In this document: positions 1-64,000 of the stretch, in pieces
How positions within the stretch are numbered: the stretch's first letter is position 1
Layout: the number at the start of each line of letters is the position of its first letter
NCBI RefSeq assembly: GCF_014647115.1
Contig: NZ_BMOO01000005.1
Span: 62,001 to 126,000, forward strand
DNA length: 64,000 nt
DNA from: Halarchaeum rubridurum
GTDB lineage: Archaea; Halobacteriota; Halobacteria; Halobacteriales; Halobacteriaceae
Direction of reading: 5' to 3'
Position numbers and translations under genes: made by a program
The notes under the pieces: generated by a model
Seen by the model: only the letters and a program-made list of their open reading frames with translations
Told to the model about the DNA's origin: nothing
Database searches by the model: none

Positions 1-3000
1 GCTGGAAGTGCCCGTCGATGGCCTCGTAGGCGTCCATGAACGTCTCGCGCTTCTGGGACTCGTAGCTCTCGATGCGCTCCCGGATGCCCTCGGCCTCCGC
101 TTTGAGCGTCTCGCGTTTCTCCTCCAGGTCGTCGAGGTCCGCCTCGACCTCGTCGTACTCCTCGATAGCGAGCATGTTCACGGGCTCTAAGGCCTCCATC
201 CGGCGTTCGAGGCGCGCCACCGTCTCCTCCACCTCGTCGATGTCCGGAATCTCGTCGGCCTCGTAGTCGCCGACGGCGTCTTCGAGCTCCGAAATCTCCT
301 CGCGGAGGCGCTCGGCGGCGCTCCGCAGGCTCTCGACGCGGCTCTCGACCGACTCGACCCGCTGGGCCTGCTCGTCGCGGACGCGCTGGGCCTCATCGAG
401 GTCATCCTTGAGGGCCTCGCGCTCCGCCTTCAGGTCCGCGAGCTCCGCCTCCAACTCCTCGACTTCGGCCTCCTTCTCGGCGAGCGTCTCGCGCTTCGCC
501 TCGATTTCCGCCTCGAACTCCTCGATCCGCTCCGCCTGCTCGGCCTTCGTGTTCTGGGCCTCCTCGACGTCGTCGTGGAGGTCCTCGATCTCGTTCTCGG
601 CGTACTGGTGTTGGAGCTGGAGGTCGTTGAGCTCGCCGTCGAGCTCCGCGCGCCGGTCGTCGAGCTCGTCGACCTCGGTCTCCAGCTCCTCGCGCTTCGC
701 GGTGAGCTCGGGAATCTCCGAATCCGCGAGCTCAGCCTCCAGCTCCTCGATTTCGGCCTCGTGCTCGTCGATCTCGTCCTCCCGTTCGGCGATCTCCTCG
801 TCGAGTTCGCCCATGCGTTCGTCCACGTCCGCGCGCTCGGATTCGAGCTCGGCGAGGCGCTCGGCGAGCTCCTCGATCCGCGCTTCCGTGTCCTCTTTTT
901 CGGCCTCCACGCGCTCGATGTCGGTTTCGAGCGAGCGGACGGTGTCGAGGGCGTCCGACTTCCGGTCGCGCGCGCCGTCGAGGCGCTCCTCGATCTCTTG
1001 GACGTCGTCGCGTAGCGACTGGCGTTCGTCCTCGAGGTCGTTTATCTTCGCCGCGACGCGTTCGAGTTGGCCCTGCCCGGACTTCGAGAAGGAGTAGCGC
1101 GACCCCGAGCGGCTGCCGCCTGTCATCGCGCCGCTCTTCTCGACGAGCTCGCCGTCGAGCGTCACGAGCCGATAGTCGCCCATCAGGTCGCGCGCCGTCT
1201 CCATGTCCTCGACGACGAGCGTGTCGCCCAGGACGTACGAGAAGACGCCCGCGTACTGGCGGTCGAAGTCCACGAGGTTGAACGCGAAGTCCACGACCCC
1301 CGGGACGTCGGGCGTGCGTCCGAGCGAGCGCTCGTGCATCTCCGTCAGCGGCAGGAACGTCGCGCGCCCCGCGTTGCGCGACTTCAGGTACTCGATGCAG
1401 GACTGCCCGACGCCGTCGTCGTCCACGACGACGTGCGCCAGCCGCCCGCCCGCGGCCGTCTCCGCGGCCGTCGCGTAGCGCCCCTCGACGCCGCCGAGCT
1501 GCGCGACGGTGCCGTGGACGCCCTCCTTCCCGCTGTTCAGGACCGTCGAGACCGCCCGCCCGTACGAGGAGTCGCCGGACTGCTCGGCGTTCGCCTCCAG
1601 GCGCGCGTACTCCTCGCGGGCCTCCTGCAGGTCGTCCTCGACGTCGTTCAGGTCGGCCTGTCGCTCCTGCTTCTGGGCCTTGAGGTCCGCGACGACCTCC
1701 TCGATCTGTGCCTCGTTCGCCTCCGCCTTCTCGAGTTCGTCGTGCAGGTCGTCGAGGCGCTGGTCGAACTCGGGGAGCTCCTCGCGGGCGGCCTCCAGGT
1801 CGGCCTCCGCCTCGCTCACCTCGTTCGAGCGTCGTCGCGCCTCGTCGAGCAGGCGGTCCTTCTCGCGCTGGAGGTCGTTGCGCGCCGACTTCGCCGCCTC
1901 CATTTCCTCCTTCTTCGACTCCAGGTCGGCCTTCAGCTCGTCGAACTCGGTGTCGACGTCCTCGATTGCCGCCTCGACGTCGTCGATTTCGGTCTCCAGC
2001 TCCTCGATGTCGGCCGTCACGGAGGCCTTCTCGACTTTCACCTCGCGAATCTCGCCTTCGAGGTCGTCGAGCTCCTCGTTCTTCCGGTCGATGGCGACGA
2101 ACGCCTCGCGGCGCTCGCTCTCCGCGCGCTCGCGGCGCTCCTCGGCCGACTCGATCTTGTCCTCCAGCCGGCCGATGTCGCCTTTCACCTCCTCGATCTC
2201 GCGCTTGACGGCGAGCTGCTCGTCCTCGCCGGTGCGCTCTATCTCGGCGTTGAGCTCGTCGAGCTCGTCTTCGAGGCGCGCGACGCGCCCCCGTCGGGTG
2301 TCGAGTTCCTCGCGGAGGTCGGCGAGCTCCGCCTCGCGCTCCGCGACGTCGGCCTCGGTCGATTCGAGGTCGTCGCGTTTCTCCTCCAGTTCGGCGGCCT
2401 TCCGGTAGGATTCGTACTCCGCCTTCTCCTCTTTGAGCCCCTGGTACTCGAGGGCCGTCTCGCGCTCGTCTTCGAGCTGTTCGAGCCGGTCGTGCTTCTC
2501 GGAGATGCGGAGGTCGGCCTCCTCGATGCGGTCCTCGACGACGTCGAGTTCGTCGTAGGCGTCGGCCTTCTTCGCGTCGAACTCCGCGACGCCCGCGATC
2601 TCGTCGATGACCTCGCGGCGCTCGCCGGGCGTCATGTTGATGATGCCCGTCACGTCGCCCTGCATGACGACGTTGTACCCCTCGGGGGTGACGCCGGCCT
2701 GCGCGAGGAGGTCCTGGACGTCCGAGAGGTTCACCGAGCGGCCGTTGAGGTAGTAGTAGGAGTAGTAGTTGTCCTCGGTGCGTTTCACGCGGCGCTTCAC
2801 GGTGATCGTCTCGACGTCGCCGACGTCGTCGCTCCCGGCGGCGTTCACGACCTGCGAGCGCGCGAGCGTCCCGTCCTCGTTGTTCAGGACGACCTCGACG
2901 CTCGCCTCGCGGGGACCGGCGGAGTCGCCGTCGCCGTCGTGGCTCGGGTTGTATATGAGGTCGGTGAGTTTCTCGGCGCGCATCCCGCGCGTGCGCGCGA

Positions 3001-3148
3001 GACCGAGCGCGAAGAGGACGGCGTCGATGATGTTGGACTTCCCGCTGCCGTTCGGCCCGCTGATCGTCGTGAAGTCCTCGTAGAACGGGATGCGCGTGGT
3101 CCGCCCGAAGCTCTTGAAGTTCTCGAGAACGATTTCGTCGATGTACAT
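1..3148 (-). CDS. smc: Chromosome segregation ATPase SMC (3' end outside window)
   Basis: The 1049 visible codons start MYIDEIVLENFKSFG. The P-loop GPNGSGKSN follows near residue 32 and a Q-loop region lies near residue 150 (VVMQGDVTGI). A long acidic coiled coil then leads to a hinge at about residues 530-690, with glycine-rich turns such as MTGGSRSGSR at its end, and the returning coil begins after that. The ABC signature and Walker B of the C-terminal head lie beyond base 1. SMC dimers clamp DNA and act in chromosome compaction and segregation. The gene starts 18 nt after the small coiled-coil gene upstream, so the two probably share the promoter near 3531. The family assignment is secure; completeness cannot be judged. 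Confidence 0.97.
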   Translation of the reverse strand, partial: MYIDEIVLENFKSFGRTTRIPFYEDFTTISGPNGSGKSNIIDAVLFALGLARTRGMRAEKLTDLIYNPSHDGDGDSAGPREASVEVVLNNEDGTLARSQVVNAAGSDDVGDVETITVKRRVKRTEDNYYSYYYLNGRSVNLSDVQDLLAQAGVTPEGYNVVMQGDVTGIINMTPGERREVIDEIAGVAEFDAKKADAYDELDVVEDRIEEADLRISEKHDRLEQLEDERETALEYQGLKEEKAEYESYRKAAELEEKRDDLESTEADVAEREAELADLREELDTRRGRVARLEDELDELNAEIERTGEDEQLAVKREIEEVKGDIGRLEDKIESAEERRERAESERREAFVAIDRKNEELDDLEGEIREVKVEKASVTADIEELETEIDDVEAAIEDVDTEFDELKADLESKKEEMEAAKSARNDLQREKDRLLDEARRRSNEVSEAEADLEAAREELPEFDQRLDDLHDELEKAEANEAQIEEVVADLKAQKQERQADLNDVEDDLQEAREEYARLEANAEQSGDSSYGRAVSTVLNSGKEGVHGTVAQLGGVEGRYATAAETAAGGRLAHVVVDDDGVGQSCIEYLKSRNAGRATFLPLTEMHERSLGRTPDVPGVVDFAFNLVDFDRQYAGVFSYVLGDTLVVEDMETARDLMGDYRLVTLDGELVEKSGAMTGGSRSGSRYSFSKSGQGQLERVAAKINDLEDERQSLRDDVQEIEERLDGARDRKSDALDTVRSLETDIERVEAEKEDTEARIEELAERLAELESERADVDERMGELDEEIAEREDEIDEHEAEIEELEAELADSEIPELTAKREELETEVDELDDRRAELDGELNDLQLQHQYAENEIEDLHDDVEEAQNTKAEQAERIEEFEAEIEAKRETLAEKEAEVEELEAELADLKAEREALKDDLDEAQRVRDEQAQRVESVESRVESLRSAAERLREEISELEDAVGDYEADEIPDIDEVEETVARLERRMEALEPVNMLAIEEYDEVEADLDDLEEKRETLKAEAEGIRERIESYESQKRETFMDAYEAIDGHFQ

Positions 3149-3166
3149 CTGGGGAGACGCGGAGCC

Positions 3167-3508
3167 TCAGGCGACGATGATGTCGTCGAGTTCGGACTCC
3201 TCGTCGGTCTCCTCGGCACCCTCCGCGGGTGTGTCTTCCGGTTCGGCGGCCGCGGCGTCGCCGGATTCGGCGGCCGCCGCGTCGGCGCTCTCCGTCGCCT
3301 CCTCCGTGGCACCGCCCTCGTCGGGCGCGCCGGCGGCGAGCGGCTCGCTCGCGGGGCGACCCGCGCTCTCGTGGGCGTCGTGGTGGTTCTCGAGTTCACG
3401 GATGCGCTCGTTCGCGTCGACGAGCTCCTCGGTCAGCCCGCGAACCGTGGCTTCGAGCTCCTTCACGCGGTTTTCGAGCGCGGCGACGTCCTCGCTATCG
3501 TTCGACAT
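3167..3508 (-). CDS. Small acidic coiled-coil protein upstream of smc
   Basis: The product has 113 residues. The first 45 or so form a heptad-rich coiled coil (VAALENRVKELEATVRGL). The rest is a low-complexity Ala/Glu/Asp tail that ends in ESELDDIIVA. A conserved short C-terminal motif after a disordered acidic linker suggests a docking peptide, but this is inference. It is the first gene of a two-gene unit with smc and has its own leaderless-type promoter. Haloarchaeal genomes carry proteins of this kind beside smc, with no established function. A role as an SMC partner is suggested only by position. Confidence 0.8.
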   Translation of the reverse strand: MSNDSEDVAALENRVKELEATVRGLTEELVDANERIRELENHHDAHESAGRPASEPLAAGAPDEGGATEEATESADAAAAESGDAAAAEPEDTPAEGAEETDEESELDDIIVA

Positions 3509-3530
3509 AGACGCACACAGGGACTCCCCG

Positions 3531-3538
3531 ACTATAAG
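3531..3538 (-). promoter_or_regulatory. TATA box of the coiled-coil gene-smc unit
   Basis: On the minus strand the sequence reads CTTATAGT, 23-30 nt before the ATG at 3508. This is the usual position for a haloarchaeal leaderless transcript. Confidence 0.6.
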
Positions 3539-3655
3539 CGTGTGGCGGTCGTGCGTCAGACGAACGGCAGACGCCTGGCGGGTCGAGCGGCGCGGGCCGG
3601 GCGGACGGACGTGCCTTCGTCACGACTAAGCGGCCGGGCGTCGAATCCTCCCGTA

Positions 3656-5134
3656 ATGAGCACGCAGGCCGCCACGGAGGACCTCGCCGCCGTCATCGGG
3701 CTGGAGGTCCACGTGCAACTGGAGACGGACACCAAAATCTTCTGCGGGTGTTCGACCGACGCCGCCGACGCCGAGCCGAACACGCACACCTGCCCGACGT
3801 GTCTCGGCCTCCCGGGCGCACTCCCCGTCCTCAACGAGGGCGCGGTCGAGGCCGCCGTCCGCCTCGGGAAGGCCCTCCACGCCGACATCCCCGAGCGCAC
3901 GACCTTCCACCGGAAGAACTACTTCTACCCCGACCTCCCGAAGGGCTTCCAGCTCACCCAGTACGACGCCCCGATCTGTCAGGACGGCGAGCTCGAAGTC
4001 CGCGTCGAGGACCGCCGCCGCGACATCGGCATCACGCGCGCCCACCTGGAGGAGGACCCCGGGAGCCTCCAGCACGTCGGCGGCAGCATCGACACCGCCG
4101 ACTACACGAAGGTCGACTACAACCGCGCCGGCACCCCCCTCGTCGAGATCGTCACCGAACCCGACTTCCGCTCGCCCGACGAGACCCGTGCCTTCCTCGC
4201 CAAGCTCGAAGAGGTCCTCGAGTATTTGGGTATCTACGACGCCGAACGCGACGGGAGCCTCCGCGTCGACGCGAACATCTCGATGGTGTCCGCGGACGAC
4301 CTCGCCGGCGAGGTCGACGACGCCGTCCTCGCCGAGGCGAACCGCACCGAGGTGAAGAACATCTCCAGTCACAAGGGCGCACAGCAGGCGCTCGCCTACG
4401 AGGTGACGCGCCAGCGCAACGCCATCCAGCGAGGGAGGGAAGTCGAACAGGAGACCCGCCACTGGGACGAGAGCCGCGGAATCACGGTCTCGATGCGCTC
4501 GAAGGAGGCCGAGAAGGACTATCGCTACTTCGAGGAGGCCGACCTCCCGCCGCTCGAAGTCTCCGACTGGAAGGAGCGCCTGGAGATTCCGGAGCTCCCC
4601 GACGCGCGCCGCGAGCGCTTCCGCGAGGAGTACGACCTCAGCGAGGAGGCGGCGAGCAAGCTCACCTCGACGAAGGAGGTCGCGGACTTCTTCGAGGAGA
4701 TCGCCCGCGAGTACGACCCCGACCTCGCGGCGACGTGGGTCGCCGACAACCTCCTCGGCGAACTCAACTACCGCGACATGGCGGTCACCGACCTCGAAGG
4801 GCGCTTCGACGAGTTCACGCGCCTCGTCGAGCTCGTCGCCGAGGACGAGATAACGGAGAAGAACGCCCGCGAGGTCGTCCTCCGGGGGATGCTCGACGAG
4901 GGCGAGACCCCCGACGACATCGTCGAGGCCGAGGACCTCGGGAAGACGAGCGGCGACGAAGTGCAGGCAGCCGTCGAGGCCGCCATCGCGGAGAACCCGG
5001 ACGCCGTCGCGGACTACGAGGACGGCGACGAGGGCGCCATCAACTTCCTCGTCGGGCAGGTGATGCAGAAGACCGGCGGGAGCGCCGACCCCGGCCAGGT
5101 CAACGGCCTGCTCCGCGAGGAACTCGACGAGTAA
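3656..5134 (+). CDS. gatB: Asp-tRNA(Asn)/Glu-tRNA(Gln) amidotransferase subunit B
   Basis: This 492-residue protein is full length for GatB. It opens with the family block AAVIGLEVHVQLETDTKIFC. Two Cys pairs follow (CGCS and CPTC) for the zinc site, and then the synthetase-like cradle motifs HRKNYFYPDLPKGFQ and DYNRAGTPLVEI. The helical and YqeY-like tail starts at about residue 300 and ends in VGQVMQKTGGSADPGQVN. GatB binds the misacylated tRNA and phosphorylates it, and GatA supplies ammonia. In archaea GatCAB mainly makes Asn-tRNA(Asn), while GatDE makes Gln-tRNA(Gln). GatA and GatC are not in the window. The stop lies one base from the convergent stop of the next gene. Confidence 0.97.
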   Translation: MSTQAATEDLAAVIGLEVHVQLETDTKIFCGCSTDAADAEPNTHTCPTCLGLPGALPVLNEGAVEAAVRLGKALHADIPERTTFHRKNYFYPDLPKGFQLTQYDAPICQDGELEVRVEDRRRDIGITRAHLEEDPGSLQHVGGSIDTADYTKVDYNRAGTPLVEIVTEPDFRSPDETRAFLAKLEEVLEYLGIYDAERDGSLRVDANISMVSADDLAGEVDDAVLAEANRTEVKNISSHKGAQQALAYEVTRQRNAIQRGREVEQETRHWDESRGITVSMRSKEAEKDYRYFEEADLPPLEVSDWKERLEIPELPDARRERFREEYDLSEEAASKLTSTKEVADFFEEIAREYDPDLAATWVADNLLGELNYRDMAVTDLEGRFDEFTRLVELVAEDEITEKNAREVVLRGMLDEGETPDDIVEAEDLGKTSGDEVQAAVEAAIAENPDAVADYEDGDEGAINFLVGQVMQKTGGSADPGQVNGLLREELDE

Positions 5135-5135
5135 C

Positions 5136-5507
5136 TCAGACCTCGACGCCGCCGATTTCGAAGAACCGACCGTCCGTGACGTAGTTGACGCCGATGAGGG
5201 CGATGAAGACGCCGCCGAGGACGGGAACGATCCGGGCGAGGAGGGCGCTCTCGACCGTGAGGGCGCTGACCGCCATCGAGGCGCCCAGCGCGACGTCACC
5301 GACCCCGACGAGGCGGAGCGCGCCGACGCGCTCGCGGAGCGGGTTCGCGAAGCCGCCGGCCACACAGCAGAGGCCCGCGAGGGCGACGAGCCCGATCTGG
5401 ACGGCGACGGCCCCGTGGAGGGCGTCGAGCCCGAACCCGACGACGAACGCGGCGGTGAGCGCGAGGAGGAGCGCACCGAGGTAGCCGAAGTAACGGACGT
5501 GGACCAT
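5136..5507 (-). CDS. Small haloarchaeal membrane protein
   Basis: The product has 123 residues and about four hydrophobic segments (YLGALLLALTAAFVVGF, VAVQIGLVALAGLCC, a third near residue 75, and VPVLGGVFIALIGVNYV). It starts MVHVRYFGYL. An in-frame extension to 5597 would add a basic, repeat-derived leader from the hairpin array and is rejected. It has no recognisable catalytic motif and resembles small multi-pass haloarchaeal proteins of unknown function. Confidence 0.75.
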   Translation of the reverse strand: MVHVRYFGYLGALLLALTAAFVVGFGLDALHGAVAVQIGLVALAGLCCVAGGFANPLRERVGALRLVGVGDVALGASMAVSALTVESALLARIVPVLGGVFIALIGVNYVTDGRFFEIGGVEV

Positions 5508-5544
5508 ACGCGGCGTTCGACGCCGCCGGGGAAGAACGTTCGCC

Positions 5545-5701
5545 CGACGAGGCTTACGCCTCGTCGAACTGGGCAGGACTCCGTCCTGCGTGCTCAACGA
5601 GGCTCCGCTTCGCTACGCCTCGTCGAACTGGGCGGAGCGGAGCTCCGCTTGCCCGACGAACCCTTTCAGGCTTCGTCGAACTGGGCGACGCGGGGCGTCG
5701 C
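5545..5701. repeat. Tandem array of three paired-hairpin units
   Basis: Three units each consist of a larger palindrome built on CGACGA...TCGTCG, a linker AACTGG and a tight 7+3+7 hairpin. The tight hairpins are GCAGGAC-TCC-GTCCTGC (5573-5589), GCGGAGC-GGA-GCTCCGC (5632-5648) and GCGACGC-GGG-GCGTCGC (5685-5701). The repeated block TCGTCGAACTGGGC occurs at 5561, 5620 and 5673. The small arms differ in sequence but each remains fully complementary. The array fills most of the gap between two minus-strand genes and would be transcribed past the end of the dehydratase gene, so it could form RNA hairpins there. Confidence 0.8.
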
Positions 5702-5718
5702 GTGCTCGACGAGTCGCT

Positions 5719-6957
5719 TCACTCCTCGTCGAACAGCGTCTCGCCCTCGACCATGTGCGCCTCGACGGCGTCCATGTCGAGCGTGAGACCGAGGCCGGGC
5801 TTCTCGGGAATCTCGATTCGGCCGTCCTCGATGACGTCCTCCTCGACGAGGTCCGCCCACCAGCCGAGCTCGTAGGAGTGGTACTCGACGGCGAGGGCGT
5901 TCGGGATGGCGGCACCGACCTGCGCGGACGCCATCGTGGCGATGGGCGAGGAGACGTTGTGCATCGCCACCGGGACGTAGTACTGGTTCGCCACGTCCGC
6001 GATCTTCTGCGTCTCGCGCATCCCGCCGACCTTCGGGAGGTCGGGCGCGACGATGTCGACCGCCTGGTTCTCGATGAGCCGACGTTCCTCGGTCACGCGA
6101 TAGCGGTTCTCGCCGACCGTAATCGGCGTGAGCGTGGACTTCGTGACCTCCTCTTGCACCTCGAGGTTCTCCGGCGGGACGGGGTCTTCGAGCCACCAGA
6201 CGTCGTACTCCTCGATGGCGGCCGCGAGGCGCTTCGCGCTCCCGCCGGAGAACGTCCAGTGGCAGTCGAAGGCGACGTCCGCGCGGTCCTTCACGCGCTC
6301 CGTCACGGCCTCCACGATTTCGGCCTTGTGCCGAATCTCGCCCGGGCGGAGGTGGCGGTTCGCGCGGTCCTTCTCGTGACCGGAGGGGACGTCGAGGTCG
6401 AACTTGAGGGCGTCGTAGCCGAGTTCCTCGACGACGCGCTCGGCCTCGTCCGCGCAGGCCTCGGGGTCGGCCTCCGCCTCGGTGTGACAGTCGCAGTAGA
6501 CGCGCACCTCGTCTCTGTACTTCCCGCCGAGAAGCTGGTAGGCGGGCACGTCGAGAATCTTGCCGGCGAGGTCGTGGAGCGCGACCTCGATGCCGGCGAT
6601 GGCGGTGACGGTGACGCCCTCGACGCTCCCCTCGCCGCTCATCTTCTGGACGAGGTGCTCGTAGAGCCGGTCGATGTCGAGGGGGTTCTCGCCGATGACG
6701 AACGGCGCCATCCGGTCGATGAGCTCGGGGACCCCCGCGCCCCAGTAGGCCTCACCGGTGCCGACGATGCCCGCGTCCGTGTAGATACGGACGAGCGTCC
6801 ACGGGAAGTTCCCATCCACCATCGTCGTCTGCACGTCCGTAATCTCGACGTCGCGCCCGCCCCCGCGCTCCGCCGTTACGCCCATCGTGTCCGCGGAGAG
6901 TTCGCGCATCGTGTACTCCGCGTTCGGGTCGTGGAGCTCTCGGTAGTCCTTCGCCAT
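5719..6957 (-). CDS. Sugar-acid dehydratase of the enolase superfamily, probably D-gluconate dehydratase
   Basis: The 412-residue product belongs to the mandelate racemase/muconate lactonising branch. The N-terminal capping domain includes ITDVQTTMVDGNFPWTLVRI and the lid loop GTGEAYWGAG. The barrel includes the acid-base region DALKFDLDVP, the metal ligands FDCHW, WLEDPVPPEN and VGENRYR, and a late VAMHNVSSP. It closely resembles haloarchaeal gluconate dehydratases of the semi-phosphorylative Entner-Doudoroff pathway, which convert gluconate to 2-keto-3-deoxygluconate; a related aldonate is possible. MAKDYRELHD is chosen as the start; five more codons in frame to 6972 are less likely. The pathway regulator gfcR lies 1.5 kb away, which supports the role. 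Confidence 0.8.
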   Translation of the reverse strand: MAKDYRELHDPNAEYTMRELSADTMGVTAERGGGRDVEITDVQTTMVDGNFPWTLVRIYTDAGIVGTGEAYWGAGVPELIDRMAPFVIGENPLDIDRLYEHLVQKMSGEGSVEGVTVTAIAGIEVALHDLAGKILDVPAYQLLGGKYRDEVRVYCDCHTEAEADPEACADEAERVVEELGYDALKFDLDVPSGHEKDRANRHLRPGEIRHKAEIVEAVTERVKDRADVAFDCHWTFSGGSAKRLAAAIEEYDVWWLEDPVPPENLEVQEEVTKSTLTPITVGENRYRVTEERRLIENQAVDIVAPDLPKVGGMRETQKIADVANQYYVPVAMHNVSSPIATMASAQVGAAIPNALAVEYHSYELGWWADLVEEDVIEDGRIEIPEKPGLGLTLDMDAVEAHMVEGETLFDEE

Positions 6958-7005
6958 AGTGGCGAGATTCACTCGACGTAGGGTAAATCTTGTGAGTCTT
7001 TCCCG

Positions 7006-8217
7006 TTAGTCACCGTCCGCGAGGCGATTGAGGGCGTAGACGGTGCGCAGGACGTTCCCGGCCGCCCCGCGCGCGTACGTGAGCCCGTCCGTTCCCCGGA
7101 CGTGGTCGAGGACGCGCGTCGAGGCGTGCTCGGGCGCGGCGGCGATACCCGCGTCGTTCGCCTCCGCCCACTCCATCACGCGCAGGTCGCTCTTCGAGTC
7201 GCCCATCACGAGCGTGAACGGGTCGTCGATTCCGAGCACGTCCAGCGCCGCCTCGACGCCCGCGACCTTGTCGAGTTCGCGCGCCGTCACCTCCGCCGCG
7301 TCGCCCTCGTAGTAGGCGAGCTGCACGCGATCGAGGACGGCCCCGACGTCCTCCGGGACGTCCTCCCCCTCGGGGAGCGCGTCCGCCTCGTCGAGAACCG
7401 CCGCGATTTCGGGGTCGCGCGTCGCGTAGTAGGCGCGCACGTCCGCCGGCGTCGCGTCGTCGATGGCCGCCGCGAGGAGCTCCGTGACGTAGACGATGGC
7501 CTCGTCGATTATCTCCACCGCGGCGTCGCTCCCCGTCTCGTGGTTCGGCTTCAGCGTGACGTTGAACTCGTTGCCCTGCAGGTGACAGCCCCGCCGGACG
7601 CGCTCGGGCGCGTCGCGGAGGACGCGCGAGCGGACGTAGCCGAAGACGTCCCGCACGCGCTCGTCGAGGTCCTCGTAGAGCAGGCGCTTCGTCTCGGAGC
7701 CGTGGCCGGGCGTGAACACGCCGCTCCCCGCCTCGTAGACGACGGAGACCTCCCCCGAGTGGACGAACTCGTTGCCCAACCCCTGGTTGAGAAAGCCCTT
7801 CACGTTCTCCAAGGTCTGGCCCGTGCAGACGACGATGGGAACGTCGTGCTCGTGGAAGACCGTGAGGAGGTGAAGGGTCTCGCGCGGGATTTCGTTGTCC
7901 GTGCTCCCCGCCGAACGCAGCGTCTCGTCGACGTCGAGCACGAGGACGTTCACGGGCCGTCCGTGTTTGCTGTGGAGGTCGAGAGCGGTGAACGCCTGCT
8001 CGCGCGTCGCGTGCGCGGCGAGCGACGCGTACGTCTCGCCGTGCGCGTCCGCCACCGAATCCCGGCGCTGTGCGAGCTCGTCGCTCGCCTCCTCCCAGTA
8101 CTCCAGCGCCACCCGCGAGTCGACCGGCGGGAAGAGGTCGATGAAGTCCTGATACGCGCGGAGCGTGTCGGTGTCGAACGTCTCGTACAGCGCGTACAGC
8201 TCGTCGTACCGCTCCAT
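7006..8217 (-). CDS. HAD-superfamily phosphatase
   Basis: The 403-residue product starts MERYDELYALYETFD. After a helical N-terminal region of about 110 residues comes motif I VLVLDVDETLRS with the nucleophile Asp pair. Motif II-like VPIVVCTGQTLEN follows, then a large cap, and motif III/IV MGDSKSDLRVMEWA near the C-terminus. The order fits a HAD type II phosphatase. The substrate is unknown. The extra N-terminal helical region occurs in haloarchaeal homologues. It is divergent from gfcR. The start is fixed by a TATA box about 25 nt upstream; the upstream in-frame extension is shadow sequence. Confidence 0.85.
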   Translation of the reverse strand: MERYDELYALYETFDTDTLRAYQDFIDLFPPVDSRVALEYWEEASDELAQRRDSVADAHGETYASLAAHATREQAFTALDLHSKHGRPVNVLVLDVDETLRSAGSTDNEIPRETLHLLTVFHEHDVPIVVCTGQTLENVKGFLNQGLGNEFVHSGEVSVVYEAGSGVFTPGHGSETKRLLYEDLDERVRDVFGYVRSRVLRDAPERVRRGCHLQGNEFNVTLKPNHETGSDAAVEIIDEAIVYVTELLAAAIDDATPADVRAYYATRDPEIAAVLDEADALPEGEDVPEDVGAVLDRVQLAYYEGDAAEVTARELDKVAGVEAALDVLGIDDPFTLVMGDSKSDLRVMEWAEANDAGIAAAPEHASTRVLDHVRGTDGLTYARGAAGNVLRTVYALNRLADGD

Positions 8218-8240
8218 GGTCCGTGTCGTCGCCGTCGCCG

Positions 8241-8246
8241 TATAAA
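8241..8246 (-). promoter_or_regulatory. TATA box of the HAD gene
   Basis: The minus-strand TTTATA lies 24-29 nt before the ATG at 8217, typical of a leaderless haloarchaeal promoter. The 190-nt region to gfcR holds both divergent promoters. Confidence 0.65.
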
Positions 8247-8408
8247 TGGCCCCGGTCCCGCGTCGCGTCCCGCCGCACGCCGTCACGCACGTGACCGCGT
8301 CGTCGTGTACCACTTCGTACCCACCGCGCGCCGTCGCACGCGCCGTCGGCCGCCGCTCGTCCCTCGGCAACGAAACGACCATACAACCGGCCCCCGAACC
8401 CGCACGAC

Positions 8409-9074
8409 ATGAAGAACGTCGACGACCTCATCGACAGCGCCGGCGACCTCGCCGCCCGCGGGCTCTCCCGCGGCGAGATCGCCGACGAACTGAACGTCTC
8501 GCGCGAGACGGCGAGCTGGCTCGTCGAGCGCGCCGGCCGCAGCACCGGCGCGACCGACGTCGAGACCGAACCCGCGAGCGCCGGCGGCCCGCAGGACGTC
8601 CACGTCGACTGGAGCGCCATCGGCGAGGCCGGCGCGCGACTCTCCGCCGTCGGCGTCGCACTCGCCGACCTCCTCCGCGAACACAGCCACGACGTCGACC
8701 TCGTCATCGGCGTCGAGAAGGCTGGCGTCCCCCTCGCCACCGCCGTCGCGCGCGAACTCGAAACCGACCTCGGGACGTACACCCCCCGCAAGCACCAGTG
8801 GGAGGAAGGGGACATCGAGGACCTCGGCGGGAGCTTCAGCCGCAACTTCGCGCAGGTCGAGGGCCGCGACTGCTTCATCGTCGACGACACCATCACCTCC
8901 GGCACCACCATCAACGAGGCCGTCGAGGCCATCGAGGAGACCGGCGGGCACGCCATCGCCGCCGCCGTCCTCGTCGACAAACAGGGCGTCGGCGACGTCG
9001 AGGGCGTCCCCGTCGACGCGCTCATGCAGGTCATCCGCGTCGGCAACGACAGCGACGCCGACGGGGACGAGTAA
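8409..9074 (+). CDS. gfcR: Transcriptional regulator GfcR (PyrE-like)
   Basis: This 221-residue protein has an N-terminal HTH (residues 17-42, GLSRGEIADELNVSRETASW) joined to a type I phosphoribosyltransferase domain. The PRPP loop is CFIVDDTITSGTTINEA at about residue 157, and the flexible loop is GTYTPRKHQWEE. In Haloferax and Halobacterium, GfcR activates genes of glucose and fructose catabolism (semi-phosphorylative Entner-Doudoroff and lower glycolysis) and is thought to sense a 2-keto-3-deoxy sugar acid. Its position near the dehydratase gene matches that role. A strong hairpin follows the stop. Confidence 0.93.
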   Translation: MKNVDDLIDSAGDLAARGLSRGEIADELNVSRETASWLVERAGRSTGATDVETEPASAGGPQDVHVDWSAIGEAGARLSAVGVALADLLREHSHDVDLVIGVEKAGVPLATAVARELETDLGTYTPRKHQWEEGDIEDLGGSFSRNFAQVEGRDCFIVDDTITSGTTINEAVEAIEETGGHAIAAAVLVDKQGVGDVEGVPVDALMQVIRVGNDSDADGDE

Positions 9075-9089
9075 GCCGTTCGCTCGTTC

Positions 9090-9110
9090 GGGGGCGACGT
9101 AGTCGCCCCC
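9090..9110. repeat. 9+3+9 hairpin after gfcR
   Basis: GGGGGCGAC-GTA-GTCGCCCCC is a perfect stem with a 3-nt loop, 16 nt after the gfcR stop. It has the same geometry as the paired hairpins elsewhere in the window. It may act as an RNA 3'-end structure. No T-tract of the bacterial terminator kind follows. Confidence 0.6.
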
Positions 9111-9149
9111 AGCACAACGCCTTTCCCCACTCACCGCCAATCGGTGTGC

Positions 9150-9593
9150 ATGACGTTCGACCCGATGAGCGAGGGGCTGGACGACGACGAGGTGCAGGAG
9201 ACGGTGGACGCGGCCATCGAGAACAACGACGTCGTCCTCTTCATGAAGGGGACGCCCGTGATGCCCCAGTGTGGCTACTCGAAGCGCGCCGTCGGCCTCA
9301 TCTCGCAGTACCGCGAGGACTTCGAGGCCGTCGACACCCTCCAGAACCTCGGGGCGTTCCGCGAGGCCCTGAACGAGCACTCCGGCTGGGAGACGATTCC
9401 CCAGACGTACGTCGACGGCGAGTTCGTCGGCGGGAGCGACGTCCTCGCGCAGCTCGACGAGGAGGGCGACCTCGCGGAGACGCTGAACGCCGACGACGCC
9501 GACGCGGATGCGGACGAAACCGAGGAGGCCGACGCGACGGCCGCCCCCGACGGCGGAAGCGACGAGGACGAGGACCTCGATGCGCCCTTCTAA
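9150..9593 (+). CDS. Monothiol glutaredoxin (Grx4/GrxD type)
   Basis: The 147-residue product has one glutaredoxin domain with the active site MPQCGYSKRAVG (CGYS, one catalytic Cys). The upstream family block VVLFMKGTPV and the glutathione-site region ETIPQTYVDGEFVGG are both present. The last 45 residues are an acidic Asp/Ala tail. CGFS-type monothiol glutaredoxins carry or transfer iron-sulfur clusters; haloarchaea use gamma-glutamylcysteine rather than glutathione, so the ligand is unclear. The ATG at 9150 is chosen over a GTG two codons upstream. Confidence 0.85.
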   Translation: MTFDPMSEGLDDDEVQETVDAAIENNDVVLFMKGTPVMPQCGYSKRAVGLISQYREDFEAVDTLQNLGAFREALNEHSGWETIPQTYVDGEFVGGSDVLAQLDEEGDLAETLNADDADADADETEEADATAAPDGGSDEDEDLDAPF

Positions 9594-9640
9594 ACGACCT
9601 GCGAGGGCGATTTCCCCGACCCACCGGGGTCGGGGGTGTC

Positions 9641-9691
9641 ACCAGAACGCTTCGCGTTCTGGTTGCTAACCAGAAGTCTCCGACTTCTGGT
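9641..9691. repeat. Paired hairpins beside the IS200/IS605 element
   Basis: The two hairpins are ACCAGAACGC-TTC-GCGTTCTGGT (9641-9663) and ACCAGAAGTC-TCC-GACTTCTGGT (9669-9691), joined by TGCTA. Both share the outer ACCAGAA/TTCTGGT arms. Positions 9638-9664, read on the minus strand, are identical over 27 nt to 30432-30458 inside dnaK. The pair lies just before the 3' end of tnpA and could be part of the left end of the element. Confidence 0.85.
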
Positions 9692-9711
9692 GATGAAGCC
9701 CGACACTCGAC

Positions 9712-10161
9712 TTAGTGTTCTGTCTCCTCGATATACCGTTCAACCACTTCCTCCGACACGGCTCCCGTCGTTCCCACGTAGTATCCGACCTTCCAGAATC
9801 CACCGCCCCAGAAATACGACTCCCGAATCTCGGGATACCGTTCCAGTAGGTGGTTTCCTGAGTACGACTTGAACTGCCGAGCAATATCTGCTGGACTGTG
9901 TTTCGAATCTGTTTGCACGAACAGGTGTACGTGGTCGTCTGCAATCTCCAACGCCAGAATTTCGTGCTCGAAGTGGTCGGCAGTCTCCGCAAACAACTCT
10001 CGCACATCGACCTCCACTACATCGAGAACCGGGTGGCGGTACTAAGCGGGATCGGAGATCCCGCGAGGTACGCAAATCGAAGATTTGCTTGACTTGGGAC
10101 ACCAGACGAAGTGATACTTGCAGGAACTGACCGAATGTGCGTGACTGCGGTACTCCTCCAT
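9712..10161 (-). pseudogene. tnpA: IS200-type HUH transposase TnpA, interrupted by a 51-bp insertion
   Basis: Read from the ATG at 10161 the frame gives MEEYRSHAHSVSSCKYHFVW and then CPK. Next come 17 foreign codons ending in TAG (10042-10092), after which the family sequence resumes with YRHPVLDVVEVDVRELFAET. The resumed part contains the HUH pair (DDHVHLFV) and the late FKSYSGNHLL and GGGFWKVGYYVG blocks. The whole frame is 150 codons. Removing the stop and the insert leaves 132 residues, the normal TnpA size, so the insertion is exact and in frame. The catalytic Tyr region (VGYYVG) is present in the downstream part. Without readthrough the protein stops after about 40 residues. Confidence 0.9.
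10042..10092. repeat. Paired-hairpin insertion inside tnpA
   Basis: Two hairpins, GCGGGATC-GGA-GATCCCGC and GCAAATC-GAA-GATTTGC, are joined by GAGGTAC and bounded by AAGC and GCTTG. The trinucleotide ACT occurs on both sides, so the event can be read as a 48-bp element with a 3-bp target duplication. Geometry matches the pairs at 9641 and in dnaK. The insert brings an in-frame TAG. Confidence 0.85.
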
Positions 10162-10170
10162 CCCTCTTCC

Positions 10171-10181
10171 CTATATTTATG
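10171..10181. promoter_or_regulatory. Shared AT-rich promoter between tnpA and tnpB
   Basis: CTATATTTATG lies 25-35 nt before the tnpB ATG and reads as a TATA box on either strand. Confidence 0.5.
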
Positions 10182-10205
10182 ACAGTCTGGAACGATTGTC
10201 AAAGC

Positions 10206-11507
10206 ATGGGTGAAGAAGCCACGAAAACCATTCAGACGCGCCTACACATAGCGTCTGGTGAACGGTCGTGGCTTCACGACGCCCGCCTCGCTTCGCGCGA
10301 GATATTCAACGAGACCATCCGCCTCACACAACACGGGGACAGTCGCACCGAGATACAGCGAGAGGTTGACCGCGACGACTTCTTGCGGAACAACAAGTGC
10401 GCGGTCGTCGGCAAAGCCCTCCAGACGTGGGACTCCTACCAGTCACTCAAAGAGTGGTGGGAGAATCAAGACGACCCAGATAGTGGTAAGCCGACGCCGC
10501 CGAGTACGGACAGCTCTGGTGCGTACCCGCTCGTGATGGCGCATACGGAGGGCTATCGCCTTACCGTTGACGACACGAACCGCGTCCAGTTCCGCATCAG
10601 CCCGAAACCCTACAAGAAGGTGAGAGGCCACCTTCGGAGTGAACCGGACGCGATGGACGAACTTCGAGACGCTCTCGCGTCGGACGAGGTGGATGTGGGG
10701 CAAGCCGAACTCCTGTACCGCGATGGCGTGTACTACCTACACGTCACGGTCACACGCGAGTTCGACGTGCCCGAACCCGACACCAGCGACACGCTTGTTG
10801 GCGTGGACATCAACGAGCGCAACGTCGCTCTCACCGCCCTCGACCGCGAGACGATGCGGACGAAGGGCACACTCGTCCCCGACTCCGGGCGAGTAAAGCA
10901 GGAACGCCAACGCTACCACACGATCACTACTCGCTGTCAGGAACACGGCAAGACGAGCATCCACCGGAAACTCGGTGACAAGGAGGAACGATTTACCGAG
11001 TGGGTGTTGCATCGGCTCTCCCGTGCTGTCGTGGAGTTCGCAGAGCAGTTCTCGAATCCGGTTATCGTGTTCGAGGATATGAGTGGCATCCGCGAGGAAA
11101 TACAGTACGGCTCGTATATGAACCGCCGGTTGCACAAATTGCCGTTCCACAAGTTCAAGAAGTTTGTCTCGTACAAGGCAACGTGGCGAGAGATTCCGAC
11201 GGATACGGTGGATGCGTACTACAACTCGAAGACGTGTTCGTGCTGTGGTGAGCGTGGCAGTCGACAGGGACGGCGGTTCCGGTGTCCGAACGACGAGTGT
11301 GACGTGGCGCAAGACCACGCTGACCGGAATGCGTCGGTGAATATTGCGTGGCGCGAGAGGGCGAAACTCGACGGTAATACGACGAATTACCGGACTCACA
11401 AAACCCAGCCGCAGGTCAGGTTGGTGCGTCTGTCCGGGTCGGGGCGTGTAAGCCGCCCAACCTCATCCCGTTCCCTTGCGGAACAGGGAGTGCTAGCGCA
11501 CGGCTGA
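10206..11507 (+). CDS. tnpB: TnpB, RNA-guided nuclease of the IS200/IS605 family
   Basis: The 433-residue product carries the RuvC-like triad: Asp in LVGVDINERN (about 200), Glu in VIVFEDMSG (about 287) and Asp in DHADRNASVNIAW (about 382). A zinc ribbon SCCGERGS/CPNDEC sits between the last two, so all catalytic residues are intact. TnpB proteins cleave DNA guided by an RNA from the element's right end and help retain the IS. The guide RNA would cover the tnpB 3' end and the bases after 11507. The Arg/Ser-rich tail overlaps palindromic DNA of the right end. Confidence 0.92.
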   Translation: MGEEATKTIQTRLHIASGERSWLHDARLASREIFNETIRLTQHGDSRTEIQREVDRDDFLRNNKCAVVGKALQTWDSYQSLKEWWENQDDPDSGKPTPPSTDSSGAYPLVMAHTEGYRLTVDDTNRVQFRISPKPYKKVRGHLRSEPDAMDELRDALASDEVDVGQAELLYRDGVYYLHVTVTREFDVPEPDTSDTLVGVDINERNVALTALDRETMRTKGTLVPDSGRVKQERQRYHTITTRCQEHGKTSIHRKLGDKEERFTEWVLHRLSRAVVEFAEQFSNPVIVFEDMSGIREEIQYGSYMNRRLHKLPFHKFKKFVSYKATWREIPTDTVDAYYNSKTCSCCGERGSRQGRRFRCPNDECDVAQDHADRNASVNIAWRERAKLDGNTTNYRTHKTQPQVRLVRLSGSGRVSRPTSSRSLAEQGVLAHG

Positions 11508-11638
11508 GGGAATTACAAAAGCCTCGGGCCACCGCGCCCCAGGCTGTTTACCCCCGCTCAATCGCGACCGACGCGGTTCTTCTCTCGACGCGCTGTGCCC
11601 GAGAGTCACTCACGTCGACCGAAGCGACGGCGTTCGCG

Positions 11639-12484
11639 TTATCTGTCGTCCGGCAGGTCGTTCCACGGCGCGAAGCCGGGGTCGACGCGGCGCTCCGCGG
11701 CGTCGATGGCGTCGATCCGGCGGATGTCGTCGTCGCTCAGTTCGACGCCGAGGCTCTCCCAGTTGTCCGCGATGTGGTCCTCGGAGGTGGCCTTCGGAAT
11801 CGCGGTGACGCCCTTCTCGCGGAGCCAGGCGAGCGCGACCTGCGCCTCGCTGGCGTCGTGGTCCTCCGCGACGTCCGCGAGCACGTCGTCCCCGAAGACG
11901 TCGCCGCGCGCGAGCGGCGAGTACGCGACGAGTTCGACGTCCGTCTCGTCCATGAACGAGCGCAGCTGGCGCTGCTGGAGGAACGGATGCATCTCGACCT
12001 GGTTCGCGAAGATGGGCTCGTCCATTATCTCCTGGGCCTCCTCGATGTGGCGGCGCTCGAAGTTCGAGACGCCGATGTGCTCGATCTTCCCCTCGGCCTT
12101 CAGCTCCTCGAGGGCGGGCAGGGTCTCCTCGGGGTCGTACGTCCGGCCCGGCCAGTGGATGTAGAGCAGGTCGACGTAGTCGACGCCGAGTTTGTCGAGG
12201 CTCTCCTCGGTGCTCTCGATGACGCCCTCGCGGTCTGCGTGGTCGATCCAGACCTTCGTGGCGAGGAAGACGTCCTCACGCTCGACGTCGGCGTTCTCGA
12301 TGCCGCGCCCGACGGACTCCTCGTTGCCGTACGCTTGGGCGGTGTCGATGTGTCGATACCCCATCTCCAGGGCCGTCTCGACGGCGTTCGCGCACGCCTC
12401 GGGGTCCGTGTTCTCCCACGTCCCGAGTCCGAGCCGCGGCATCCCGTTCGCGCGCGGAACGTCGTCGCTGGTGAACTCCGACAT
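11639..12484 (-). CDS. Aldo-keto reductase
   Basis: This 281-residue protein has the AKR signatures in order: MPRLGLGTW, the catalytic region GYRHIDTAQAYGNEESVGRG (Asp and Tyr), the catalytic Lys in LATKVW, the His in LLYIHWPGRTYD, GVSNFERRHI, and the cofactor region AIPKATSEDHIADN. It should reduce aldehydes or ketones with NAD(P)H. The substrate cannot be read from sequence. MSEFTSDDVPR is chosen as the start; the longer in-frame extension carries no family sequence. The 131-nt gap to tnpB probably includes the IS right end. Confidence 0.93.
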   Translation of the reverse strand: MSEFTSDDVPRANGMPRLGLGTWENTDPEACANAVETALEMGYRHIDTAQAYGNEESVGRGIENADVEREDVFLATKVWIDHADREGVIESTEESLDKLGVDYVDLLYIHWPGRTYDPEETLPALEELKAEGKIEHIGVSNFERRHIEEAQEIMDEPIFANQVEMHPFLQQRQLRSFMDETDVELVAYSPLARGDVFGDDVLADVAEDHDASEAQVALAWLREKGVTAIPKATSEDHIADNWESLGVELSDDDIRRIDAIDAAERRVDPGFAPWNDLPDDR

Positions 12485-12621
12485 ACCTGTCACGTCTTCC
12501 GGAAGCGCCAAAGGCGTTCGGGCGCCGGCGAAGCCCCCCACCGACCCGATTCGTGTGACACGGTAGCGCACTATACGGGCGAACGCGCCCGCTTTTGTGT
12601 GTCGGGTCCCGTGTGGGGCGT

Positions 12622-13353
12622 ATGGAGACGGTCTACGAACTGCTCGCCGACCTCCCGGCGAGCGCGACGCTCCGCGCGCCCCCGGCGTCGCTCCCCGCCC
12701 GCGAGGTCCGCGCGACGTCCTACAAGGTCGGCAACTACCTCCGCTCGCGCGGCGTCCACCGCGGCTCCGGGGTCGGCGTCGCCGACGTCCCGGACCCGAA
12801 GACGGTCTTCGCCTTCCTCGGGTCGGCGCTCCTCGCCGCGCCCGTGACGTTCGACCCGCCCGGGTCGTTCGACGGCCGCGCCGTCGTCGCCCCCACCGAC
12901 GCGCTCGCCGACTACGACCTCGGCGCGGGCGGCCAGCGCGTCGGCTACGGCGCGAAACCCGACGACCCCGCCGACGGCCACTTCGAGGGCGGCGTCTGGA
13001 GCGAGAATCCCGCGTTCCCGCCCGTCTCGTTCGACGGCGACGTCCCGGCGCTCCGCGACGCCGAGGGCGGCGACGGCCCGAGTCAGCGCCTCCTCCTCGA
13101 CGCCGCCGGGACGGTCGCCGCCGACCTCGACGCGGACGACGTCGTCGCCGTTCGCGCGCCCTTCGCGGACGATGCGACCGTCGTCGCCGTGCTCGGTGCC
13201 TTCCGCGCAGGTGCGACGGTGCTCCTGCCGGGCGTGGACGACGGGGAAGGTGCAGAGGGAGCGACGGGCGATACGACCGACGGGCCGGTCGGCGACGTCG
13301 CCATCGTCACGGGCGACGTGACGGTGCCCGAGGACCGCGTGCTCGCGCCCTAG
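12622..13353 (+). CDS. Protein resembling an isolated N-terminal part of an acyl-CoA synthetase
   Basis: The 243-residue product begins METVYELLADLPASATLRAP. It reads like the early AMP-ligase fold (ATSYKVGNYLRSRGVHRGSGVGVADVPDPKTVFAFLGSA in two parts, then VAVLGAFRAGATVLLPG). It lacks the P-loop TSG/STG motif, the A-box and the C-terminal domain. Haloarchaea encode such short proteins, often labelled acetyl-CoA synthetase-like. It cannot be an active ligase by itself. It overlaps the convergent aminotransferase by four bases at the stop codons. Confidence 0.65.
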   Translation: METVYELLADLPASATLRAPPASLPAREVRATSYKVGNYLRSRGVHRGSGVGVADVPDPKTVFAFLGSALLAAPVTFDPPGSFDGRAVVAPTDALADYDLGAGGQRVGYGAKPDDPADGHFEGGVWSENPAFPPVSFDGDVPALRDAEGGDGPSQRLLLDAAGTVAADLDADDVVAVRAPFADDATVVAVLGAFRAGATVLLPGVDDGEGAEGATGDTTDGPVGDVAIVTGDVTVPEDRVLAP

Positions 13354-14468
13354 TTCTCGACGTCGGCCATCGCCGTCAGGAGTCGCTCGACGTCCTCCGC
13401 TGTGTTGAAGACGTGGAACGACGCGCGCACGGCGCCCGTGGGGAGCGCGCGGACGACGACGCCCCGCTCCCGGAGACCCGCGACGAGCGCCTCGGGGTCG
13501 TCGCTCTCGAAGGCGACGAGACCGGACTCGGGCGTGTCGGGGCCGAGGAGTCGGTCGTCCGCGAGACCGTCGACGAAGCGCTCCGTGAGGGCGTCGATCC
13601 GGTCGCGGATCGCGTCGAGACCCACCTCCTCGACGACGTCGAGCGCCTCCATCAGGCCCGCGTGGGGGCCCGGCGAGACCGTCCCGACTTCGAGGCGCCG
13701 CGCGCCGGGGTGGAACTCGTAGCCCGCGCCCTCGGGGTCCCGGACGCTCCGGTAGCCGACCTGGAGCGGTTCGAGGCGCTCCGCGGCGTCGGGGTCGACG
13801 TAGAGGAAGCCCGCGCCCCACGGCCCGCACAGCCACTTGTGGCCGGCGGCGGCGACGTAGTCGGCGCCCCACGACTCGACGGGCATCGGGGCCTGCCCGG
13901 GCACCTGGACGGCGTCGACGAGGACCTCCGCGCCCGCGTCGTGCGCTTCGTCGACGAGGTCCGCCACGGGCAGGCGGGTGCCGTGGGTCCACGTGAGCGC
14001 GGAGAGACAGACGAGCCGGGCGTCCGCGACGGCCTCGCGGTACGCCGCGCGGTCGATTCGACCCCCGGTGGTGGGGACGACTCGGGTCCGCACGCCGTGA
14101 CTGTCGCGGAGGCGACGCCACGGGAGGACGCCCGCGGCGTGCTCGACGTCCGTGCGGACGACGACGTCGCCGGGCTCCCAGTCGATGGCGGTGGCGATGC
14201 GGTTCACGCCGTCCGTCGTCGACTGCGTCAGCGCGACGCTCGACGGGTCGGTGTCGAGGTGGGCCGCGAGGCGCTCGCGCGCGTCGTCGAACAGTTCGGC
14301 CGCCGAGACGTAGGGGTTCTCGGTGGCGTGCGCCTCGTACTCGTGGCGTTCGAGCGCGGCCTCGGCCGCCTCGACGACCCGTTCGGGGGACGGCCCGCTC
14401 GCGCCCGTGTTCAGATAGGTGGCGTCGTCGAGCGCGGGGATGTCCGCGCGGAGCGTCTCCGGGTCCAT
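13350..14468 (-). CDS. Class V aminotransferase (cysteine desulfurase/selenocysteine lyase-like)
   Basis: The product has 372 residues in fold type I. The start region is DDATYLNTGASGPSP. The PLP-binding block is SVALTQSTTDGVNRIA, with Asp in VLVDAVQVPGQ and the Schiff-base Lys in AAGHKWLCGPWGAGFLY. The C-terminal domain ends FHVFNTAEDVERLL. A loop Cys at the position used by cysteine desulfurases is not evident. It could be a desulfurase, an isopenicillin-epimerase-like enzyme or a transaminase; the family is secure and the reaction is not. Confidence 0.88.
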   Translation of the reverse strand: MDPETLRADIPALDDATYLNTGASGPSPERVVEAAEAALERHEYEAHATENPYVSAAELFDDARERLAAHLDTDPSSVALTQSTTDGVNRIATAIDWEPGDVVVRTDVEHAAGVLPWRRLRDSHGVRTRVVPTTGGRIDRAAYREAVADARLVCLSALTWTHGTRLPVADLVDEAHDAGAEVLVDAVQVPGQAPMPVESWGADYVAAAGHKWLCGPWGAGFLYVDPDAAERLEPLQVGYRSVRDPEGAGYEFHPGARRLEVGTVSPGPHAGLMEALDVVEEVGLDAIRDRIDALTERFVDGLADDRLLGPDTPESGLVAFESDDPEALVAGLRERGVVVRALPTGAVRASFHVFNTAEDVERLLTAMADVEN

Positions 14469-14512
14469 ACACGCACTCCGTCGCCGCGGGACAGAAACCT
14501 TGGGGAGAAGCG

Positions 14513-15037
14513 CTACTCGTCGTCGGCGAGGCGCTCGCGGATCGGCGCGGCGAGTGCCTCCGGTGGGTCGTCGAACCAGCGCGCCTCGACGATCTCGTCG
14601 CTCGGGTCGAGGTCGGCCTCGGTGCCGAGCGGTTCGGCCTCGAAGTGAATCCAGAGACCGCTCGCGCCCTCGCCGCCGTCGACGAGCGTGAACGTCTGCC
14701 GGCGCGCGCGGAACGCGCCCGTGAGCACGCACTCGACGCCGACCTGCTCGGCGACGTGGCGCTTCGCGGTCTGCTCGTGGTTCTCGTGCCGGTCGAGACT
14801 CCCGCCGGGGAGGTCCCAGACGTCGGGGTTCTCGCGGTAGCGAACCAGCAGGGTCCGCCCGCCGCGTTCGAGCAACGCCCGCGCGCCGCCGAGGCGGCCC
14901 TCGCTCGCGCTCGTCATGCACTGCACGAGCGCCTCGTGCGGCACGGTGGTCCGCTCCTCGACGACGGGGAATCCCCCGTACGCCCCTCGCAGCTGTTCGA
15001 TGGTTTCACCGACAGCCGCGCTCCCCTGTCGCGACAT
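14513..15037 (-). CDS. Nudix-fold protein with an altered Nudix box
   Basis: The 174-residue product has an N-terminal extension (to about 50) and then a Nudix domain: RTLLVRYRENPDVWDLPGGS and WIHFEAEPLG. The box reads G-SLDRH-E-NHEQTAK-RHVAEQVGV, so the canonical REUxEExG core has become RHVAEQVG. Two of the metal-binding glutamates are replaced. Activity may be reduced or lost, or the protein may bind a nucleotide without hydrolysis. It is 44 nt upstream of the aminotransferase gene on the same strand, so co-transcription is likely. Confidence 0.85.
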   Translation of the reverse strand: MSRQGSAAVGETIEQLRGAYGGFPVVEERTTVPHEALVQCMTSASEGRLGGARALLERGGRTLLVRYRENPDVWDLPGGSLDRHENHEQTAKRHVAEQVGVECVLTGAFRARRQTFTLVDGGEGASGLWIHFEAEPLGTEADLDPSDEIVEARWFDDPPEALAAPIRERLADDE

Positions 15038-15144
15038 ACCTCCTCGTAGGGGCTTCGCCGGGAAAAACTGTTGGGGTCGCGCCCCCGATTCGTCCCGTTC
15101 TATCGTTCACGTTGAGTGTCCGTGACATGGCATATCATTCCCGA

Positions 15145-15158
15145 TGGACGTACGTCCA
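15145..15158. promoter_or_regulatory. Perfect 14-nt palindrome upstream of korA
   Basis: TGGACGTACGTCCA is self-complementary and lies about 90 nt before the korA start, in the 212-nt gap to the Nudix gene. It could be an operator for a dimeric regulator. No regulator is assigned. Confidence 0.35.
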
Positions 15159-15249
15159 GAGAATCTCTCGCACGGCCGTATTCGGTCATCTCACGGCCCG
15201 ATTGTCGCTTCAGAAGCCTTTTGCTTGCCCGCTTTGAACCGTCGGATAC

Positions 15250-17001
15250 ATGCACGACGACCTGAACTGGGCCATCGGCGGCGAAGCCGGCGATGGAATC
15301 GACTCGACCGGGAAGGTGTTCGCGCAGGCACTCTCCCGCGCCGGTCGCCACGTCTTCACCTCGAAGGACTTCGCGTCCCGAATCCGGGGTGGTTACACCG
15401 CCTACAAGGTCCGTACCTCGGTTGAGAAGGTACAGAGCGTCGTCGACCGCCTCGACGTCCTCATCGCGCTCACCGAGCGCACCGTCGAGGAGAACATGGA
15501 CGAGCTCCACGACGACTCCGTCATCATCTACGACGGCGAGCGCACGGAGTTCAGCGACTTCGAGGTCCCCGAGGGGATGGTGGGCCTCGACATCCCGCTG
15601 AAGTCGCTCGCCGAGGACGCCGGCGGCGCGCTCATGCGCAACGTCGTCGCGCTCGGTGCCGTCTGTGAGGTCGCCGAGTTCCCCATCGAGAACCTCGACG
15701 AGTCGCTCCAGAAGCGCTTCGGCTCGAAGGGCGAGAAGATAGTCGAGAACAACAAGGAGGCCGCACGCCTCGGCGCCGAGTACGTCGACGAGCACTACGC
15801 CGACGACGTCGGCACGCTCGACTACGAACTCGAAACGACGGACAACGACTACGTCCTCCTCAACGGCGACGAGGCCATCGGGATGGGCGCCATCGCCGCC
15901 GGCTGTAAGTTCTACGCCGGCTATCCGATCACGCCCGCGACGGACGTGATGACCTATCTCACGGGACGCATCGAGGAGTTCGGCGGGCACGTCGTCCAGG
16001 CCGAGGACGAGCTCTCCGCCATCAACCTCGCGCTCGGTGCCGCCCGCGCCGGCGCGCGCTCCATGACCGCGACGAGCGGCCCCGGCATCGACCTGATGAG
16101 CGAGACGTTCGGGCTCGTCGCCACCTCCGAGACGCCGCTCGTCATCGCCGACGTGATGCGCTCTGGCCCCTCCACGGGGATGCCGACGAAGCAGGAGCAG
16201 GGCGACCTCAACATGCTCCTCTACGGCGGCCACGGCGAGATTCCGCGCTTCGTCGTCGCGCCCACGACGGTCGCGGACTGCTTCCACAAGACCGTCGAGG
16301 CGTTCAACCTCGCCGAGAAGTACCAGACCCCGGTCTACATCGCCTCCGACCTCGCCATGGCCGTCACCGAGGAGACGTTCGCCCCCGAGGAGTTCGACAT
16401 GGACGCGGTCGAGATCGACCGCGGGAAGGTCGTCGACGAGGCGGACATCTCGCAGTGGCAAAACGAGAAGGACCAGTTCAAACCCCACGCCGTCACCGCC
16501 GACGGCGTCAGCCCGCGCGCCTTCCCCGGCACGGAGGGCGGCGTTCACATGAGCACGGGGCTCGAACACGACGAACTCGGCCGCCGGACCGAGGACACCG
16601 ACGAGCGCATCGAGCAGGTCGATAAGCGCCAGCGGAAGGTCGAGACCGCCCGCGAGCAGGAGGACTTCAGCCCCGTCGAGTACGGCGACGCGGACGCCGA
16701 CACGCTCGTCGTCTCCTGGGGCTCCAACGAGGGCGCGCTCGTCGAGGCCCTCGACTTCCTGGAGGAGGACGGCGTCGACGTGCGCGTCCTCTCCGTCCCC
16801 TACATCTTCCCGCGCCCCGACCTCTCGGAGGCCGTCGCGGACGCGGAGACGACCGTCGTCGTCGAGTGCAACGCCACCGGGCAGTTCGCGGACGTCGTCG
16901 AGAGCGACGTCCTCGAACGCGTCGACCGGATCAACAAGTACAACGGCGTCCGCTTCAAGGCGGACGAACTCGCGGCCGACATCAAGGAGGTCATCGCATG
17001 A
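15250..17001 (+). CDS. korA: 2-oxoacid:ferredoxin oxidoreductase alpha subunit (gamma-alpha fusion)
   Basis: The product has 583 residues. Residues 1-180 are the gamma-type domain (INWAIGGEAGDGIDSTGK-like start, FASRIRGGYTAYKVR). The alpha domain starts near 200 with GDEAIGMGAIAAGCKFYAGYPITPATDVM and includes MTATSGPGIDLMSE. A C-terminal transketolase-like domain follows (VVSWGSNEGALVEAL). With KorB it oxidises a 2-oxoacid with CoA and ferredoxin. The KorB length points to the 2-oxoglutarate (KorAB) rather than the pyruvate (PorAB) enzyme of haloarchaea, but this is inference. The stop overlaps the korB start (ATGA). Confidence 0.9.
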   Translation: MHDDLNWAIGGEAGDGIDSTGKVFAQALSRAGRHVFTSKDFASRIRGGYTAYKVRTSVEKVQSVVDRLDVLIALTERTVEENMDELHDDSVIIYDGERTEFSDFEVPEGMVGLDIPLKSLAEDAGGALMRNVVALGAVCEVAEFPIENLDESLQKRFGSKGEKIVENNKEAARLGAEYVDEHYADDVGTLDYELETTDNDYVLLNGDEAIGMGAIAAGCKFYAGYPITPATDVMTYLTGRIEEFGGHVVQAEDELSAINLALGAARAGARSMTATSGPGIDLMSETFGLVATSETPLVIADVMRSGPSTGMPTKQEQGDLNMLLYGGHGEIPRFVVAPTTVADCFHKTVEAFNLAEKYQTPVYIASDLAMAVTEETFAPEEFDMDAVEIDRGKVVDEADISQWQNEKDQFKPHAVTADGVSPRAFPGTEGGVHMSTGLEHDELGRRTEDTDERIEQVDKRQRKVETAREQEDFSPVEYGDADADTLVVSWGSNEGALVEALDFLEEDGVDVRVLSVPYIFPRPDLSEAVADAETTVVVECNATGQFADVVESDVLERVDRINKYNGVRFKADELAADIKEVIA

Positions 17002-17864
17002 GCTCAGACGTTCGATTCACCGACTTCAAGTCCGACAAGCAGCCGACGTGGTGCCCGGGATGCGGCGACTTCGGGACCATGAACGGCATCATGAAGGGAC
17101 TCGCCGAGACCGGCAACAGCCCCGACGACACGTTCGTCGTCGCCGGTATCGGCTGTAGCGGCAAGATCGGGACGTACCTCCGCTCGTACGCCCTCCACGG
17201 CGTCCACGGACGCGCGCTCCCCGTCGGCACCGGCGTGAAGATCGCCAACCCCGACATCGAGGTCGTCGTCGCGGGCGGCGACGGTGACGGCTACTCCATC
17301 GGCGCCGGCCACTTCATCCACGCCGTCCGCCGGAACATCGACATCACGTACGTCGTGATGGACAACCGCATCTACGGGCTCACGAAGGGCCAGGCCTCGC
17401 CGACGTCCCGTCCCGACTTCGAGACGGCGACGACGCCCGAGGGCCCCAAACAGCCCCCGGTCAACCCGCTCGCGCTCGCGCTCTCCGCCGGCGGGTCCTT
17501 CATCGCGCAGTCGTTCTCCTCGAACGCCCTGCGCCATCAGGAGATCGTCCAGAAGGCCATCGAGCACGACGGCTTCTCCATCGTCAACACCTTCAGTCCG
17601 TGCGTGACCTTCAACGACGTCGACACGTACGACTACTTCCGGGACTCCATCGTCGACCTCGACGAGGAGGACTACGACCCCACCGACCGGGAGGCCGCCA
17701 AGGAGAAGATTCTCGACAGCGAAAAGGAGTACATCGGCGTGCTCTGGGAGGACGAGGACGCGGTCGACTACAACACCGCCCACGGCGTCGAGGGCAACAT
17801 GGCCGACATCGACGAGAATGGTGCGCCCGACGGCGCGACCGACCTCGTTCGGGAGTTCTACTAG
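16998..17864 (+). CDS. korB: 2-oxoacid:ferredoxin oxidoreductase beta subunit
   Basis: The 288-residue product starts MSSDVRFTDFKSDKQPTWCP. It has Cys ligands of the cluster-binding subunit (WCPGCGDFGTMNG, GIGCSGKIG, and a later Cys in FSPCVTFNDV). The thiamine diphosphate motif is VVVAGGDGDGYSIG...VMDNRIYGLTKGQ. It is translationally coupled to korA by a 4-bp overlap. Haloarchaeal enzymes of this kind replace the 2-oxoacid dehydrogenase complexes. A large hairpin region follows the stop. Confidence 0.92.
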   Translation: MSSDVRFTDFKSDKQPTWCPGCGDFGTMNGIMKGLAETGNSPDDTFVVAGIGCSGKIGTYLRSYALHGVHGRALPVGTGVKIANPDIEVVVAGGDGDGYSIGAGHFIHAVRRNIDITYVVMDNRIYGLTKGQASPTSRPDFETATTPEGPKQPPVNPLALALSAGGSFIAQSFSSNALRHQEIVQKAIEHDGFSIVNTFSPCVTFNDVDTYDYFRDSIVDLDEEDYDPTDREAAKEKILDSEKEYIGVLWEDEDAVDYNTAHGVEGNMADIDENGAPDGATDLVREFY

Positions 17865-17869
17865 ACGAC

Positions 17870-18021
17870 CGTTTGCCGCGCCCCGCTTCGCCGGGGCTGG
17901 CAAACGCTCGGCCAAAAGCCCCGTCACCCACCTCAGTCGGAGCTTCGCTCCTCCTTGCTCACGTTCGCCTCCGCCTCACGTGAACTCCGGTGGGTTCGGG
18001 GCCTCGCGCCGACGGCGCGAG
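17870..18021. repeat. Hairpin-rich gap after korB
   Basis: The first structure pairs CGTTTGCC (17870-17877) with GGCAAACG (17899-17906) around an inner GCCCCG/CGGGGC stem and could end the kor transcript. GGAGC-TTC-GCTCC lies near 17939 and CTCGCGCC-GAC-GGCGCGAG at 18003-18021. The short stems have the 3-nt loops seen in the other paired hairpins. No credible gene lies between 17865 and 18098. Confidence 0.55.
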
Positions 18022-18098
18022 TGAATCGCGGCGCTCGGGCTTTTCAAGCCGCTCGCGCCGCGAACGCTAGCTCGCGCGGTTCGTTCTTCTCTCGTCTC

Positions 18099-18384
18099 TC
18101 ACTCCTCGTAGCGCGCGATTTCGACGAGGTTTCCGTCCGGGTCGCGGACGTAGACCGAGGTCGTCCACCCGCGTGCTCCCTCTCGTTCGACGGGGCCCTC
18201 GGCGACGTCGACGCCCGACTCGCGGAGGTCGGCGAGCACCGCCTCTCACTCTCCTCCCGTCGACGCCCGCGACGGGTCGTCGACAGCAATCGGCCGTCCG
18301 GCGACGCGCGCTTCGGCGCGAAATCGTCGCCGATCGCGTGGCGGTCGATCCGAACGCGACGTGATCGACCCCGGCGCGGTCCAC
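18099..18384 (-). pseudogene. Decayed VOC (glyoxalase-fold) gene
   Basis: The C-terminal end is intact and typical: AVLADLRESGVDVAEGPVER, then WTTSVYVRDPDGNLVEIARY. Further upstream GVDHVAFG appears, but in another frame. An in-frame TGA sits just before AVLADL. At least one frameshift and one stop therefore separate recognisable parts. The N-terminal half of the domain is not detectable. Function is lost. The limits are approximate on the 5' side. Confidence 0.7.
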
Positions 18385-18526
18385 CGGGCGAGCGGACGCG
18401 CCCCGGCGGCGAGTCGGTACCCCGACTCGATCTGGGACGACCCTTCTGTTCCCCGGAAAGCGTCGGAATAGCGCCGGAGACGGCTATTCAGCAAGACTGA
18501 TTAGCGCGACCCGGGTTCCAAGGGAT

Positions 18527-19789
18527 ATGACTGACCACTTCGACGTGGTTATCGCCGGCGCCGGGCCCGCGGGCGCGCAGTGCGCCAGGGACCTCGCGGC
18601 ACGCGACTACGACGTGCTCGTCCTCGAAACGGAGAACGAGGACGAGTTCCCCCGACAGAGCAACAAGTCGACCGCCGGGACGTTCCCCGGGATGATGGGG
18701 TCGTTCGGTATCCCCGACGACGTCGTGATGCAGTTCACGGACGACGTCGTCCTCGAATCCCCGTCGAGTCACTTCACGCAGTCCCAGCCGGGCGCGGTGT
18801 TGGAGTTCGCCGAGTTCAAGCGCTTCCTCGTGCGCGAGGGCCGCGAACGCGGCGCCGAGTACCGCTTCGACTCGCGCGCGACCGCGCCCATCACGGAGAA
18901 CGGGAGCGTCGTCGGCGTCCGCTACGACGGCGACGAGGAGGTCCGCGCCGACGTCGTCGTGGACGCCACCGGGCCCGCCGCACCGCTGGCGAAACAGCTC
19001 GGCGTCTCCGACCTCGAACGCGAGAACCAGGCCATCGGTATCGAGTGGGAGATGGAGGGCGTCGACGTGAACCACCCCGACTACGCGGACCTGACGGACG
19101 CGATGATGCTCCGCCTCGACCACGACCTCGCGCCCGGTGGGTATTCGTGGATATTCCACACGGGCGGCGACACCGCGAAAGTCGGCCTCTGCTACATCCA
19201 GAACGAGAAGTACCACTCGAACACGGACGGGATGAGCATCGACGGCTACCTCGAACACTGGCTGGAGTCCGACCCGCGCTTCGCGGACGCGGAGAAACTC
19301 GAAGGCAAACAGCACCGCGGGTCCGCGCACATCCAGCCGCCGAGCCAGCTCTCGACGGACGGCTTTCTCGCCATCGGCGACACCGTCCCGAGCATCGACC
19401 CGCTCTGGGGCGAGGGCATCCACAAGGGGATGAAGTCCGCGCGCGCCGCCGCGGTCGCCATCGACCACTGCCTCACGGGCACCGTCGACACCTCCGCCGA
19501 GGAACTCGGCATCTACGACGACCTCTGGCACCGCGACGTCGCGCCGGACGCGGGCGTCCGCCTCCTGATGACGCATCTGCTCTACTACGCGCCGAACGAG
19601 CGCTACGACCGCCTCATGCGCGACATCAACGACATCGACATCGAGACGCTCGCCGCCGCGAACGGCGGGAGCGTCCGCGCCATCGCGAAACTCCTCCACC
19701 GCGAGGACCTCCCGATGCTTCGGGACTTCGCCCGCGAGAACCCGGATGTCGTCAAGGTCGGCCTGAAGGACGTCGTCCCGTTCGTCTGA
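18527..19789 (+). CDS. FAD-dependent oxidoreductase, geranylgeranyl reductase family
   Basis: The product has 420 residues. A Rossmann FAD site lies at the N-terminus (DVVIAGAGPAGAQCARDLA, then VLVLE). The central block LEFAEFKRFLVREGRERGA and VVDATGPAAPLAKQL are present, and the second FAD motif is GFLAIGDTVPSIDPLWGEGI near residue 288. This family saturates isoprenoid chains of archaeal lipids (digeranylgeranylglycerophospholipid reductase) or quinone side chains. Haloarchaea have several paralogues, so the exact substrate is open. Confidence 0.87.
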   Translation: MTDHFDVVIAGAGPAGAQCARDLAARDYDVLVLETENEDEFPRQSNKSTAGTFPGMMGSFGIPDDVVMQFTDDVVLESPSSHFTQSQPGAVLEFAEFKRFLVREGRERGAEYRFDSRATAPITENGSVVGVRYDGDEEVRADVVVDATGPAAPLAKQLGVSDLERENQAIGIEWEMEGVDVNHPDYADLTDAMMLRLDHDLAPGGYSWIFHTGGDTAKVGLCYIQNEKYHSNTDGMSIDGYLEHWLESDPRFADAEKLEGKQHRGSAHIQPPSQLSTDGFLAIGDTVPSIDPLWGEGIHKGMKSARAAAVAIDHCLTGTVDTSAEELGIYDDLWHRDVAPDAGVRLLMTHLLYYAPNERYDRLMRDINDIDIETLAAANGGSVRAIAKLLHREDLPMLRDFARENPDVVKVGLKDVVPFV

Positions 19790-19974
19790 GCTACGCCAGC
19801 TCGAAATCTTCCATCTTCACGCGGTAAATCCGGATCGCGTCGATCCTGTCACGGGGGACGAGTTCGACCGTCATCTGTGCGGTAGCGAGGAAACCCTGCC
19901 GTTTACCGCGGGGAGGAATCGCGTTCGAGTAGCTGGGTGCTTCCGTCCGGGTCGCCCGGCTGTCTGTCCACTGC

Positions 19975-20109
19975 CTACGTCTCGTCGGTGTCCAACGCCC
20001 TGACGCCCTCCAGCATCAGCCCCTTCCAGGTGTACCCTCTCGCGTCCTTGATTGCTTTCAGTCGCTCGTACTGTTCGTCGTCTACCTCGAATCGGATTTC
20101 TATGCCCAT
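19975..20109 (-). CDS. 44-residue DNA-binding-like protein inside the tnpB element
   Basis: The start MGIEIRFEVDDEQYERLKAI is followed by KDARGYTWKGLMLEGVRAL and an acidic end. A beta strand, then a helix and a YTW-type turn before a second helix resemble a short ribbon-helix-helix regulator. It is divergent from tnpB, 58 nt apart, so it may control tnpB or act as a small accessory protein of this IS subgroup. The assignment rests on pattern only. Confidence 0.6.
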   Translation of the reverse strand: MGIEIRFEVDDEQYERLKAIKDARGYTWKGLMLEGVRALDTDET

Positions 20110-20167
20110 GCATTCGTGTATCAACAGTGGGTGTTAAGTGGGTTCTGGTCGTATGCTGTCCTGTCGG

Positions 20168-21451
20168 ATGGCCGCCGAAACAACCGCCACGAAAACGCTC
20201 GAAGCCACGCTTGCGCCACCGACGGCGCACAAAGAGCGTCGGCTTCAGCGTACCGTGGCGACCTACCGCCGCGCTCTTGACGATGCGTTCGAGAGTGGCG
20301 CGGACACGCAAACGGCGGTCAACGATGTCGTCACCGGCTACAATCTCACGTCCTACGCGAAAGACGCGCTCAAGAACTACGTCCCGCAACTCCGTCGGAC
20401 GTACGACGCCTTCGAGGTGGCCGACGACCACCCCGTTCGGTTCACGAACCGGGGGTGGCGTCTCGACCACGCCGAAGAGCGAACCCACGAGTTCTGCTGG
20501 CGCGTTCCGCAGGCCGGGCGAGGTAACGCTTTCTGGATTCCGCTCCGCATCAACCCCGCTCAGCGGGAGTTGTGGACGGGCCTGCTCGACGGAGACGTGT
20601 CGGTCGGCGAGTTTCGACTCCAAGAGCACCGCACCAACTGGGTGCTTCACGTCACCGTCGAGTACGCGGTCGCGGAACCAGAGGAACCGGACGACCCGAC
20701 GCCGGTCGGCTTCGACGTAGGTGAATCCAAACTCCTGACGGGCTGTGCCTGTCGGGACGGTACTCCGACCCAACCGATGCTGTTCGACGGCGGTCGCGCC
20801 CGCCACCTCCGCAAAGAGATGTTCACGACCCTCCGCCGGCTTCAGGAGCGGAACGCCGACTGGCGTGTGGACGAACGGTTCGACTACTACCAAAACGCCC
20901 TCACGGACATCGTGGAGAAGGCGTCTCGGCAGGCCGTCGAGTACGCCCAACAGTTCGAGAATCCGGTTATCGTTCTCGAAGACCTGTCGCACATCCGCGA
21001 GCATCTCGACTACGGGAAGTGGATGAATCGTCGACTCCACAATTGGGCGTTCGCGCGTCTCACCGGACGTATCGAGGACAAAGCCCTCGACGCGGGTATC
21101 CCGGTGCGGTTCGTGAACCCGGCGTACACCTCTCAGACGTGCCATGCCTGCGGGCACATCGGGTCGCGGAAGGCGCAGGCCGAGTTCCGATGCACGAACG
21201 ACGAGTGTTGGGTGACGGAGTATCAGGCGGACATCAACGCAGCGACCAACATCGCCGGTCGCTTCAACCCGTGGGGAGAGAGCCTGCCGCTGAAACCGGC
21301 AGTCGATGACTCGCCACGGGACGGGAGTGCTTGTGACAGCACCACAGGACACCGCGCGCAGAGTCGGACATCCCGACAGACGACGCTCGCGGACTTTAGT
21401 TCTGAAACCTCCGACGACGAGGCTTCCCTTGTAGGAAGCCCCGCCCTTTAG
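20168..21451 (+). CDS. tnpB: TnpB, RNA-guided nuclease (second element)
   Basis: The 427-residue product, read from MAAETTATKTLEATLAPPT, is complete. RuvC residues are Asp in VGFDVGESKL, Glu in VIVLEDLSHI and Asp in EYQADINAATNIAG. The zinc ribbon is CHACGH...CTNDEC, with the TSQTCHACG approach typical of the family. It differs clearly from the first tnpB, so the two copies came from separate lineages. The C-terminal tail runs into the right-end hairpins, where the guide RNA scaffold would be encoded. Confidence 0.92.
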   Translation: MAAETTATKTLEATLAPPTAHKERRLQRTVATYRRALDDAFESGADTQTAVNDVVTGYNLTSYAKDALKNYVPQLRRTYDAFEVADDHPVRFTNRGWRLDHAEERTHEFCWRVPQAGRGNAFWIPLRINPAQRELWTGLLDGDVSVGEFRLQEHRTNWVLHVTVEYAVAEPEEPDDPTPVGFDVGESKLLTGCACRDGTPTQPMLFDGGRARHLRKEMFTTLRRLQERNADWRVDERFDYYQNALTDIVEKASRQAVEYAQQFENPVIVLEDLSHIREHLDYGKWMNRRLHNWAFARLTGRIEDKALDAGIPVRFVNPAYTSQTCHACGHIGSRKAQAEFRCTNDECWVTEYQADINAATNIAGRFNPWGESLPLKPAVDDSPRDGSACDSTTGHRAQSRTSRQTTLADFSSETSDDEASLVGSPAL

Positions 21452-21457
21452 GGCGGG
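21421..21457 (+). ncRNA. Right-end paired hairpins, probable 3' scaffold of the TnpB guide RNA
   Basis: The hairpins are GGCTTCC-CTTGTA-GGAAGCC and CCCGCCC-TTTA-GGGCGGG, adjacent to each other. They overlap the last tnpB codons and lie 8 nt before the element boundary. TnpB guide RNAs of this family end at the element's right end, with the guide read from flanking DNA. Here the guide would begin TCACCGTGAG. Expression is not shown by sequence. Confidence 0.5.
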
Positions 21458-21865
21458 CGAGGATGTCACCGTGAGCCGCTCCTCGTCGATGTCCGGGGTC
21501 CCGACGCCGGAGAACTCCTTCTCCGAGAGGTCGTCGTACCGGAGTAGCTCCACGTCGTCGTCGCTGTATCCGTTCAGAAACCCGCGCTTGGTTCGCACGC
21601 CGCCGTCCGCGCCCGAAAGCTCGATTTCGACGTAGTACTCCTTCGTGAAGTCGTTCAGCCCGTCCTTGACGTACGTCTGGACGGTCTTCTGCCACCGTGA
21701 GACGTTCCCGACGTCGAGCCCTTCGAGTCGTTCCCGCCGCTCTTCGAGTTCTTGCTGAGCTCCGCCCTCTCCTCGTCGTCTCCCATGGACGACGATAGTG
21801 CGTCACGTCGCAAAAAGATACGGCCCGGCGGTGAACCGTGGGCGTTGGTTCGGGTTACGCCGCCG

Positions 21866-22612
21866 TCACTCGAACATCCGCATCGACTGCGCCTGACTCG
21901 ACTCCTCCTCGCTGGCCTGTTGCATCCGCTGGGCGAGTTGCTCCTTCTGGTCGCGAATCTGCTCGGCCTGCTCGACGAGCGTGTCGGTCTCGATGTCGAT
22001 GTCGGCGATGGGTTCGATGCCCTTGTCGATGAGCTGTTTGGACGCGGCGGGGTCGGGGAACTGCGGGTCGGACTCGACGACGATGCCGACGCCGGTGAGG
22101 TCGTTGACGTCCGCGCGGTTGATGAGCGCGCCCGTGGGGCCGCCGACGACGCCCTGCTCGGGCGGGGCGTCGATGCCGTGTTCGTCGAGGACCGCGGCCC
22201 CCTCGCCGGTCGCGACGCCGAACACCTCGGGGACGTGTGCGGGGTCGTCCTCCTGGTCGGGGAAACCGCTGAGGTAGAGCGGTGTCGCGCCCACGTCCGT
22301 CACCCAGTCGGTGACGCACTCGGCGAACTCGGCGGCCGCGACGCGGTTGACGGGGATGTCGGCCTGGAGGGCGAGCAGGTCGCGCTCCTCGTCGGCGTAG
22401 AGGCGGACGGGCGGGCGCGCGGTGTAGTCGCCCTCGCCGTAGACGGCGACCTCCGGGAGCCCCTCGCAGTCGACGCTCCCGACGTACGCCATGTCGAACT
22501 GATCGACGAGGTGGTCGGTGGCGATCTTCCCGACGAGGCCGACGCCCGGCAGTCCCTCGACGAGCACGGGGTCGTCGAGGTCGAACTCGACTCGTTCTCT
22601 GACGCGTGCCAT
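21866..22612 (-). CDS. PAC2-family protein (proteasome assembly chaperone-like), copy 1
   Basis: The product has 248 residues. The N-terminus FDLDDPVLVEGLPGVGLVGKIATDHLVDQ is typical of the archaeal PAC2 family. A central GVVGGPTGALINRADVNDL and a C-terminal coiled coil (LVEQAEQIRDQKEQLAQRMQ) follow. Related eukaryotic PAC2/PSMG2 assists 20S proteasome assembly; the archaeal role is not settled. A paralogue is at 62007. It is divergent from the methyltransferase gene. Confidence 0.85.
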   Translation of the reverse strand: MARVRERVEFDLDDPVLVEGLPGVGLVGKIATDHLVDQFDMAYVGSVDCEGLPEVAVYGEGDYTARPPVRLYADEERDLLALQADIPVNRVAAAEFAECVTDWVTDVGATPLYLSGFPDQEDDPAHVPEVFGVATGEGAAVLDEHGIDAPPEQGVVGGPTGALINRADVNDLTGVGIVVESDPQFPDPAASKQLIDKGIEPIADIDIETDTLVEQAEQIRDQKEQLAQRMQQASEEESSQAQSMRMFE

Positions 22613-22735
22613 GGGGGCGACGACTCGCGCGAGGGGGATAAGTCCGGGGGCACGGCGGGGGCGGACGGGGGGCGACCCGGCCCACCGGGCGAAACGCAAC
22701 CCCCAAGCGCCGGGGGCGCGAGTGGACGGACACGA

Positions 22736-23644
22736 ATGGACGCGCTCGAACGCTACGAGCCCATCATCGACGACTACGCGGCGTTCCGCGAGGCGTGCGA
22801 GCGCCCGCTCCCCACGGTCGTCCGCGCGAACGGCATCAAGGCCGACCCGGACCGGGCGGTCGCGGCGCTGGCGGCCGAGGGCGTGGGCGTGACGCGCCGC
22901 GCGTGGAACCCCGCCGTCCTCGAAGTCGACACGGACAAACCCGGGAACACGTGGCCGTACTTCCACGGCTGGATTCACGGACAGGAGGAGGTCTCGGCGA
23001 TCCCCGCCCGCGTCCTCGACCCGAGCCCGGGCGACGCGGTGTGGGACACCTGCGCCGCGCCGGGGTCGAAGACGACGCAGCTCGCCGACCTGCTCGACGA
23101 CACGGGCCTGCTCGTGGCGAACGACGACAACCTCGGGCGGCTCTCGGCGCTGCGCTCGAACGCCGAGCGCCTCGGCGCGACCTGCGTCGCCGTGACGAAC
23201 GAGGACGCGCGGCGCTTCACGACCGAGGGGTTCGGTATCGACGCCTTCGACGCCGTGCTCGCGGACGTCCCCTGCACCTGCGAGGGGACGATTCGGAAGA
23301 ACGCGGACGCCCTCGACACCGTCGGCCGCGAGGCGAGTCTGAACATCGCCGCGCTCCAGACCGACATCCTCCGGCGCGCGATACGCCTCACCCGCGAGGG
23401 CGGGACCGTCGTCTACTCGACGTGTACGTTCGCGCCCGAGGAGAACGAGGGCGTCCTCGACCGCGTCCTCGACGACGAACCCGTCGAACTCGTGGACTTC
23501 GACGTCGGCCTCGACGCCGACCCCGGCCTCACCGCGTGGGCGGACGAGACGTACGACGACTCGCTGACGAAGGCCAAGCGCTTCTACCCCCACCGGAACG
23601 ACACGGGCGGGTTCTTCTGCGCAAAACTGGAGGTCGGTGCCTGA
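22736..23644 (+). CDS. RNA (cytosine-5) methyltransferase, NOL1/NOP2/Sun family
   Basis: The 302-residue product has SAM motif I DTCAAPGSKTTQLADLL at about residue 103, motif IV ADVPCTCEGTIRKNADAL with the TC Cys, motif VI VVYSTCTFAPEENEGV with the catalytic Cys, and the end FYPHRNDTGGFFCAKL. It methylates rRNA or tRNA cytosines. It lacks the N-terminal PUA-type part and the next gene, which overlaps it by one base, may supply such a domain in trans. Confidence 0.92.
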   Translation: MDALERYEPIIDDYAAFREACERPLPTVVRANGIKADPDRAVAALAAEGVGVTRRAWNPAVLEVDTDKPGNTWPYFHGWIHGQEEVSAIPARVLDPSPGDAVWDTCAAPGSKTTQLADLLDDTGLLVANDDNLGRLSALRSNAERLGATCVAVTNEDARRFTTEGFGIDAFDAVLADVPCTCEGTIRKNADALDTVGREASLNIAALQTDILRRAIRLTREGGTVVYSTCTFAPEENEGVLDRVLDDEPVELVDFDVGLDADPGLTAWADETYDDSLTKAKRFYPHRNDTGGFFCAKLEVGA

Positions 23645-24204
23645 TGGCGGACGGCAACACGAGCCACCGCTTCGAGCGCCTGCCCGCGAACGCGGACGAA
23701 CGCGCGGTCGAGGGACGCGCGACCCGGGCGGCCGTCCTCGACTACTGGGAGGAGCGCTTCGGCGTCCCCCGCGACGTCCTCGCGCCCTACACCTTCTGGG
23801 AGAAGGGCGCGGGGAAGATATGGATCGCGGCGAGCGACGTGCCCGACGGCCTCGCGGTCGAGTCGCTCGGGATGACGTTCCTCCGCACCCGCCAGGAGCA
23901 CTGGAAGCCGACGACGAACGCCGCCCAGCGCTTCGGCCGCCACGCGACGCGGAACGTGATCGACCTCACGCGCGAGGCCGCCGAGGCGTTCGTCGCGGGC
24001 GAGGACCAGGACCTCGCGTGGGACGGCGACTGGGGGTACCTCATCGCCGCCCACGACGTCGCGGCCGGCGCGGCGGAGACGCGAGGTACGACCGGCGAGG
24101 CGAGCGACGAGGGGAGCGCGCGACGCGAACCGCTCGGCGTCGGTCTCTACCTCCACGGCGAACTCCGCTCGATGATACCGAAGGGCCGCCGCCGGGAGTT
24201 TTAG
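23644..24204 (+). CDS. RsmF/NOP2 C-terminal-like RNA-binding protein, partner of the methyltransferase
   Basis: The product has 186 residues. The blocks LDYWEERFGVPRDVLAPYTFWEKG and IWIAASDVPDGLAVESLGM resemble the small PUA-like domain fused to some bacterial m5C methyltransferases. LGVGLYLHGELRSMIPKGRR at the end fits the same group. The start ATG overlaps the methyltransferase stop (TGATG), so production of both is coupled. The split of one enzyme into two chains is an inference. Confidence 0.75.
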   Translation: MADGNTSHRFERLPANADERAVEGRATRAAVLDYWEERFGVPRDVLAPYTFWEKGAGKIWIAASDVPDGLAVESLGMTFLRTRQEHWKPTTNAAQRFGRHATRNVIDLTREAAEAFVAGEDQDLAWDGDWGYLIAAHDVAAGAAETRGTTGEASDEGSARREPLGVGLYLHGELRSMIPKGRRREF

Positions 24205-24207
24205 GTC

Positions 24208-25719
24208 CTACGCCTCCTTCTCGCGCACCACGCCGCCGCCGAGCCCCTCCCACTCCACGCGATAGCCGAGCGCGGCGAGCACGGCGCTCGTCTCCGTCAG
24301 CCCGTGCGCCTCGATACGCGCTTCGGCCTCGTCGAGCGCCATCCCCGCCGCCACCTCCTCGCGGAGGGCGTCGAGCACGTCGGGTCGGACGAGCGTCCGC
24401 CCGACGAGGTCGTGCTCGGGGAACGTCCGGGACTCGACGGCCTCGACGGGCACGCCGTAGGACTCCGCGAGGGCGTCGAGGGCGACGACGTCCGCGTCGG
24501 GGACGAGTTCGTCGGGGAGGTCGTCGCTCGCCGCCGTCTCCAGCTCCGCCTCGAACTCGCGGAGGGCGTCCACGACGTCCTTCACGCGCACCGACCCCGT
24601 GTAGGGAATCGCGCGGTGGTCGCGCGTCTCGACCTCGTCGCCCACGCCGAGCGACTCGTCGACGGCGACGAGCAGCTCGACGTCCGTCGCGTCGAGTTGT
24701 TCGAGTTTCTTCGCGACGTACTCGGGCGTCCAGAACCCCATTATCTCGAAGTACACCCTGAAGTCGGCGTAGCGGTAGTCGAAGGCGAAGTCCGGGACCA
24801 TCAGGCGCTCGCCGGCGTCGAGGAGGTCGGGCTCGCGCACGAGGTCCCAGTCGAGGTCGAGGGCATCGAAGCGCGCCGCGAACTCGCGCTCGACGCCGCT
24901 GTCGTAGGAGACGTCGGTGACGGGGTCTGCGTCGGGGACGCGCAGCGGGTCGGCGTCGGAGAGGACCATCGTCCGCTCGGTGCCCCGGTCGTCGACGGTC
25001 GCCTCGATTCGCCACGTCTCGCGCCCGACGACGGCGCGGAGGACGCGCGCGAAGCGGGTGCCGTACCGTCTCGTGCGGCGGAAGAGCGCGTCCGGGCCGG
25101 TGAGGACGACCTCGCGGCCGACGCCGCCCTCGAGCTCCCGGACCTCGTAGAGGAGGCCGAGGCGCTTGATGGCGAGGACGAGCGAGCGGGGGTCGTCGGT
25201 ACGGACGCGGACCTCGGTCGCGTCGAAGAGCGCGGTCTGCGCGAGCGAGAGGTTGTACTGCGCGACGAGGGCTTCGGCGTCCCAGCGCGGGTCGAGCGCG
25301 GCGAGCACCTCGCGGGACTCCCGGTCGGCGTGGAGGCTCCGCAGGACGCCGTCGGGGGTCTCGTCGAGGCGCTCGGCCGCGTCCGCGAGGGCGGCGTCGC
25401 GCTCCGCCTCCGTGACGACACCGACGTCCTCCGCCGCGGCGAACGCGACGTTCCGGGCCGTTCGGGGTTCGACCGCGGCGCGCACCTCGAAGGTCGCGTC
25501 GCGCTCGACGAGCTTGGCGAAGCCCCGGACGAGCTTGAAGTCGGGCGCGTCGCGTTCGAGGGCGGTGAGGGCGTCGGTCAGCGTCGCCCGCTCCGCGCCG
25601 ACGGCGTCCCGGTAGGCGTCGAGGACCCGGTCGGCGACGGCGGTGTCGTCCGCGTCGGCGAAGCGCGGCCGGTAGCCGCCGCCGGCGCGCGACACCCGCA
25701 GGAGGTCCTTCGTGAGCAC
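24208..25719 (-). CDS. Bax1-type nuclease, partner of XPB (DUF790)
   Basis: The product has 503 residues from a GTG start (VLTKDLLRVSRAGGGYRPRF). The last third has the nuclease core MVPDFAFDYRYADFRVYFEIMGFWTPEYVAKKL, with Asp and Glu positions of a PD-(D/E)XK-like site. It then has VELLVAVDESL and an HTH-like end. Archaeal Bax1 binds the XPB helicase and cuts DNA bubbles in nucleotide excision repair. The XPB gene is upstream on the same strand, with a small plus-strand lipoprotein gene between. Confidence 0.87.
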   Translation of the reverse strand: MLTKDLLRVSRAGGGYRPRFADADDTAVADRVLDAYRDAVGAERATLTDALTALERDAPDFKLVRGFAKLVERDATFEVRAAVEPRTARNVAFAAAEDVGVVTEAERDAALADAAERLDETPDGVLRSLHADRESREVLAALDPRWDAEALVAQYNLSLAQTALFDATEVRVRTDDPRSLVLAIKRLGLLYEVRELEGGVGREVVLTGPDALFRRTRRYGTRFARVLRAVVGRETWRIEATVDDRGTERTMVLSDADPLRVPDADPVTDVSYDSGVEREFAARFDALDLDWDLVREPDLLDAGERLMVPDFAFDYRYADFRVYFEIMGFWTPEYVAKKLEQLDATDVELLVAVDESLGVGDEVETRDHRAIPYTGSVRVKDVVDALREFEAELETAASDDLPDELVPDADVVALDALAESYGVPVEAVESRTFPEHDLVGRTLVRPDVLDALREEVAAGMALDEAEARIEAHGLTETSAVLAALGYRVEWEGLGGGVVREKEA

Positions 25720-25773
25720 GACCGCCCGTTGGCGACCGGCGGATAAAAGACACCGGGGACCGACCGGACCCGT

Positions 25774-26142
25774 ATGGACCGCCGGACGTTCCTCGCGCGC
25801 GGCGCCGGCCTCGCCGGCCTCTGCGGGCTCGCGGGCTGTCTCGGCGCGTCGGCCGACGCCGCGCCGGTGCTCGTGGCGAGCAGCGACGTCGACTTCGACG
25901 ACGCGGGCGCGCTCGTCGTCGAGGCCGTCGTCTCGAACGTCGAACCCGACCCGTACGCCGCCACGGTCGTCTTCGGCCCCGAAATCGACGGGGGGACGCG
26001 CGAACGGACCGCCGACGTGACGCTCGACCCGAACAGCACGCGGGTCGTGCGGGCGACCTACGACGACGTCCGGCGCGCGGACGCGCCGAGCGTGACGCCG
26101 CACGTCTCGCTACGCGACGTCCGGCGGGTGCGCGGGCAATAA
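25774..26142 (+). CDS. Tat-exported lipoprotein
   Basis: The product has 122 residues. MDRRTFLARGAGLAGLCGLAGC combines a twin-arginine motif with a lipobox (LAGC), so the mature protein starts at Cys22, probably lipid-anchored on the outside. The rest is a small beta-rich domain (VEAVVSNVEPDPYAATVVF). The function is unknown. It sits on the opposite strand between the XPB and Bax1 genes. TATAAA-like DNA (GGATAAAAG) lies about 30 nt before the start. Confidence 0.83.
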   Translation: MDRRTFLARGAGLAGLCGLAGCLGASADAAPVLVASSDVDFDDAGALVVEAVVSNVEPDPYAATVVFGPEIDGGTRERTADVTLDPNSTRVVRATYDDVRRADAPSVTPHVSLRDVRRVRGQ

Positions 26143-26156
26143 CAGCGGACGTCGAC

Positions 26157-27500
26157 CTACCGACGCCGGTCGGCGACGCGCTCCTCGGCGGTGTCCTCGC
26201 TCACGAGTTCGTAGAGCGTCGCGCGCGACCCGTCCTCCTTCGGGCGGAGGACGCGCCCGAGGCGCTGCGTGAACTCGCGCTCGCTCCCCGAGCCCGCGAA
26301 GACGACCGCGACGTTCGCGTCCGGGACGTCGACGCCCTCGTCGAGGACGTTCGCGGTCACGACCCGCGAGTACGTCCCCGCGCGGAACTTTCGCAGTATC
26401 TCGCGGCGCTCTTTCGCGCCCGTCTCGTGCGTGATCGGCGGGATCAGGAAGCGCTCGGAGAGCCGGTAGACGAGGTCCGTCGAGGCCGTGAAGACGATCA
26501 CGCGGTCCCCGCGGTGGCGGTCGAGGATCGAGGCGAGCTCGGCGACCTTCGCGTCGGACTCCTGGACGATGGTGCGCGCCCGCTGTTTCGCCAGCAGGGC
26601 CTCGCGCGCCCGCGGGTCGGTCCCCGAGCGCTTCACGAGCTCCTGGTAGTCGCTCCCCGAGGTGAACGTGATGTTCGACTGCTGGAGGTAGTCCGTGAAG
26701 GTGCCCTGCGCGTCCTCGTAGCGCTCGCGTTCCTCGGGGGTGAGCGGGACTTCGAGGCGACGGACGTCGTAGGCGGCGAGGTGGTCGCCCGCGAGGTCGT
26801 CGACGTCGAGCCGGTAGACGACGTCGCCGACGAGCTCCTCCAGTACCTCGTGTGCGCCGTCGAGGCGCTCGAACGTCGCGGTGAGGCCGAGGCGCGCGGG
26901 CGCGGCGAGCAGGCGCGCGACGTCCCGATACCCCTCGCCGCCGAGGTGGTGGACCTCGTCGAAGACGACGAGCCCGAAGCGGTCGCCGAGCTCGTCCGCA
27001 CGGAGGTAGGCGGAGTCGTACGTCGAGACCGTGATCGCCCCGAGGGTCTGCTCGCCCCCGCCGAGCTGGCCGACCTCGCAGTCGAACTCGCTCTCCAGCT
27101 CCTCGCGCCACTGGTTCAGGAGGTCGATGGTGGGGACGACGACGAGCGCCGTCTCGCCCACGGACTCGATGGCCTTCAGCGCGAGGATGGTCTTGCCCGC
27201 GCCCGTCGGGAGCTCGACGACGCCGCGCCGGTCGTTCGCCGTCCAGGCGTCGAGGGCCTCGCGCTGGTAGTCGCGGAGCTCGTACGTCGTGGCGACGTCG
27301 AGGGACTCCCACTCGGGTACCGCGTCCTCGACGGTCGTCCCGAGCGTCCGGAGGTGGTCGCGGAGGGGGCCGTAGCGGTAGCCGGGGACGCGGCCGCTGT
27401 CGGTGCGCTCGTCGCGCTCGACGTACGGGAGGCGTCCGTAGACGTCGGCGTCGCCGCCGACCCGCACCGTGCCGTCCGCGTAGTCGAGCGTGACCGTCAT
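26157..27500 (-). CDS. DNA repair helicase XPB (Rad25)
   Basis: The 447-residue SF2 helicase has an N-terminal damage-recognition region, then the Q motif LRDYQREALDAW, Walker A LPTGAGKTILALKA (about 127), DEAH-type LVVFDEVHHLG, motif III LGLTATFERLDG, motif V VTANVLDEGVDVP and motif VI QRLGRVLRPKEDG. XPB unwinds damaged DNA with Bax1. The start MTVTLDYADGTVRVGG is chosen because the upstream extension is non-conserved. Confidence 0.93.
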   Translation of the reverse strand: MTVTLDYADGTVRVGGDADVYGRLPYVERDERTDSGRVPGYRYGPLRDHLRTLGTTVEDAVPEWESLDVATTYELRDYQREALDAWTANDRRGVVELPTGAGKTILALKAIESVGETALVVVPTIDLLNQWREELESEFDCEVGQLGGGEQTLGAITVSTYDSAYLRADELGDRFGLVVFDEVHHLGGEGYRDVARLLAAPARLGLTATFERLDGAHEVLEELVGDVVYRLDVDDLAGDHLAAYDVRRLEVPLTPEERERYEDAQGTFTDYLQQSNITFTSGSDYQELVKRSGTDPRAREALLAKQRARTIVQESDAKVAELASILDRHRGDRVIVFTASTDLVYRLSERFLIPPITHETGAKERREILRKFRAGTYSRVVTANVLDEGVDVPDANVAVVFAGSGSEREFTQRLGRVLRPKEDGSRATLYELVSEDTAEERVADRRR

Positions 27501-27585
27501 CGGCCGCCCCTTCGACGGGCGCGCGTTTAGGTCCCTCGAACGCCGTTCTGAAACCCTTATCCCGCGTCGGGCGCTTCCTCCGGCC

Positions 27586-28248
27586 ATGACAGACGACGCC
27601 GACGGTGTGGAGGTCGACGCGGAGGACCCCGAAGTGGGCGACGCCGAGGCGGACGCGGACGAGGGGGCCGACCCGGAGACGCTCGACGATCCGCTCGCCG
27701 AGCGCGTCGCCGAGTACGACGCGGACCTCGCCGAGGAGGTCGCGGACGTCGTCGGCGACCGCAACCGCCTCGCGGAGGACGTGGAGGACCTCGAAGCCGA
27801 AGTTGAGGACCTCGAAGAACGGCTCCAGCGCGTCCAGGCGGACTTCCAGAACTACAAGAAGCGCGCGAAGCGCAAGCAGGCGGAGACGGAGGAGCGTGCG
27901 ACGGAGGACCTCGTGACGCGCCTGCTCGACGTCCGGGACAACCTCACGCGGGCGCTCTCGGAGGAGTCGGGCGACGCCGACTCGCTGCGCGAGGGCGTCG
28001 AGATGACGAAGCGCGAACTCGACCGGGTCTTCGAGGACGAGGGCGTCGCGGAGATCGCGCCCGAACCCGGGACGGAGACGGACCCGCACCGCCACGAGGT
28101 GATGTTGCAGGTGTCGAGCGACGAACCCGAGGGGACGGTCGCCGAGGTGTACCGCCCGGGGTACGAGATGGGCGAGAAGGTCCTGCGCGCGGCGCAGGTG
28201 ACGGTGAGCGACGGCTCGGGTGCGGGCGACGCGGGCGACGACGAGTAA
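27586..28248 (+). CDS. grpE: Nucleotide exchange factor GrpE
   Basis: The product has 220 residues. An acidic N-terminal tail is followed by the long GrpE coiled coil (VEDLEAEVEDLEERLQRVQA then DFQNYKKRAKRKQ). The C-terminal beta domain has PGTETDPHRHEVMLQVSSD and VAEVYRPGYEMGEKVLRAAQV. It releases ADP from DnaK. It is first in the grpE-dnaK-dnaJ set, but 293 nt and a separate promoter precede dnaK. Confidence 0.95.
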   Translation: MTDDADGVEVDAEDPEVGDAEADADEGADPETLDDPLAERVAEYDADLAEEVADVVGDRNRLAEDVEDLEAEVEDLEERLQRVQADFQNYKKRAKRKQAETEERATEDLVTRLLDVRDNLTRALSEESGDADSLREGVEMTKRELDRVFEDEGVAEIAPEPGTETDPHRHEVMLQVSSDEPEGTVAEVYRPGYEMGEKVLRAAQVTVSDGSGAGDAGDDE

Positions 28249-28541
28249 CGAAACAGCGAGGAGCGGTGGCGAAGAACGCCGAGGGTCGGCGCGCCGGCGC
28301 GCCGGCGGGCCGACGGGGCGGCGAGCGACGACGGGGCGAGCGGCGAATGCGGCGACCGAGGTCCCGGGCCGCGGAGCGCGACGCCGACCGACGCGACCGC
28401 TCGCTTACCGGTTCACCATAAATCCAGCGCTACGCGGCGTTCGCAGGGCCCGAAACGCTCGTATTCGCGTTCGTTGGCGGTCGTGTGAGGCGTCCACACT
28501 AGCAAGCTTTAAACCGAAACGGCGACTTATCACCGCCCAAG
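28249..28541 (+). promoter_or_regulatory. grpE-dnaK intergenic region with dnaK promoter
   Basis: CTTTAAA at 28507-28513 lies about 30 nt before the dnaK ATG and is the likely TATA box. The rest of the gap holds no convincing gene. No CIRCE operator was found. Heat control in haloarchaea usually works through promoter-bound factors. Confidence 0.5.
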
Positions 28542-30500
28542 ATGGCCAGTCAGAAGATTCTCGGTATCGACCTCGGTACCACGAACAGCGCGTTCGCGGT
28601 GATGGAGGGCGGCGAGCCCGAGATCATCGCCAACAGCGAGGGCGAGCGGACGACGCCCTCCGTCGTCGCGTGGGACGACGGCGAACTCCTCGTCGGGAAA
28701 CCCGCGAAGAACCAGGCCGTGCAGAACCCGGACCAGACCGTCGCCTCCATCAAGCGCCACATGGGCGAGGAGGACTACACGGTCGAACTCGGCGACGATG
28801 AGTACACGCCCGAGGAGGTCAGCGCGCGCATCCTCCAGAAGATAAAGCGCGACGCCGAGGACTACCTCGGCGACGACGTTGAGAAGGCCGTCATCACGGT
28901 CCCGGCGTACTTCAACGACAAGCAGCGCCAGGCGACGAAGAACGCCGGCCAGATCGCGGGCTTCGACGTCGAGCGCATCGTCAACGAGCCCACGGCGGCC
29001 TCGATGGCGTACGGCCTCGACGAGGAGGGCGAGAACACGGTGCTCGTCTACGACCTCGGCGGCGGGACGTTCGACGTCTCCGTCCTCGAAATCGCCGAGG
29101 GCGCGTACGACGTCATCGCCACGAACGGCGACAACGACCTCGGTGGGGACGACTGGGACGAGGCCCTCATCGATCACCTCGCCGACGAGTTCGAAAACGA
29201 ACACGGCATCGACCTCCGCGAGGACCGACAGGCCCTCCAGCGCCTGAAGGACGCCGCCGAGGAGGCGAAGATCGAACTCTCCAGTCGCAAGGAGACGACC
29301 GTCAACCTCCCGTTCATCACGGCGACGGACGACGGCCCCGTCCACCTCGAACAGGACGTGACGCGCGCGACGTTCGAGAAGATCACGAGCGACCTCATCG
29401 AGCGCACCGTCGGCCCGACGCAGCAGGCCCTCTCCGACGCGGGCTTCGACGCGAGCGACATCGACGACGTCGTGCTCGTCGGTGGCTCCACGCGGATGCC
29501 CCAGGTCCAGGAGAAGGTCGAGGAGGTCGTCGGCCAGGAACCCCGGAAGTCCGTCAATCCCGACGAGGCCGTCGCGCTCGGCGCGGCCGTCCAGGGCGGC
29601 GTGCTCTCCGGTGACGTCGACGACGTCGTCCTCCTCGACGTCACGCCCCTCAGCCTCGGTATCGAGGTGAAAGGCGGGCTCTTCGAGCGCCTCGTGGAGA
29701 AGAACACCACCATCCCCACGGAGGCCTCGAAGGTGTTCACGACCGCCGCGGACAACCAGCAGAGCGTCCAGATTCGCGTCTTCCAGGGCGAACGCGAAAT
29801 CGCGGAGGAGAACGAGCTCCTCGGCGCGTTCCAGCTCACCGGCATCCCGCCCGCGCCCGCGGGTACCCCGCAGATCGAGGTCTCCTTCGAGATCGACGCG
29901 GACGGCATCGTCCACGTCTCCGCCGAGGACCAGGGCTCGGGTAACTCCGAGGACATCACCATCGAGGGCGGTGCGGGCCTCAGCGACGAGGAGATCGAGC
30001 GGATGCAGGAGGAAGCGGAGGAACATGCCGCCGAGGACGAGGAGCGCCGCGAGCGCATCGAGGCCCGCAACGAGGCCGAGACCGCCGTTCAGCGCGCCGA
30101 GACGCTCTTAGAGGAGAACGAGGAGATGGTCGACGCGGAGACCCGGGAGACCATCGAGGCCGACATCGACGACATCGAGGCACTCCTCGAGGACGAGGAC
30201 GCCGAGACCGAGGCCATCCAGGACGCCACCGAGGCCCTCAGCGAGGACCTCCAGGAGATCGGCAAGCAGGCCTACCAGCAGCAGGCCGGCGCGGGCGGTG
30301 CGGGCGCCGGTGCCGGTGGCATGGGCGGTATGGGCGACATGGGCGACATGGACCCCGAGGACGTCGACGCCGAGGACTTCGTCGACGCCGACTTCGAGGA
30401 CGTTGACGAATCACGTAGCGATTCGTCAGCCAACCAGAACGCGAAGCGTTCTGGTGACGTTGACGAATCGGACGATGAGTCGGACGCCGACGAGAACTAA
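28542..30500 (+). CDS. dnaK: Hsp70 chaperone DnaK with a palindromic insertion near its C-terminus
   Basis: The 652-residue product has the ATPase signatures [29 protein letters not shown] and [17 protein letters not shown]. The linker [11 protein letters not shown] and the substrate domain up to the helical lid follow. The tail has a Gly/Ala/Met stretch ([16 protein letters not shown]) and an acidic end. Codons 620-638 are encoded by a paired-hairpin sequence and add 19 residues in frame, including the basic [10 protein letters not shown], to an otherwise acidic tail. The insertion lies after the folded domains, so the chaperone should remain functional. Confidence 0.96.
30399..30469. repeat. 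Paired hairpins inside dnaK with 14-bp flanking direct repeats
   Basis: Hairpin 1 is TGACGAATC-ACGTAGC-GATTCGTCA (30404-30428). Hairpin 2 is ACCAGAACGC-GAA-GCGTTCTGGT (30433-30455). GACGTTGACGAATC occurs at 30399-30412 and again at 30456-30469, exactly 57 bp apart. Positions 30432-30458 match 9638-9664 (opposite strand) over 27 nt. Confidence 0.9.
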
Positions 30501-30539
30501 CGCCTAACCCCCTCCGGACACTACCTCCGTTACTACCCG

Positions 30540-31715
30540 ATGAGCCAGGACTTCTACGACGCGCTCGGGGTCAGTCGTGACGCCGACGAGAGCGAGATCA
30601 AGAAGGCGTACCGCGAGAAGGTCAAGCAGTACCACCCGGACGTGAGCGACGAGCCCGACGCCGAGGAGAAGTTCAAGACGATCCAGAAGGCCAAGGACGT
30701 GCTCACCGACGAGGACAAACGCGAGGCCTACGACCGCCTCGGCCACGAGCGCTACGAGGAGGCCGAGAAGCACGGCGCCGACCCCGGCGGCGACGGCGGC
30801 ATGGGTGGTGCCGGTGGCATGGGCGGCATGGGCGGCGCCGGCGGCATGGGCGGCATGGGCGGCGCCAGCGGGATGAACGACATCTTCGAGCAGTTCTTCG
30901 GCGGCGGCGGGCGCTCGCGGGACCCGAACCGCCCCCAGCAGGGCCAAGACCTCCGGACGCGCATGGACATCGACCTCGAAGAGGCCCACGACGGCGCGAC
31001 GAAGCAGCTCACCGTCACGCGCCCCGAGTCCTGCACGGAGTGTGGCGGGAGCGGCCACCCCGCCGACGCCGACGTCCGCACCTGTCCCGAGTGCGACGGG
31101 CAGGGGCAGACGACGACCGTCCAGCAGACGCCCTTGGGCCGCGTCCAGCAGCGCCAGACGTGTCGGCGCTGTGGCGGCGAGGGCCAGATATACAGCGAGC
31201 GCTGCGACGAGTGTAACGGCGACGGGACGGTCCGCCGCGAGGCGACGCTCACCGTCGAGGTCCCCGCCGGCATCGCCGACGGGCAGACCCTCCGCATGGA
31301 GCGCGAGGGCGCGCCCGGCGAGAACGGCGGCCCGAACGGCGACCTCCTCATCGAGGTCTCCGTCCAGTCGCACCCGGACTTCGAGCGCGACGGCGCGGAC
31401 CTCGAACACCGCCACCCCATCTCGTTCCCGCAGGCCGTCTTCGGCGCGACGATTCAGGTGCCGACGCTCGACGGCGAGGTCGAGTTCGAGGTGCCCGAGG
31501 GCACCCAGAGCGGCGAGCGCTTCCGCCTGCGCGGGAAGGGGATGCCCCGTCTCCGCGGGCGCGGCGACGGCGACCTCTACGTCACCGTCCAAGTCGTCAC
31601 CCCCGAGTCGCTCAACGAGGAGCAACGCGAGGCCCTGGAGGCCTTCGCGGAGGCCGGCGGCGAGGAAATCGAGGTCGAGCAGGGCTTCTTCGAGAAGATC
31701 AAGAACTCGCTGTAA
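30540..31715 (+). CDS. dnaJ: Co-chaperone DnaJ
   Basis: The 391-residue product has a J domain MSQDFYDALGVSRDADESEI with the HPD loop (YHPDVSD), then a Gly/Met-rich linker with repeated GGMGG units. Four zinc motifs follow (CTECGGSGH, CPECDGQG, CRRCGGEG, CDECNGDG) and then the two C-terminal beta domains. It stimulates DnaK ATP hydrolysis and hands over substrates. The ATG lies 39 nt after dnaK, so joint transcription is likely. The first zinc motif reads CTECGGSGH where CxxCxGxG is usual and keeps both Cys. Confidence 0.96.
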   Translation: MSQDFYDALGVSRDADESEIKKAYREKVKQYHPDVSDEPDAEEKFKTIQKAKDVLTDEDKREAYDRLGHERYEEAEKHGADPGGDGGMGGAGGMGGMGGAGGMGGMGGASGMNDIFEQFFGGGGRSRDPNRPQQGQDLRTRMDIDLEEAHDGATKQLTVTRPESCTECGGSGHPADADVRTCPECDGQGQTTTVQQTPLGRVQQRQTCRRCGGEGQIYSERCDECNGDGTVRREATLTVEVPAGIADGQTLRMEREGAPGENGGPNGDLLIEVSVQSHPDFERDGADLEHRHPISFPQAVFGATIQVPTLDGEVEFEVPEGTQSGERFRLRGKGMPRLRGRGDGDLYVTVQVVTPESLNEEQREALEAFAEAGGEEIEVEQGFFEKIKNSL

Positions 31716-31982
31716 CCGCCGCTCGGCCCCCGGTGGTCGTCTCACCTTCGCACCGCCTTCCCCGCGCTTCCTCCCCCGACCGGCCCTTCATCTACGAGCG
31801 CGGGACAAGTAGCGCGTATCACGTAGCCACGGCGGCGCTCGGGCCACGCGACGAGACGACGCACCCGAGCGCCGGAGAGCGCGTCGTCCGTCCGCCATCG
31901 CACGTCCGCCGACGCCGGCGTCCGATTCCCGCCGCCGTCGGAAGCCGGTCCCTTTAATCGGGTGCGCGCCGCCCCCTCACGC
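31716..31982 (+). promoter_or_regulatory. Gap before the aminotransferase gene
   Basis: CTTTAAT near 31952 is a probable TATA box about 26 nt before the ATG at 31983. I see no gene or clear repeat in the remaining 230 nt. Confidence 0.4.
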
Positions 31983-33104
31983 ATGAGCGACTTCTCCCGA
32001 CGCGTCGAGGCTATCGACATCAGCGGCATCCGCAAGGTGTTCGAGGCGGCGAGCGAGGACGCGATCAACCTCGGGCTCGGCCAACCGGACTTCCCGACGC
32101 CGGAGCACGCCCGCCAGGGCGCGATAGACGCCATCGAGGCCGGCCAGGCCGACGGCTACACGTCGAACAAGGGGACGGCGAGCCTCCGCGCGGCGATCGC
32201 CGAGAAACACGGCCGCGACAACGCGTTCACGGCGTCGCCCGAGGACGTCATCGCCACCTCGGGGGGAAGCGAGGCGCTCCACCTCGCCATCGAGGCGCAC
32301 GTCGACGAGGGCGAGGAGGTACTCTTCCCCGACCCCGGCTTCGTCTCCTACGACGCGCTGACGAAGCTCGCGGGCGGCACGCCCGTCGGTCTCCCGCTGC
32401 GCGACGACCTGACGCTCGACCCCGCGACGGTCGAGGAGTACATCACGGAGGACACGGCGGCGTTCATCGTGAACTCCCCCGCGAACCCGACGGGCGCGGT
32501 GTCGCCCCCGGAGGACATGCGCGAGTTCGCGCGCATCGCCGCCGAGCACGACGTGCTCTGCATCAGCGACGAGGTGTACGAGCACATCGTCTTCGAGGGC
32601 GAACACCGCTCGCCACGCGCGTACGACGACGCGGGGAACGTCGTCGTCGTGAACGCCTGCTCGAAGACGTACTCGATGACGGGGTGGCGTCTCGGGTGGG
32701 TCACGGGCGACTCGGAGCGCGTCGAGCGGATGCTCCGCGTCCACCAGTACGCCCAAGCCTGCGCGTCCGCGCCGGCGCAGTACGCCGCGGAGGCGGCGCT
32801 CACCGGCCCGCAGGACCCCGTCGACGAGATGGTCGCGGCGTTCGAGGAGCGCCGCGACGTCCTCCTCGACGGCCTCGAAGACATGGGTCTCGACGTCCCG
32901 ACGCCGAAGGGCGCGTTCTACGCGATGCCCGAGGTGCCCGACGGCTGGGTCGACGCGGTGCTCGACCGCGGCGTCGTCGTCGTCCCCGGCGGCGCGTTCG
33001 GCGAGCGCGGCGAGGGGTACGCCCGAATCTCCTACGCGACGAGCATGGAGAACATCGAGGCCGCGATAGAGGCGATGCGCGAGGCGACCGCGGCGGTCCG
33101 GTAG
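31983..33104 (+). CDS. Class I/II aminotransferase
   Basis: This 373-residue fold type I PLP enzyme has DAINLGLGQPDFPTP at the start, GYTSNKGTASLRAAI, NSPANPTGAV with the family Asn-Pro, ISDEVYEHIVFEG (Asp/Tyr that bind PLP), the Lys in NACSKTYSMTGWRLGW, and YARISYATSMENI with the carboxylate Arg. It probably transaminates aspartate or aromatic/branched amino acids. MSDFSRRVEAIDIS is the preferred start since it sits behind the TATA box. Confidence 0.92.
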   Translation: MSDFSRRVEAIDISGIRKVFEAASEDAINLGLGQPDFPTPEHARQGAIDAIEAGQADGYTSNKGTASLRAAIAEKHGRDNAFTASPEDVIATSGGSEALHLAIEAHVDEGEEVLFPDPGFVSYDALTKLAGGTPVGLPLRDDLTLDPATVEEYITEDTAAFIVNSPANPTGAVSPPEDMREFARIAAEHDVLCISDEVYEHIVFEGEHRSPRAYDDAGNVVVVNACSKTYSMTGWRLGWVTGDSERVERMLRVHQYAQACASAPAQYAAEAALTGPQDPVDEMVAAFEERRDVLLDGLEDMGLDVPTPKGAFYAMPEVPDGWVDAVLDRGVVVVPGGAFGERGEGYARISYATSMENIEAAIEAMREATAAVR

Positions 33105-33153
33105 GCGCGCTGGCACCACGGGGTTTTAGCCCCGCTCGCCCGAAGTCGAGGGT

Positions 33154-33630
33154 ATGTCTGACGCATCGCGCCGGGTCGAGGAGAAGGCGTACGCGTACGT
33201 GACGCGAGCCGGGGGGACGGAACTCCTCGTCTTCGACCCGCCGACCGGCGAGGGCCCGCAGGTCCCGAAGGGCGGGGTCGAACCGGGCGAGGACCCCGCG
33301 GACGCCGTCCTGCGCGAGCTCCGCGAGGAGACCGGGCTCGCCGACGCGACGCTCCGGCGACGGGTGGCGACCGACGAGTGGCCACACCCGACGAAGCCGA
33401 AGGCCTATCGCCGGTATTTCTACCACGTCCGCGCCGACTCGGCACCGGACCGGTGGACGCACGAGGTCACGGGCGGCGGCGAGGACGACGGCCTCGTCTA
33501 CGAGTGTCGGTGGGTGGACGCCGAGACGGCCGCCGCGCGACTCGTGCGCGACCAGGGCGCACACCTCGACGGCGTCGTCGAGACCGCCGCCGACCGCGTT
33601 CAGAACGCCGACAGGACCTCCTCCTCGTAG
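33154..33630 (+). CDS. Nudix hydrolase
   Basis: The 158-residue product has an intact Nudix box GGVEPGEDPADAVLRELREE followed by TGL. It is preceded by QVPKG, as in diadenosine or nucleotide-sugar pyrophosphatases. An Arg-rich middle (TKPKAYRRYFYHVRA) follows. It hydrolyses a nucleoside diphosphate linked to a second group. The last 31 bases overlap the convergent F420 gene. Confidence 0.88.
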   Translation: MSDASRRVEEKAYAYVTRAGGTELLVFDPPTGEGPQVPKGGVEPGEDPADAVLRELREETGLADATLRRRVATDEWPHPTKPKAYRRYFYHVRADSAPDRWTHEVTGGGEDDGLVYECRWVDAETAAARLVRDQGAHLDGVVETAADRVQNADRTSSS

Positions 33631-34553
33631 AAGTCGAAGAAGGCCGCCTGGTCCGGTCCGACGTTGTGGACGTAGACGTGGTCGTAGCCCGCGTCGACGA
33701 ACTCCTGAAGGGCCGCTATGTGCGCGTCCGGGTCGGGGTCGGTGAGCGTGTGGCCGTCGCGGACGTCGTCGCGCGTCACGTCCTCGCAGGCGTGCTCGAA
33801 GTGGGCGGGCGTCGGCAGCTCCGAGCTCACGCCGCCCGGGAGTTCCCCCGTCGGCCACCAGTCGTAGACCGTCTCGACGGCGTCCGCCTCGGTCTCGGCG
33901 TAACAGACGGCGAGCTGGCCGTACGTCGGTCCCTCGCCGCCCGCGTCCCGGTAGGCGTCGACGACCGACGCCTGCGGACCGACGCAGACGAGGCCGTCGC
34001 CGACCGCGGCGGCCGTCCGCGCGGTGCGCTCGCCGTACGCGGAGACGTGGACGGGCGGCGTCTCGTCCGGGAGGGTGAACAGCTGGGCGTTCTCCACCGT
34101 GTAGTGCTCGCCGCGGTGGCTCACCATCTCGCCGCTCCAGAGGTCGCGGATCACGCCGACGGCCTCCTCCAACATCTCCAGGCGGACGTGGTGTGGCGGC
34201 CACTTCTCGCCGGTGACGTGCTCGTTCAGGCGCTCGCCGGTCCCGACGCCGAAGAAGAACCGGCCGTCGAGCATCGAGGCGGTCGTCGCCGCCGCCTGCG
34301 CGAGGTTCGCCGGGTGCTCGCGGATGATGGGCGCGGTGACGCCCGTTCCGACCTCGATGTCGTCGGTCGTCTCCGAGACCGCGCCGAGCGTGCTCCACAC
34401 GTACGGGGCCTCGCCCTGCTGGCGTATCCACGGGTGATAGTGGTCCGATATCGGCGCGAAGTCGAAGCCCCGAGCCTCGGCGTCGGCGGCGAGCGCCGCC
34501 AGCTCGCTCCCGCCGTGTTCCTCGCTCGACAGCGCGTAGCCGAATGCCGTCAT
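33600..34553 (-). CDS. F420-dependent luciferase-like oxidoreductase
   Basis: The 317-residue TIM-barrel protein has FGYALSSEEHGGSELAALA, FAPISDHYHPWI with His residues of the F420 pocket, VGTGVTAPIIREHPANLAQA, FFFGVGTGERLNEHV and a late YDHVYVHNVGP. It resembles the F420-dependent glucose-6-phosphate dehydrogenase-like group. The substrate is unknown. The start MTAFGYALSS is preferred over an upstream in-frame codon. Confidence 0.9.
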   Translation of the reverse strand: MTAFGYALSSEEHGGSELAALAADAEARGFDFAPISDHYHPWIRQQGEAPYVWSTLGAVSETTDDIEVGTGVTAPIIREHPANLAQAAATTASMLDGRFFFGVGTGERLNEHVTGEKWPPHHVRLEMLEEAVGVIRDLWSGEMVSHRGEHYTVENAQLFTLPDETPPVHVSAYGERTARTAAAVGDGLVCVGPQASVVDAYRDAGGEGPTYGQLAVCYAETEADAVETVYDWWPTGELPGGVSSELPTPAHFEHACEDVTRDDVRDGHTLTDPDPDAHIAALQEFVDAGYDHVYVHNVGPDQAAFFDFYEEEVLSAF

Positions 34554-34645
34554 GGTCCGTGTGTGACACGCCGGTCGGTCGTGTTTTGGGGCCGCGTTCC
34601 GCCGCTGCCACACGGCTTAATCCGCCCCCGGTCCTGCACTCACGC

Positions 34646-35401
34646 ATGGACGTTGCGATACTCACCGTCGGCGACGAACTGCTCGCCGGCGACACGGAGA
34701 ACACGAACGCGACGTGGCTCGGCCGACAGCTCTCCGCCCGCGGAGCCTCGGTCAGGCGCGTCCTCGTCGTCCCCGACGAGCGCGAGACCATCGCCGACTA
34801 CGTCCGGGAGTGGCGCGACGCGTACGACGCCGTCATCGTCACGGGCGGACTCGGCGGAACGCACGACGACGTGACGATGGACGCGGTCGCGGACGCCGCC
34901 GGCGTCGACCTCCACGTTCCCGACGAGGCCCGCGAGGCCGTCGAACGCGCCGCGCGCGCCTATCGGGACGCGAACCCCGAGGAGGCAGAGCGCTTCGAAC
35001 TCGACCTCGACGTCGAGGCGTGGGCGACCGTTCCGGAGGGCGCACGCGTCATCCCGAACGAACCCGGCCTCTCCCCCGGCGCGAAGGTCGGCGACGTCGA
35101 CGACGGGGGCGAGGGCGCGATATACGTCTTCCCCGGGGTCCCCGACGAGGTCCACGCGATGTTCGACCTCGTCGCCGAGGACTTCGGCGGGGACGTCGTC
35201 TCCGAGATAACCTACACGAGCGCACCCGAGGGTGCCATCGGCCCGGACCTCGCAGCGGTCCGCGACGCCTACGACGTCGTCGTCGGTAGCTATCCGTCGG
35301 GCGAGGGTCCGAATCGCCTGAAGGTCACGGGTGAGGACCCCGACGAGGTCGCCGACGCGCTCGCCGCGCTGGAGGACCGCGTCGAGCACCCCTCGGACTG
35401 A
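34646..35401 (+). CDS. CinA/MoaB-like molybdopterin-binding domain protein
   Basis: The 251-residue product has VAILTVGDELLAGDTENTNA, VIVTGGLGGTHDDVTMDAVA and IYVFPGVPDEVHAMF, the hallmarks of the CinA N-terminal domain. The nicotinamide-nucleotide amidase domain of bacterial CinA is absent. COG1058 members can hydrolyse ADP-ribose or related pyrophosphates. The archaeal stand-alone form has no proven role. Confidence 0.9.
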   Translation: MDVAILTVGDELLAGDTENTNATWLGRQLSARGASVRRVLVVPDERETIADYVREWRDAYDAVIVTGGLGGTHDDVTMDAVADAAGVDLHVPDEAREAVERAARAYRDANPEEAERFELDLDVEAWATVPEGARVIPNEPGLSPGAKVGDVDDGGEGAIYVFPGVPDEVHAMFDLVAEDFGGDVVSEITYTSAPEGAIGPDLAAVRDAYDVVVGSYPSGEGPNRLKVTGEDPDEVADALAALEDRVEHPSD

Positions 35402-35488
35402 CCGGCCGCTACGCGCCCCGGGACGGGCCGCGACGCGGGAAAAGCTTCAATATCCTCTACCAGAAAGTATATCAGCGGGGATCGCACC

Positions 35489-35623
35489 ATGCCCGTGCCG
35501 ACGTACCCGAGCGACGAACCGGACCGTCGCGGTGGTGCCCCCGACCTGGACGACCTCGTCGGGCGCATCATCCGCGGGAACGACGAGGGCGCGCGGCCGC
35601 CCCGCCCGACGGCCGGACCGTAG
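35489..35623 (+). CDS. 44-residue protein of unknown function
   Basis: The frame begins MPVPTYPSDEPDRRGG and contains a hydrophobic-acidic segment (PDLDDLVGRIIRGND), ending PRPTAGP. TATA-like AGTATAT lies 17-23 nt upstream, fitting a leaderless transcript. The helix-like DLDDLVGRII core in a Pro-rich frame suggests a short binding peptide. No family is recognised. Confidence 0.5.
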   Translation: MPVPTYPSDEPDRRGGAPDLDDLVGRIIRGNDEGARPPRPTAGP

Positions 35624-35697
35624 CGGGACGGTCCGCGCGTCGTCACGCTTCGTGAGCCGTCGCTTTTTCCGCACGTCGCACGCCGCGCTTTGCTACC

Positions 35698-36879
35698 CTA
35701 CTTCGCGGTGCTGACGATCTTGATGACGTCGCCTTCTTCGAGTTCGTAATCCTCCGCGACCTCCCGCGAGGTCCGGGCGTTCATCGCGTGGAGGTAGCCG
35801 TCGCCGATGTCCGAGTGGACGGCGTACGCGAGGTCCTTCGGCGTCGAGCCGTGCGGGAGCAAGAAGGCGTCGGGGAGGACGTTGCCCGTCCCGTCCGTCC
35901 ACTTCGCGGCGTCCTGCACCGGGTACGCCGTGAGGTGTTCGAGGAGGTCGTAGACCGCGCCGTTCAGGGCCGCCTGCACCCCGGTGCCGCCGTACTCGGC
36001 CATCGTGTCGCGGAGTTCGGCGAGGAGCGTCGCCTGCTCCTCGGGGAGGTCGCCGGTCACGTCGAAGGTCTCGTCGCCCGGGTCGTAGTCGATGGCGCCC
36101 GCGTCCGCCCCGCGGCGGAGCGCGAGCTCGCCCTGCGCGGTCGCCGGAATCACGGGCTTGTCGAGGGCGAGCAGGCGCTCGACGTACTCGTCGGGCGCGA
36201 CGTCGATCTTGTTCGCCACGACGACGATGGGTTTCGTCCGCTGACGAACGTCGCGCGCGAGCGCCTCGCGGTCGGCGTCCGTCCACTGGATCGGGTCCTC
36301 GGGGTAGTCGAGCTCGCGCAGCGTCGCCATCACGTCGTACTCCGTCGCGCCGAAGCCCGTGAGGAGGTCCGTGACGGCCTCCTCGATGTCGAAGCCGGGA
36401 CTCCGCGACTGGCGCTCGACGGACTCCCAGTTGCGCTCGACGATGCTCGCCAGCCAGAGGTCCATCTCCTCCTCCACGAAGTCGATGTCGTCGAGTGGGT
36501 CGTGCGTCCCGACCTCGACCGGTTCGCCCTCCGCGTTCGTCCCGCCGGAGGCGTCGACGACGTTCAGAATGGCGTCCGCGTTCGTCAGCTCGTCGAGGAA
36601 CTGGTTCCCGAGGCCGCGCCCCTCGTGCGCGCCCGGGACGAGGCCCGCGACGTCGAGCAACTCGACGGGGACGTAGCGCGTCCCGTCGCGGCAGTGTTCG
36701 CCCCCGCAGCGTTCGTCGAGGCTCGTGCAGGGGCAGGTCGTCCGGACGTGCGTGACGCCGCGGTTCGCGTCGATGGTCGTGAACGGGTAGTTCGCCATCT
36801 GGACCTCCGCCATCGTCGCCGCCGTGTAGAAGGTCGACTTGCCGGCGTTCGGCTTGCCGGCGAGCGCGAGGGAGAGCAT
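35698..36879 (-). CDS. Archaeal YchF-type GTPase
   Basis: The 393-residue product has G1 [14 protein letters not shown], a switch region [14 protein letters not shown]3 [17 protein letters not shown]4 VVANKIDV and a C-terminal TGS domain ([19 protein letters not shown]). A long helical insert (about 110-200) and Cys residues in [19 protein letters not shown] are typical of archaeal members. These OBG-type proteins associate with ribosomes. Confidence 0.92.
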
Positions 36880-36928
36880 ACGCTACCCTATGCGACGACG
36901 CGAAAGGCCGTTTCGCTTCCGTCCCGGT

Positions 36929-37366
36929 TCAGGCCTCGAGGATTTCGACCGGGGTCCCGTCGGGGTCGCGCACGAAGAGGATCGTCGTCCCGCTCGCCGT
37001 GGTTCGCGGGCCGTCCGCGACCGTCTCCACGTCGTCGGACAGCGACTCGTGGAACGCCTCGACGTCCGGGACGGAGAGCCCGAGGTGAATCGCGCCCGTG
37101 TCGTTCACCATGCCGCCGCGCCGGTCCGCGCCCTCCGGGTCGTAGCTGACGAGTTCGACCCGCGTGCCGCCCGCGTCGAGGTGTGCGAACTCCGCGCTCG
37201 CCCCGTCGACGCCGACCCCCTCCGCGAACGCCTCGCCGCCCACGGAGAACTCGGAGATGACGTCGAGGCCCAACACGTCGCGGTAGAAGGCGAGCGATTC
37301 GTCGAGGTCCGAGACCGTGATGCCGTAGTGGTGCGCGCTCGGCGTCGTGTCGTCGTCGTCGCTCAT
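36929..37366 (-). CDS. VOC-family (glyoxalase/dioxygenase fold) protein
   Basis: The 145-residue product is a single VOC unit. HHYGITVSDLDESLAFYRDVLG holds the first metal His, IHLGLSVPDVEAF the second, and LFVRDPDGTPVEILEA the Glu. It could be a methylmalonyl-CoA epimerase, lyase or dioxygenase; the reaction cannot be told. It is complete, unlike the VOC remnant at 18099. Confidence 0.87.
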   Translation of the reverse strand: MSDDDDTTPSAHHYGITVSDLDESLAFYRDVLGLDVISEFSVGGEAFAEGVGVDGASAEFAHLDAGGTRVELVSYDPEGADRRGGMVNDTGAIHLGLSVPDVEAFHESLSDDVETVADGPRTTASGTTILFVRDPDGTPVEILEA

Positions 37367-37401
37367 GGTCGGCCCTTCGTCGCCGGGCGCAAATAGCTAC
37401 C

Positions 37402-38268
37402 TCACTCGGGATCGCGCGTCGGCTCCCGGTCCAGCGTCATCTCGCCGCGCGCCCGGATGCCCCCGTCGATGTCCGCGTCCGGGTGGACGACGACGTTCTC
37501 CCCGGAGACGTCGCCGAGGATGAGCGCGCCCTCGCGGACGTAGACGTCGCCGCCGCGCGTCGTCACGTCCCCGTGGACCTTCGTGTCGACGCCGACGACG
37601 ATGTCGTCCTGCGCGCGCAGGCTCCCGAAGAGGTTCGACTCCGCGCCGACCTCGATCTCCGTCGCGCGGACGTTCCCGTGGAGACGGCACGCCGCGCCGA
37701 TCTCCGCGGGCGTCGAGGCGCGCCACGCGTCGTCGCTCACGTGCGCCCCGCGCGGGATGGTGATCGGCGGCGCGTCCGCGTCGCTGCTGAGTTCGTCGAT
37801 GAGCTCCTGGGCCTCTGCCTCCTCGCCGAGCCGCAGGAGCTGGGCGAGATAGGCCATGAAGAAGACGACGGTCGGCATCGGATTGCGGATGACGATCCAG
37901 CCGTTGGCCTCGAAGCCCTCCTCGATGTCGACGTCGTCGCCGATGTCGAGGTCGCCGCCGACGACGAGGCGGCCCGCGATGTGCGCGCGCTCGCCGAGGT
38001 AGGCGTCGCCGCCCGCGAGGACGTTGCCCTCGACGTCGCTCCACATATCGAGTCGGACGTCCGCCTCGGCCTCGATGTCGCCACCGAAGCGCGCGCGCTC
38101 CCCCGCGACGACGTTTCGCCCCCGGACGCCGAACTCGACGGTGCTCTGCCCGCCGACGAGGACGTCCCCCTCGTTCACGAGGTCGTGCTCCTCGACGGTC
38201 GTCCCGTCGGGCAGCCGCAACCGGTCGAGTGGCTCCGAACCGAACACGCCCCTACGGAGCCACCCCAC
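37402..38268 (-). CDS. Bactofilin-like polymer-forming protein
   Basis: The 288-residue product is built of short beta-helix repeats with alternating Gly/Val/Asp (DVLVGGQSTVEFGVRGRNVV, RARFGGDIEAEADVRL and HIAGRLVVGGDLDIGDDVDI). A hydrophobic or helical section lies at 125-160 (MPTVVFFMAYLAQLLRLGEEAE), and repeats resume from about 200. Bactofilin-family proteins form filaments, and haloarchaeal homologues affect cell shape. The central helical insert between two repeat blocks is noteworthy. Confidence 0.8.
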   Translation of the reverse strand: MGWLRRGVFGSEPLDRLRLPDGTTVEEHDLVNEGDVLVGGQSTVEFGVRGRNVVAGERARFGGDIEAEADVRLDMWSDVEGNVLAGGDAYLGERAHIAGRLVVGGDLDIGDDVDIEEGFEANGWIVIRNPMPTVVFFMAYLAQLLRLGEEAEAQELIDELSSDADAPPITIPRGAHVSDDAWRASTPAEIGAACRLHGNVRATEIEVGAESNLFGSLRAQDDIVVGVDTKVHGDVTTRGGDVYVREGALILGDVSGENVVVHPDADIDGGIRARGEMTLDREPTRDPE

Positions 38269-38337
38269 CGCAATAAAGGACTCGTCGGACGACCCGCCGA
38301 CGCGCCGTTTTTACGCGTCCACCCCCTCCGGTCGGAT

Positions 38338-38541
38338 ATGACCACGCTCTCCTTCACCGAGGACGGCGTCGACGTCGTCTACGAGGGCACCGAGTTCCGC
38401 CTCGAACGCGACCTCGTCGAGGACGCCACGCAGAAGGACTACTTCGACGTCACCGACCACGAGGTGCTGCGCATCGTCGAGAAGGACCCCCACCTCTCCG
38501 GCGAGGCGAGACAGATCGGCGACATCGTCGACGCGCAGTAG
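38338..38541 (+). CDS. 67-residue haloarchaeal protein (DUF5800-like)
   Basis: The sequence runs MTTLSFTEDGVDVVYEGTEF, then RLERDLVEDATQKDYFDVTD, ending RQIGDIVDAQ. It is compact, acidic and probably folded. It closely resembles a small haloarchaeal family labelled DUF5800, of unknown function. It is divergent from the bactofilin-like gene with 69 nt between. TTTTTACG before the start may hold the promoter. Confidence 0.75.
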   Translation: MTTLSFTEDGVDVVYEGTEFRLERDLVEDATQKDYFDVTDHEVLRIVEKDPHLSGEARQIGDIVDAQ

Positions 38542-38612
38542 TCCCGTAATCGGCCCGCGATGGGCCCGCGGCGACGCGGACGTTTTTCTTCGCGGCGCTC
38601 CACTCCCCACGC

Positions 38613-38978
38613 ATGGAGGACTGGCTGAAGGCGGTCGTCGGTATCGGCGTCGTGCTCCTCGCCCTCCCCCTGCTCGGGGCGCTGTTCGTCACGCCGTTCG
38701 CGATGGGCGGGGCGTACGGCGGGATGCACGGCGGCGGGATGTACGGGGGCATGTACGGCGGCGGAACGGGCGGCTGGCTCCTCGGCCTCCTCGTCCCGCT
38801 CGCGCTCCTGCTCGGTCTCGGCTACGTCGCGTACCGGGTGCTCGGCGTCGCGGACGAGGGCGAAGACGGGAGTGAGGATGCAGCACTGACCGAACTCCGC
38901 GCGGCCTACGCGCGCGGCGACCTCACGACCGAGGAGTACGAGGAGCGCCGCGACCGCCTCGGGGAGTCGCGGGAGTAG
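38613..38978 (+). CDS. SHOCT-domain membrane protein
   Basis: The product has 121 residues with two membrane segments (VVGIGVVLLALPLLGALFV and LLGLLVPLALLLGLGYVAYRV). They are joined by a Gly/Met/Tyr-rich loop (GGMHGGGMYGGMYGGGTGG). The C-terminus is a SHOCT helix pair ALTELRAAYARGDLTTEEYE. SHOCT domains mediate oligomerisation. It converges with the PAN gene. Confidence 0.83.
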   Translation: MEDWLKAVVGIGVVLLALPLLGALFVTPFAMGGAYGGMHGGGMYGGMYGGGTGGWLLGLLVPLALLLGLGYVAYRVLGVADEGEDGSEDAALTELRAAYARGDLTTEEYEERRDRLGESRE

Positions 38979-38988
38979 AAGGGAAGGA

Positions 38989-40197
38989 CTAGGCGAACGT
39001 CCGCGAGACGTCCGGTTCGTCGTCGTGGTCGAGTTTTTCGAGGGCGTTGCGGAAGTCGCCCATCCGGACCTCGGTGCGGTCGTCGCGGATGGCGTACATC
39101 CCGGCCTCGGTGGTGACGGCCTTCACGTCCGCGCCGGAGAGCTCCTCGCTCTCGCGCGCGAGGACCTCGAAGTCGACGTCGTCCGCGACGTTCATGTCGC
39201 GGGTGTGGATGCGGAATATCTTCGCGCGACCCACCTCGTCGGGCTTGGGGACCTCGATGAGGCGGTCGAAGCGACCGGGGCGGAGGATGGCGCGGTCGAG
39301 CATGTCGAAGCGGTTGGTGGCGGCGATGATGCGGATGTCGCCGCGCTCGTCGAAGCCGTCCATCTCGGAGAGGAGCTGCATCATCGTCCGCTGGACCTCG
39401 GCGTCGCCCGAGGTCTTCGAGTCCGTGCGCTTGGAGGCGATGGCGTCTATCTCGTCGATGAAGACGACGGCGGGCTCGTGCTCGCGGGCGACCTGGAAGA
39501 GGTCACGGACGAGCTTCGCGCCCTCGCCGATGAACTTGTGGACGAGCTCGCTGCCGGCCATCTTGATGAACGTCGCGTCCGTCTGGGCGGCGACGGCCTT
39601 CGCCATCATCGTCTTCCCCGTGCCGGGCGGGCCGTAGAGGAGGACGCCGCTCGGCGGCTGGATGCCGACGTTGTCGAAGAGCCCGGGGTTCTCCATGGGC
39701 AGCTCGACGGTCTCGCGGACCTCGCGGAGCTGGTCGTCGAGGCCGCCGATGTCCTCGTAGCCGACGGTGGGCGACTCCTCGACCTGCATGACCTGCGCGC
39801 GGACGTCGGCCTCGTCGTCCAGTCGCTTCACGATGGAGAGGCTGTTGTTGACGGCGACGCGCGCGCCCGGTTCGAGGTCCTCGCGGAGCTCCTCCGTGAC
39901 CTCCGTGAGCGCCTCCTGGTTGTTCCCGTGCTGTTTGATGATCGCACCCCGGTCGTTCATCTCCTGGACCGTGGCGACGAACAGCGGGGACTGCTTGAGC
40001 TTCTTGTTCTCGTGGGTGAGGCGTTCGAGCTTCTGCTGGTACTTGTTGTTCTCGGCGTTCGCGTCGAGGAGCTCGTCGCGCATCTCCTCGTTTTGCTCCT
40101 CGAGGACGTCGAGGCGCTCCCGTAGGGCCTCGATCTTCTCCTGCTGAGGCGCCCCCTCCTCGTACGGGAGTTCGACGTCGTCGACGGTGTCACTCAT
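38989..40197 (-). CDS. pan: Proteasome-activating nucleotidase PAN
   Basis: The 402-residue AAA ATPase has an N-terminal coiled coil (30-75), an OB domain, Walker A GVLLYGPPGTGKTMMAKAV, the pore loop KFIGEG region, Walker B AVVFIDEIDAIASKR, the second region of homology ATNRFDMLDRAILRPGRFDR and a C-terminal helical domain. It unfolds substrates for the 20S proteasome. The last three residues are TFA, where the HbYX motif would place Tyr; Phe may substitute. Haloarchaea have two PANs and the paralogue is not in the window. Confidence 0.95.
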   Translation of the reverse strand: MSDTVDDVELPYEEGAPQQEKIEALRERLDVLEEQNEEMRDELLDANAENNKYQQKLERLTHENKKLKQSPLFVATVQEMNDRGAIIKQHGNNQEALTEVTEELREDLEPGARVAVNNSLSIVKRLDDEADVRAQVMQVEESPTVGYEDIGGLDDQLREVRETVELPMENPGLFDNVGIQPPSGVLLYGPPGTGKTMMAKAVAAQTDATFIKMAGSELVHKFIGEGAKLVRDLFQVAREHEPAVVFIDEIDAIASKRTDSKTSGDAEVQRTMMQLLSEMDGFDERGDIRIIAATNRFDMLDRAILRPGRFDRLIEVPKPDEVGRAKIFRIHTRDMNVADDVDFEVLARESEELSGADVKAVTTEAGMYAIRDDRTEVRMGDFRNALEKLDHDDEPDVSRTFA

Positions 40198-40220
40198 CGC
40201 TCATCGCTAGGGCGTTAGTT

Positions 40221-40227
40221 CATAAGA
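40221..40227 (-). promoter_or_regulatory. TATA box of the PAN gene
   Basis: The minus strand reads TCTTATG, 24-30 nt before the ATG at 40197. Confidence 0.5.
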
Positions 40228-40302
40228 GGCTTCGGGTGGCGTACCCACACCCCCGCGCCGACTCGAAAGTGATGCGTAGTAGTAATTATATAGAAGAGAA
40301 AG

Positions 40303-40308
40303 TATTAT
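40303..40308 (+). promoter_or_regulatory. TATA box of the small HTH gene
   Basis: TATTAT lies 26-31 nt before the ATG at 40334. The divergent 136-nt region also holds AATTATATAG near 40284, unusually AT-rich for this chromosome. Confidence 0.5.
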
Positions 40309-40333
40309 CTCTGTGTATCCCGTGGTCGGTGGT

Positions 40334-40588
40334 ATGAGCGCGACCCGGACGGCCGACGAGGCCACCGTCGAGCAGCTGCGCGACCTGCCGCCGAGCGCGA
40401 AGCTCGTGGCGAAGGTCCTCGAGTACGAGGACACCCTCACGCAGAGCGAACTCGCCGAGGAGACCCTCCTGCCGCCCCGCACCGTCCGCTACGCCCTCAC
40501 GCGCCTCGACGAGGCCGGCGTCGTCGACTCGCGCTTCTCCTTCACGGACGCCCGCAAGCGCCTCTACACGCTCGCCGTCGCCGAGTAA
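40334..40588 (+). CDS. Small winged-helix transcription regulator
   Basis: The product has 84 residues. DLPPSAKLVAKVLEYEDTLTQ leads into the HTH SELAEETLLPPRTVRYALTRLDEAGVV and a wing FSFTDARKRLYTL. It is MarR/TrmB-like in pattern, without a ligand or dimerisation domain beyond the HTH. It lies between the PAN gene (divergent) and mre11 (42 nt downstream, same strand), so it could regulate either. Confidence 0.8.
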   Translation: MSATRTADEATVEQLRDLPPSAKLVAKVLEYEDTLTQSELAEETLLPPRTVRYALTRLDEAGVVDSRFSFTDARKRLYTLAVAE

Positions 40589-40630
40589 CCCGACGCTGCA
40601 TACTTACGCCCGAACGGGCAACTGTGGGGT

Positions 40631-42076
40631 ATGACGAAGGTGATCCACACGGGGGACACCCATTTGGGGTATCGCCAGTATCACTCCCCCGAGCGCCGAG
40701 CGGACTTCCTCGACGCCTTCCGGCAGGTCGTCGAGGACGCCGTCGCGGACGACGTCGACGCCGTCGTCCACGCGGGCGACCTCTACCACGACCGCACGCC
40801 CGGCCTCGAAGACCTCATGGGCACCATCGAGGTCCTGCGGCCGCTCGCCGACGCCGACATCCCCTTCCTCGCCGTCGTCGGCAACCACGAGGGCACCCGC
40901 CACGCCCAGTGGCTCGACCTCTTCGAGACGCTCGGGCTCGCCGAACGCCTCGACTTCGAGGGGCGACGCGTCGGCGACACCGTCTTCTACGGCCTCGACT
41001 ACGTCCCCGAGTCCAAGCGCGACGCCCTCGACTACGACTTCGCGGAGCACGACGCCGCCCACGCCGCGCTCGTCTCCCACGGGCTCTTCCAGCCCTTCCC
41101 CCACGGCGACTGGGACCTGGAGACAGTCCTCGCCGAGTCGAACGTGGCCTTCGACGCCGTCCTCCTCGGCGACGACCACACGCCCGACACCGTCCGGCTC
41201 GACGGGACGTGGGCGACCTACTGCGGGTCGACGGAGCGCGCGAGCGCGAGCGAACGCGACCCCCGCGGGTACAACCTCGTCACGTTCGCCGCAGGCGACG
41301 CCGAGGGGGCGCCTGACGAACGAACGGGAGCCGAGGCGTCGCCGAACGCCACCGGCGAGGGCGTGACTATCAGCCGCCGGGGGCTCGACACGCGCGACTT
41401 CGTCTTCGTCGACCTCGAACTCGGGGAGTCCGAGGGCGAGGAGCGCGTCCGCCGACGCCTCCGCGAGGAGGCTATCGAGGACGCCGTCGTCGTCGTCACC
41501 ATCGAGGGCGCGGGCGGGGAGGTGACGCCCGCGGACGTCGAGCGCTTCGGCGACGAGCGCGGCGCGTTGATCACGCGCGTCAACGACCGCCGGGAGGTCG
41601 ACGTCGAGACGGAGTACGACGTCTCCTTCGCCGACCCGGACGAGGCCGTCCGCGAGCGCGTCCGCGCCCTCGGGCTGAGCGAGGCCGCCCGGGGCATCGA
41701 CGCGGCCGTCCGCGAAGGGTCCATCGCGGACTCGAACGTCCGCGACGAGGTGAAGGACCGAATCGAGGACGTCGTCGAGGAGGGCGACCTCGCGGTGTTC
41801 GAGGCGGCTGCGGACGATGACGACGACGACGACGCGGACGACACAGGCGACGACGGCGACGCGAACGACGCGGGCGACGACGGCGACGCGAACGACGCGG
41901 GCGACGACGGCGACGCCAACGACACGGGCGACGACGGCGACGCCAACGACACGGCGGACGATGACGACGGCGACGCGCCGCCGGAGGCGTCGACCGAAGA
42001 AGTCGCGGCCGACGGCCCGGCTGCTGCCGACGCGCCGACCGACACCGAGACGACGACGATGGAGGACTACCTGTGA
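40631..42076 (+). CDS. mre11: DNA repair exonuclease Mre11
   Basis: The 481-residue product has the metallophosphatase motifs in order: IHTGDTHLGYRQYHSPERR, AVVHAGDLYHDR, LAVVGNHEGTRH, LVSHGLFQPF and LLGDDHTPDT. The last block normally reads GHxH, so the Asp in GDDH is a difference worth checking. After the nuclease domain comes a capping region and a long acidic tail with four 9-residue repeats. The end MEDYL probably contacts a partner. The stop overlaps the rad50 GTG (GTGA). Confidence 0.93.
   Translation: MTKVIHTGDTHLGYRQYHSPERRADFLDAFRQVVEDAVADDVDAVVHAGDLYHDRTPGLEDLMGTIEVLRPLADADIPFLAVVGNHEGTRHAQWLDLFETLGLAERLDFEGRRVGDTVFYGLDYVPESKRDALDYDFAEHDAAHAALVSHGLFQPFPHGDWDLETVLAESNVAFDAVLLGDDHTPDTVRLDGTWATYCGSTERASASERDPRGYNLVTFAAGDAEGAPDERTGAEASPNATGEGVTISRRGLDTRDFVFVDLELGESEGEERVRRRLREEAIEDAVVVVTIEGAGGEVTPADVERFGDERGALITRVNDRREVDVETEYDVSFADPDEAVRERVRALGLSEAARGIDAAVREGSIADSNVRDEVKDRIEDVVEEGDLAVFEAAADDDDDDDADDTGDDGDANDAGDDGDANDAGDDGDANDTGDDGDANDTADDDDGDAPPEASTEEVAADGPAAADAPTDTETTTMEDYL
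41846..41953 (+). repeat. 27-bp tandem repeat encoding an acidic tail in mre11
   Basis: Four in-frame copies encode GDDGDANDA or its variant GDDGDANDT. The copies differ only by a few silent or Ala/Thr changes, so the array is young and may vary in copy number. Confidence 0.85.
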
Positions 42077-44757
42077 GGGTTGATCGCATCCGCCTCCGCA
42101 ACTTCAAGTGCTACGAGGACGCCGACGTCTCGCTCGGCTCCGGCGTCACGGTCATCCACGGGCTCAACGGGAGCGGGAAGTCCTCGCTCCTGGAGGCCTG
42201 TTTCTTCGCGCTCTACGGCGCGACGCCGCTCGAACGCACGCTCGACGAGGTCGTCACCATCGGCGCTGAGGAGGCCGAAGTCGACCTCTGGTTCACGCAC
42301 GCGGGGGCGTCCTTCCACCTCTATCGGCGCGTCCGTCACACAGGCGAGCGGGCGAGCACGGCGGACTGCACGCTTGAGACGCCGGACGACACGATCGAGG
42401 GCGCGCGCGACGTCCGCGACTACGTCGTGGACCTCCTGCGGATGGACGCGGACGCGTTCGTCAACTGCGCGTACGTCCGGCAGGGCGAGGTGAACAAGCT
42501 CATCAACGCCTCGCCGGGCGAGCGACAGGACATGATCGACGACCTGCTGCAACTCGGGAAGTTGGAGGACTACCGCCAGCGCGCCGAGCAGGCCCGCCGC
42601 GGCGTGCAGGCCGTCCGGGACGCCCGCGCGGAGCGTCTCGACGCCCTCGACGAGCAGGTCGCGGAGTACGAGGCCCGCGACCTCCACGCCGAACTGAACG
42701 AGCGCGAGACGGAGCTCTCCGAGATCGAGGACGAGATCGAGGACTTCGAGGCGAACCGCGAGCAGGCGGCGGAGACGGAGGCCGAGGCCGAGCGCGTCAT
42801 CGAGGAGTACGCGGACAAACGCGCCGAACTCGACGACGTGACGGAGACCGTCTCGGAGCTCAAAGCGCAGATCGCGGAGACGGAGCGCGAACGCGAGGAC
42901 CTCGCCGACGCCGTCACCGAGGCCCGCGAGCGCGTCGAGACGCTCGACGACCGGATCGCCGACCTGCTCGCCGAGACCGACCTCGACGCGACGCCCGAGA
43001 CGGTGGACGTCGAGGCGGTGCGCGAGCGCCGCGCGGCCGTCGCCGAGGAACGCGACGACGTCCAGGACGAGCACGGCGACTGCCGGACGACGATCCAGAC
43101 GCACGCGAGCGAGGCCGAGTCGAAGCGCGAGCGCGCCGCCGAACTCGCCGAGCGCGCCGAGAACGACCGCGAGCGCGCCGCCGAACTCGACGGCGAGGCC
43201 CGCGAGGCCGCGGAGAAGGTCGCCGAAGCCGACGCCCGGATCGACGCCATCGACGCCGACATCGAGGCGACGCGCGAGGCGTTCGCCGACGCGCCCGTCG
43301 ACGTCGGCGGGGCCGAGTCGTACCGCGAGTCGGTCCGCGCGGACCTCGACGACGTCCGCGAACGCGAGTCCGACGTGAAGGGCGATCTGCAGGCCGCGCG
43401 CGCGGCGGTCGAGGAGGCCGAGGCGCTTCGCGAGGCCGGGAAATGCCCGGAGTGCGGCCAGCCGGTCGAGGGGTCGCCGCACGTCGACGCGCTCTCGGAG
43501 CGCCGCGACGCGGTCGCGTCGCTCGAAGCCGACCTCGACGCCGTCCGCGAGGAGAAGGCAGACCTCGAAGCCGACCTCGAACGCGCGAACGACCTCGTGA
43601 ACGCCGAGAGCGAGATCGAGACGCTCTCCGAGCGCCGCGCGGACGTCGTCGAACTCCGCGACGGCCACGCGGACGCCGTCGAGTCGAAGCGCGCGGAGGC
43701 CGAGTCGAAGCGCGAGGAGGCCGCGGCGCTGGAGGGGCGCGCTGAGGACGCCCGCGAGGCGGCCGCGGAGGCCGACGCGGCGGCCGACGACGCCCGCGAA
43801 CGCCTCGGCGAACTGAACGGCCGGATCGCCGAGCTGAAGGCGCGGCTCGAAACGCTCGACGACCTCGCGGACGCGCTCGCCGACCGTGAGAGCGCCGCGA
43901 GCGACCTCGACGGCGCGCGCGAGCGCCGCGCGGACCTCGAAGCGCTGAACGACGAGCGCCGCGAGCGCCTCGCGGAGGCCCGCGAGCGCAAACGCGACCT
44001 CGAAGCCGAGTTCGACGAGGACCGGCTCGCGGAGGCGCGCACGGAGCGCGACCGGGCGTCGGAGTACCTCGACCAGGTCGAGGCGAAACTCGACGAACTG
44101 GCCGAGCGCCGCGACGACGTGCGCGACCGGATCGCCGGCCTGAAGAAGGACGTCTCGACTCTCGAAGACCTCCGCGAGCAACGCGCCGACGTGCGGGAAC
44201 GCGTCGACGCCCTCGACGACCTCGTCGCGGAGACCGAGGAGCTGGAGGCGATGTACGGCGACCTCCGCGCGGAGCTCCGACAGCGGAACGTCGAGAAGCT
44301 CGAACGCCTCCTGAACGAGACGTTCGACCTCGTCTACGGCAACGACTCCTACGCCCGCCTCGAACTCGACGGGAACTACGAACTCACCGTCTACCAGAAG
44401 GACGGCGAGGAGCTCCGACCCGACCAGCTCTCGGGCGGCGAGCGCGCGCTGTTCAACCTCTCGCTGCGCTGTGCGGTCTACCGGCTGCTCGCGGAGGGCA
44501 TCGAGGGCTCCGCGCCCCTGCCGCCGCTCATCCTCGACGAACCGACGGTCTTCCTCGACTCGGGGCACGTCTCGCGGCTCGTCGACCTCGTGGAGTCGAT
44601 GCGCGACCTCGGCGTCGAGCAGATCCTCGTCGTCAGCCACGACGACGAACTCGTCGGGGCCGCGGACGACCTCCTGCACGTCGAGAAGGACGCGACGTCG
44701 AACCGCTCGCACGTCTCCAGCGGCGTCGAGGCCGAGGCCGCCGCGACGCTGGATTGA
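42073..44757 (+). CDS. rad50: DNA double-strand-break repair ATPase Rad50
   Basis: The product has 894 residues. VDRIRLRNFKCYEDADVSLG and Walker A HGLNGSGKSSLLEA lie in the N-lobe, with Q-loop NCAYVRQGEVNKL. Two long coiled coils meet at the zinc hook KCPECGQPVEGS (about 458). In the C-lobe are the signature LSGGERALFNLSLR and Walker B PLILDEPTVFLDSG. With Mre11 it tethers and processes DNA ends. It starts at GTG with a 4-bp overlap to mre11. Confidence 0.95.
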   Translation: MRVDRIRLRNFKCYEDADVSLGSGVTVIHGLNGSGKSSLLEACFFALYGATPLERTLDEVVTIGAEEAEVDLWFTHAGASFHLYRRVRHTGERASTADCTLETPDDTIEGARDVRDYVVDLLRMDADAFVNCAYVRQGEVNKLINASPGERQDMIDDLLQLGKLEDYRQRAEQARRGVQAVRDARAERLDALDEQVAEYEARDLHAELNERETELSEIEDEIEDFEANREQAAETEAEAERVIEEYADKRAELDDVTETVSELKAQIAETEREREDLADAVTEARERVETLDDRIADLLAETDLDATPETVDVEAVRERRAAVAEERDDVQDEHGDCRTTIQTHASEAESKRERAAELAERAENDRERAAELDGEAREAAEKVAEADARIDAIDADIEATREAFADAPVDVGGAESYRESVRADLDDVRERESDVKGDLQAARAAVEEAEALREAGKCPECGQPVEGSPHVDALSERRDAVASLEADLDAVREEKADLEADLERANDLVNAESEIETLSERRADVVELRDGHADAVESKRAEAESKREEAAALEGRAEDAREAAAEADAAADDARERLGELNGRIAELKARLETLDDLADALADRESAASDLDGARERRADLEALNDERRERLAEARERKRDLEAEFDEDRLAEARTERDRASEYLDQVEAKLDELAERRDDVRDRIAGLKKDVSTLEDLREQRADVRERVDALDDLVAETEELEAMYGDLRAELRQRNVEKLERLLNETFDLVYGNDSYARLELDGNYELTVYQKDGEELRPDQLSGGERALFNLSLRCAVYRLLAEGIEGSAPLPPLILDEPTVFLDSGHVSRLVDLVESMRDLGVEQILVVSHDDELVGAADDLLHVEKDATSNRSHVSSGVEAEAAATLD

Positions 44758-44802
44758 CGAGGACGGGGAACGCTTTTTCCGGTCGGTTCGTCACGTCGAC
44801 GT

Positions 44803-45141
44803 GTGACCGATACGCCCTCCCGCGCGTTCATCGCCGTCTCCCTCCTCGGGTTCGCCTGCATCGTCGCGGACGCCGCCCTCGACGTCGGAGTTCCGCTCGG
44901 CGTCGCCGGCGGCCTCCTGATCCCCGCGGGCACGTTCGCTCTCGCGTGGTGGAACAGGGCGAACGCCGACCGCGGCTACGCGCTCGTTGTGACAGGGTCC
45001 GCGCTCTGCCTGCTCGGATCGTACGCGTCCGACCTCCTCGATGGGCAGGCCGAACCGTTCGTCGCCGCCGCGCTCACGCTCCTCGGGCTCGGCTGTGTCG
45101 GCGTCGGTGCTCGCACCTACTACGCCGAGTCGGGCGACTGA
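44803..45141 (+). CDS. Small multi-pass membrane protein
   Basis: The 112-residue product starts at GTG (TDTPSRAFIAVSLLGFACIV). It has four hydrophobic stretches that cover most of the chain and a charged end YYAESGD. The function is unknown. Its 3' end overlaps the convergent HTH gene by 22 nt. Confidence 0.7.
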   Translation: MTDTPSRAFIAVSLLGFACIVADAALDVGVPLGVAGGLLIPAGTFALAWWNRANADRGYALVVTGSALCLLGSYASDLLDGQAEPFVAAALTLLGLGCVGVGARTYYAESGD

Positions 45142-45560
45142 TCGAGGAGCGACCCGACGCCCGCCTCGCCCTCGTCGGTGAGTTCGTAGCCGCGCTCGCC
45201 GTACACCTCCGTCTCGGCGACGAGCCCGGCGGCGCGGAACTCCGTGAAGAGCCCGTGGACGTCGCTCTCGCAGAGGTCGTACTCCGAGAGGACCGTCCGG
45301 ACGGGGAGCGCGCCGCGCTCGTGGAGCTCGCAGAGGAGGCCGAGCGCGCGCTCGCTTCGCGCGACGGTGAAGACGCGCCTCGTCGGCTCGGGGACGGCCG
45401 CCGCGGCGGCCTCCAGGGGGTCGACCCCGCCCACCGACTCCAGTTCGTCGGTGGGTAGGTGACGCTCCGCGCCCGTCTCCGGGTCGCGGACGCGGCTGCT
45501 CTCCGCCGACTCCTTCACGAGTAAGTAGGTGTCACCGTCGGCGTCGCGCACGGTTCGCAT
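45120..45560 (-). CDS. Winged-helix protein of the polB neighbourhood
   Basis: The product has 146 residues. A short N-terminal beta region (MRTVRDADGDTYLLVKE) and ERHLPTDELESVGG are followed by a winged helix (RALGLLCELHERGALPVRTV, then LSEYDLCESDVHGLFTEF) and the wing GERGYELTDEGEAG. It is probably a regulator or DNA-binding factor. An upstream in-frame stretch to 45644 is rejected as non-conserved. Confidence 0.72.
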   Translation of the reverse strand: MRTVRDADGDTYLLVKESAESSRVRDPETGAERHLPTDELESVGGVDPLEAAAAAVPEPTRRVFTVARSERALGLLCELHERGALPVRTVLSEYDLCESDVHGLFTEFRAAGLVAETEVYGERGYELTDEGEAGVGSLLDQSPDSA

Positions 45561-45662
45561 ACGTGTCCCGTGGGCCCGCGCGGTGGTAGGCGTGTCGCCT
45601 CCCGCGTCGTGCGGTCGTCCGCGTCGCCGGCCGCCGTCTCTCACTCCGCGTCGTCGCCCCTC

Positions 45663-45992
45663 TCACTCGGCATCGCCGTTCGCATCGTCGGCCGGCTCGT
45701 CGTGCTCGCCGGCGTCGATGGCGCGCTGGACGCGCCGGTAGGTGACGAAGCCGTAGGCGAGGCCGGCGAAGCCGACGGCGGCGAGGCCGCCGCCGAGGAG
45801 GAGCCGCCCGCGGAAGTAGAGGAACATGAGACCGAGCGCCGCCGCGAGGATGGCGAGGTTGAAGACGACGACGAGGTAGACGAACTGGCGCTGAAGCGGG
45901 TCGCTCAGGTCGACGTCGGGGGACTCCTCGTCGGCCTCCGCGTCCTCGACGTCGCCGTCGTCGGCGCTCTCGGGCTTCAGCGAGTCGAACAC
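45663..45992 (-). CDS. Two-helix membrane protein of the polB neighbourhood
   Basis: The 109-residue product starts at GTG. An acidic N-terminal part (to about 30) precedes FVYLVVVFNLAILAAALGLMF and LLLGGGLAAVGFAGLAYGFV, and an acidic tail follows. The function is unknown. Similar small genes often accompany haloarchaeal polB. Confidence 0.7.
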   Translation of the reverse strand: MFDSLKPESADDGDVEDAEADEESPDVDLSDPLQRQFVYLVVVFNLAILAAALGLMFLYFRGRLLLGGGLAAVGFAGLAYGFVTYRRVQRAIDAGEHDEPADDANGDAE

Positions 45993-46031
45993 GAACGGAG
46001 AAGCGACAGCGAGCGTAAAGAGCGTTGCTAG

Positions 46032-46217
46032 TTATCGCTGGTCGCCCAGCGGGACCGCGTGCGTCGCCTTCAGCCACGCGAGCGGGTTCTCCGAGTCGTA
46101 GAGTACGACCCCGTCGGTCGTGTCGTAGGTCTCGATACCGTCTCGGGGGTCGTCGCCTTCGGGGAGCTGGGGGACGTTGTTCCCGCGCTCGTCGTCCTGC
46201 GTGGCGTTGTCGGACAC
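46032..46217 (-). CDS. 61-residue acidic protein divergent from polB
   Basis: The start SDNATQDDERGNNVPQLPEG is followed by YDTTDGVVLYDSENPLAWLK and ATHAVPLGDQR. A GTG at 46217 follows GAGGTG, a fair SD; a GTG three codons upstream at 46226 is an alternative closer to the TATA box. The conserved-looking core VVLYDSENPLAWLKATHAV suggests a folded mini-domain of unknown role. Confidence 0.65.
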   Translation of the reverse strand: MSDNATQDDERGNNVPQLPEGDDPRDGIETYDTTDGVVLYDSENPLAWLKATHAVPLGDQR

Positions 46218-46254
46218 GTCGTTCACCTCTGACCTATGGTATGGAGTACCACGG

Positions 46255-46260
46255 TATATA
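46255..46260 (-). promoter_or_regulatory. TATA box of the 61-residue gene
   Basis: TATATA lies 38-43 nt from the GTG at 46217, or 29-34 nt from the one at 46226. The 152-nt divergent gap also serves polB. Confidence 0.5.
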
Positions 46261-46378
46261 CCTTTCCCCCGTCCGGCGGTCGGTCGCCGCCGTCGTGTCT
46301 CCCGGTTCTGCCGGCCGCGCGGACGGCGCGACGCGCGAAGGCGCGGGCTTTTAGGAACGCGGGCGCAAGCAACGCACA

Positions 46379-49300
46379 ATGAGTAACGCGAGTCTCTCCG
46401 ACTTCTCCTCGGGGACGAACGACGGGGGCGGCGACGGCGACGGTGACGCGTCGGCCCCGCGGCCCGACGAGGAGGCGCGCTACGTCGCCGGCGACGACGA
46501 CCCGGTCGTCAGCGAGGTGTTCGACGCCGAATCCGGCGCGCTCCCCGACGTCGACACCACCCTCGACCTGATGGTGACGCAGGTCGACTACACCGTCGAG
46601 GGCTCCGGCGAGCGCGAGCGGCCCGTCATCCACGTCTTCGGCCGGACGAGCGACGACGAGACCGAGCACGTCCGCGTCCACGGCTTCCGGCCGTACTTCT
46701 ACGCGCCCACCGACTCGCTCACCGAGGACGACCTCGCAAAGGACGTCATCACCGGCCACGAGGAAGGCTACGAGTCGATTCGCGGGGACGCCCTCACGAA
46801 GATATTCGGGCGCACCCCGCGCGACGTCGGGACCATCCGCGACGAGTACGACCACTACGAGGCGGACATCCTCTTCCCGAACCGCTTCCTCATCGACAAG
46901 GACGTCAACAGCGGCGTCCGCGTGCCCGCCCGCCGCGCCGAGAGCGACGGCGCGCTCGTCGTCCGCCACGACGAGGTCGAGGCCGTCGAAGCCGAGGCCG
47001 ACCTCCGCGTCAACACCTTCGACATCGAGGTCGACGACCGCAACGGCTTCCCCGAGGAGGGCGAGGAGCCCATCGTCTGTCTCTCCAGCCACGACAGCTA
47101 CCGCGACGAGTATATCGCGTGGCTCTACGACGCCCCCGAGGGCGACGCGCCCGCCCCCGACGCCCTCGCCGACTACGACCTGCTCGACGACGCCGCGGAC
47201 GCGACCCTCGACGTCCGCGTCTTCGAGACCGAGGAGGCGATGCTCGACGCCTTCCTCGCGTACGTCGAGGAGACCGACCCGGACGTCCTCTCCGGGTGGA
47301 ACTTCGACGACTTCGACGCCCCCTACTTCATCGACCGCCTCGACGCCCTCGACGGCGGGACCGAGCGGAACCTCTCCTACCACCGCCTCTCGCGCGTGAA
47401 CGAGGTCTGGCGCTCCGACTGGCAGGGCCCGAACGTCAAAGGGAGAGTGGTCTTCGACCTCCTCTACGCCTACCAGCGCACGCAGTTCTCCGAGCTCGAC
47501 TCCTACCGACTCGACGCGGTCGGCGAGCAGGAGCTCGGCGTCGGCAAGGAGCGCTACGCGGGCGACATCGGCGACCTCTGGGAGGACGACCCCGAACGCC
47601 TCCTGGAGTACAACCTCCGCGACGTCGAACTCTGCGTCGAGATCGACAACAAACAGGACGTCATCTCCTTCTGGGAGGAGGTCTCGACCTTCGTCGGCTG
47701 TAAGCTGGAGGACGCGACGACGCCCGGCGACGCCGTCGACGTCTACGTCCTCCACAAGGCCCACGGACGCTTCGCGCTCCCCTCGAAGGGGCGACAGGAG
47801 TCGGAGGAGTACGAGGGCGGCGCCGTCTTCGACCCCATCACGGGCGTGAAGGAGAACGTGACGGTGCTCGACCTCAAGAGCCTCTACCCGATGTCGATGA
47901 TGACCATCAACGCCTCCCCGGAGACGAAGGTCGACCCCGACGAGTACGCGGGCGACACCTTCCGCGCGCCCAACGGGACGCACTTCCGGGAGGAGCCCGA
48001 CGGCATCATCCGCGAGATCATCGACGAAACGCTCACAGAGCGCGAGGAGAAGAAGGGCCTGCGCAACGACCACGACCCCGGCTCGAACGAGTACGAGCGC
48101 TACGACCGCCAGCAGGCCGCCGTGAAGGTCATCATGAACTGTTTCACGCCGGACACGGACGTCCTGACGCCGGAGGGCGTGCGGAACATCCGCGACCTCG
48201 ACGTCGGCGACGTCGTCTACTCGCTCGACCCGGAGACGATGCGGATGGAGGAGAAGCCGGTCGTCGAGACGCACGCGTACCCCGACTACCGAGGCGACCT
48301 CGTCGACATCGAGACGAGCAAGACCGACTTCCGCGTCACGCCGAACCACCGGATGCTCGTCCGGAAGGACGACACGAACGGTGCGTCGTGGGACGACTTC
48401 CGCTTCGTCGAGGCGGGGGACTTGAACGACGCGTCGCACTACGAGATGCCCCACGACTGGTCGATGGACCACGGCGACCCCATCGACGAGATCGACCTCA
48501 CCGAGTACGTCGACGGCGACTACGAGGTGTGGGTCCGGCCCGACGTCCACGGGAGGACGTTCACGTCCGAACTCGGCTGGACGCCGCGGCGCGTCCCGAA
48601 AGCCGACGTCGGGCAGGTCGGCTACGTCTTCACGGCCGAGGAGTTCGAGGAGCACCGCGAGTACGTCGAGTCGGTCTGCGAGACGAGCTTCGTCCACCGC
48701 GAGTCCGGTCGGAAGTGGGTCCCCCGAACGTACGACGGCGACGACTTCCTCGACCTGCTCGCGTGGTACGTCACCGAGGGGTCTGTGTACACGTCCGAGG
48801 ACAAGCAGTTCGGAGAGAACTTCCGCGGGTCCGCGACGACGATCCAGATCGCGCAGAACGCCGTCGCGGACGGTGGCGATACGGACGACCACGCGACCAT
48901 CGGTGCGCTCCTCGACCGGATGGGGTTCGACTACTACGTCGACGAGAAGGGCTATCAGTTCACTTCGAAACTCCTCGGGGACTTCCTCGAAGCGTTGTGC
49001 GGCGAGGACAGCTTCGAGAAACGGATTCCCGAGTTCGTCTTCGACGCGAGCGAGGCGCAGAAGCGGCGCTTCCTCGACGCGCTCGTCGCCGGCGACGGCG
49101 ACCGGCAGGTGAACTCGTGGCGCTACACGACGTCGAGCGACGGACTCCGCGACGACGTCCTCCGTCTGTGTGCGCATCTCGGCGAGACGGCGAGCTACAA
49201 CCGCGACAGCGGCTCGTGGCGGGTCTTCTGCACCGAGGGGGCGAAGAACTCGTTCCGGATGCACCGGAGCGGCGGGACGAGCACCGCCGACGACGGCGTC

Positions 49301-50338
49301 TACTGCGTCACCGTCGAGGACAACCACACGCTCCTCGCCGGCCGGAACGGGACGTTCCAGTTCGTCGGTCAATCCCTCTACGGCGTCCTCGGCTGGGAGC
49401 GCTTCCGGCTCTACGACAAGGAGATGGGCGCCGCCGTCACCGCGACGGGCCGCGAAGTCATCGAGTTCACCGAGGAGGCCGCCAACGAAAAAGACAAATA
49501 TGTGATATATGGAGACACTGACAGCGTTATGTTAGAACTCGGAGGTGATGTGTCGAAGGACGAGGCCGTCGAGCAGTCCTTCGACCTCGCCGAGTACATC
49601 AACGACCGCTACGACGTCTTCGCACTCGAAGAGCTCGACGCGGCCGTCCATCACTTCCAGATCGAGTTCGAGAAGCTATACAGGAGATTCTTCCAGGCGG
49701 GCAAGAAGAAGCGCTACGCGGGCCACATCGTCTGGAAGGAGGGGAAGGACGTCGACGACATCGACATCACGGGCTTCGAGTACAAGCGAAGCGACATCGC
49801 GCCGATCACGAAGGACGTGCAAAAGGACGTCATCGACATGATCGTCCACGGCGAGGACACCGACGCGGTGAAGGAGTACGTCCACGGCGTCGTGGAGGAC
49901 TTCCGGAGCGGCGACGTCGACCTCGACGACGTCGGTATCCCGGGGGGCATCGGGAAGCGCCTCGACAACTACGACACGGACACCGCGCAGGTCCGCGGCG
50001 CGAAGTACGCGAACCTCCTGTTGGGGACGAACTTCCAGCGGGGGTCGAAACCCAAGCGACTCTACTTGGAGAAGGTCCACCCCGAGTTCTTCCGGGAGCT
50101 GGAGGAGGAGAACCCGAAGCTCGTCGAGGACCCCCTCTACATCGAGTTCAAGCGCGACCCGGACGTCATCTGCTACGAGTACGCGGACCAGATTCCCGAG
50201 GCCTTCGAGGTGGACTGGGAGACGATGCTGGAGAAGACGCTGAAAGGGCCCATCGAACGCATCACGGAGGCCCTCGGCGTCTCGTGGGACGAGGTCGAGA
50301 GCGGGCAGACCCAGACCGGCCTCGGGAGCTACATGTGA
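46379..50338 (+). CDS. polB: DNA polymerase B with an intein
   Basis: The precursor has 1319 residues and the spliced polymerase would have 908. It has an acidic N-terminal tail, exonuclease motifs (NTFDIEVDD, LSGWNFDDFDAPYF), polymerase motif A VLDLKSLYPMSMM, motif B KVIMN/SLYGVLGWE (split by the intein) and motif C YVIYGDTDSVML. The end QTQTGLGSYM fits a PCNA-interacting peptide (QxxLxxYM). It is the replicative/repair family B enzyme of haloarchaea. Motif C DNA is unusually AT-rich. Rare AGA/AGG/CTA codons also occur near 49674. Confidence 0.95.
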   Translation: MSNASLSDFSSGTNDGGGDGDGDASAPRPDEEARYVAGDDDPVVSEVFDAESGALPDVDTTLDLMVTQVDYTVEGSGERERPVIHVFGRTSDDETEHVRVHGFRPYFYAPTDSLTEDDLAKDVITGHEEGYESIRGDALTKIFGRTPRDVGTIRDEYDHYEADILFPNRFLIDKDVNSGVRVPARRAESDGALVVRHDEVEAVEAEADLRVNTFDIEVDDRNGFPEEGEEPIVCLSSHDSYRDEYIAWLYDAPEGDAPAPDALADYDLLDDAADATLDVRVFETEEAMLDAFLAYVEETDPDVLSGWNFDDFDAPYFIDRLDALDGGTERNLSYHRLSRVNEVWRSDWQGPNVKGRVVFDLLYAYQRTQFSELDSYRLDAVGEQELGVGKERYAGDIGDLWEDDPERLLEYNLRDVELCVEIDNKQDVISFWEEVSTFVGCKLEDATTPGDAVDVYVLHKAHGRFALPSKGRQESEEYEGGAVFDPITGVKENVTVLDLKSLYPMSMMTINASPETKVDPDEYAGDTFRAPNGTHFREEPDGIIREIIDETLTEREEKKGLRNDHDPGSNEYERYDRQQAAVKVIMNCFTPDTDVLTPEGVRNIRDLDVGDVVYSLDPETMRMEEKPVVETHAYPDYRGDLVDIETSKTDFRVTPNHRMLVRKDDTNGASWDDFRFVEAGDLNDASHYEMPHDWSMDHGDPIDEIDLTEYVDGDYEVWVRPDVHGRTFTSELGWTPRRVPKADVGQVGYVFTAEEFEEHREYVESVCETSFVHRESGRKWVPRTYDGDDFLDLLAWYVTEGSVYTSEDKQFGENFRGSATTIQIAQNAVADGGDTDDHATIGALLDRMGFDYYVDEKGYQFTSKLLGDFLEALCGEDSFEKRIPEFVFDASEAQKRRFLDALVAGDGDRQVNSWRYTTSSDGLRDDVLRLCAHLGETASYNRDSGSWRVFCTEGAKNSFRMHRSGGTSTADDGVYCVTVEDNHTLLAGRNGTFQFVGQSLYGVLGWERFRLYDKEMGAAVTATGREVIEFTEEAANEKDKYVIYGDTDSVMLELGGDVSKDEAVEQSFDLAEYINDRYDVFALEELDAAVHHFQIEFEKLYRRFFQAGKKKRYAGHIVWKEGKDVDDIDITGFEYKRSDIAPITKDVQKDVIDMIVHGEDTDAVKEYVHGVVEDFRSGDVDLDDVGIPGGIGKRLDNYDTDTAQVRGAKYANLLLGTNFQRGSKPKRLYLEKVHPEFFRELEEENPKLVEDPLYIEFKRDPDVICYEYADQIPEAFEVDWETMLEKTLKGPIERITEALGVSWDEVESGQTQTGLGSYM
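48140..49372 (+). other. Intein in PolB motif B, with homing endonuclease
   Basis: The intein has 411 residues. The N-terminus CFTPDTDVLTPEGVRNIRDL carries the nucleophile Cys and block A. Block B is DFRVTPNHRMLV (TxxH form). The two dodecapeptides LLDLLAWYVTEGS-like and FLDALVAGDGD mark a LAGLIDADG endonuclease. Block F/G is VYCVTVEDNHTLLAGRNGTF, then QFVGQ, followed by Ser of the extein. The last intein residue is Gln, not the usual Asn. The insertion point is the N/SLYG bond of motif B, a known intein site in archaeal PolB. Confidence 0.93.
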
Positions 50339-50465
50339 CCTGCGGGCGTTTCGCGTGCCGACGGTTCACGTAACCGAAAAGAGTTTTTCCGGTCCGGGAA
50401 ATCGAGGGGGTTGGTTCCGAAACGTTAATCCCGCGCGCGTGCGTTTATTCGAGACGACCCAACCA

Positions 50466-51377
50466 ATGGCCACGATCGAGCTCAAGAACGTTCACGCGGA
50501 AGTCGCCGAGGGGGACGAACAGATCCTCCACGGCGTCGATCTGGAGGTCGAATCCGGCGAGATTCACGCCCTGATGGGCCCCAACGGGAGTGGGAAGTCC
50601 ACCACGTCGAAGGTCATCGCGGGCCACCCGGCCTACCAGGTGACCGAGGGCGAGATTCTCCTCCACCTCGAAGCCGACGATTTCGACGGCATCGAGGAAA
50701 TCCCCGAGGACGCCCGTACGTGGGACCTCCTCGACCTGGAACCGAACGAGCGCGCGGCGCTCGGCGTCTTCCTCGCCTTCCAGTACCCGGCGGAGATCGA
50801 GGGCGTCACGATGACGAACTTCCTCCGCACGGCCCTCAACGCGAAGATCGAGGAGCGCGACGAGCTCCTCTTCGGTGAGGACGAGGAGGACGAAGCGGGG
50901 GAGGACGAAGCGGGCTACGACACCTCCCCGATGGAGGGGAACGTCGACGACGGCGAGGTCGGCGTCGCCGAGTTCCAGCAGCTCCTCAAGGAGAAGATGG
51001 AGCTCCTCGACATGGACGAGAAGTTCGCGCAGCGCTACCTCAACGCCGGCTTCTCCGGCGGTGAGAAGAAACAGAACGAGGTCCTGCAGGCGGCCATCCT
51101 CGAACCCACCATCGCGGTGCTCGACGAGATCGACTCCGGTCTCGACATCGACCGCCTCCAGGACGTCGCGGACGGCATCAACGCCCTCCGCGACGAGCAG
51201 GGCACCGGCGTCCTGCAGATCACGCACTACCAGCGCATCCTCGACTACGTCGAACCCGACACCGTCCACATCATGCTCGACGGCGAGATCGTGAAGGAGG
51301 GCGGTCCCGAGCTCGCAGCCGAGCTCGAGGACAAGGGGTACGACTGGGTGCGCGAACAGGTCTACAACGCGGCTTAA
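50466..51377 (+). CDS. sufC: Fe-S cluster assembly ATPase SufC
   Basis: The 303-residue product has Walker A ALMGPNGSGKSTTSKVIAG, the signature FSGGEKKQNEVLQAAILEP, Walker B AVLDEIDSGLDI and the switch His in ITHYQR. Compared with bacterial SufC it has an acidic insert (about 130-165, EDEEDEAGEDEAGYD). It powers the SufBCD scaffold. It is first of sufCBD; an upstream in-frame stretch is rejected. Confidence 0.95.
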   Translation: MATIELKNVHAEVAEGDEQILHGVDLEVESGEIHALMGPNGSGKSTTSKVIAGHPAYQVTEGEILLHLEADDFDGIEEIPEDARTWDLLDLEPNERAALGVFLAFQYPAEIEGVTMTNFLRTALNAKIEERDELLFGEDEEDEAGEDEAGYDTSPMEGNVDDGEVGVAEFQQLLKEKMELLDMDEKFAQRYLNAGFSGGEKKQNEVLQAAILEPTIAVLDEIDSGLDIDRLQDVADGINALRDEQGTGVLQITHYQRILDYVEPDTVHIMLDGEIVKEGGPELAAELEDKGYDWVREQVYNAA

Positions 51378-51389
51378 ACTACACACGTA

Positions 51390-52817
51390 ATGAGTTCAGA
51401 AGAGAACCTACAGGAGACGGACACCGAGGCGCGCTTCGAGTTCAAGAAAGAGGAGCACTCGGCGTTCGAGTCCGGGAAGGGCCTCACCGAGGAGACGATC
51501 CGACTGATCTCCGAGGACAAGGACGAGCCCGACTGGATGCTCGAGCGCCGTCTGCGCGCGCTGGAGCAGTACCAGAAGATGCCGATGCCGACGGATTGGC
51601 CGGGCCAGCCCGACCTCTCCGAGCTCGACGTCGAGGAGATCGTTCCCTACATCCGCCCCGACGTCGAGACGCGCGGCGGCGCGGAGAACTGGGAGGACCT
51701 CCCGGACGAGATTCAGGACACCTTCGAGAAGCTCGGTATCCCGGAGGCGGAGCGCGAGGCGCTCAGCGGCGTCGGCGCGCAGTACGAGTCCGAGGTCGTC
51801 TACCAGAACATGCAGGAGCGCTGGGAGGAGAAGGGCGTCATCTTCTGCAACATGGACGAGGCCGTCCAGGAGCACGAGGACCTCGTCAAGGAGCACTTCA
51901 TGACGAACTGCGTGCCCGCCTCCGACAACAAGTTCGCGGCGCTCCACGGCGCGGTCTGGAGCGGTGGCTCCTTCGTCTACATCCCCGAGGACGTCACGGT
52001 CGAGATGCCGGTGCAGGCCTACTTCCGGATGAACTCGGAGGGGATGGGCCAGTTCGAGCACACGCTCATCATCGCCGAGCCCGGCAGCGAGGTCCACTAC
52101 ATCGAGGGCTGTTCGGCCCCGAAGTACGGCACCCACAACCTCCACAGCGGTGGCGTCGAGGTCTTCGTGAAGGAGGACGCCCACGTGCAGTACTCGACCG
52201 TCCAGAACTGGTCGAAGAACACGTTCAACCTCAACACGAAGCGCGCCATCGTCGAGGAGAACGGCACGATGGAGTGGGTCTCCGGCAGCATGGGCTCGAA
52301 GGCCACGATGCTCTACCCCTGCTCCATCCTGAAGGGCCGCGGCGCGACGGACAACCACATCACCATCGCCTTCGCGGGCGAGGGCCAGGACATCGACACC
52401 GGCGCGAAGGTCTACCACAACGCGCCCGACACGAAGTCCACCATCGAGTCGAAGTCCATCAGCAAGGACGGCGGCCGCACGAACTACCGCGGCCTCGTCC
52501 ACATCGCGGACGGCGCGGAGGACTCCAGCACGTCCGTCGAGTGCGACGCGCTGATGTTCGACAACGAGTCCACCAGCGACACGATGCCGTACATGGAGAT
52601 CAACGAGTCCAAAGTCGACGTCGCCCACGAGGCCACTGTGGGGAAGATCGGCGACGAGGACGTCTTCTACCTCCAGAGCCGCGGCCTCGACGACGACGAC
52701 GCGAAGCAGATGATCGTCGCCGGCTTCATCGAGCCGATCACGGAGGAACTGCCCATCGAGTACGCGGTCGAACTCAACCGCCTCATCGAGCTCGAAATGG
52801 AGGGCTCGCTCGGGTAA
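51390..52817 (+). CDS. sufB: Fe-S cluster assembly scaffold SufB
   Basis: The 475-residue product has FEFKKEEHSAFESGKGLTEE, YQNMQERWEEKGVIFCNMDEA, EGCSAPKYGTHNLHSGGVEV with the Cys, and the beta-helix core KVYHNAPDTKSTIESKSIS to YLQSRGLDDDDAKQMIVAGF. It forms the scaffold with SufC and SufD. It lies 12 nt after sufC. Confidence 0.96.
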   Translation: MSSEENLQETDTEARFEFKKEEHSAFESGKGLTEETIRLISEDKDEPDWMLERRLRALEQYQKMPMPTDWPGQPDLSELDVEEIVPYIRPDVETRGGAENWEDLPDEIQDTFEKLGIPEAEREALSGVGAQYESEVVYQNMQERWEEKGVIFCNMDEAVQEHEDLVKEHFMTNCVPASDNKFAALHGAVWSGGSFVYIPEDVTVEMPVQAYFRMNSEGMGQFEHTLIIAEPGSEVHYIEGCSAPKYGTHNLHSGGVEVFVKEDAHVQYSTVQNWSKNTFNLNTKRAIVEENGTMEWVSGSMGSKATMLYPCSILKGRGATDNHITIAFAGEGQDIDTGAKVYHNAPDTKSTIESKSISKDGGRTNYRGLVHIADGAEDSSTSVECDALMFDNESTSDTMPYMEINESKVDVAHEATVGKIGDEDVFYLQSRGLDDDDAKQMIVAGFIEPITEELPIEYAVELNRLIELEMEGSLG

Positions 52818-52818
52818 C

Positions 52819-54045
52819 ATGAGCGGCGCAACACGGTTCCACGCCGGCATCGACGTGGAGACGGTCGAGCGCATCGCCGAGGAGCGCAACGAGCCGAAGT
52901 GGCTCCGCGCGAAGCGCCTCGAAGCCCTCGAGGCGCTCCCCGACCTCGACTACCCGGACGTCATCCAGACGCCCGGCCGGACGTGGACGAACCTCGACGA
53001 CCTCGACTTCGAGGCGCTCGTTGAGCCGTTCGACCAGACGGAGGAGAAGGACTGGGTCGCGGACGACCAGGCGACCGTGGTGCCGTTCCACGAGGCGCTG
53101 AACGACGCGGACCTCGAGGAGCTCGTCCGCGAGCACTTCGGGTCGGTCGTCGACCCCGAGGAGAACCGGCTGACGGCGCTCTCCACCGCGCTCTTCACGA
53201 CGGGGACGGTCATCTACGTCCCGTCGAACGTCGACGCCGAGGACGTGAAGATTCGGACGACGATGAACGGGCAGTCCCTGTTCAACTACACGCTCGTCGT
53301 CACCGAGCAGAACTCCTCGGTCACGATTCTCGAACGGCAGGACACCGGTGCCGACGCCGACGAGAGCGAGGAGCGCTACTACTCGGGCATCGTCGAGGTC
53401 GACGCGGGCGAGAACTCGTACGTCCAGTACGGCTCCCTGCAGGACTTCGATCAGTCCACCTACAACTACACGCTCAAGCGCGGCGTCACCGACACCTACT
53501 CCACGGTCAACTGGATCGAGGGCAACCTCGGGTCGCGCCTGACGAAGACCGAGGTGTCGACGCTCCTGGAGGGCGACTCCTCGGAGACGAAGATCGTCGG
53601 CGCGTTCTTCGGCCACGACGACCAGCACTTCGACCTCGACTCGAAGGTCTGGCACCGCGCCGAGCACACGACCGCGGACCTCGTGACGCGCGGCGTCATC
53701 GACGACGTGGCGCGCTCCGTCTACGAGGGCGTCCAGGACGTCGGCGAGGGCGCGTGGGACACGAACTCCTACCAGCGCGAGAACACGCTGATGCTCAGTG
53801 ACGAGTCCGAGGCGGACGCGTCGCCGAAGCTCATCATCAACAACCACGACACCGAAGCGAGTCACTCCGCGACGGTCGGTCAGATAGACCAGGAGGACCT
53901 CTTCTACATGGAGGGGCGCGCGATTCCCGAGGGGACCGCGAAGAACATGCTCGTCGAGGGCTTCTTCGTCCCCGTCCTCGAGGAGGTCGAGGTCGACGAG
54001 CTCCGCGAGGACCTCGAAGAGCGGATTCACGAGCGTCTCCACTGA
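52819..54045 (+). CDS. sufD: Fe-S cluster assembly protein SufD
   Basis: The 408-residue product has VQYGSLQDFDQSTYNYTLKR, a beta-helix to HDTEASHSATVGQIDQEDLF, and YMEGRAIPEGTAKNMLVEGF with a C-terminal helix pair. The His in HDTEASH fits SufD metal handling. It begins one base after the sufB stop. It is the partner of SufB in the scaffold. Confidence 0.95.
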   Translation: MSGATRFHAGIDVETVERIAEERNEPKWLRAKRLEALEALPDLDYPDVIQTPGRTWTNLDDLDFEALVEPFDQTEEKDWVADDQATVVPFHEALNDADLEELVREHFGSVVDPEENRLTALSTALFTTGTVIYVPSNVDAEDVKIRTTMNGQSLFNYTLVVTEQNSSVTILERQDTGADADESEERYYSGIVEVDAGENSYVQYGSLQDFDQSTYNYTLKRGVTDTYSTVNWIEGNLGSRLTKTEVSTLLEGDSSETKIVGAFFGHDDQHFDLDSKVWHRAEHTTADLVTRGVIDDVARSVYEGVQDVGEGAWDTNSYQRENTLMLSDESEADASPKLIINNHDTEASHSATVGQIDQEDLFYMEGRAIPEGTAKNMLVEGFFVPVLEEVEVDELREDLEERIHERLH

Positions 54046-54132
54046 CGCGGTCCGCCACGCTCCGTCTTCTCACCCCGTTTCGCGTCGCCGTCGGTGAAAG
54101 CGCTTAGGTACTCGCTCCACATAGGGTGGCGT

Positions 54133-54168
54133 ATGCGACCGAACGCACGACACGAGGGAGGACCGTGA
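54133..54168 (+). CDS. Candidate 11-residue leader peptide before the ferritin-like gene
   Basis: The mini-ORF MRPNARHEGGP ends in a TGA that overlaps the GTG start of the next gene (GTGA). Its ATG is about 25 nt after a TATA-like CTTAGGTA and could be read leaderless. It contains the SD GGAGG of the next gene. Confidence 0.4.
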   Translation: MRPNARHEGGP

Positions 54169-54656
54169 GCGTCGCGTCACGGGTCGACTCCGACGGTCAG
54201 CTCGCCCGTCTCCTCCAGATCGGGATCGTGCTGGAGGAGGTCGTGGAGGCGCGTGCGTACGAGCACTACCAGCGCCTCCCGGACGACGAGCGCGACGTGC
54301 GCATCGAGGAACTCCTGCAGGAGGCCCGCGAGGAGTCCGCCGACCACCGTGAACGCCTCGAAGCCATCGTTGATCGACTCGACGAGGACGAGGACGCGGC
54401 GGTCGACATCGCGCCGCTCGTCCGCGAGCAGTACGCCCGGACCGGCCCCGAGGACTTCGACGGCATCCTCTACGACCAACTGAACGGCGAGGAAACCGCG
54501 TACAAGTTCTACGACGACCTCATCGAGGCCATCGAGCGGAGCGAGACGTCGTTCAGTATCGACCGGGAATCGCTGCTCTCGACCCTGCGGGACATCCGCG
54601 AGACGGAGGCCGAGGGCGTCGAGGCAGTCGCCGAACTCATGGAGTCACGCACATGA
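54165..54656 (+). CDS. Ferritin-like/rubrerythrin-type helical protein
   Basis: The 163-residue product starts at GTG 54165, seven nt after GGAGG; a GTG at 54126 would give a longer but less likely protein. The four-helix pattern carries ExxH-type ligands (IVLEEVVEARAYEHYQRL, REESADHRERLEAI, LNGEETAYKFYDDL). Haloarchaea place it between suf genes and a DtxR regulator, so iron storage or supply for Fe-S assembly is likely. The stop overlaps the next mini-ORF (ATGA). Confidence 0.75.
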   Translation: MSVASRVDSDGQLARLLQIGIVLEEVVEARAYEHYQRLPDDERDVRIEELLQEAREESADHRERLEAIVDRLDEDEDAAVDIAPLVREQYARTGPEDFDGILYDQLNGEETAYKFYDDLIEAIERSETSFSIDRESLLSTLRDIRETEAEGVEAVAELMESRT

Positions 54657-54688
54657 TACGCCACACGACGACGGAGGACGCATCGTGA
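54653..54688 (+). CDS. Candidate 11-residue coupling peptide between the ferritin-like and DtxR genes
   Basis: The mini-ORF MIRHTTTEDAS overlaps the previous stop by ATGA and the next start by GTGA, so three frames are chained without a gap. It contains GGAGG before the GTG of the regulator. It may be only a coupling device. Confidence 0.4.
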   Translation: MIRHTTTEDAS

Positions 54689-55125
54689 ACACCGCCGACC
54701 AGTACCTGAAGGCCGTCTTCCTCGTGCAGCAGATCGAGGACGGGCCGGCCTCGACGGGTGCGCTCGCCGACCGCCTCGGCGTCAGCCCCGCCTCCGCCAA
54801 CGAGATGGTCGGGAAACTCGCCGAGAAGGACCTGCTCGTCCACGAGAAGTACAAGGGCGCGACGCTCACGGACGCCGGCGAGGAACGCGCGCGCGACGCG
54901 CTCGCCACGTACTGCGTCCTCGAACGCTTCCTCGCAAACGTCCTCGACGTCGAGGACTACCGGGGCGAGGCCGGCCAACTCGAGGCCGTCATCGACGAGA
55001 CCGTCGCGGACCGCCTCGACATGATCATCGACCGCGAACCCGACTGCCCGGACTGCTTCGACGCCGAGGCCGACGCCTGCTCGCACCTCGTCGAACAGCT
55101 CGGCGAGGTCGGCGCCGGCGACTGA
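54685..55125 (+). CDS. DtxR-family metal-dependent regulator (short form)
   Basis: The product has 146 residues. The N-terminal winged helix is VQQIEDGPASTGALADRLGV, then SPASANEMVGKLAEKDLLVH. A dimerisation/metal domain follows, and a late Cys motif DCPDCFDAEADACSHL. There is no SH3-like domain. It probably senses iron and controls the suf/ferritin-like genes upstream. It starts at GTG with the mini-ORF overlap. Confidence 0.87.
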   Translation: MNTADQYLKAVFLVQQIEDGPASTGALADRLGVSPASANEMVGKLAEKDLLVHEKYKGATLTDAGEERARDALATYCVLERFLANVLDVEDYRGEAGQLEAVIDETVADRLDMIIDREPDCPDCFDAEADACSHLVEQLGEVGAGD

Positions 55126-55207
55126 GCGGCCGGGCGGGATGGGGCGAGGGCCGTTCCGCCACCGAAGAGTAACCCCTTAGTAGCGCACGAGTACAGTATC
55201 CAAGTGC

Positions 55208-55280
55208 AGTCCCGTGGTGTAGCGGCCAATCATCTGGGCCTTTGGAGCCCAGGACGGCGGTTCGAATCCGCCCGGGACTA
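55208..55280 (+). tRNA. tRNA-Gln (TTG)
   Basis: The acceptor arms AGTCCCG and CGGGACT pair fully. The anticodon stem TGGGC/GCCCA holds the loop CTTTGGA with anticodon TTG. The T arm is GGCGG-TTCGAAT-CCGCC and the discriminator is A. CCA is not encoded. In archaea this tRNA is charged through Glu-tRNA(Gln) and GatDE. Confidence 0.95.
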
Positions 55281-55338
55281 TCTTCTCGCGAACGCAGGTG
55301 AGCGAGAGATATCTCCGGCAGATTCGACGCCCAGAGGA

Positions 55339-55378
55339 CGAGGAGATTCGAGTCCTCGCGGTTCGAATCTGCCCGGGA
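55339..55378 (+). repeat. Duplicated tRNA 3' ends (possible att remnant)
   Basis: Positions 55358-55378 repeat the tRNA-Gln T-arm region 55257-55277 with one change in 21 nt. Just before it, CGAGGA-GATTCGA-GTCCTCG resembles a further T arm. No acceptor 5' half or anticodon arm is present. The interval from the tRNA is only about 80 nt. Confidence 0.65.
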
Positions 55379-55472
55379 AATCATATATTTTACATAAATC
55401 AGATGGCGTCGACGACCCGCGCGCGCGACGCGAACCGGGGCGGTTATGGCGTTCCCGTCTCTCCCTCCGGGT

Positions 55473-55601
55473 ATGCATCCGCTTCGCGCCGCGTGGAAAC
55501 TGCTCCGCACCGGGTTCGCTCTCGTCGGCGTCCTCGCAGTCGCGTTCGTCGTCCTCTCCTACGGCTGGAACGGCGAACCGCCCGAGCTCTCCCTGGAGTA
55601 G
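55473..55601 (+). CDS. 42-residue single-span membrane protein
   Basis: The sequence starts MHPLRAAWKLLRTGFALVGV, continues LAVAFVVLSYGWNGEPPELS and ends LE. It has a basic N-terminus, one hydrophobic helix and a short acidic tail, probably outside. A TATA-like GGTTATGG lies about 30 nt upstream. The function is unknown. Confidence 0.6.
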   Translation: MHPLRAAWKLLRTGFALVGVLAVAFVVLSYGWNGEPPELSLE

Positions 55602-55649
55602 ACGCGCCCGAGCGTAACGGTTTAGCGCGCGCCTCGCCTTCTCGTCTCC

Positions 55650-55985
55650 ATGTCCGTCCTCTCCTCGATTCCGGACCGCCCCCTCACGACCACCGAAGTC
55701 GCCGCGTTGAACGACGCCGACGCCTTCGACCTCGTCGTCCCCGTCGAGCGCGAGGAGGCCGTGCGCGCCGACGACAACGAGCCCGTTGTCGTCACGGAGT
55801 CGCTCGTGCTCGCCGCCGCCGACTGGGTGAAGGGCGTCGTCCACGAGGACGACGGCTGGCGCGTCGTCGAGAGCGTCGCGGTCGAGGGCGACGACCGCAC
55901 GGAGGCGATGCTGACCTGCGAGGCCGCCGTCGAGGACGCGCTCAAGCCCGGCGTGCGAGTCGAGACCGACGCGACGGACGCCTGA
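55650..55985 (+). CDS. Haloarchaeal protein of unknown function
   Basis: The product has 111 residues (MSVLSSIPDRPLTTTEVAAL then NDADAFDLVVPVEREEAVRA). The beta-alpha composition and the central TESLVLAAADWVKGVVHEDD suggest one folded domain. It has no known motif. It has its own start 48 nt after the small membrane gene. Confidence 0.75.
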   Translation: MSVLSSIPDRPLTTTEVAALNDADAFDLVVPVEREEAVRADDNEPVVVTESLVLAAADWVKGVVHEDDGWRVVESVAVEGDDRTEAMLTCEAAVEDALKPGVRVETDATDA

Positions 55986-56093
55986 GACCGGCCGCGCGGG
56001 GGCGTCGACCCCTGCAAAAGGCTAAAGAGCGAAACAGGCGTCTATCGACGTAACAATGACAACGCGACACGACCCCCCGCCGGAGGTGAGGCG

Positions 56094-56840
56094 ATGGGTG
56101 TCGAGATAAAGGAGTCCGCGCTCACCGCCGACGAACTCGCGTCGATGGAGGCCTTCGTCTACGACTACCTCAGCGCGAGCGTCGAGAACGAGGAGGACGG
56201 CGGCCGGATGCGCTGGTACCCGTGGCACTCCGCTGAGTACCGCTTCAACCACATCTGCAACGTCCGCGAGCTGGCGAGCACCATCGCGGAGCGCGAGGGC
56301 GCGGACGTCGACGTCGTGCGCGTCGCCGCGCTCTTCCACGACATCGCCAAACTCGACGCCGAGCAAGAGGTCCACGCCGAGGAGGGCGCGCGCGTCGCCC
56401 GCCAGTACCTCGAAACGCACGGCGACTATCCGCCGTCGTTCGTCGACCGCGTCTGTCGCGCCGTCGCCTCGCACTCGGAGACGGGCGACCTCGACTCGCT
56501 CGACCTGGAGAGTCGCTGTCTCGTTGAGGCGGACATGCTCGATAAGGTCGGCGCGAACGGCATCGCGTTGATGCTCCTCCGGATGGGCTACGAGGCGCGC
56601 ACGCACATGGACGCGGCGGAGATGGTGACGCGCGTCCTCGAACGCGGCGAGGAAGCCCGGAGACGCGTCCACAGCGACGCCGCGGAGTCGATTGCCCACC
56701 AGCGGCTGAAGCGCGTCCGATGGTTCCGGGAGTGGTTGGACGCCGAGGTCCCGCGGATGGACCCCGAACAGGAGCGCGAACGCGAGCACGAGCGGGACCG
56801 GGAGTCGGATTCGGAATCCGACTCGAAGCCGGAGCGTTAG
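56094..56840 (+). CDS. HD-domain phosphohydrolase
   Basis: The 248-residue product carries the metal motif H...HD...D: FNHICNVRELA, VAALFHDIAK, VASHSETGD and VEADMLDKVGANG. It probably hydrolyses a nucleotide or cyclic nucleotide. The start follows GGAGGTG by 5 nt. A mini-ORF (MTTRHDPPPEVRRWVSR, 56056-56109) overlaps it. The last residues RESDSESDSKPER are encoded by a 10+3+10 hairpin. Confidence 0.85.
   Translation: MGVEIKESALTADELASMEAFVYDYLSASVENEEDGGRMRWYPWHSAEYRFNHICNVRELASTIAEREGADVDVVRVAALFHDIAKLDAEQEVHAEEGARVARQYLETHGDYPPSFVDRVCRAVASHSETGDLDSLDLESRCLVEADMLDKVGANGIALMLLRMGYEARTHMDAAEMVTRVLERGEEARRRVHSDAAESIAHQRLKRVRWFREWLDAEVPRMDPEQEREREHERDRESDSESDSKPER
56802..56824. repeat. 10+3+10 hairpin in the 3' end of the HD gene
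   Basis: GAGTCGGATT-CGG-AATCCGACTC is perfect and ends 16 nt before the stop. The shape is that of the hairpins in dnaK and tnpA, here single. Confidence 0.7.
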
Positions 56841-57457
56841 ACGGCGTCGAGCAGGAACCACACGCCGAAGACGCAGAGCACGACGGCGCTCCCGTAGCCG
56901 ACGACGCGTTCGAGCGTGTCGACGGCGTCACCCGCGACGCGCAGTAGTGCCGGAAAGCCCGCGATCCAGACGAGGATGCCGCAGAAGAACCCGCCCACGG
57001 TGAGCGCGCCGTTCGTCGCGCCGAAGGTGTGGCCGAAGGCGGTGACGGTCCCGGGGTCGAGGAGCGCGACGCCGGCGGTCAGCCACCAGATTATCTGCAT
57101 CGGGTTCGTGAGCGCCGCGAGGAACGTCTTGCGAAAGCCCGCGCTCGCCTCGGTCTCCGCGGCACCCTCGCGCGCACTCTTCGCCGCCCCGTACGCGAAG
57201 TAGCAGAGAAGGAGGCCGCCGACGGCCTTCATCGCCGCCTGGAGCGTCGGCGCGTGTCTGATGAAGGCGACGACGCCGGCGTACGCGAGGACGAAGAAGC
57301 AGGCGTCTGCGGTCATCGCGCCGAGGCCGGCGCGGAACCCCGAGCGCCACCCGCGGGCGACCGACTCCTGCGCGATGAGGGCGTTCATCGGACCGGGTGG
57401 CGCGGCCAGCGAGAGGCCGAGCGCCACCCCGGCGACGAGTGACACGAGGCCGGACAT
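56837..57457 (-). CDS. LysE-family exporter
   Basis: The 206-residue product has six hydrophobic segments, the family start SLVAGVALGLSLAAPPGPMNALI and the later LTNPMQIIWWLTAGVALL. It exports amino acids or related small molecules. The stop overlaps the convergent HD gene by 4 nt. Confidence 0.88.
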   Translation of the reverse strand: MSGLVSLVAGVALGLSLAAPPGPMNALIAQESVARGWRSGFRAGLGAMTADACFFVLAYAGVVAFIRHAPTLQAAMKAVGGLLLCYFAYGAAKSAREGAAETEASAGFRKTFLAALTNPMQIIWWLTAGVALLDPGTVTAFGHTFGATNGALTVGGFFCGILVWIAGFPALLRVAGDAVDTLERVVGYGSAVVLCVFGVWFLLDAV

Positions 57458-57529
57458 ACGGTGTACGGGGACGCGCCGCGCGAAAAAACCGTCGGAGGGC
57501 GCCGGGATGTACCGTCGTGCTTCCTGCTG

Positions 57530-58201
57530 TTACGCCGCCGCTTCGGCTCCGGGTTCGACGCGGATGCTCGCGGCGATGGACGTCGGGAGGTGGACGTCGT
57601 CGCCGTCGACGCGGACTCGCACCATGTCGATGGGGGTGACCTCGACGACGTCGAGCTCCGCGCCGGGTTCGATGCCGCGCTCGGCGAGGTAGGTGAGGTG
57701 GTCGTCGTCGCGGTCGCTGACGCGCGCGACGGTGACAGTGTCGCCCTCCGCGACGTCGGCGAGCGCCGCGGTGTCGTCGTCGGCGAGCGGCGCGAGTTCG
57801 GCGGTGGGAATCGGGTCGCCGTGCGGGTCGACCGCGGGTTCGCCGAGCGCGTCGGCGACGCGACGCTCGAACGCCTCGCTGATGTGGTGTTCGAGCGCGT
57901 CGGCCTCCTCGTGGACCTCACTCCAGTCGTAGTCGAGGTGCTCCGCGAGGTAGGATTCGAGGAGCCGGTGGTGGCGCAGCACTTCGAGGGCGACCGTCTC
58001 CCCCTCCGCGCTGAGCTCGACGCCCTTGTACTTCTCGCGGACGATGAGGTCGCGCTCGTCGAGTTTCTCCACCATGCTCGTCACCGTGGGCGGCGTCACG
58101 CCGAGGTACTCCGCGAGGTCGGACGTGCGGACCGGGGGCTCCTCTTCGCGCTGGAGGACGTATATCGCCTTCAGATAGTCTTCCATCACGTCGCTCAGCA
58201 T
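57530..58201 (-). CDS. DtxR-family metal-dependent regulator with FeoA domain
   Basis: The 223-residue product starts MLSDVMEDYLKAIYVLQREE, with the HTH RTSDLAEYLGVTPPTVTSMV. The metal/dimer domain has VALEVLRHHRLLESYLAEHL and ALEHHISEAFERRVADAL, and the C-terminal SH3/FeoA domain holds RGIEPGAELDVVEVTPI. It is the long, SirR/Idr-like form and probably senses Fe or Mn. An ATG is chosen over the preceding GTG. Confidence 0.9.
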   Translation of the reverse strand: MLSDVMEDYLKAIYVLQREEEPPVRTSDLAEYLGVTPPTVTSMVEKLDERDLIVREKYKGVELSAEGETVALEVLRHHRLLESYLAEHLDYDWSEVHEEADALEHHISEAFERRVADALGEPAVDPHGDPIPTAELAPLADDDTAALADVAEGDTVTVARVSDRDDDHLTYLAERGIEPGAELDVVEVTPIDMVRVRVDGDDVHLPTSIAASIRVEPGAEAAA

Positions 58202-58252
58202 CACTGGGCCGAGGTAGACGCGTCTCAGACTTAGGGCTGCCGTCCGCGAGCG

Positions 58253-59446
58253 CTAGATGCCCTTGCTCATCAGGTGCGAGCGCAGGACGTCGTCGTCCTT
58301 GCTGCCCGCGCCCGCGTTGACGAGGACGAGCGTGTCGTCGGCGTCGAGGTCGCCGCGCTCGGCGAGCGCGTAGGCGGCCGCGACCGCCGTCCCGCTCGAC
58401 GCCGAGAGTTCGAGGCCGGCGGTTTCCGCGAGCGACGTCGCCCCCTCCAGCGTCTCGGGGTCGGGTGCCGCGACGGCACCGCCGTCGGTCTCCCGGATGG
58501 CGTCGAGCGCGAGAGTCCCGCCCGCCGGGTCGGGTATCTCGATGCGGCCGCATATCGTGTCCGGCGACTCCCACGGTTCGTGCGTCTCCCGGCCTTCCTC
58601 GAACGCGCGGACGATCGGCGCACACCCCTCGGCCTGCGCCGCGTAGAGCTTCGGGACTCCGTCCGCGAGCCCAAGCGCGTCGAGTTCGCGCGCGGCCTTG
58701 TGGAACGCGTGGAGGCCGGCGCCGCGGCCCGTCGGATGTATCACGCGGTCCGGCGTCTCCCAGTCGAGCGCCTCGACGGTCTCGACGTACGCCGTCTTCA
58801 GCCCCTCGTGGGCGTACGGCGTCGAGAGCGCCTGCACGGGGTGCCAGTCGTCGCGGTCGGCGACCGCGTCCGCGAACGCCGACGCCGCGGCGTCGATCCG
58901 CCCCTCGACGACCGACATGTCGCCCCCGTGGACGTTCACCATCGCCTTGTTCGTGAAGGCCGCCCGCGAGGGGACGAACGTGTGGCTGTCGAGGCCGGCG
59001 CGGGCGGCGTACGCCGCCGCGGACTGCCCGTCGTCGCCCGTGGAGGCCAGCGCCACGTCGCTCGCGCCGGCGCGTTTCGCCGCCGTCACCGCCACCGACT
59101 GCCCGCGGTCGTCTATCGCTCCCGTCGGGTTCCGCCCCTCGTCCTTCACGTAGACGGCTTCGACGCCGAACTCCTCGGCCAGCGACGGCACCGGCACGAG
59201 CGGCGTTCCGCCCTCGCGGGTCGTCACCGCCGCCTCGGGCGCGAACGGGAGGAGTTCGTGATAGCGCCACTGCGAGCGGGTCGTCCGGGCCGCGACCGTC
59301 TCCGGGGTGAGGTCGAGTCCGTCGAGGTCGTACGTCGCGTCGAGTACGCCCCCGCAGGACGGACAGCGTCCCGACACCTCGGCGGCGTCGAACGTCGCGT
59401 CGCAGGCCGTACACCGCACGCCCGTGAACGCCGGGTTCGTCTCCAT
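58253..59446 (-). CDS. Threonine-synthase-like protein lacking the PLP lysine
   Basis: The 397-residue product has an N-terminal zinc ribbon CTAC...CPSCGG, REGGTPLVPVPSLAEEFGVE, and then EGRNPTGAIDDRGQSVAV. In threonine synthase this block reads NPTGSFKDRG, with the Lys forming the Schiff base. Here the Lys is Asp112. The phosphate-loop and late motifs (ALASTGDDGQSAAAYAARAG, LSASSGTAVAAAYAL) remain. It is either a non-canonical PLP enzyme or a non-catalytic homologue, so threonine synthesis is doubtful. Confidence 0.8.
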   Translation of the reverse strand: METNPAFTGVRCTACDATFDAAEVSGRCPSCGGVLDATYDLDGLDLTPETVAARTTRSQWRYHELLPFAPEAAVTTREGGTPLVPVPSLAEEFGVEAVYVKDEGRNPTGAIDDRGQSVAVTAAKRAGASDVALASTGDDGQSAAAYAARAGLDSHTFVPSRAAFTNKAMVNVHGGDMSVVEGRIDAAASAFADAVADRDDWHPVQALSTPYAHEGLKTAYVETVEALDWETPDRVIHPTGRGAGLHAFHKAARELDALGLADGVPKLYAAQAEGCAPIVRAFEEGRETHEPWESPDTICGRIEIPDPAGGTLALDAIRETDGGAVAAPDPETLEGATSLAETAGLELSASSGTAVAAAYALAERGDLDADDTLVLVNAGAGSKDDDVLRSHLMSKGI

Positions 59447-59530
59447 GCCCGAGACGTGGACGACGCGCGAGGTAAGCCCTGCCCTTCTCGCATCGGTGGC
59501 TCTTTGACGTTCAGCGCCGACGTGCCGCGT

Positions 59531-60313
59531 ATGACCGACGTCCTCGCGGACAAACGGACCGCGACGCGCTTCCGCGTGCTCGTCGAAATCGCGGACCGCC
59601 AACCGGCCGTCAGTCAGGGGGAGATCGCGGACGCCGTCGGCGTCACCACGCAGGCCGTCAGCGAGTACATCCGCGACCTCGTCGACGACGGCCTCGTCGA
59701 GAAGGAGGGGCGCTCGCGCTACCGCGTCACGAAGGAGGGCGTCGACTGGCTCCTCCGGACCGCCGACGACGTCCGGCGCTACGCGGACCGCGTCACCGAG
59801 GACGTCCTCGGGAGCGTCCACGAGGACGCCGCCATCGCGCTCGACGCCGTCGAGGCCGGCGACGCCGTCACGCTCACGATGCGCGACGGCCTGCTCCACG
59901 CCGACCCCGAGGGCGACGGTTCGGCCTCGGGCGTCGCCACGACCGACGCCGCGGCCGGCGAGGACGTCGGCGTCACTGGCTTCGAGGGCATCATCGACCT
60001 CGAACCCGGGCGCGTCACCGTCTATCAGCTCCCGCCCGTCCGCACCGGCGGGAGCGACGCCGTCGACCTCGACGCGCTCCGCGACGCCGTCGCCGACGCC
60101 GACCTCGTCCTCGCGGCCGGTGTCGAGGCCGTCGTCGCCCTCCGGAAGCTCGACCGACCCCCCGCGGTCACGTTCGCCGTCGGCGAAGTCGCCGCCGAGG
60201 CCACCGGCCGCGGCCTCGACGTCGTCGTCGTCGCCACCGGTGACACCGTCGGGCGCGTCACCGACCCGCTGCGCGACGCCGACGTCCGCTACGAGGTCGC
60301 TGACATCACCTAA
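59531..60313 (+). CDS. Haloarchaeal winged-helix regulator
   Basis: The 260-residue product has a winged helix (RQPAVSQGEIADAVGVTTQA then VSEYIRDLVDDGLVEKE). A second domain has repeated small hydrophobic strands (VTGFEGIIDLEPGRVTVYQL, LVLAAGVEAVVALRKLD, GLDVVVVATGDTVGRV), perhaps ligand-binding. It is divergent from the threonine-synthase-like gene by 84 nt. The target is unknown. Confidence 0.8.
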   Translation: MTDVLADKRTATRFRVLVEIADRQPAVSQGEIADAVGVTTQAVSEYIRDLVDDGLVEKEGRSRYRVTKEGVDWLLRTADDVRRYADRVTEDVLGSVHEDAAIALDAVEAGDAVTLTMRDGLLHADPEGDGSASGVATTDAAAGEDVGVTGFEGIIDLEPGRVTVYQLPPVRTGGSDAVDLDALRDAVADADLVLAAGVEAVVALRKLDRPPAVTFAVGEVAAEATGRGLDVVVVATGDTVGRVTDPLRDADVRYEVADIT

Positions 60314-60355
60314 CGCGGGCGCAATACGGAACCCCGCCGACCCCGTAGTTCCGCC

Positions 60356-61327
60356 GTGCTCACCGACACGCCCGGCATCCACCACGTCACCGGACTCGCG
60401 GGCGACGCCCAGGCGAACCTCGACTTCTACACCGAGGTCCTCGGATTGCGACTCGTCCGGCGCACCGTCAACCTCGAGGACGTCCTCCAGTACCACCTCA
60501 TCTACGGGAACACCGATGGGTCCCCCGGTACCGTCTACACGAGCTTCCCCGCCCGCGACGCCGAAGACGGGCGCGTCGGCCCGCCACAGCCCGCGAGCGT
60601 CGCGTTCGCCATCCCCACCGGCTCGCTCGACGACTGGCGCGCACGCCTCGACGCCCACGGCGTCGCCCACGAGACGGACTCCCGGTTCGGGGCGGACGCC
60701 GAGTACGCGGACGGCGCGGGCGGCGACGCGCCGCGGGCCGAGACCGCACTTTGCTTCACCGACCCGGACGGCACCCGCCTCGAACTCGTCGCGGCCGACC
60801 AGCCCGTCGAGCCGTGGACGAGTCGCGTCCCCGACGCGATGGCGATTCGGGGCGTCTTCGGGGTCTCCGTCCTCTCCGTCGACCCGTACGCGACCGCGAG
60901 CGTCCTCGACACGCTCGGCTACGACCTGCTCACCCAGGACGGCGAGCGGGTTCGCTACCGCGCGTCCGGCGACGTCGGGGCCGTGGTCGACATCCTCGAA
61001 CGCGACGTCCCGTTCGGCCGCGAGGGCGCGGGCGTCCTCCACCACGTCGCCGTCCGCGTCGCCGACGAGGCCGACCTCCACGAGTGGCGCGACCTCTTCG
61101 CCGAGCGCGACCTCCGCGTCTCCCGGGTGAAGGACCGCCACGTCTTCCACTCGCTCTACGTCCGCGACTCCGGCGGAATCCTCTTCGAACTCGCCACCGA
61201 CGGTCCCGGCGTCGGCGTCGGCCAGGACCCCGACGCGCTCGGCGAGGCCCTCGTTCTCCCGGGGCGCTACGCGGAGGACCGCGACCTCGTCGAGTCCCAA
61301 CTCCCCGCGCTCGACGACGACCCGTGA
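60356..61327 (+). CDS. Ring-cleaving dioxygenase-type VOC protein (MhqO-like)
   Basis: The product has 323 residues from GTG. It has two VOC repeats with metal ligands: IHHVTGLAGDAQANLDFYTE, FTDPDGTRLELVA, LHHVAVRVADEADL and ILFELATDGPG. MhqO-like enzymes open quinone or catechol rings. The stop overlaps the start of the esterase remnant (GTGA), the same gene pair as in bacterial quinone-resistance operons (mhqO with mhqD). Confidence 0.88.
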   Translation: MLTDTPGIHHVTGLAGDAQANLDFYTEVLGLRLVRRTVNLEDVLQYHLIYGNTDGSPGTVYTSFPARDAEDGRVGPPQPASVAFAIPTGSLDDWRARLDAHGVAHETDSRFGADAEYADGAGGDAPRAETALCFTDPDGTRLELVAADQPVEPWTSRVPDAMAIRGVFGVSVLSVDPYATASVLDTLGYDLLTQDGERVRYRASGDVGAVVDILERDVPFGREGAGVLHHVAVRVADEADLHEWRDLFAERDLRVSRVKDRHVFHSLYVRDSGGILFELATDGPGVGVGQDPDALGEALVLPGRYAEDRDLVESQLPALDDDP

Positions 61328-62003
61328 GCGAGCGCTTCCTCCCGACGAGCGACGACGACCCACACCGCGACCAGCCGCTCGTCACGGGCGGCGCGCCCCT
61401 CCGCGCCGCGACGTCGCCGTCGTCCTCCTCCACGGCCGCGGCGAGTCCGCGAAGAGTATCACGCGCGTCGCCGAGGCGTTCTACCGCCACGGCGTCGCCT
61501 TCCTCGCCCCGCAAGCCGCACGCTACACGTGGTACCCGCACCGCTTCGACGCGCCCCGCGAGGCGAACGAGCCGTGGCTCACCTCGGCCGTCGCGGCGGT
61601 CGAACGCGCCGTCGACACCGCCGTCGACGCCGGCCTCGACCGCGAGAAAGTCGTCCTCTTCGGCTTCAGCCAGGGGGCCTGTCTCGTCGCCGACGCGCTC
61701 CGCCGCCGGCCGCGACGCTACGGCGGCGCGTTCGTCCTCGCGGGTGCGCTCCCGGGCGACGACGGGAGCGACGCCGCCGGTCCCCCGGCGGCGAGCGGCG
61801 ACCTCGACGGGACGCCGGTCTACTGCGGCGTCGGTACCGACGACCCGGAAATCGACGCTCCGGCCGTGGAACGGACCGGCGACGCGCTCGCGGCGCTCGG
61901 CGGTGACGTCACCGTCGAGACGTTCCCGGGCGCGCGCCACGCGCTCACCGACGGCGAGGTAGCCGCCGTCGAGTCGCGGCTCGCGGCGCTACTGGACGGG
62001 TGA
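61324..62003 (+). pseudogene. Frameshifted phospholipase/carboxylesterase (MhqD-like)
   Basis: The start SERFLPTSDDDPHRDQPLVT is in one frame. From about 61410 the family sequence continues in another frame: DVAVVLLHGRGESAKSITRV, LFGFSQGACLVADAL with the nucleophile Ser, and VETFPGARHALTD with the His. One lost base near GCGCCGCGACGTC would explain it. The rest is intact up to 62003. A recent mutation or an assembly error are both possible. Confidence 0.8.
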
Positions 62004-62006
62004 GAA

Positions 62007-62762
62007 TCAGCCGATGTAGCGCAGGTCCTCGTCGCCGCCCGCGCTCGGCCCGCTCTCCATCTGCTGCATCTGTTCGACGACGTCCTCCATCTCGTCGGCG
62101 CGCTCGTCGAGCGCCTCGTAGTCCACCGCGAAGTCGAGGAGGTCCTCGAGGGTTTCGAGGACGACGCGCGCGCTCTTCGGGTCGACGAGGTAGCCCGACG
62201 TCTCGCCCATCAGGCAGGCGGCGTCGAAGCCCCGGCGGCCGCCGAGGCCGACGAGCAGCCCGGAGGTGCCGACGATACCGCCCGCGGGCTCCTCCGCGCG
62301 GAACTCGACCCCGACGTCCTCGAGGCCGTCCTTGCGTTCGTCGTTCGACACCGCGCCCACGACCGCGTGGTCCTCGACGAGTTCGCCCGTCGGGACGCCC
62401 CCAAGCGCGTACACCTCGCTCACGCCGAACTCGTCGGCGACGTCGAGGAACGCGTCCGTGAGTCGGTAGTGCCCGCGGTTGTCGGCGGCCTGGTGGTCGC
62501 CGGTGAGCACGAGCAGGTCGCGGCCCTCCGTCTCGATTGCGTGGAACGTCGCGTCGGCCAGCGAGGCGACGCCGTCCTCGTCGACCGTCACCTGCGGCGG
62601 GAAGGCCTCCGAGAACACCCGGCGGACGAGCGTCCCCTCGCCCTCCTCGATGAGGTGTTCGGCGACGAGCTTCCCGACGTGGCCGACTCCGGGGAGCCCC
62701 TCGATGAGGACCGGGTCGTCCAACTCGACGTCCGCGGCGACCTCGATGTCGACTTCGTCCAT
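62007..62762 (-). CDS. PAC2-family protein, copy 2
   Basis: The 251-residue product has VELDDPVLIEGLPGVGHVGKLVAEHLI, VYALGGVPTGELVEDHAVVG, GGIVGTSGLLVGLGGRRGFD and a C-terminal coiled coil ending DEDLRYIG. It is last in the conserved archaeal block rpl44e-rps27e-eif2a-nop10-PAC2. It may act as a chaperone in assembly. It is clearly diverged from copy 1. Confidence 0.9.
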   Translation of the reverse strand: MDEVDIEVAADVELDDPVLIEGLPGVGHVGKLVAEHLIEEGEGTLVRRVFSEAFPPQVTVDEDGVASLADATFHAIETEGRDLLVLTGDHQAADNRGHYRLTDAFLDVADEFGVSEVYALGGVPTGELVEDHAVVGAVSNDERKDGLEDVGVEFRAEEPAGGIVGTSGLLVGLGGRRGFDAACLMGETSGYLVDPKSARVVLETLEDLLDFAVDYEALDERADEMEDVVEQMQQMESGPSAGGDEDLRYIG

Positions 62763-62767
62763 GCGAC

Positions 62768-62938
62768 TTACTCGCGTGCGCGGCGCTTAAGTTTGCGTCG
62801 GTACTCGCCGTACGGGTCGTTCGGGTCGAACGGCGCGGGCGCGGAGTTCCCCGTGGACTCGCCGCACTCCGGACAGGTGTCGGAAAACGTGTAGACGGGT
62901 CGGTCGTGCGCGCGACAACAGCGGATGTCCGCGTGCAC
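62768..62938 (-). CDS. nop10: Ribosome biogenesis protein Nop10
   Basis: The 56-residue product starts at GTG (HADIRCCRAHDRPVYTFSDT). The zinc ribbon uses CC near the start and CPECG. The end is the typical FDPNDPYGEYRRKLKRRARE. Nop10 is a core protein of H/ACA guide RNPs for pseudouridylation. It lies 4 nt after the eif2a stop and 5 nt before the PAC2 start. Confidence 0.9.
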   Translation of the reverse strand: MHADIRCCRAHDRPVYTFSDTCPECGESTGNSAPAPFDPNDPYGEYRRKLKRRARE

Positions 62939-62942
62939 GGCC

Positions 62943-63749
62943 CTACGCCTCTTCTTCGAGCTGGCGCTCGCGGTGGAACTCGCCCGTCCCGCCGTGCGCC
63001 ACGACGTCGTCGGTCGCGCGCGCGGCGGCGGCTTCGAGCTCCGTCTCCGCGGTCTTGTAGTTCGGTGCCTCGACGCGCACGCGGTACTCGGGCGCGCCGA
63101 CGTACGTCACTTCGAGCTCCGCCTCCTCGGGAACGGCGTCCTCGTCGCCCTCCGCGGCGCGGAGCGCGGACTTGATGTCGTCGACGCCGGCCGGCGACGG
63201 CGATTCGAGGTGGACGTACCCCGTCACCGTGACGTAGGGCACGGAGACGTTCTCGCGCGCCGTGCTGACGATTGCCTCGACGTCGTCGCCGTCGAGGTCA
63301 CACGGTTCGAGGGCCTCCTGGCCGTGGATGGCGGCCTGCTCGAACCCCTCGTAGAGCGAGCCGAACTCCGCGACGAGCTCGTTCGCGACCGCGCGGAAGC
63401 GCTCGTCGGCCATCTCTTCGCCGAAGGCCAGCTCCATCCACTTGTCGGCCTTCTGCTCGTTCTTCCACTCCTGAATCGCGTCGGAGCGCTGGTGGTCGTT
63501 GACGTCCTTGATCGAGAGGTCGATCTGCTGGGAGGATTTATCGACGTCGAGGACCTTCGCGACGACCGTCTGGTCCTCGCGGACGTGGTCTCGGACGTTC
63601 TTGATCCAGCCGGACGCGACCTCGCTGATGTGGACCAGCCCGCGCTTGTCGCGGTACTCCTCCAAGTCGACGAAGACGCCGAAGTCCTCGATCTCGTCGA
63701 CCTTCCCGACGACGAGTTCGCCGGGCTCGGGCCAGCCCTCGTACTTCAT
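62943..63749 (-). CDS. eif2a: Translation initiation factor aIF2 alpha subunit
   Basis: The 268-residue product has an N-terminal S1 domain ([40 protein letters not shown]). A helical domain ([14 protein letters not shown]) and a C-terminal alpha-beta domain ([20 protein letters not shown]) follow. It binds aIF2 gamma in the Met-tRNA delivery complex. The start overlaps rps27e by ATGA. Confidence 0.96.
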
Positions 63750-63919
63750 CGGGCCTCGACGGTCTCCGTGACCTCGGCTTCGAGGACGGCCTTCCCGCCG
63801 GTCGGGCGCGCGAGCGTCGTGCCGCAGACGGCGCACGCGACCGTCGAGGAGGCCTTCTCGAAGACGACCTGTTCGTTCTCACAGTCCGGACACTGGACGC
63901 GGAAGAAGTTCCCGGACAT
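63746..63919 (-). CDS. rps27e: 30S ribosomal protein S27e
   Basis: The 57-residue product starts [20 protein letters not shown]. Its C4 zinc ribbon is CPDC...[16 protein letters not shown]. It is full length and part of the translation operon. Confidence 0.96.
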
Positions 63920-63921
63920 GG

Positions 63922-64000
63922 TTACTCCTGGAACTCCAGTTTGCCGGCGCGCCATCCCTCGCGGAGGTGGGCGTTGCCACACTCGCTGCAGCGGTACTTG
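63922..64000 (-). CDS. rpl44e: 50S ribosomal protein L44e (only the C-terminal end in window)
   Basis: The last 25 or so residues are visible: KYRCSECGNAHLREGWRAGK, then LEFQE and a stop. They include the second zinc Cys pair. It is 2 nt upstream of the rps27e start, the usual archaeal order. The 5' part lies beyond base 64000. Confidence 0.93.
   Translation of the reverse strand, partial: KYRCSECGNAHLREGWRAGKLEFQE

Follow-up and report, generated by a model that had tools for sequence, protein, structure and literature searches.

The tandem hairpins directly behind a sugar-acid dehydratase gene of Halarchaeum rubridurum are best explained as the 3' end of the gene repeated several times over. 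Each module of about 50 bp repeats the last codons and the stop codon of the gene (here called T), continues with an inverted copy of T, and adds a second hairpin with free arms. The analysis demonstrates this anatomy, its recurrence at unrelated genes, covariation of the hairpin arms, inversion of hairpin loops, and the insertion and deletion of modules. The origin that we favor, with a probability somewhat short of even, is that the modules were built and are maintained by fold-guided DNA copying (template switching) together with slippage between T repeats.

Anatomy of the dehydratase array

The window, a stretch of 64,000 nucleotides (positions 62,001 to 126,000 of contig NZ_BMOO01000005.1), belongs to a draft genome of 2.81 Mb in 25 contigs. 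An MR/MLE (enolase-superfamily) sugar-acid dehydratase gene (PF13378, PF02746) occupies positions 5719-6972 of its minus strand; the nearest NCBIfam model is glucon_galact_dh, matched with a score under that model's cut-off. The encoded protein ends in ...ETLFDEE*, and the final codons are the first copy of T. Starting right at the 3' end of the gene, a tandem array occupies 5545-5732 and lies between the dehydratase stop and the start of a same-strand gene for 123 aa (5136-5508), for which neither Pfam nor NCBIfam gave a match.

The array is best interpreted on the minus strand, on which the order of elements is T, a short loop, inverted T, a 4-nt linker, hairpin B, a second 4-nt linker, and the next T. 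Hairpin A is formed by T and inverted T, with the stop codon in the loop, and hairpin B has free arms and a loop of about 3 nt. At the gene end the sense strand comprises TTCGACGAGGAGTGA (FDEE*), its inverted copy, GCAC, GCGACGC.CCC.GCGTCGC, and CCAG; module 2 comprises TTCGACGAAGCCTGA (FDEA*), its inverted copy, GCAA, GCGGAGC.TCC.GCTCCGC, and CCAG; and module 3 comprises TTCGACGAGGCGTAG (FDEA*), its inverted copy, GCAC, GCAGGAC.GGA.GTCCTGC, and CCAG. The array ends with TTCGACGAGGCGTAA (FDEA*) and its inverted copy, making three full modules and a terminal half module in total.

The first hairpin A, termed A0 (TCGACGAG.gagtgaagcga.CTCGTCGA; 5706-5732), overlaps the gene: its left arm is partly dehydratase coding sequence, and its loop holds the stop codon at 5719-5721. 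This palindrome was overlooked by the first-pass annotation, which correctly described three tandem hairpin pairs farther along. The three small hairpins are, as stated there, fully paired 7-3-7 structures, with B1 at 5685-5701 (plus strand GCGACGC.GGG.GCGTCGC), B2 at 5632-5648 (GCGGAGC.GGA.GCTCCGC), and B3 at 5573-5589 (GCAGGAC.TCC.GTCCTGC). The constant AACTGG reported directly ahead of each on the plus strand is likewise present (5679-5684, 5626-5631, and 5567-5572) and corresponds on the sense strand to CCAG plus the TT of the following T. The description of the large hairpins as CGACGA/TCGTCG palindromes holds in part. A3 (5545-5566) is perfect, with 9 bp and the 4-nt sense-strand loop GTAA; A1 (5654-5678) has one G-G mismatch, and A2 (5595-5625), which has a 13-nt loop and one mismatch, begins with CAACGA. 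Their T copies are TTC GAC GAA GCC TGA in A1, TTC GAC GAG GCG TAG in A2, and TTC GAC GAG GCG TAA in A3, each encoding FDEA*.

Recurrence of the module plan

More units occur in this genome, as the first-pass reading implied. A second array (L002), 86% identical, lies behind a second dehydratase gene, and at least one complete module was found at 52 of 91 haloarchaeal dehydratase ends, a sample of 80 named loci, 9 other genome loci, L002, and this window, with some dependence among them. Modules of dehydratase arrays are 49-53 bp long, and the stop is retained in 79 of 109 later T copies. Module number differs within Haloferax: Haloferax larsenii (L066) has none, Haloferax elongans (L064) has one 53-bp module in the same place, and Haloferax prahovense has several.

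The same plan, with the gene's own end as T, was observed in this genome 3' of icd (C1:313257), purQ (C1:353185), and rpl11 (L330), the last with an exact tandem duplication of about 110 bp. It was also observed at a purN/purH-type gene of Haloferax marisrubri, where FRHD is followed by TGA or TAG, and at a CBS-domain gene of Halarchaeum nitratireducens. T differs by gene, at least 12 gene-specific nucleotides of it are repeated at every module, and the stop is kept across codon changes: dehydratase copies encode FDEE with TGA or FDEA with TGA, TAG, or TAA, and icd copies encode IEDLA with TGA or TAA. Linkers are common to unrelated genes (GCCA before hairpin B, GCTG or GACG after it), and identical B hairpins were found in different genera, which calls for exchange or common descent. 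A search of a 464-kb sample for exact X, X', X copies singled out only the dnaK site, because T copies diverge; enrichment among the 4-mers flanking all hairpins gave no clear shared motif. The pattern TTCGANNNNGCGTARGCNNNNTCGA was considered as a dispersed element and rejected: it occurred in only 5 of 146 genomes, and the inspected loci were again dehydratase ends.

Unlike the gene-end arrays, the dnaK module (30399-30469, plus strand) lies in frame within coding sequence. It consists of the direct repeat GACGTTGACGAATC, whose first copy (30399-30412) is the T of the module, an in-frame hairpin A (30404-30428), hairpin B (ACCAGAACGC.GAA.GCGTTCTGGT; 30433-30455), and the second copy of the repeat (30456-30469). 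In two genomes of the same family (L173, L175), an inverted copy 3' of the dnaK stop matches a 15-bp arm in coding sequence. An in-frame relative of the dnaK module, of 24 protein letters, at the end of another gene (L206, about 1501-1523; G000:C3:303655) looks like a protein-coding hairpin insert. The first-pass annotation had seen the plan of the dehydratase array at 9641, 10042, and 30404. The order hairpin, linker, hairpin is indeed present at all three, without AACTGG, and they are different things and not the same units: the end of an IS200/IS605 element, an insertion in tnpA, and the dnaK coding sequence.

As a background set, noncoding perfect hairpins with arms of at least 7 bp and loops of 3-9 nt were collected from sampled stretches. 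Loops of 3 nt are favored in Halarchaeum (70 of 157) and in a genome of the same family, G017 (45 of 122); GNA or TNC makes up 34 of the 70 and 25 of the 45, compared with 11/133 and 19/82 in the respective coding sequences. Haloferax has no excess of 3-nt loops or of GNA/TNC (17/77 and 1/17). C-G closes 63% of the noncoding hairpins, compared with 36% of those in coding sequence; in DNA, triloops of the form C(GNA)G have unusual stability. Separately, a dispersed noncoding family of the form GGTTCACTCGCGC..GCGCGAGGCSCRAG-hairpin-GACGSGCTTTTG..CTTTTGCCAG-hairpin occurs in G000 at about C1 149300, 216090, 322970, 323450, and 396260. Its hairpin arms vary between copies and between species (L147, L150, L156, L159), and the stretches scanned for it (L147, L156, L159) yielded no Rfam match to the family. 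A fluoride riboswitch (RF01734) lies at L156:14792-14856 on the minus strand, and a noncoding hairpin with a perfect 23-bp arm, GTTTTTGCCGCGAGGGGTCGCGC.tct.GCGCGACCCCTCGCGGCAAAAAC, lies near G002:C1 53916-53964.

Pairing statistics and change between species

Statistics were based on stretches of 400-740 kb, in which genes were called by a heuristic caller. Folded as RNA, the sense strand of the array reached -118.9 kcal/mol (z = -7.8), a value equaled by none of 200 shuffles; folded as DNA, the sense strand gave z = -5.0 and the other strand z = -3.3. Excision between the successive T repeats of the 52 arrays, blind to pairing, yielded 104 distinct dehydratase-array modules, in 65 of which the B stem is perfect over 7 bp or more, compared with about 1% of shuffled segments. 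When the register is fixed by the 4-nt 3' linker, 77% of cells pair, as against 20-34% in nine slid registers. Among 74 distinct B 17-mers, 75.3% of cells are paired, compared with 41.3% (sd 2.0, with no more than 48.5% in any of 2000 shuffles) after reshuffling of the 3' arms, and there are 32 perfect B hairpins where reshuffled arms give 1.5. Arms in relatives are mostly still paired despite their different sequence. This covariation over units supports the first-pass proposal that structure, as RNA or single-stranded DNA, is what selection or copying acts upon, not sequence.

About 238 kb of this genome were aligned with H. nitratireducens (G002, whose array sequence is the same as that of locus L060), at a median identity of 87.6%; orthology is taken from this alignment of two Halarchaeum species, without outgroup polarization. 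Hairpin arms changed in concert, for example from GGACCACC/GGTGGTCC to AGACCCCC/GGGGGTCT and from GGGTCGCC/GGCGACCC to GAGAGAGC/GCTCTCTC. The 11 listed hairpin pairs contain 16 positions with two-sided change and none with one-sided change, a count that is biased toward kept stems because the list is limited to hairpins still paired in both species. Noncoding two-sided arm differences occur, for example, at C1 216149, 215774, 215821, 216125, 322948, 323490, and 395921; hairpins in coding sequence rarely show them. Many noncoding hairpins have no counterpart (42 of 80 rows, the rows being redundant over loop lengths).

Loops are inverted as well. GAA and TTC are exactly exchanged between identical arms at C1:254729 and in dnaK hairpin B, the loop of which is TTC in the H. 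nitratireducens orthologue, and the loops of array hairpins occur in both senses, those of A hairpins (TTAC, TAC, TTAT, CTAC) included. At icd, H. nitratireducens has one extra module adjoining the gene, and its protein ends in IDDLS* and not IEDLA* because of this gene-proximal module.

Elsewhere in the window, a perfect hairpin at 56802-56824 (GAGTCGGATT.CGG.AATCCGACTC) lies in an acidic gene end and is absent in H. nitratireducens. Another hairpin, at 9090-9110 (GGGGGCGAC.GTA.GTCGCCCCC), lies behind a phosphoribosyltransferase-like gene that ends at 9074; in H. nitratireducens, the stop of the corresponding gene is separated from the hairpin by about 95 bp of additional hairpin sequence. 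At both places hairpin segments were gained or lost cleanly.

Origin and implications of the modules

If the modules arise by fold-guided DNA copying, a template switch inside a hairpin would copy one arm onto the other, and both sides would therefore change in a single event; sometimes it would also flip the loop. The direct T repeats would slip or recombine with one another, and whole modules would be added or removed in this way. Such gain or loss would leave a working gene because each module has its own C-terminus and stop, and any module could turn into the gene end. Template switching is described as homogenizing arms, creating perfect stems, and inverting loops, with ttc<->gaa in yeast (PMC8794818, PMC8604942), and arm homogenization with spacer inversion, ttc<->gaa included, is described as its product (PMC8604942). 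The hairpins studied here resemble the products of template switching and quasipalindrome correction in one-event arm homogenization, perfect stems, and GAA<->TTC inversion between the same arms (PMC8794818, PMC8604942). Those products are described for hairpins that occur singly, in rRNA genes and in coding genes of yeast, whereas the present ones are tandem modules that re-copy a gene end and its stop codon. Small inverted triplications (PMC13334657) similarly consist of direct, inverted, and direct copies of one segment with a spacer, as in T, T', T. They average 148/160/148 bp and come from yeast and cancer genomes, whereas T here measures about 10-20 bp, and between T' and T stands another hairpin that is unrelated to them.

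On the sense strand, the loops of dehydratase arrays comprise 19 TNC and 14 GNA and therefore lack a strand preference, and internal mismatches, as read from the listed hairpins judged to be true array members, comprise about 4 G.T and 5 A.C. The loop inversions, the balance of loops between strands, the balance of mismatches, and the published template-switch products therefore favor DNA-level copying; the evidence leans this way and is not proof. We infer that a polymerase switching templates is responsible, along with the emergence of new B arms and near-neutrality. In its simple form, a template switch leaves the shared linkers, the regular length of about 50 bp, and the unmatched B arms unexplained: the arm of hairpin A is an inverted copy of the nearby T, and the B arms and the tnpA insertion match no nearby sequence.

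DNA copying and an RNA role can both hold. That the modules are 3'-UTR RNA elements of well-expressed genes, terminating transcripts or shielding the 3' ends of the mRNA, with pairing kept by selection on the RNA fold, is a possibility of modest probability. The array lies directly 3' of a stop codon, its sense RNA folds far better than shuffled sequence, and the genes affected are housekeeping genes, all in keeping with such a role. Hairpin-linked 3' ends have also been published for Haloferax volcanii, in which some 3' ends have hairpins nearby and, in a reporter, 59% of transcripts were terminated by one hairpin (PMC7237163). In 4 of 5 genomes, convergent gaps contain more triloop hairpins per kb than divergent gaps do (1.54 vs 0.36 in the Halobacterium-family genome G017, 0.64 vs 0.19 in Haloferax, 0.88 vs 0.53 in H. 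nitratireducens, and 1.52 vs 1.17 in Halarchaeum); however, the convergent gaps of Haloarcula are not enriched over tandem gaps, and hairpins are present in divergent gaps and coding sequence too. Taken over all A hairpins, the outermost pair on the sense strand is T.G in most cases (T.G 18, A.C 1, C.A 1), as an RNA role predicts, yet internal G.T pairs are not commoner than A.C, the loops have no sense-strand preference, and exact loop inversions occur even within the dnaK coding sequence. Many haloarchaea, close relatives included, have the dehydratase orthologue without an array. A T-run terminator is absent at the array, a search of 5400-5800 for a stem with a T-run having found none, and no Rfam family exceeded its gathering score at 5545-5732.

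An IS200/IS605 element is also present in the window, with tnpA at 9712-10017, TnpB at 10137-11507, and a match to sot2652 RNA (RF02657) at 11386-11575. Three hairpins at its tnpA end (9614-9691) are near-terminal palindromes. A double-hairpin insertion of about 51 bp (10041-10091, minus strand), around which GTACC is repeated, lies in the N-terminal part of tnpA, whose frame is interrupted nearby, and corresponds to a gap in the alignment with the tnpA of L342. These hairpins and this insertion are related material, not the same array.

It is rather unlikely that the modules are mobile hairpin elements, either terminal-only derivatives of IS200/IS605 elements (PATEs) or folded-strand cassettes moved by a recombinase, placed in tandem at gene ends. 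An origin from IS605-type (PATE-like) elements is conceivable for some B hairpins. Such mobility would accord with the exact recurrence of the dnaK hairpin B arms in two other hairpins, the one at 9641 in the IS200/IS605 end and one at C3:303655 (a recurrence seen for dnaK hairpin B and not for the dehydratase B hairpins), with an in-frame relative of 18 protein letters in two genes of this genome, with the linkers that unrelated genes have in common, and with the double hairpin within tnpA. Haloarchaeal PATEs derive from IS605-type elements and include 52-bp terminal-only forms (PMC3119063), close to the module length; short palindromes, haloarchaeal hosts, and one identical B hairpin are further likenesses. 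Unlike PATEs, which use a 4-5-bp target without target duplication (PMC3119063), the modules carry a gene-dependent T of at least 12 nt with a stop codon, and their arms vary by module, far more than those of a dispersed repeat. Moreover, the dehydratase T motif occurs at few places per genome, clustered at the dehydratase locus, and the B sequence GCGAATC.TCC.GATTCGC is not dispersed. A Y1 transposase was rejected as the driver of the arrays because H. nitratireducens (G002) has arrays and no match to PF01797 (Y1_Tnp). REP/BIME arrays with RAYT transposases resemble the present ones in alternating hairpins and intergenic arrays and differ in that here the hairpin sequence is not constant and RAYT is not needed (PMC2817692).

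Doubtful, too, is an undescribed haloarchaeal cassette system, in which modules of about 50 bp would be recognized through the folding of a single DNA strand and not through their sequence. They would enter the 3' ends of genes, supply or regenerate each gene's own final codons and stop, and be shuffled. Integron attC sites are recognized by folded-strand structure, with sequence free to vary, and occur in cassette arrays; here, the hairpins are simple, perfect, and short-looped, and no integrase or cassette genes were seen. If such a system were real, protein C-termini and 3' UTRs would be exchanged in rotation. A literature search with most subscription journals outside its scope found no description of haloarchaeal gene-end hairpin arrays. 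Ordinary tandem duplication with chance palindromes is very improbable: GC is about 70% and perfect 7-bp hairpins are common in coding sequence as well, but the reshuffled-arm and shuffled-segment controls, the noncoding excess of triloops and C-G closing pairs, and the inverted, gene-specific T copy at several genes all argue against it.

Compensatory change is commonly taken to prove that an RNA stem is functional. The arrays form a natural archaeal series of many comparable hairpins in which covariation goes together with inverted loops, indicative of DNA copying, and covariation alone is insufficient for calling such stems functional RNAs. The series would allow template switching in archaea to be measured. 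Gene ends are replaced module by module, and stop codons and protein C-termini differ between closely related species.
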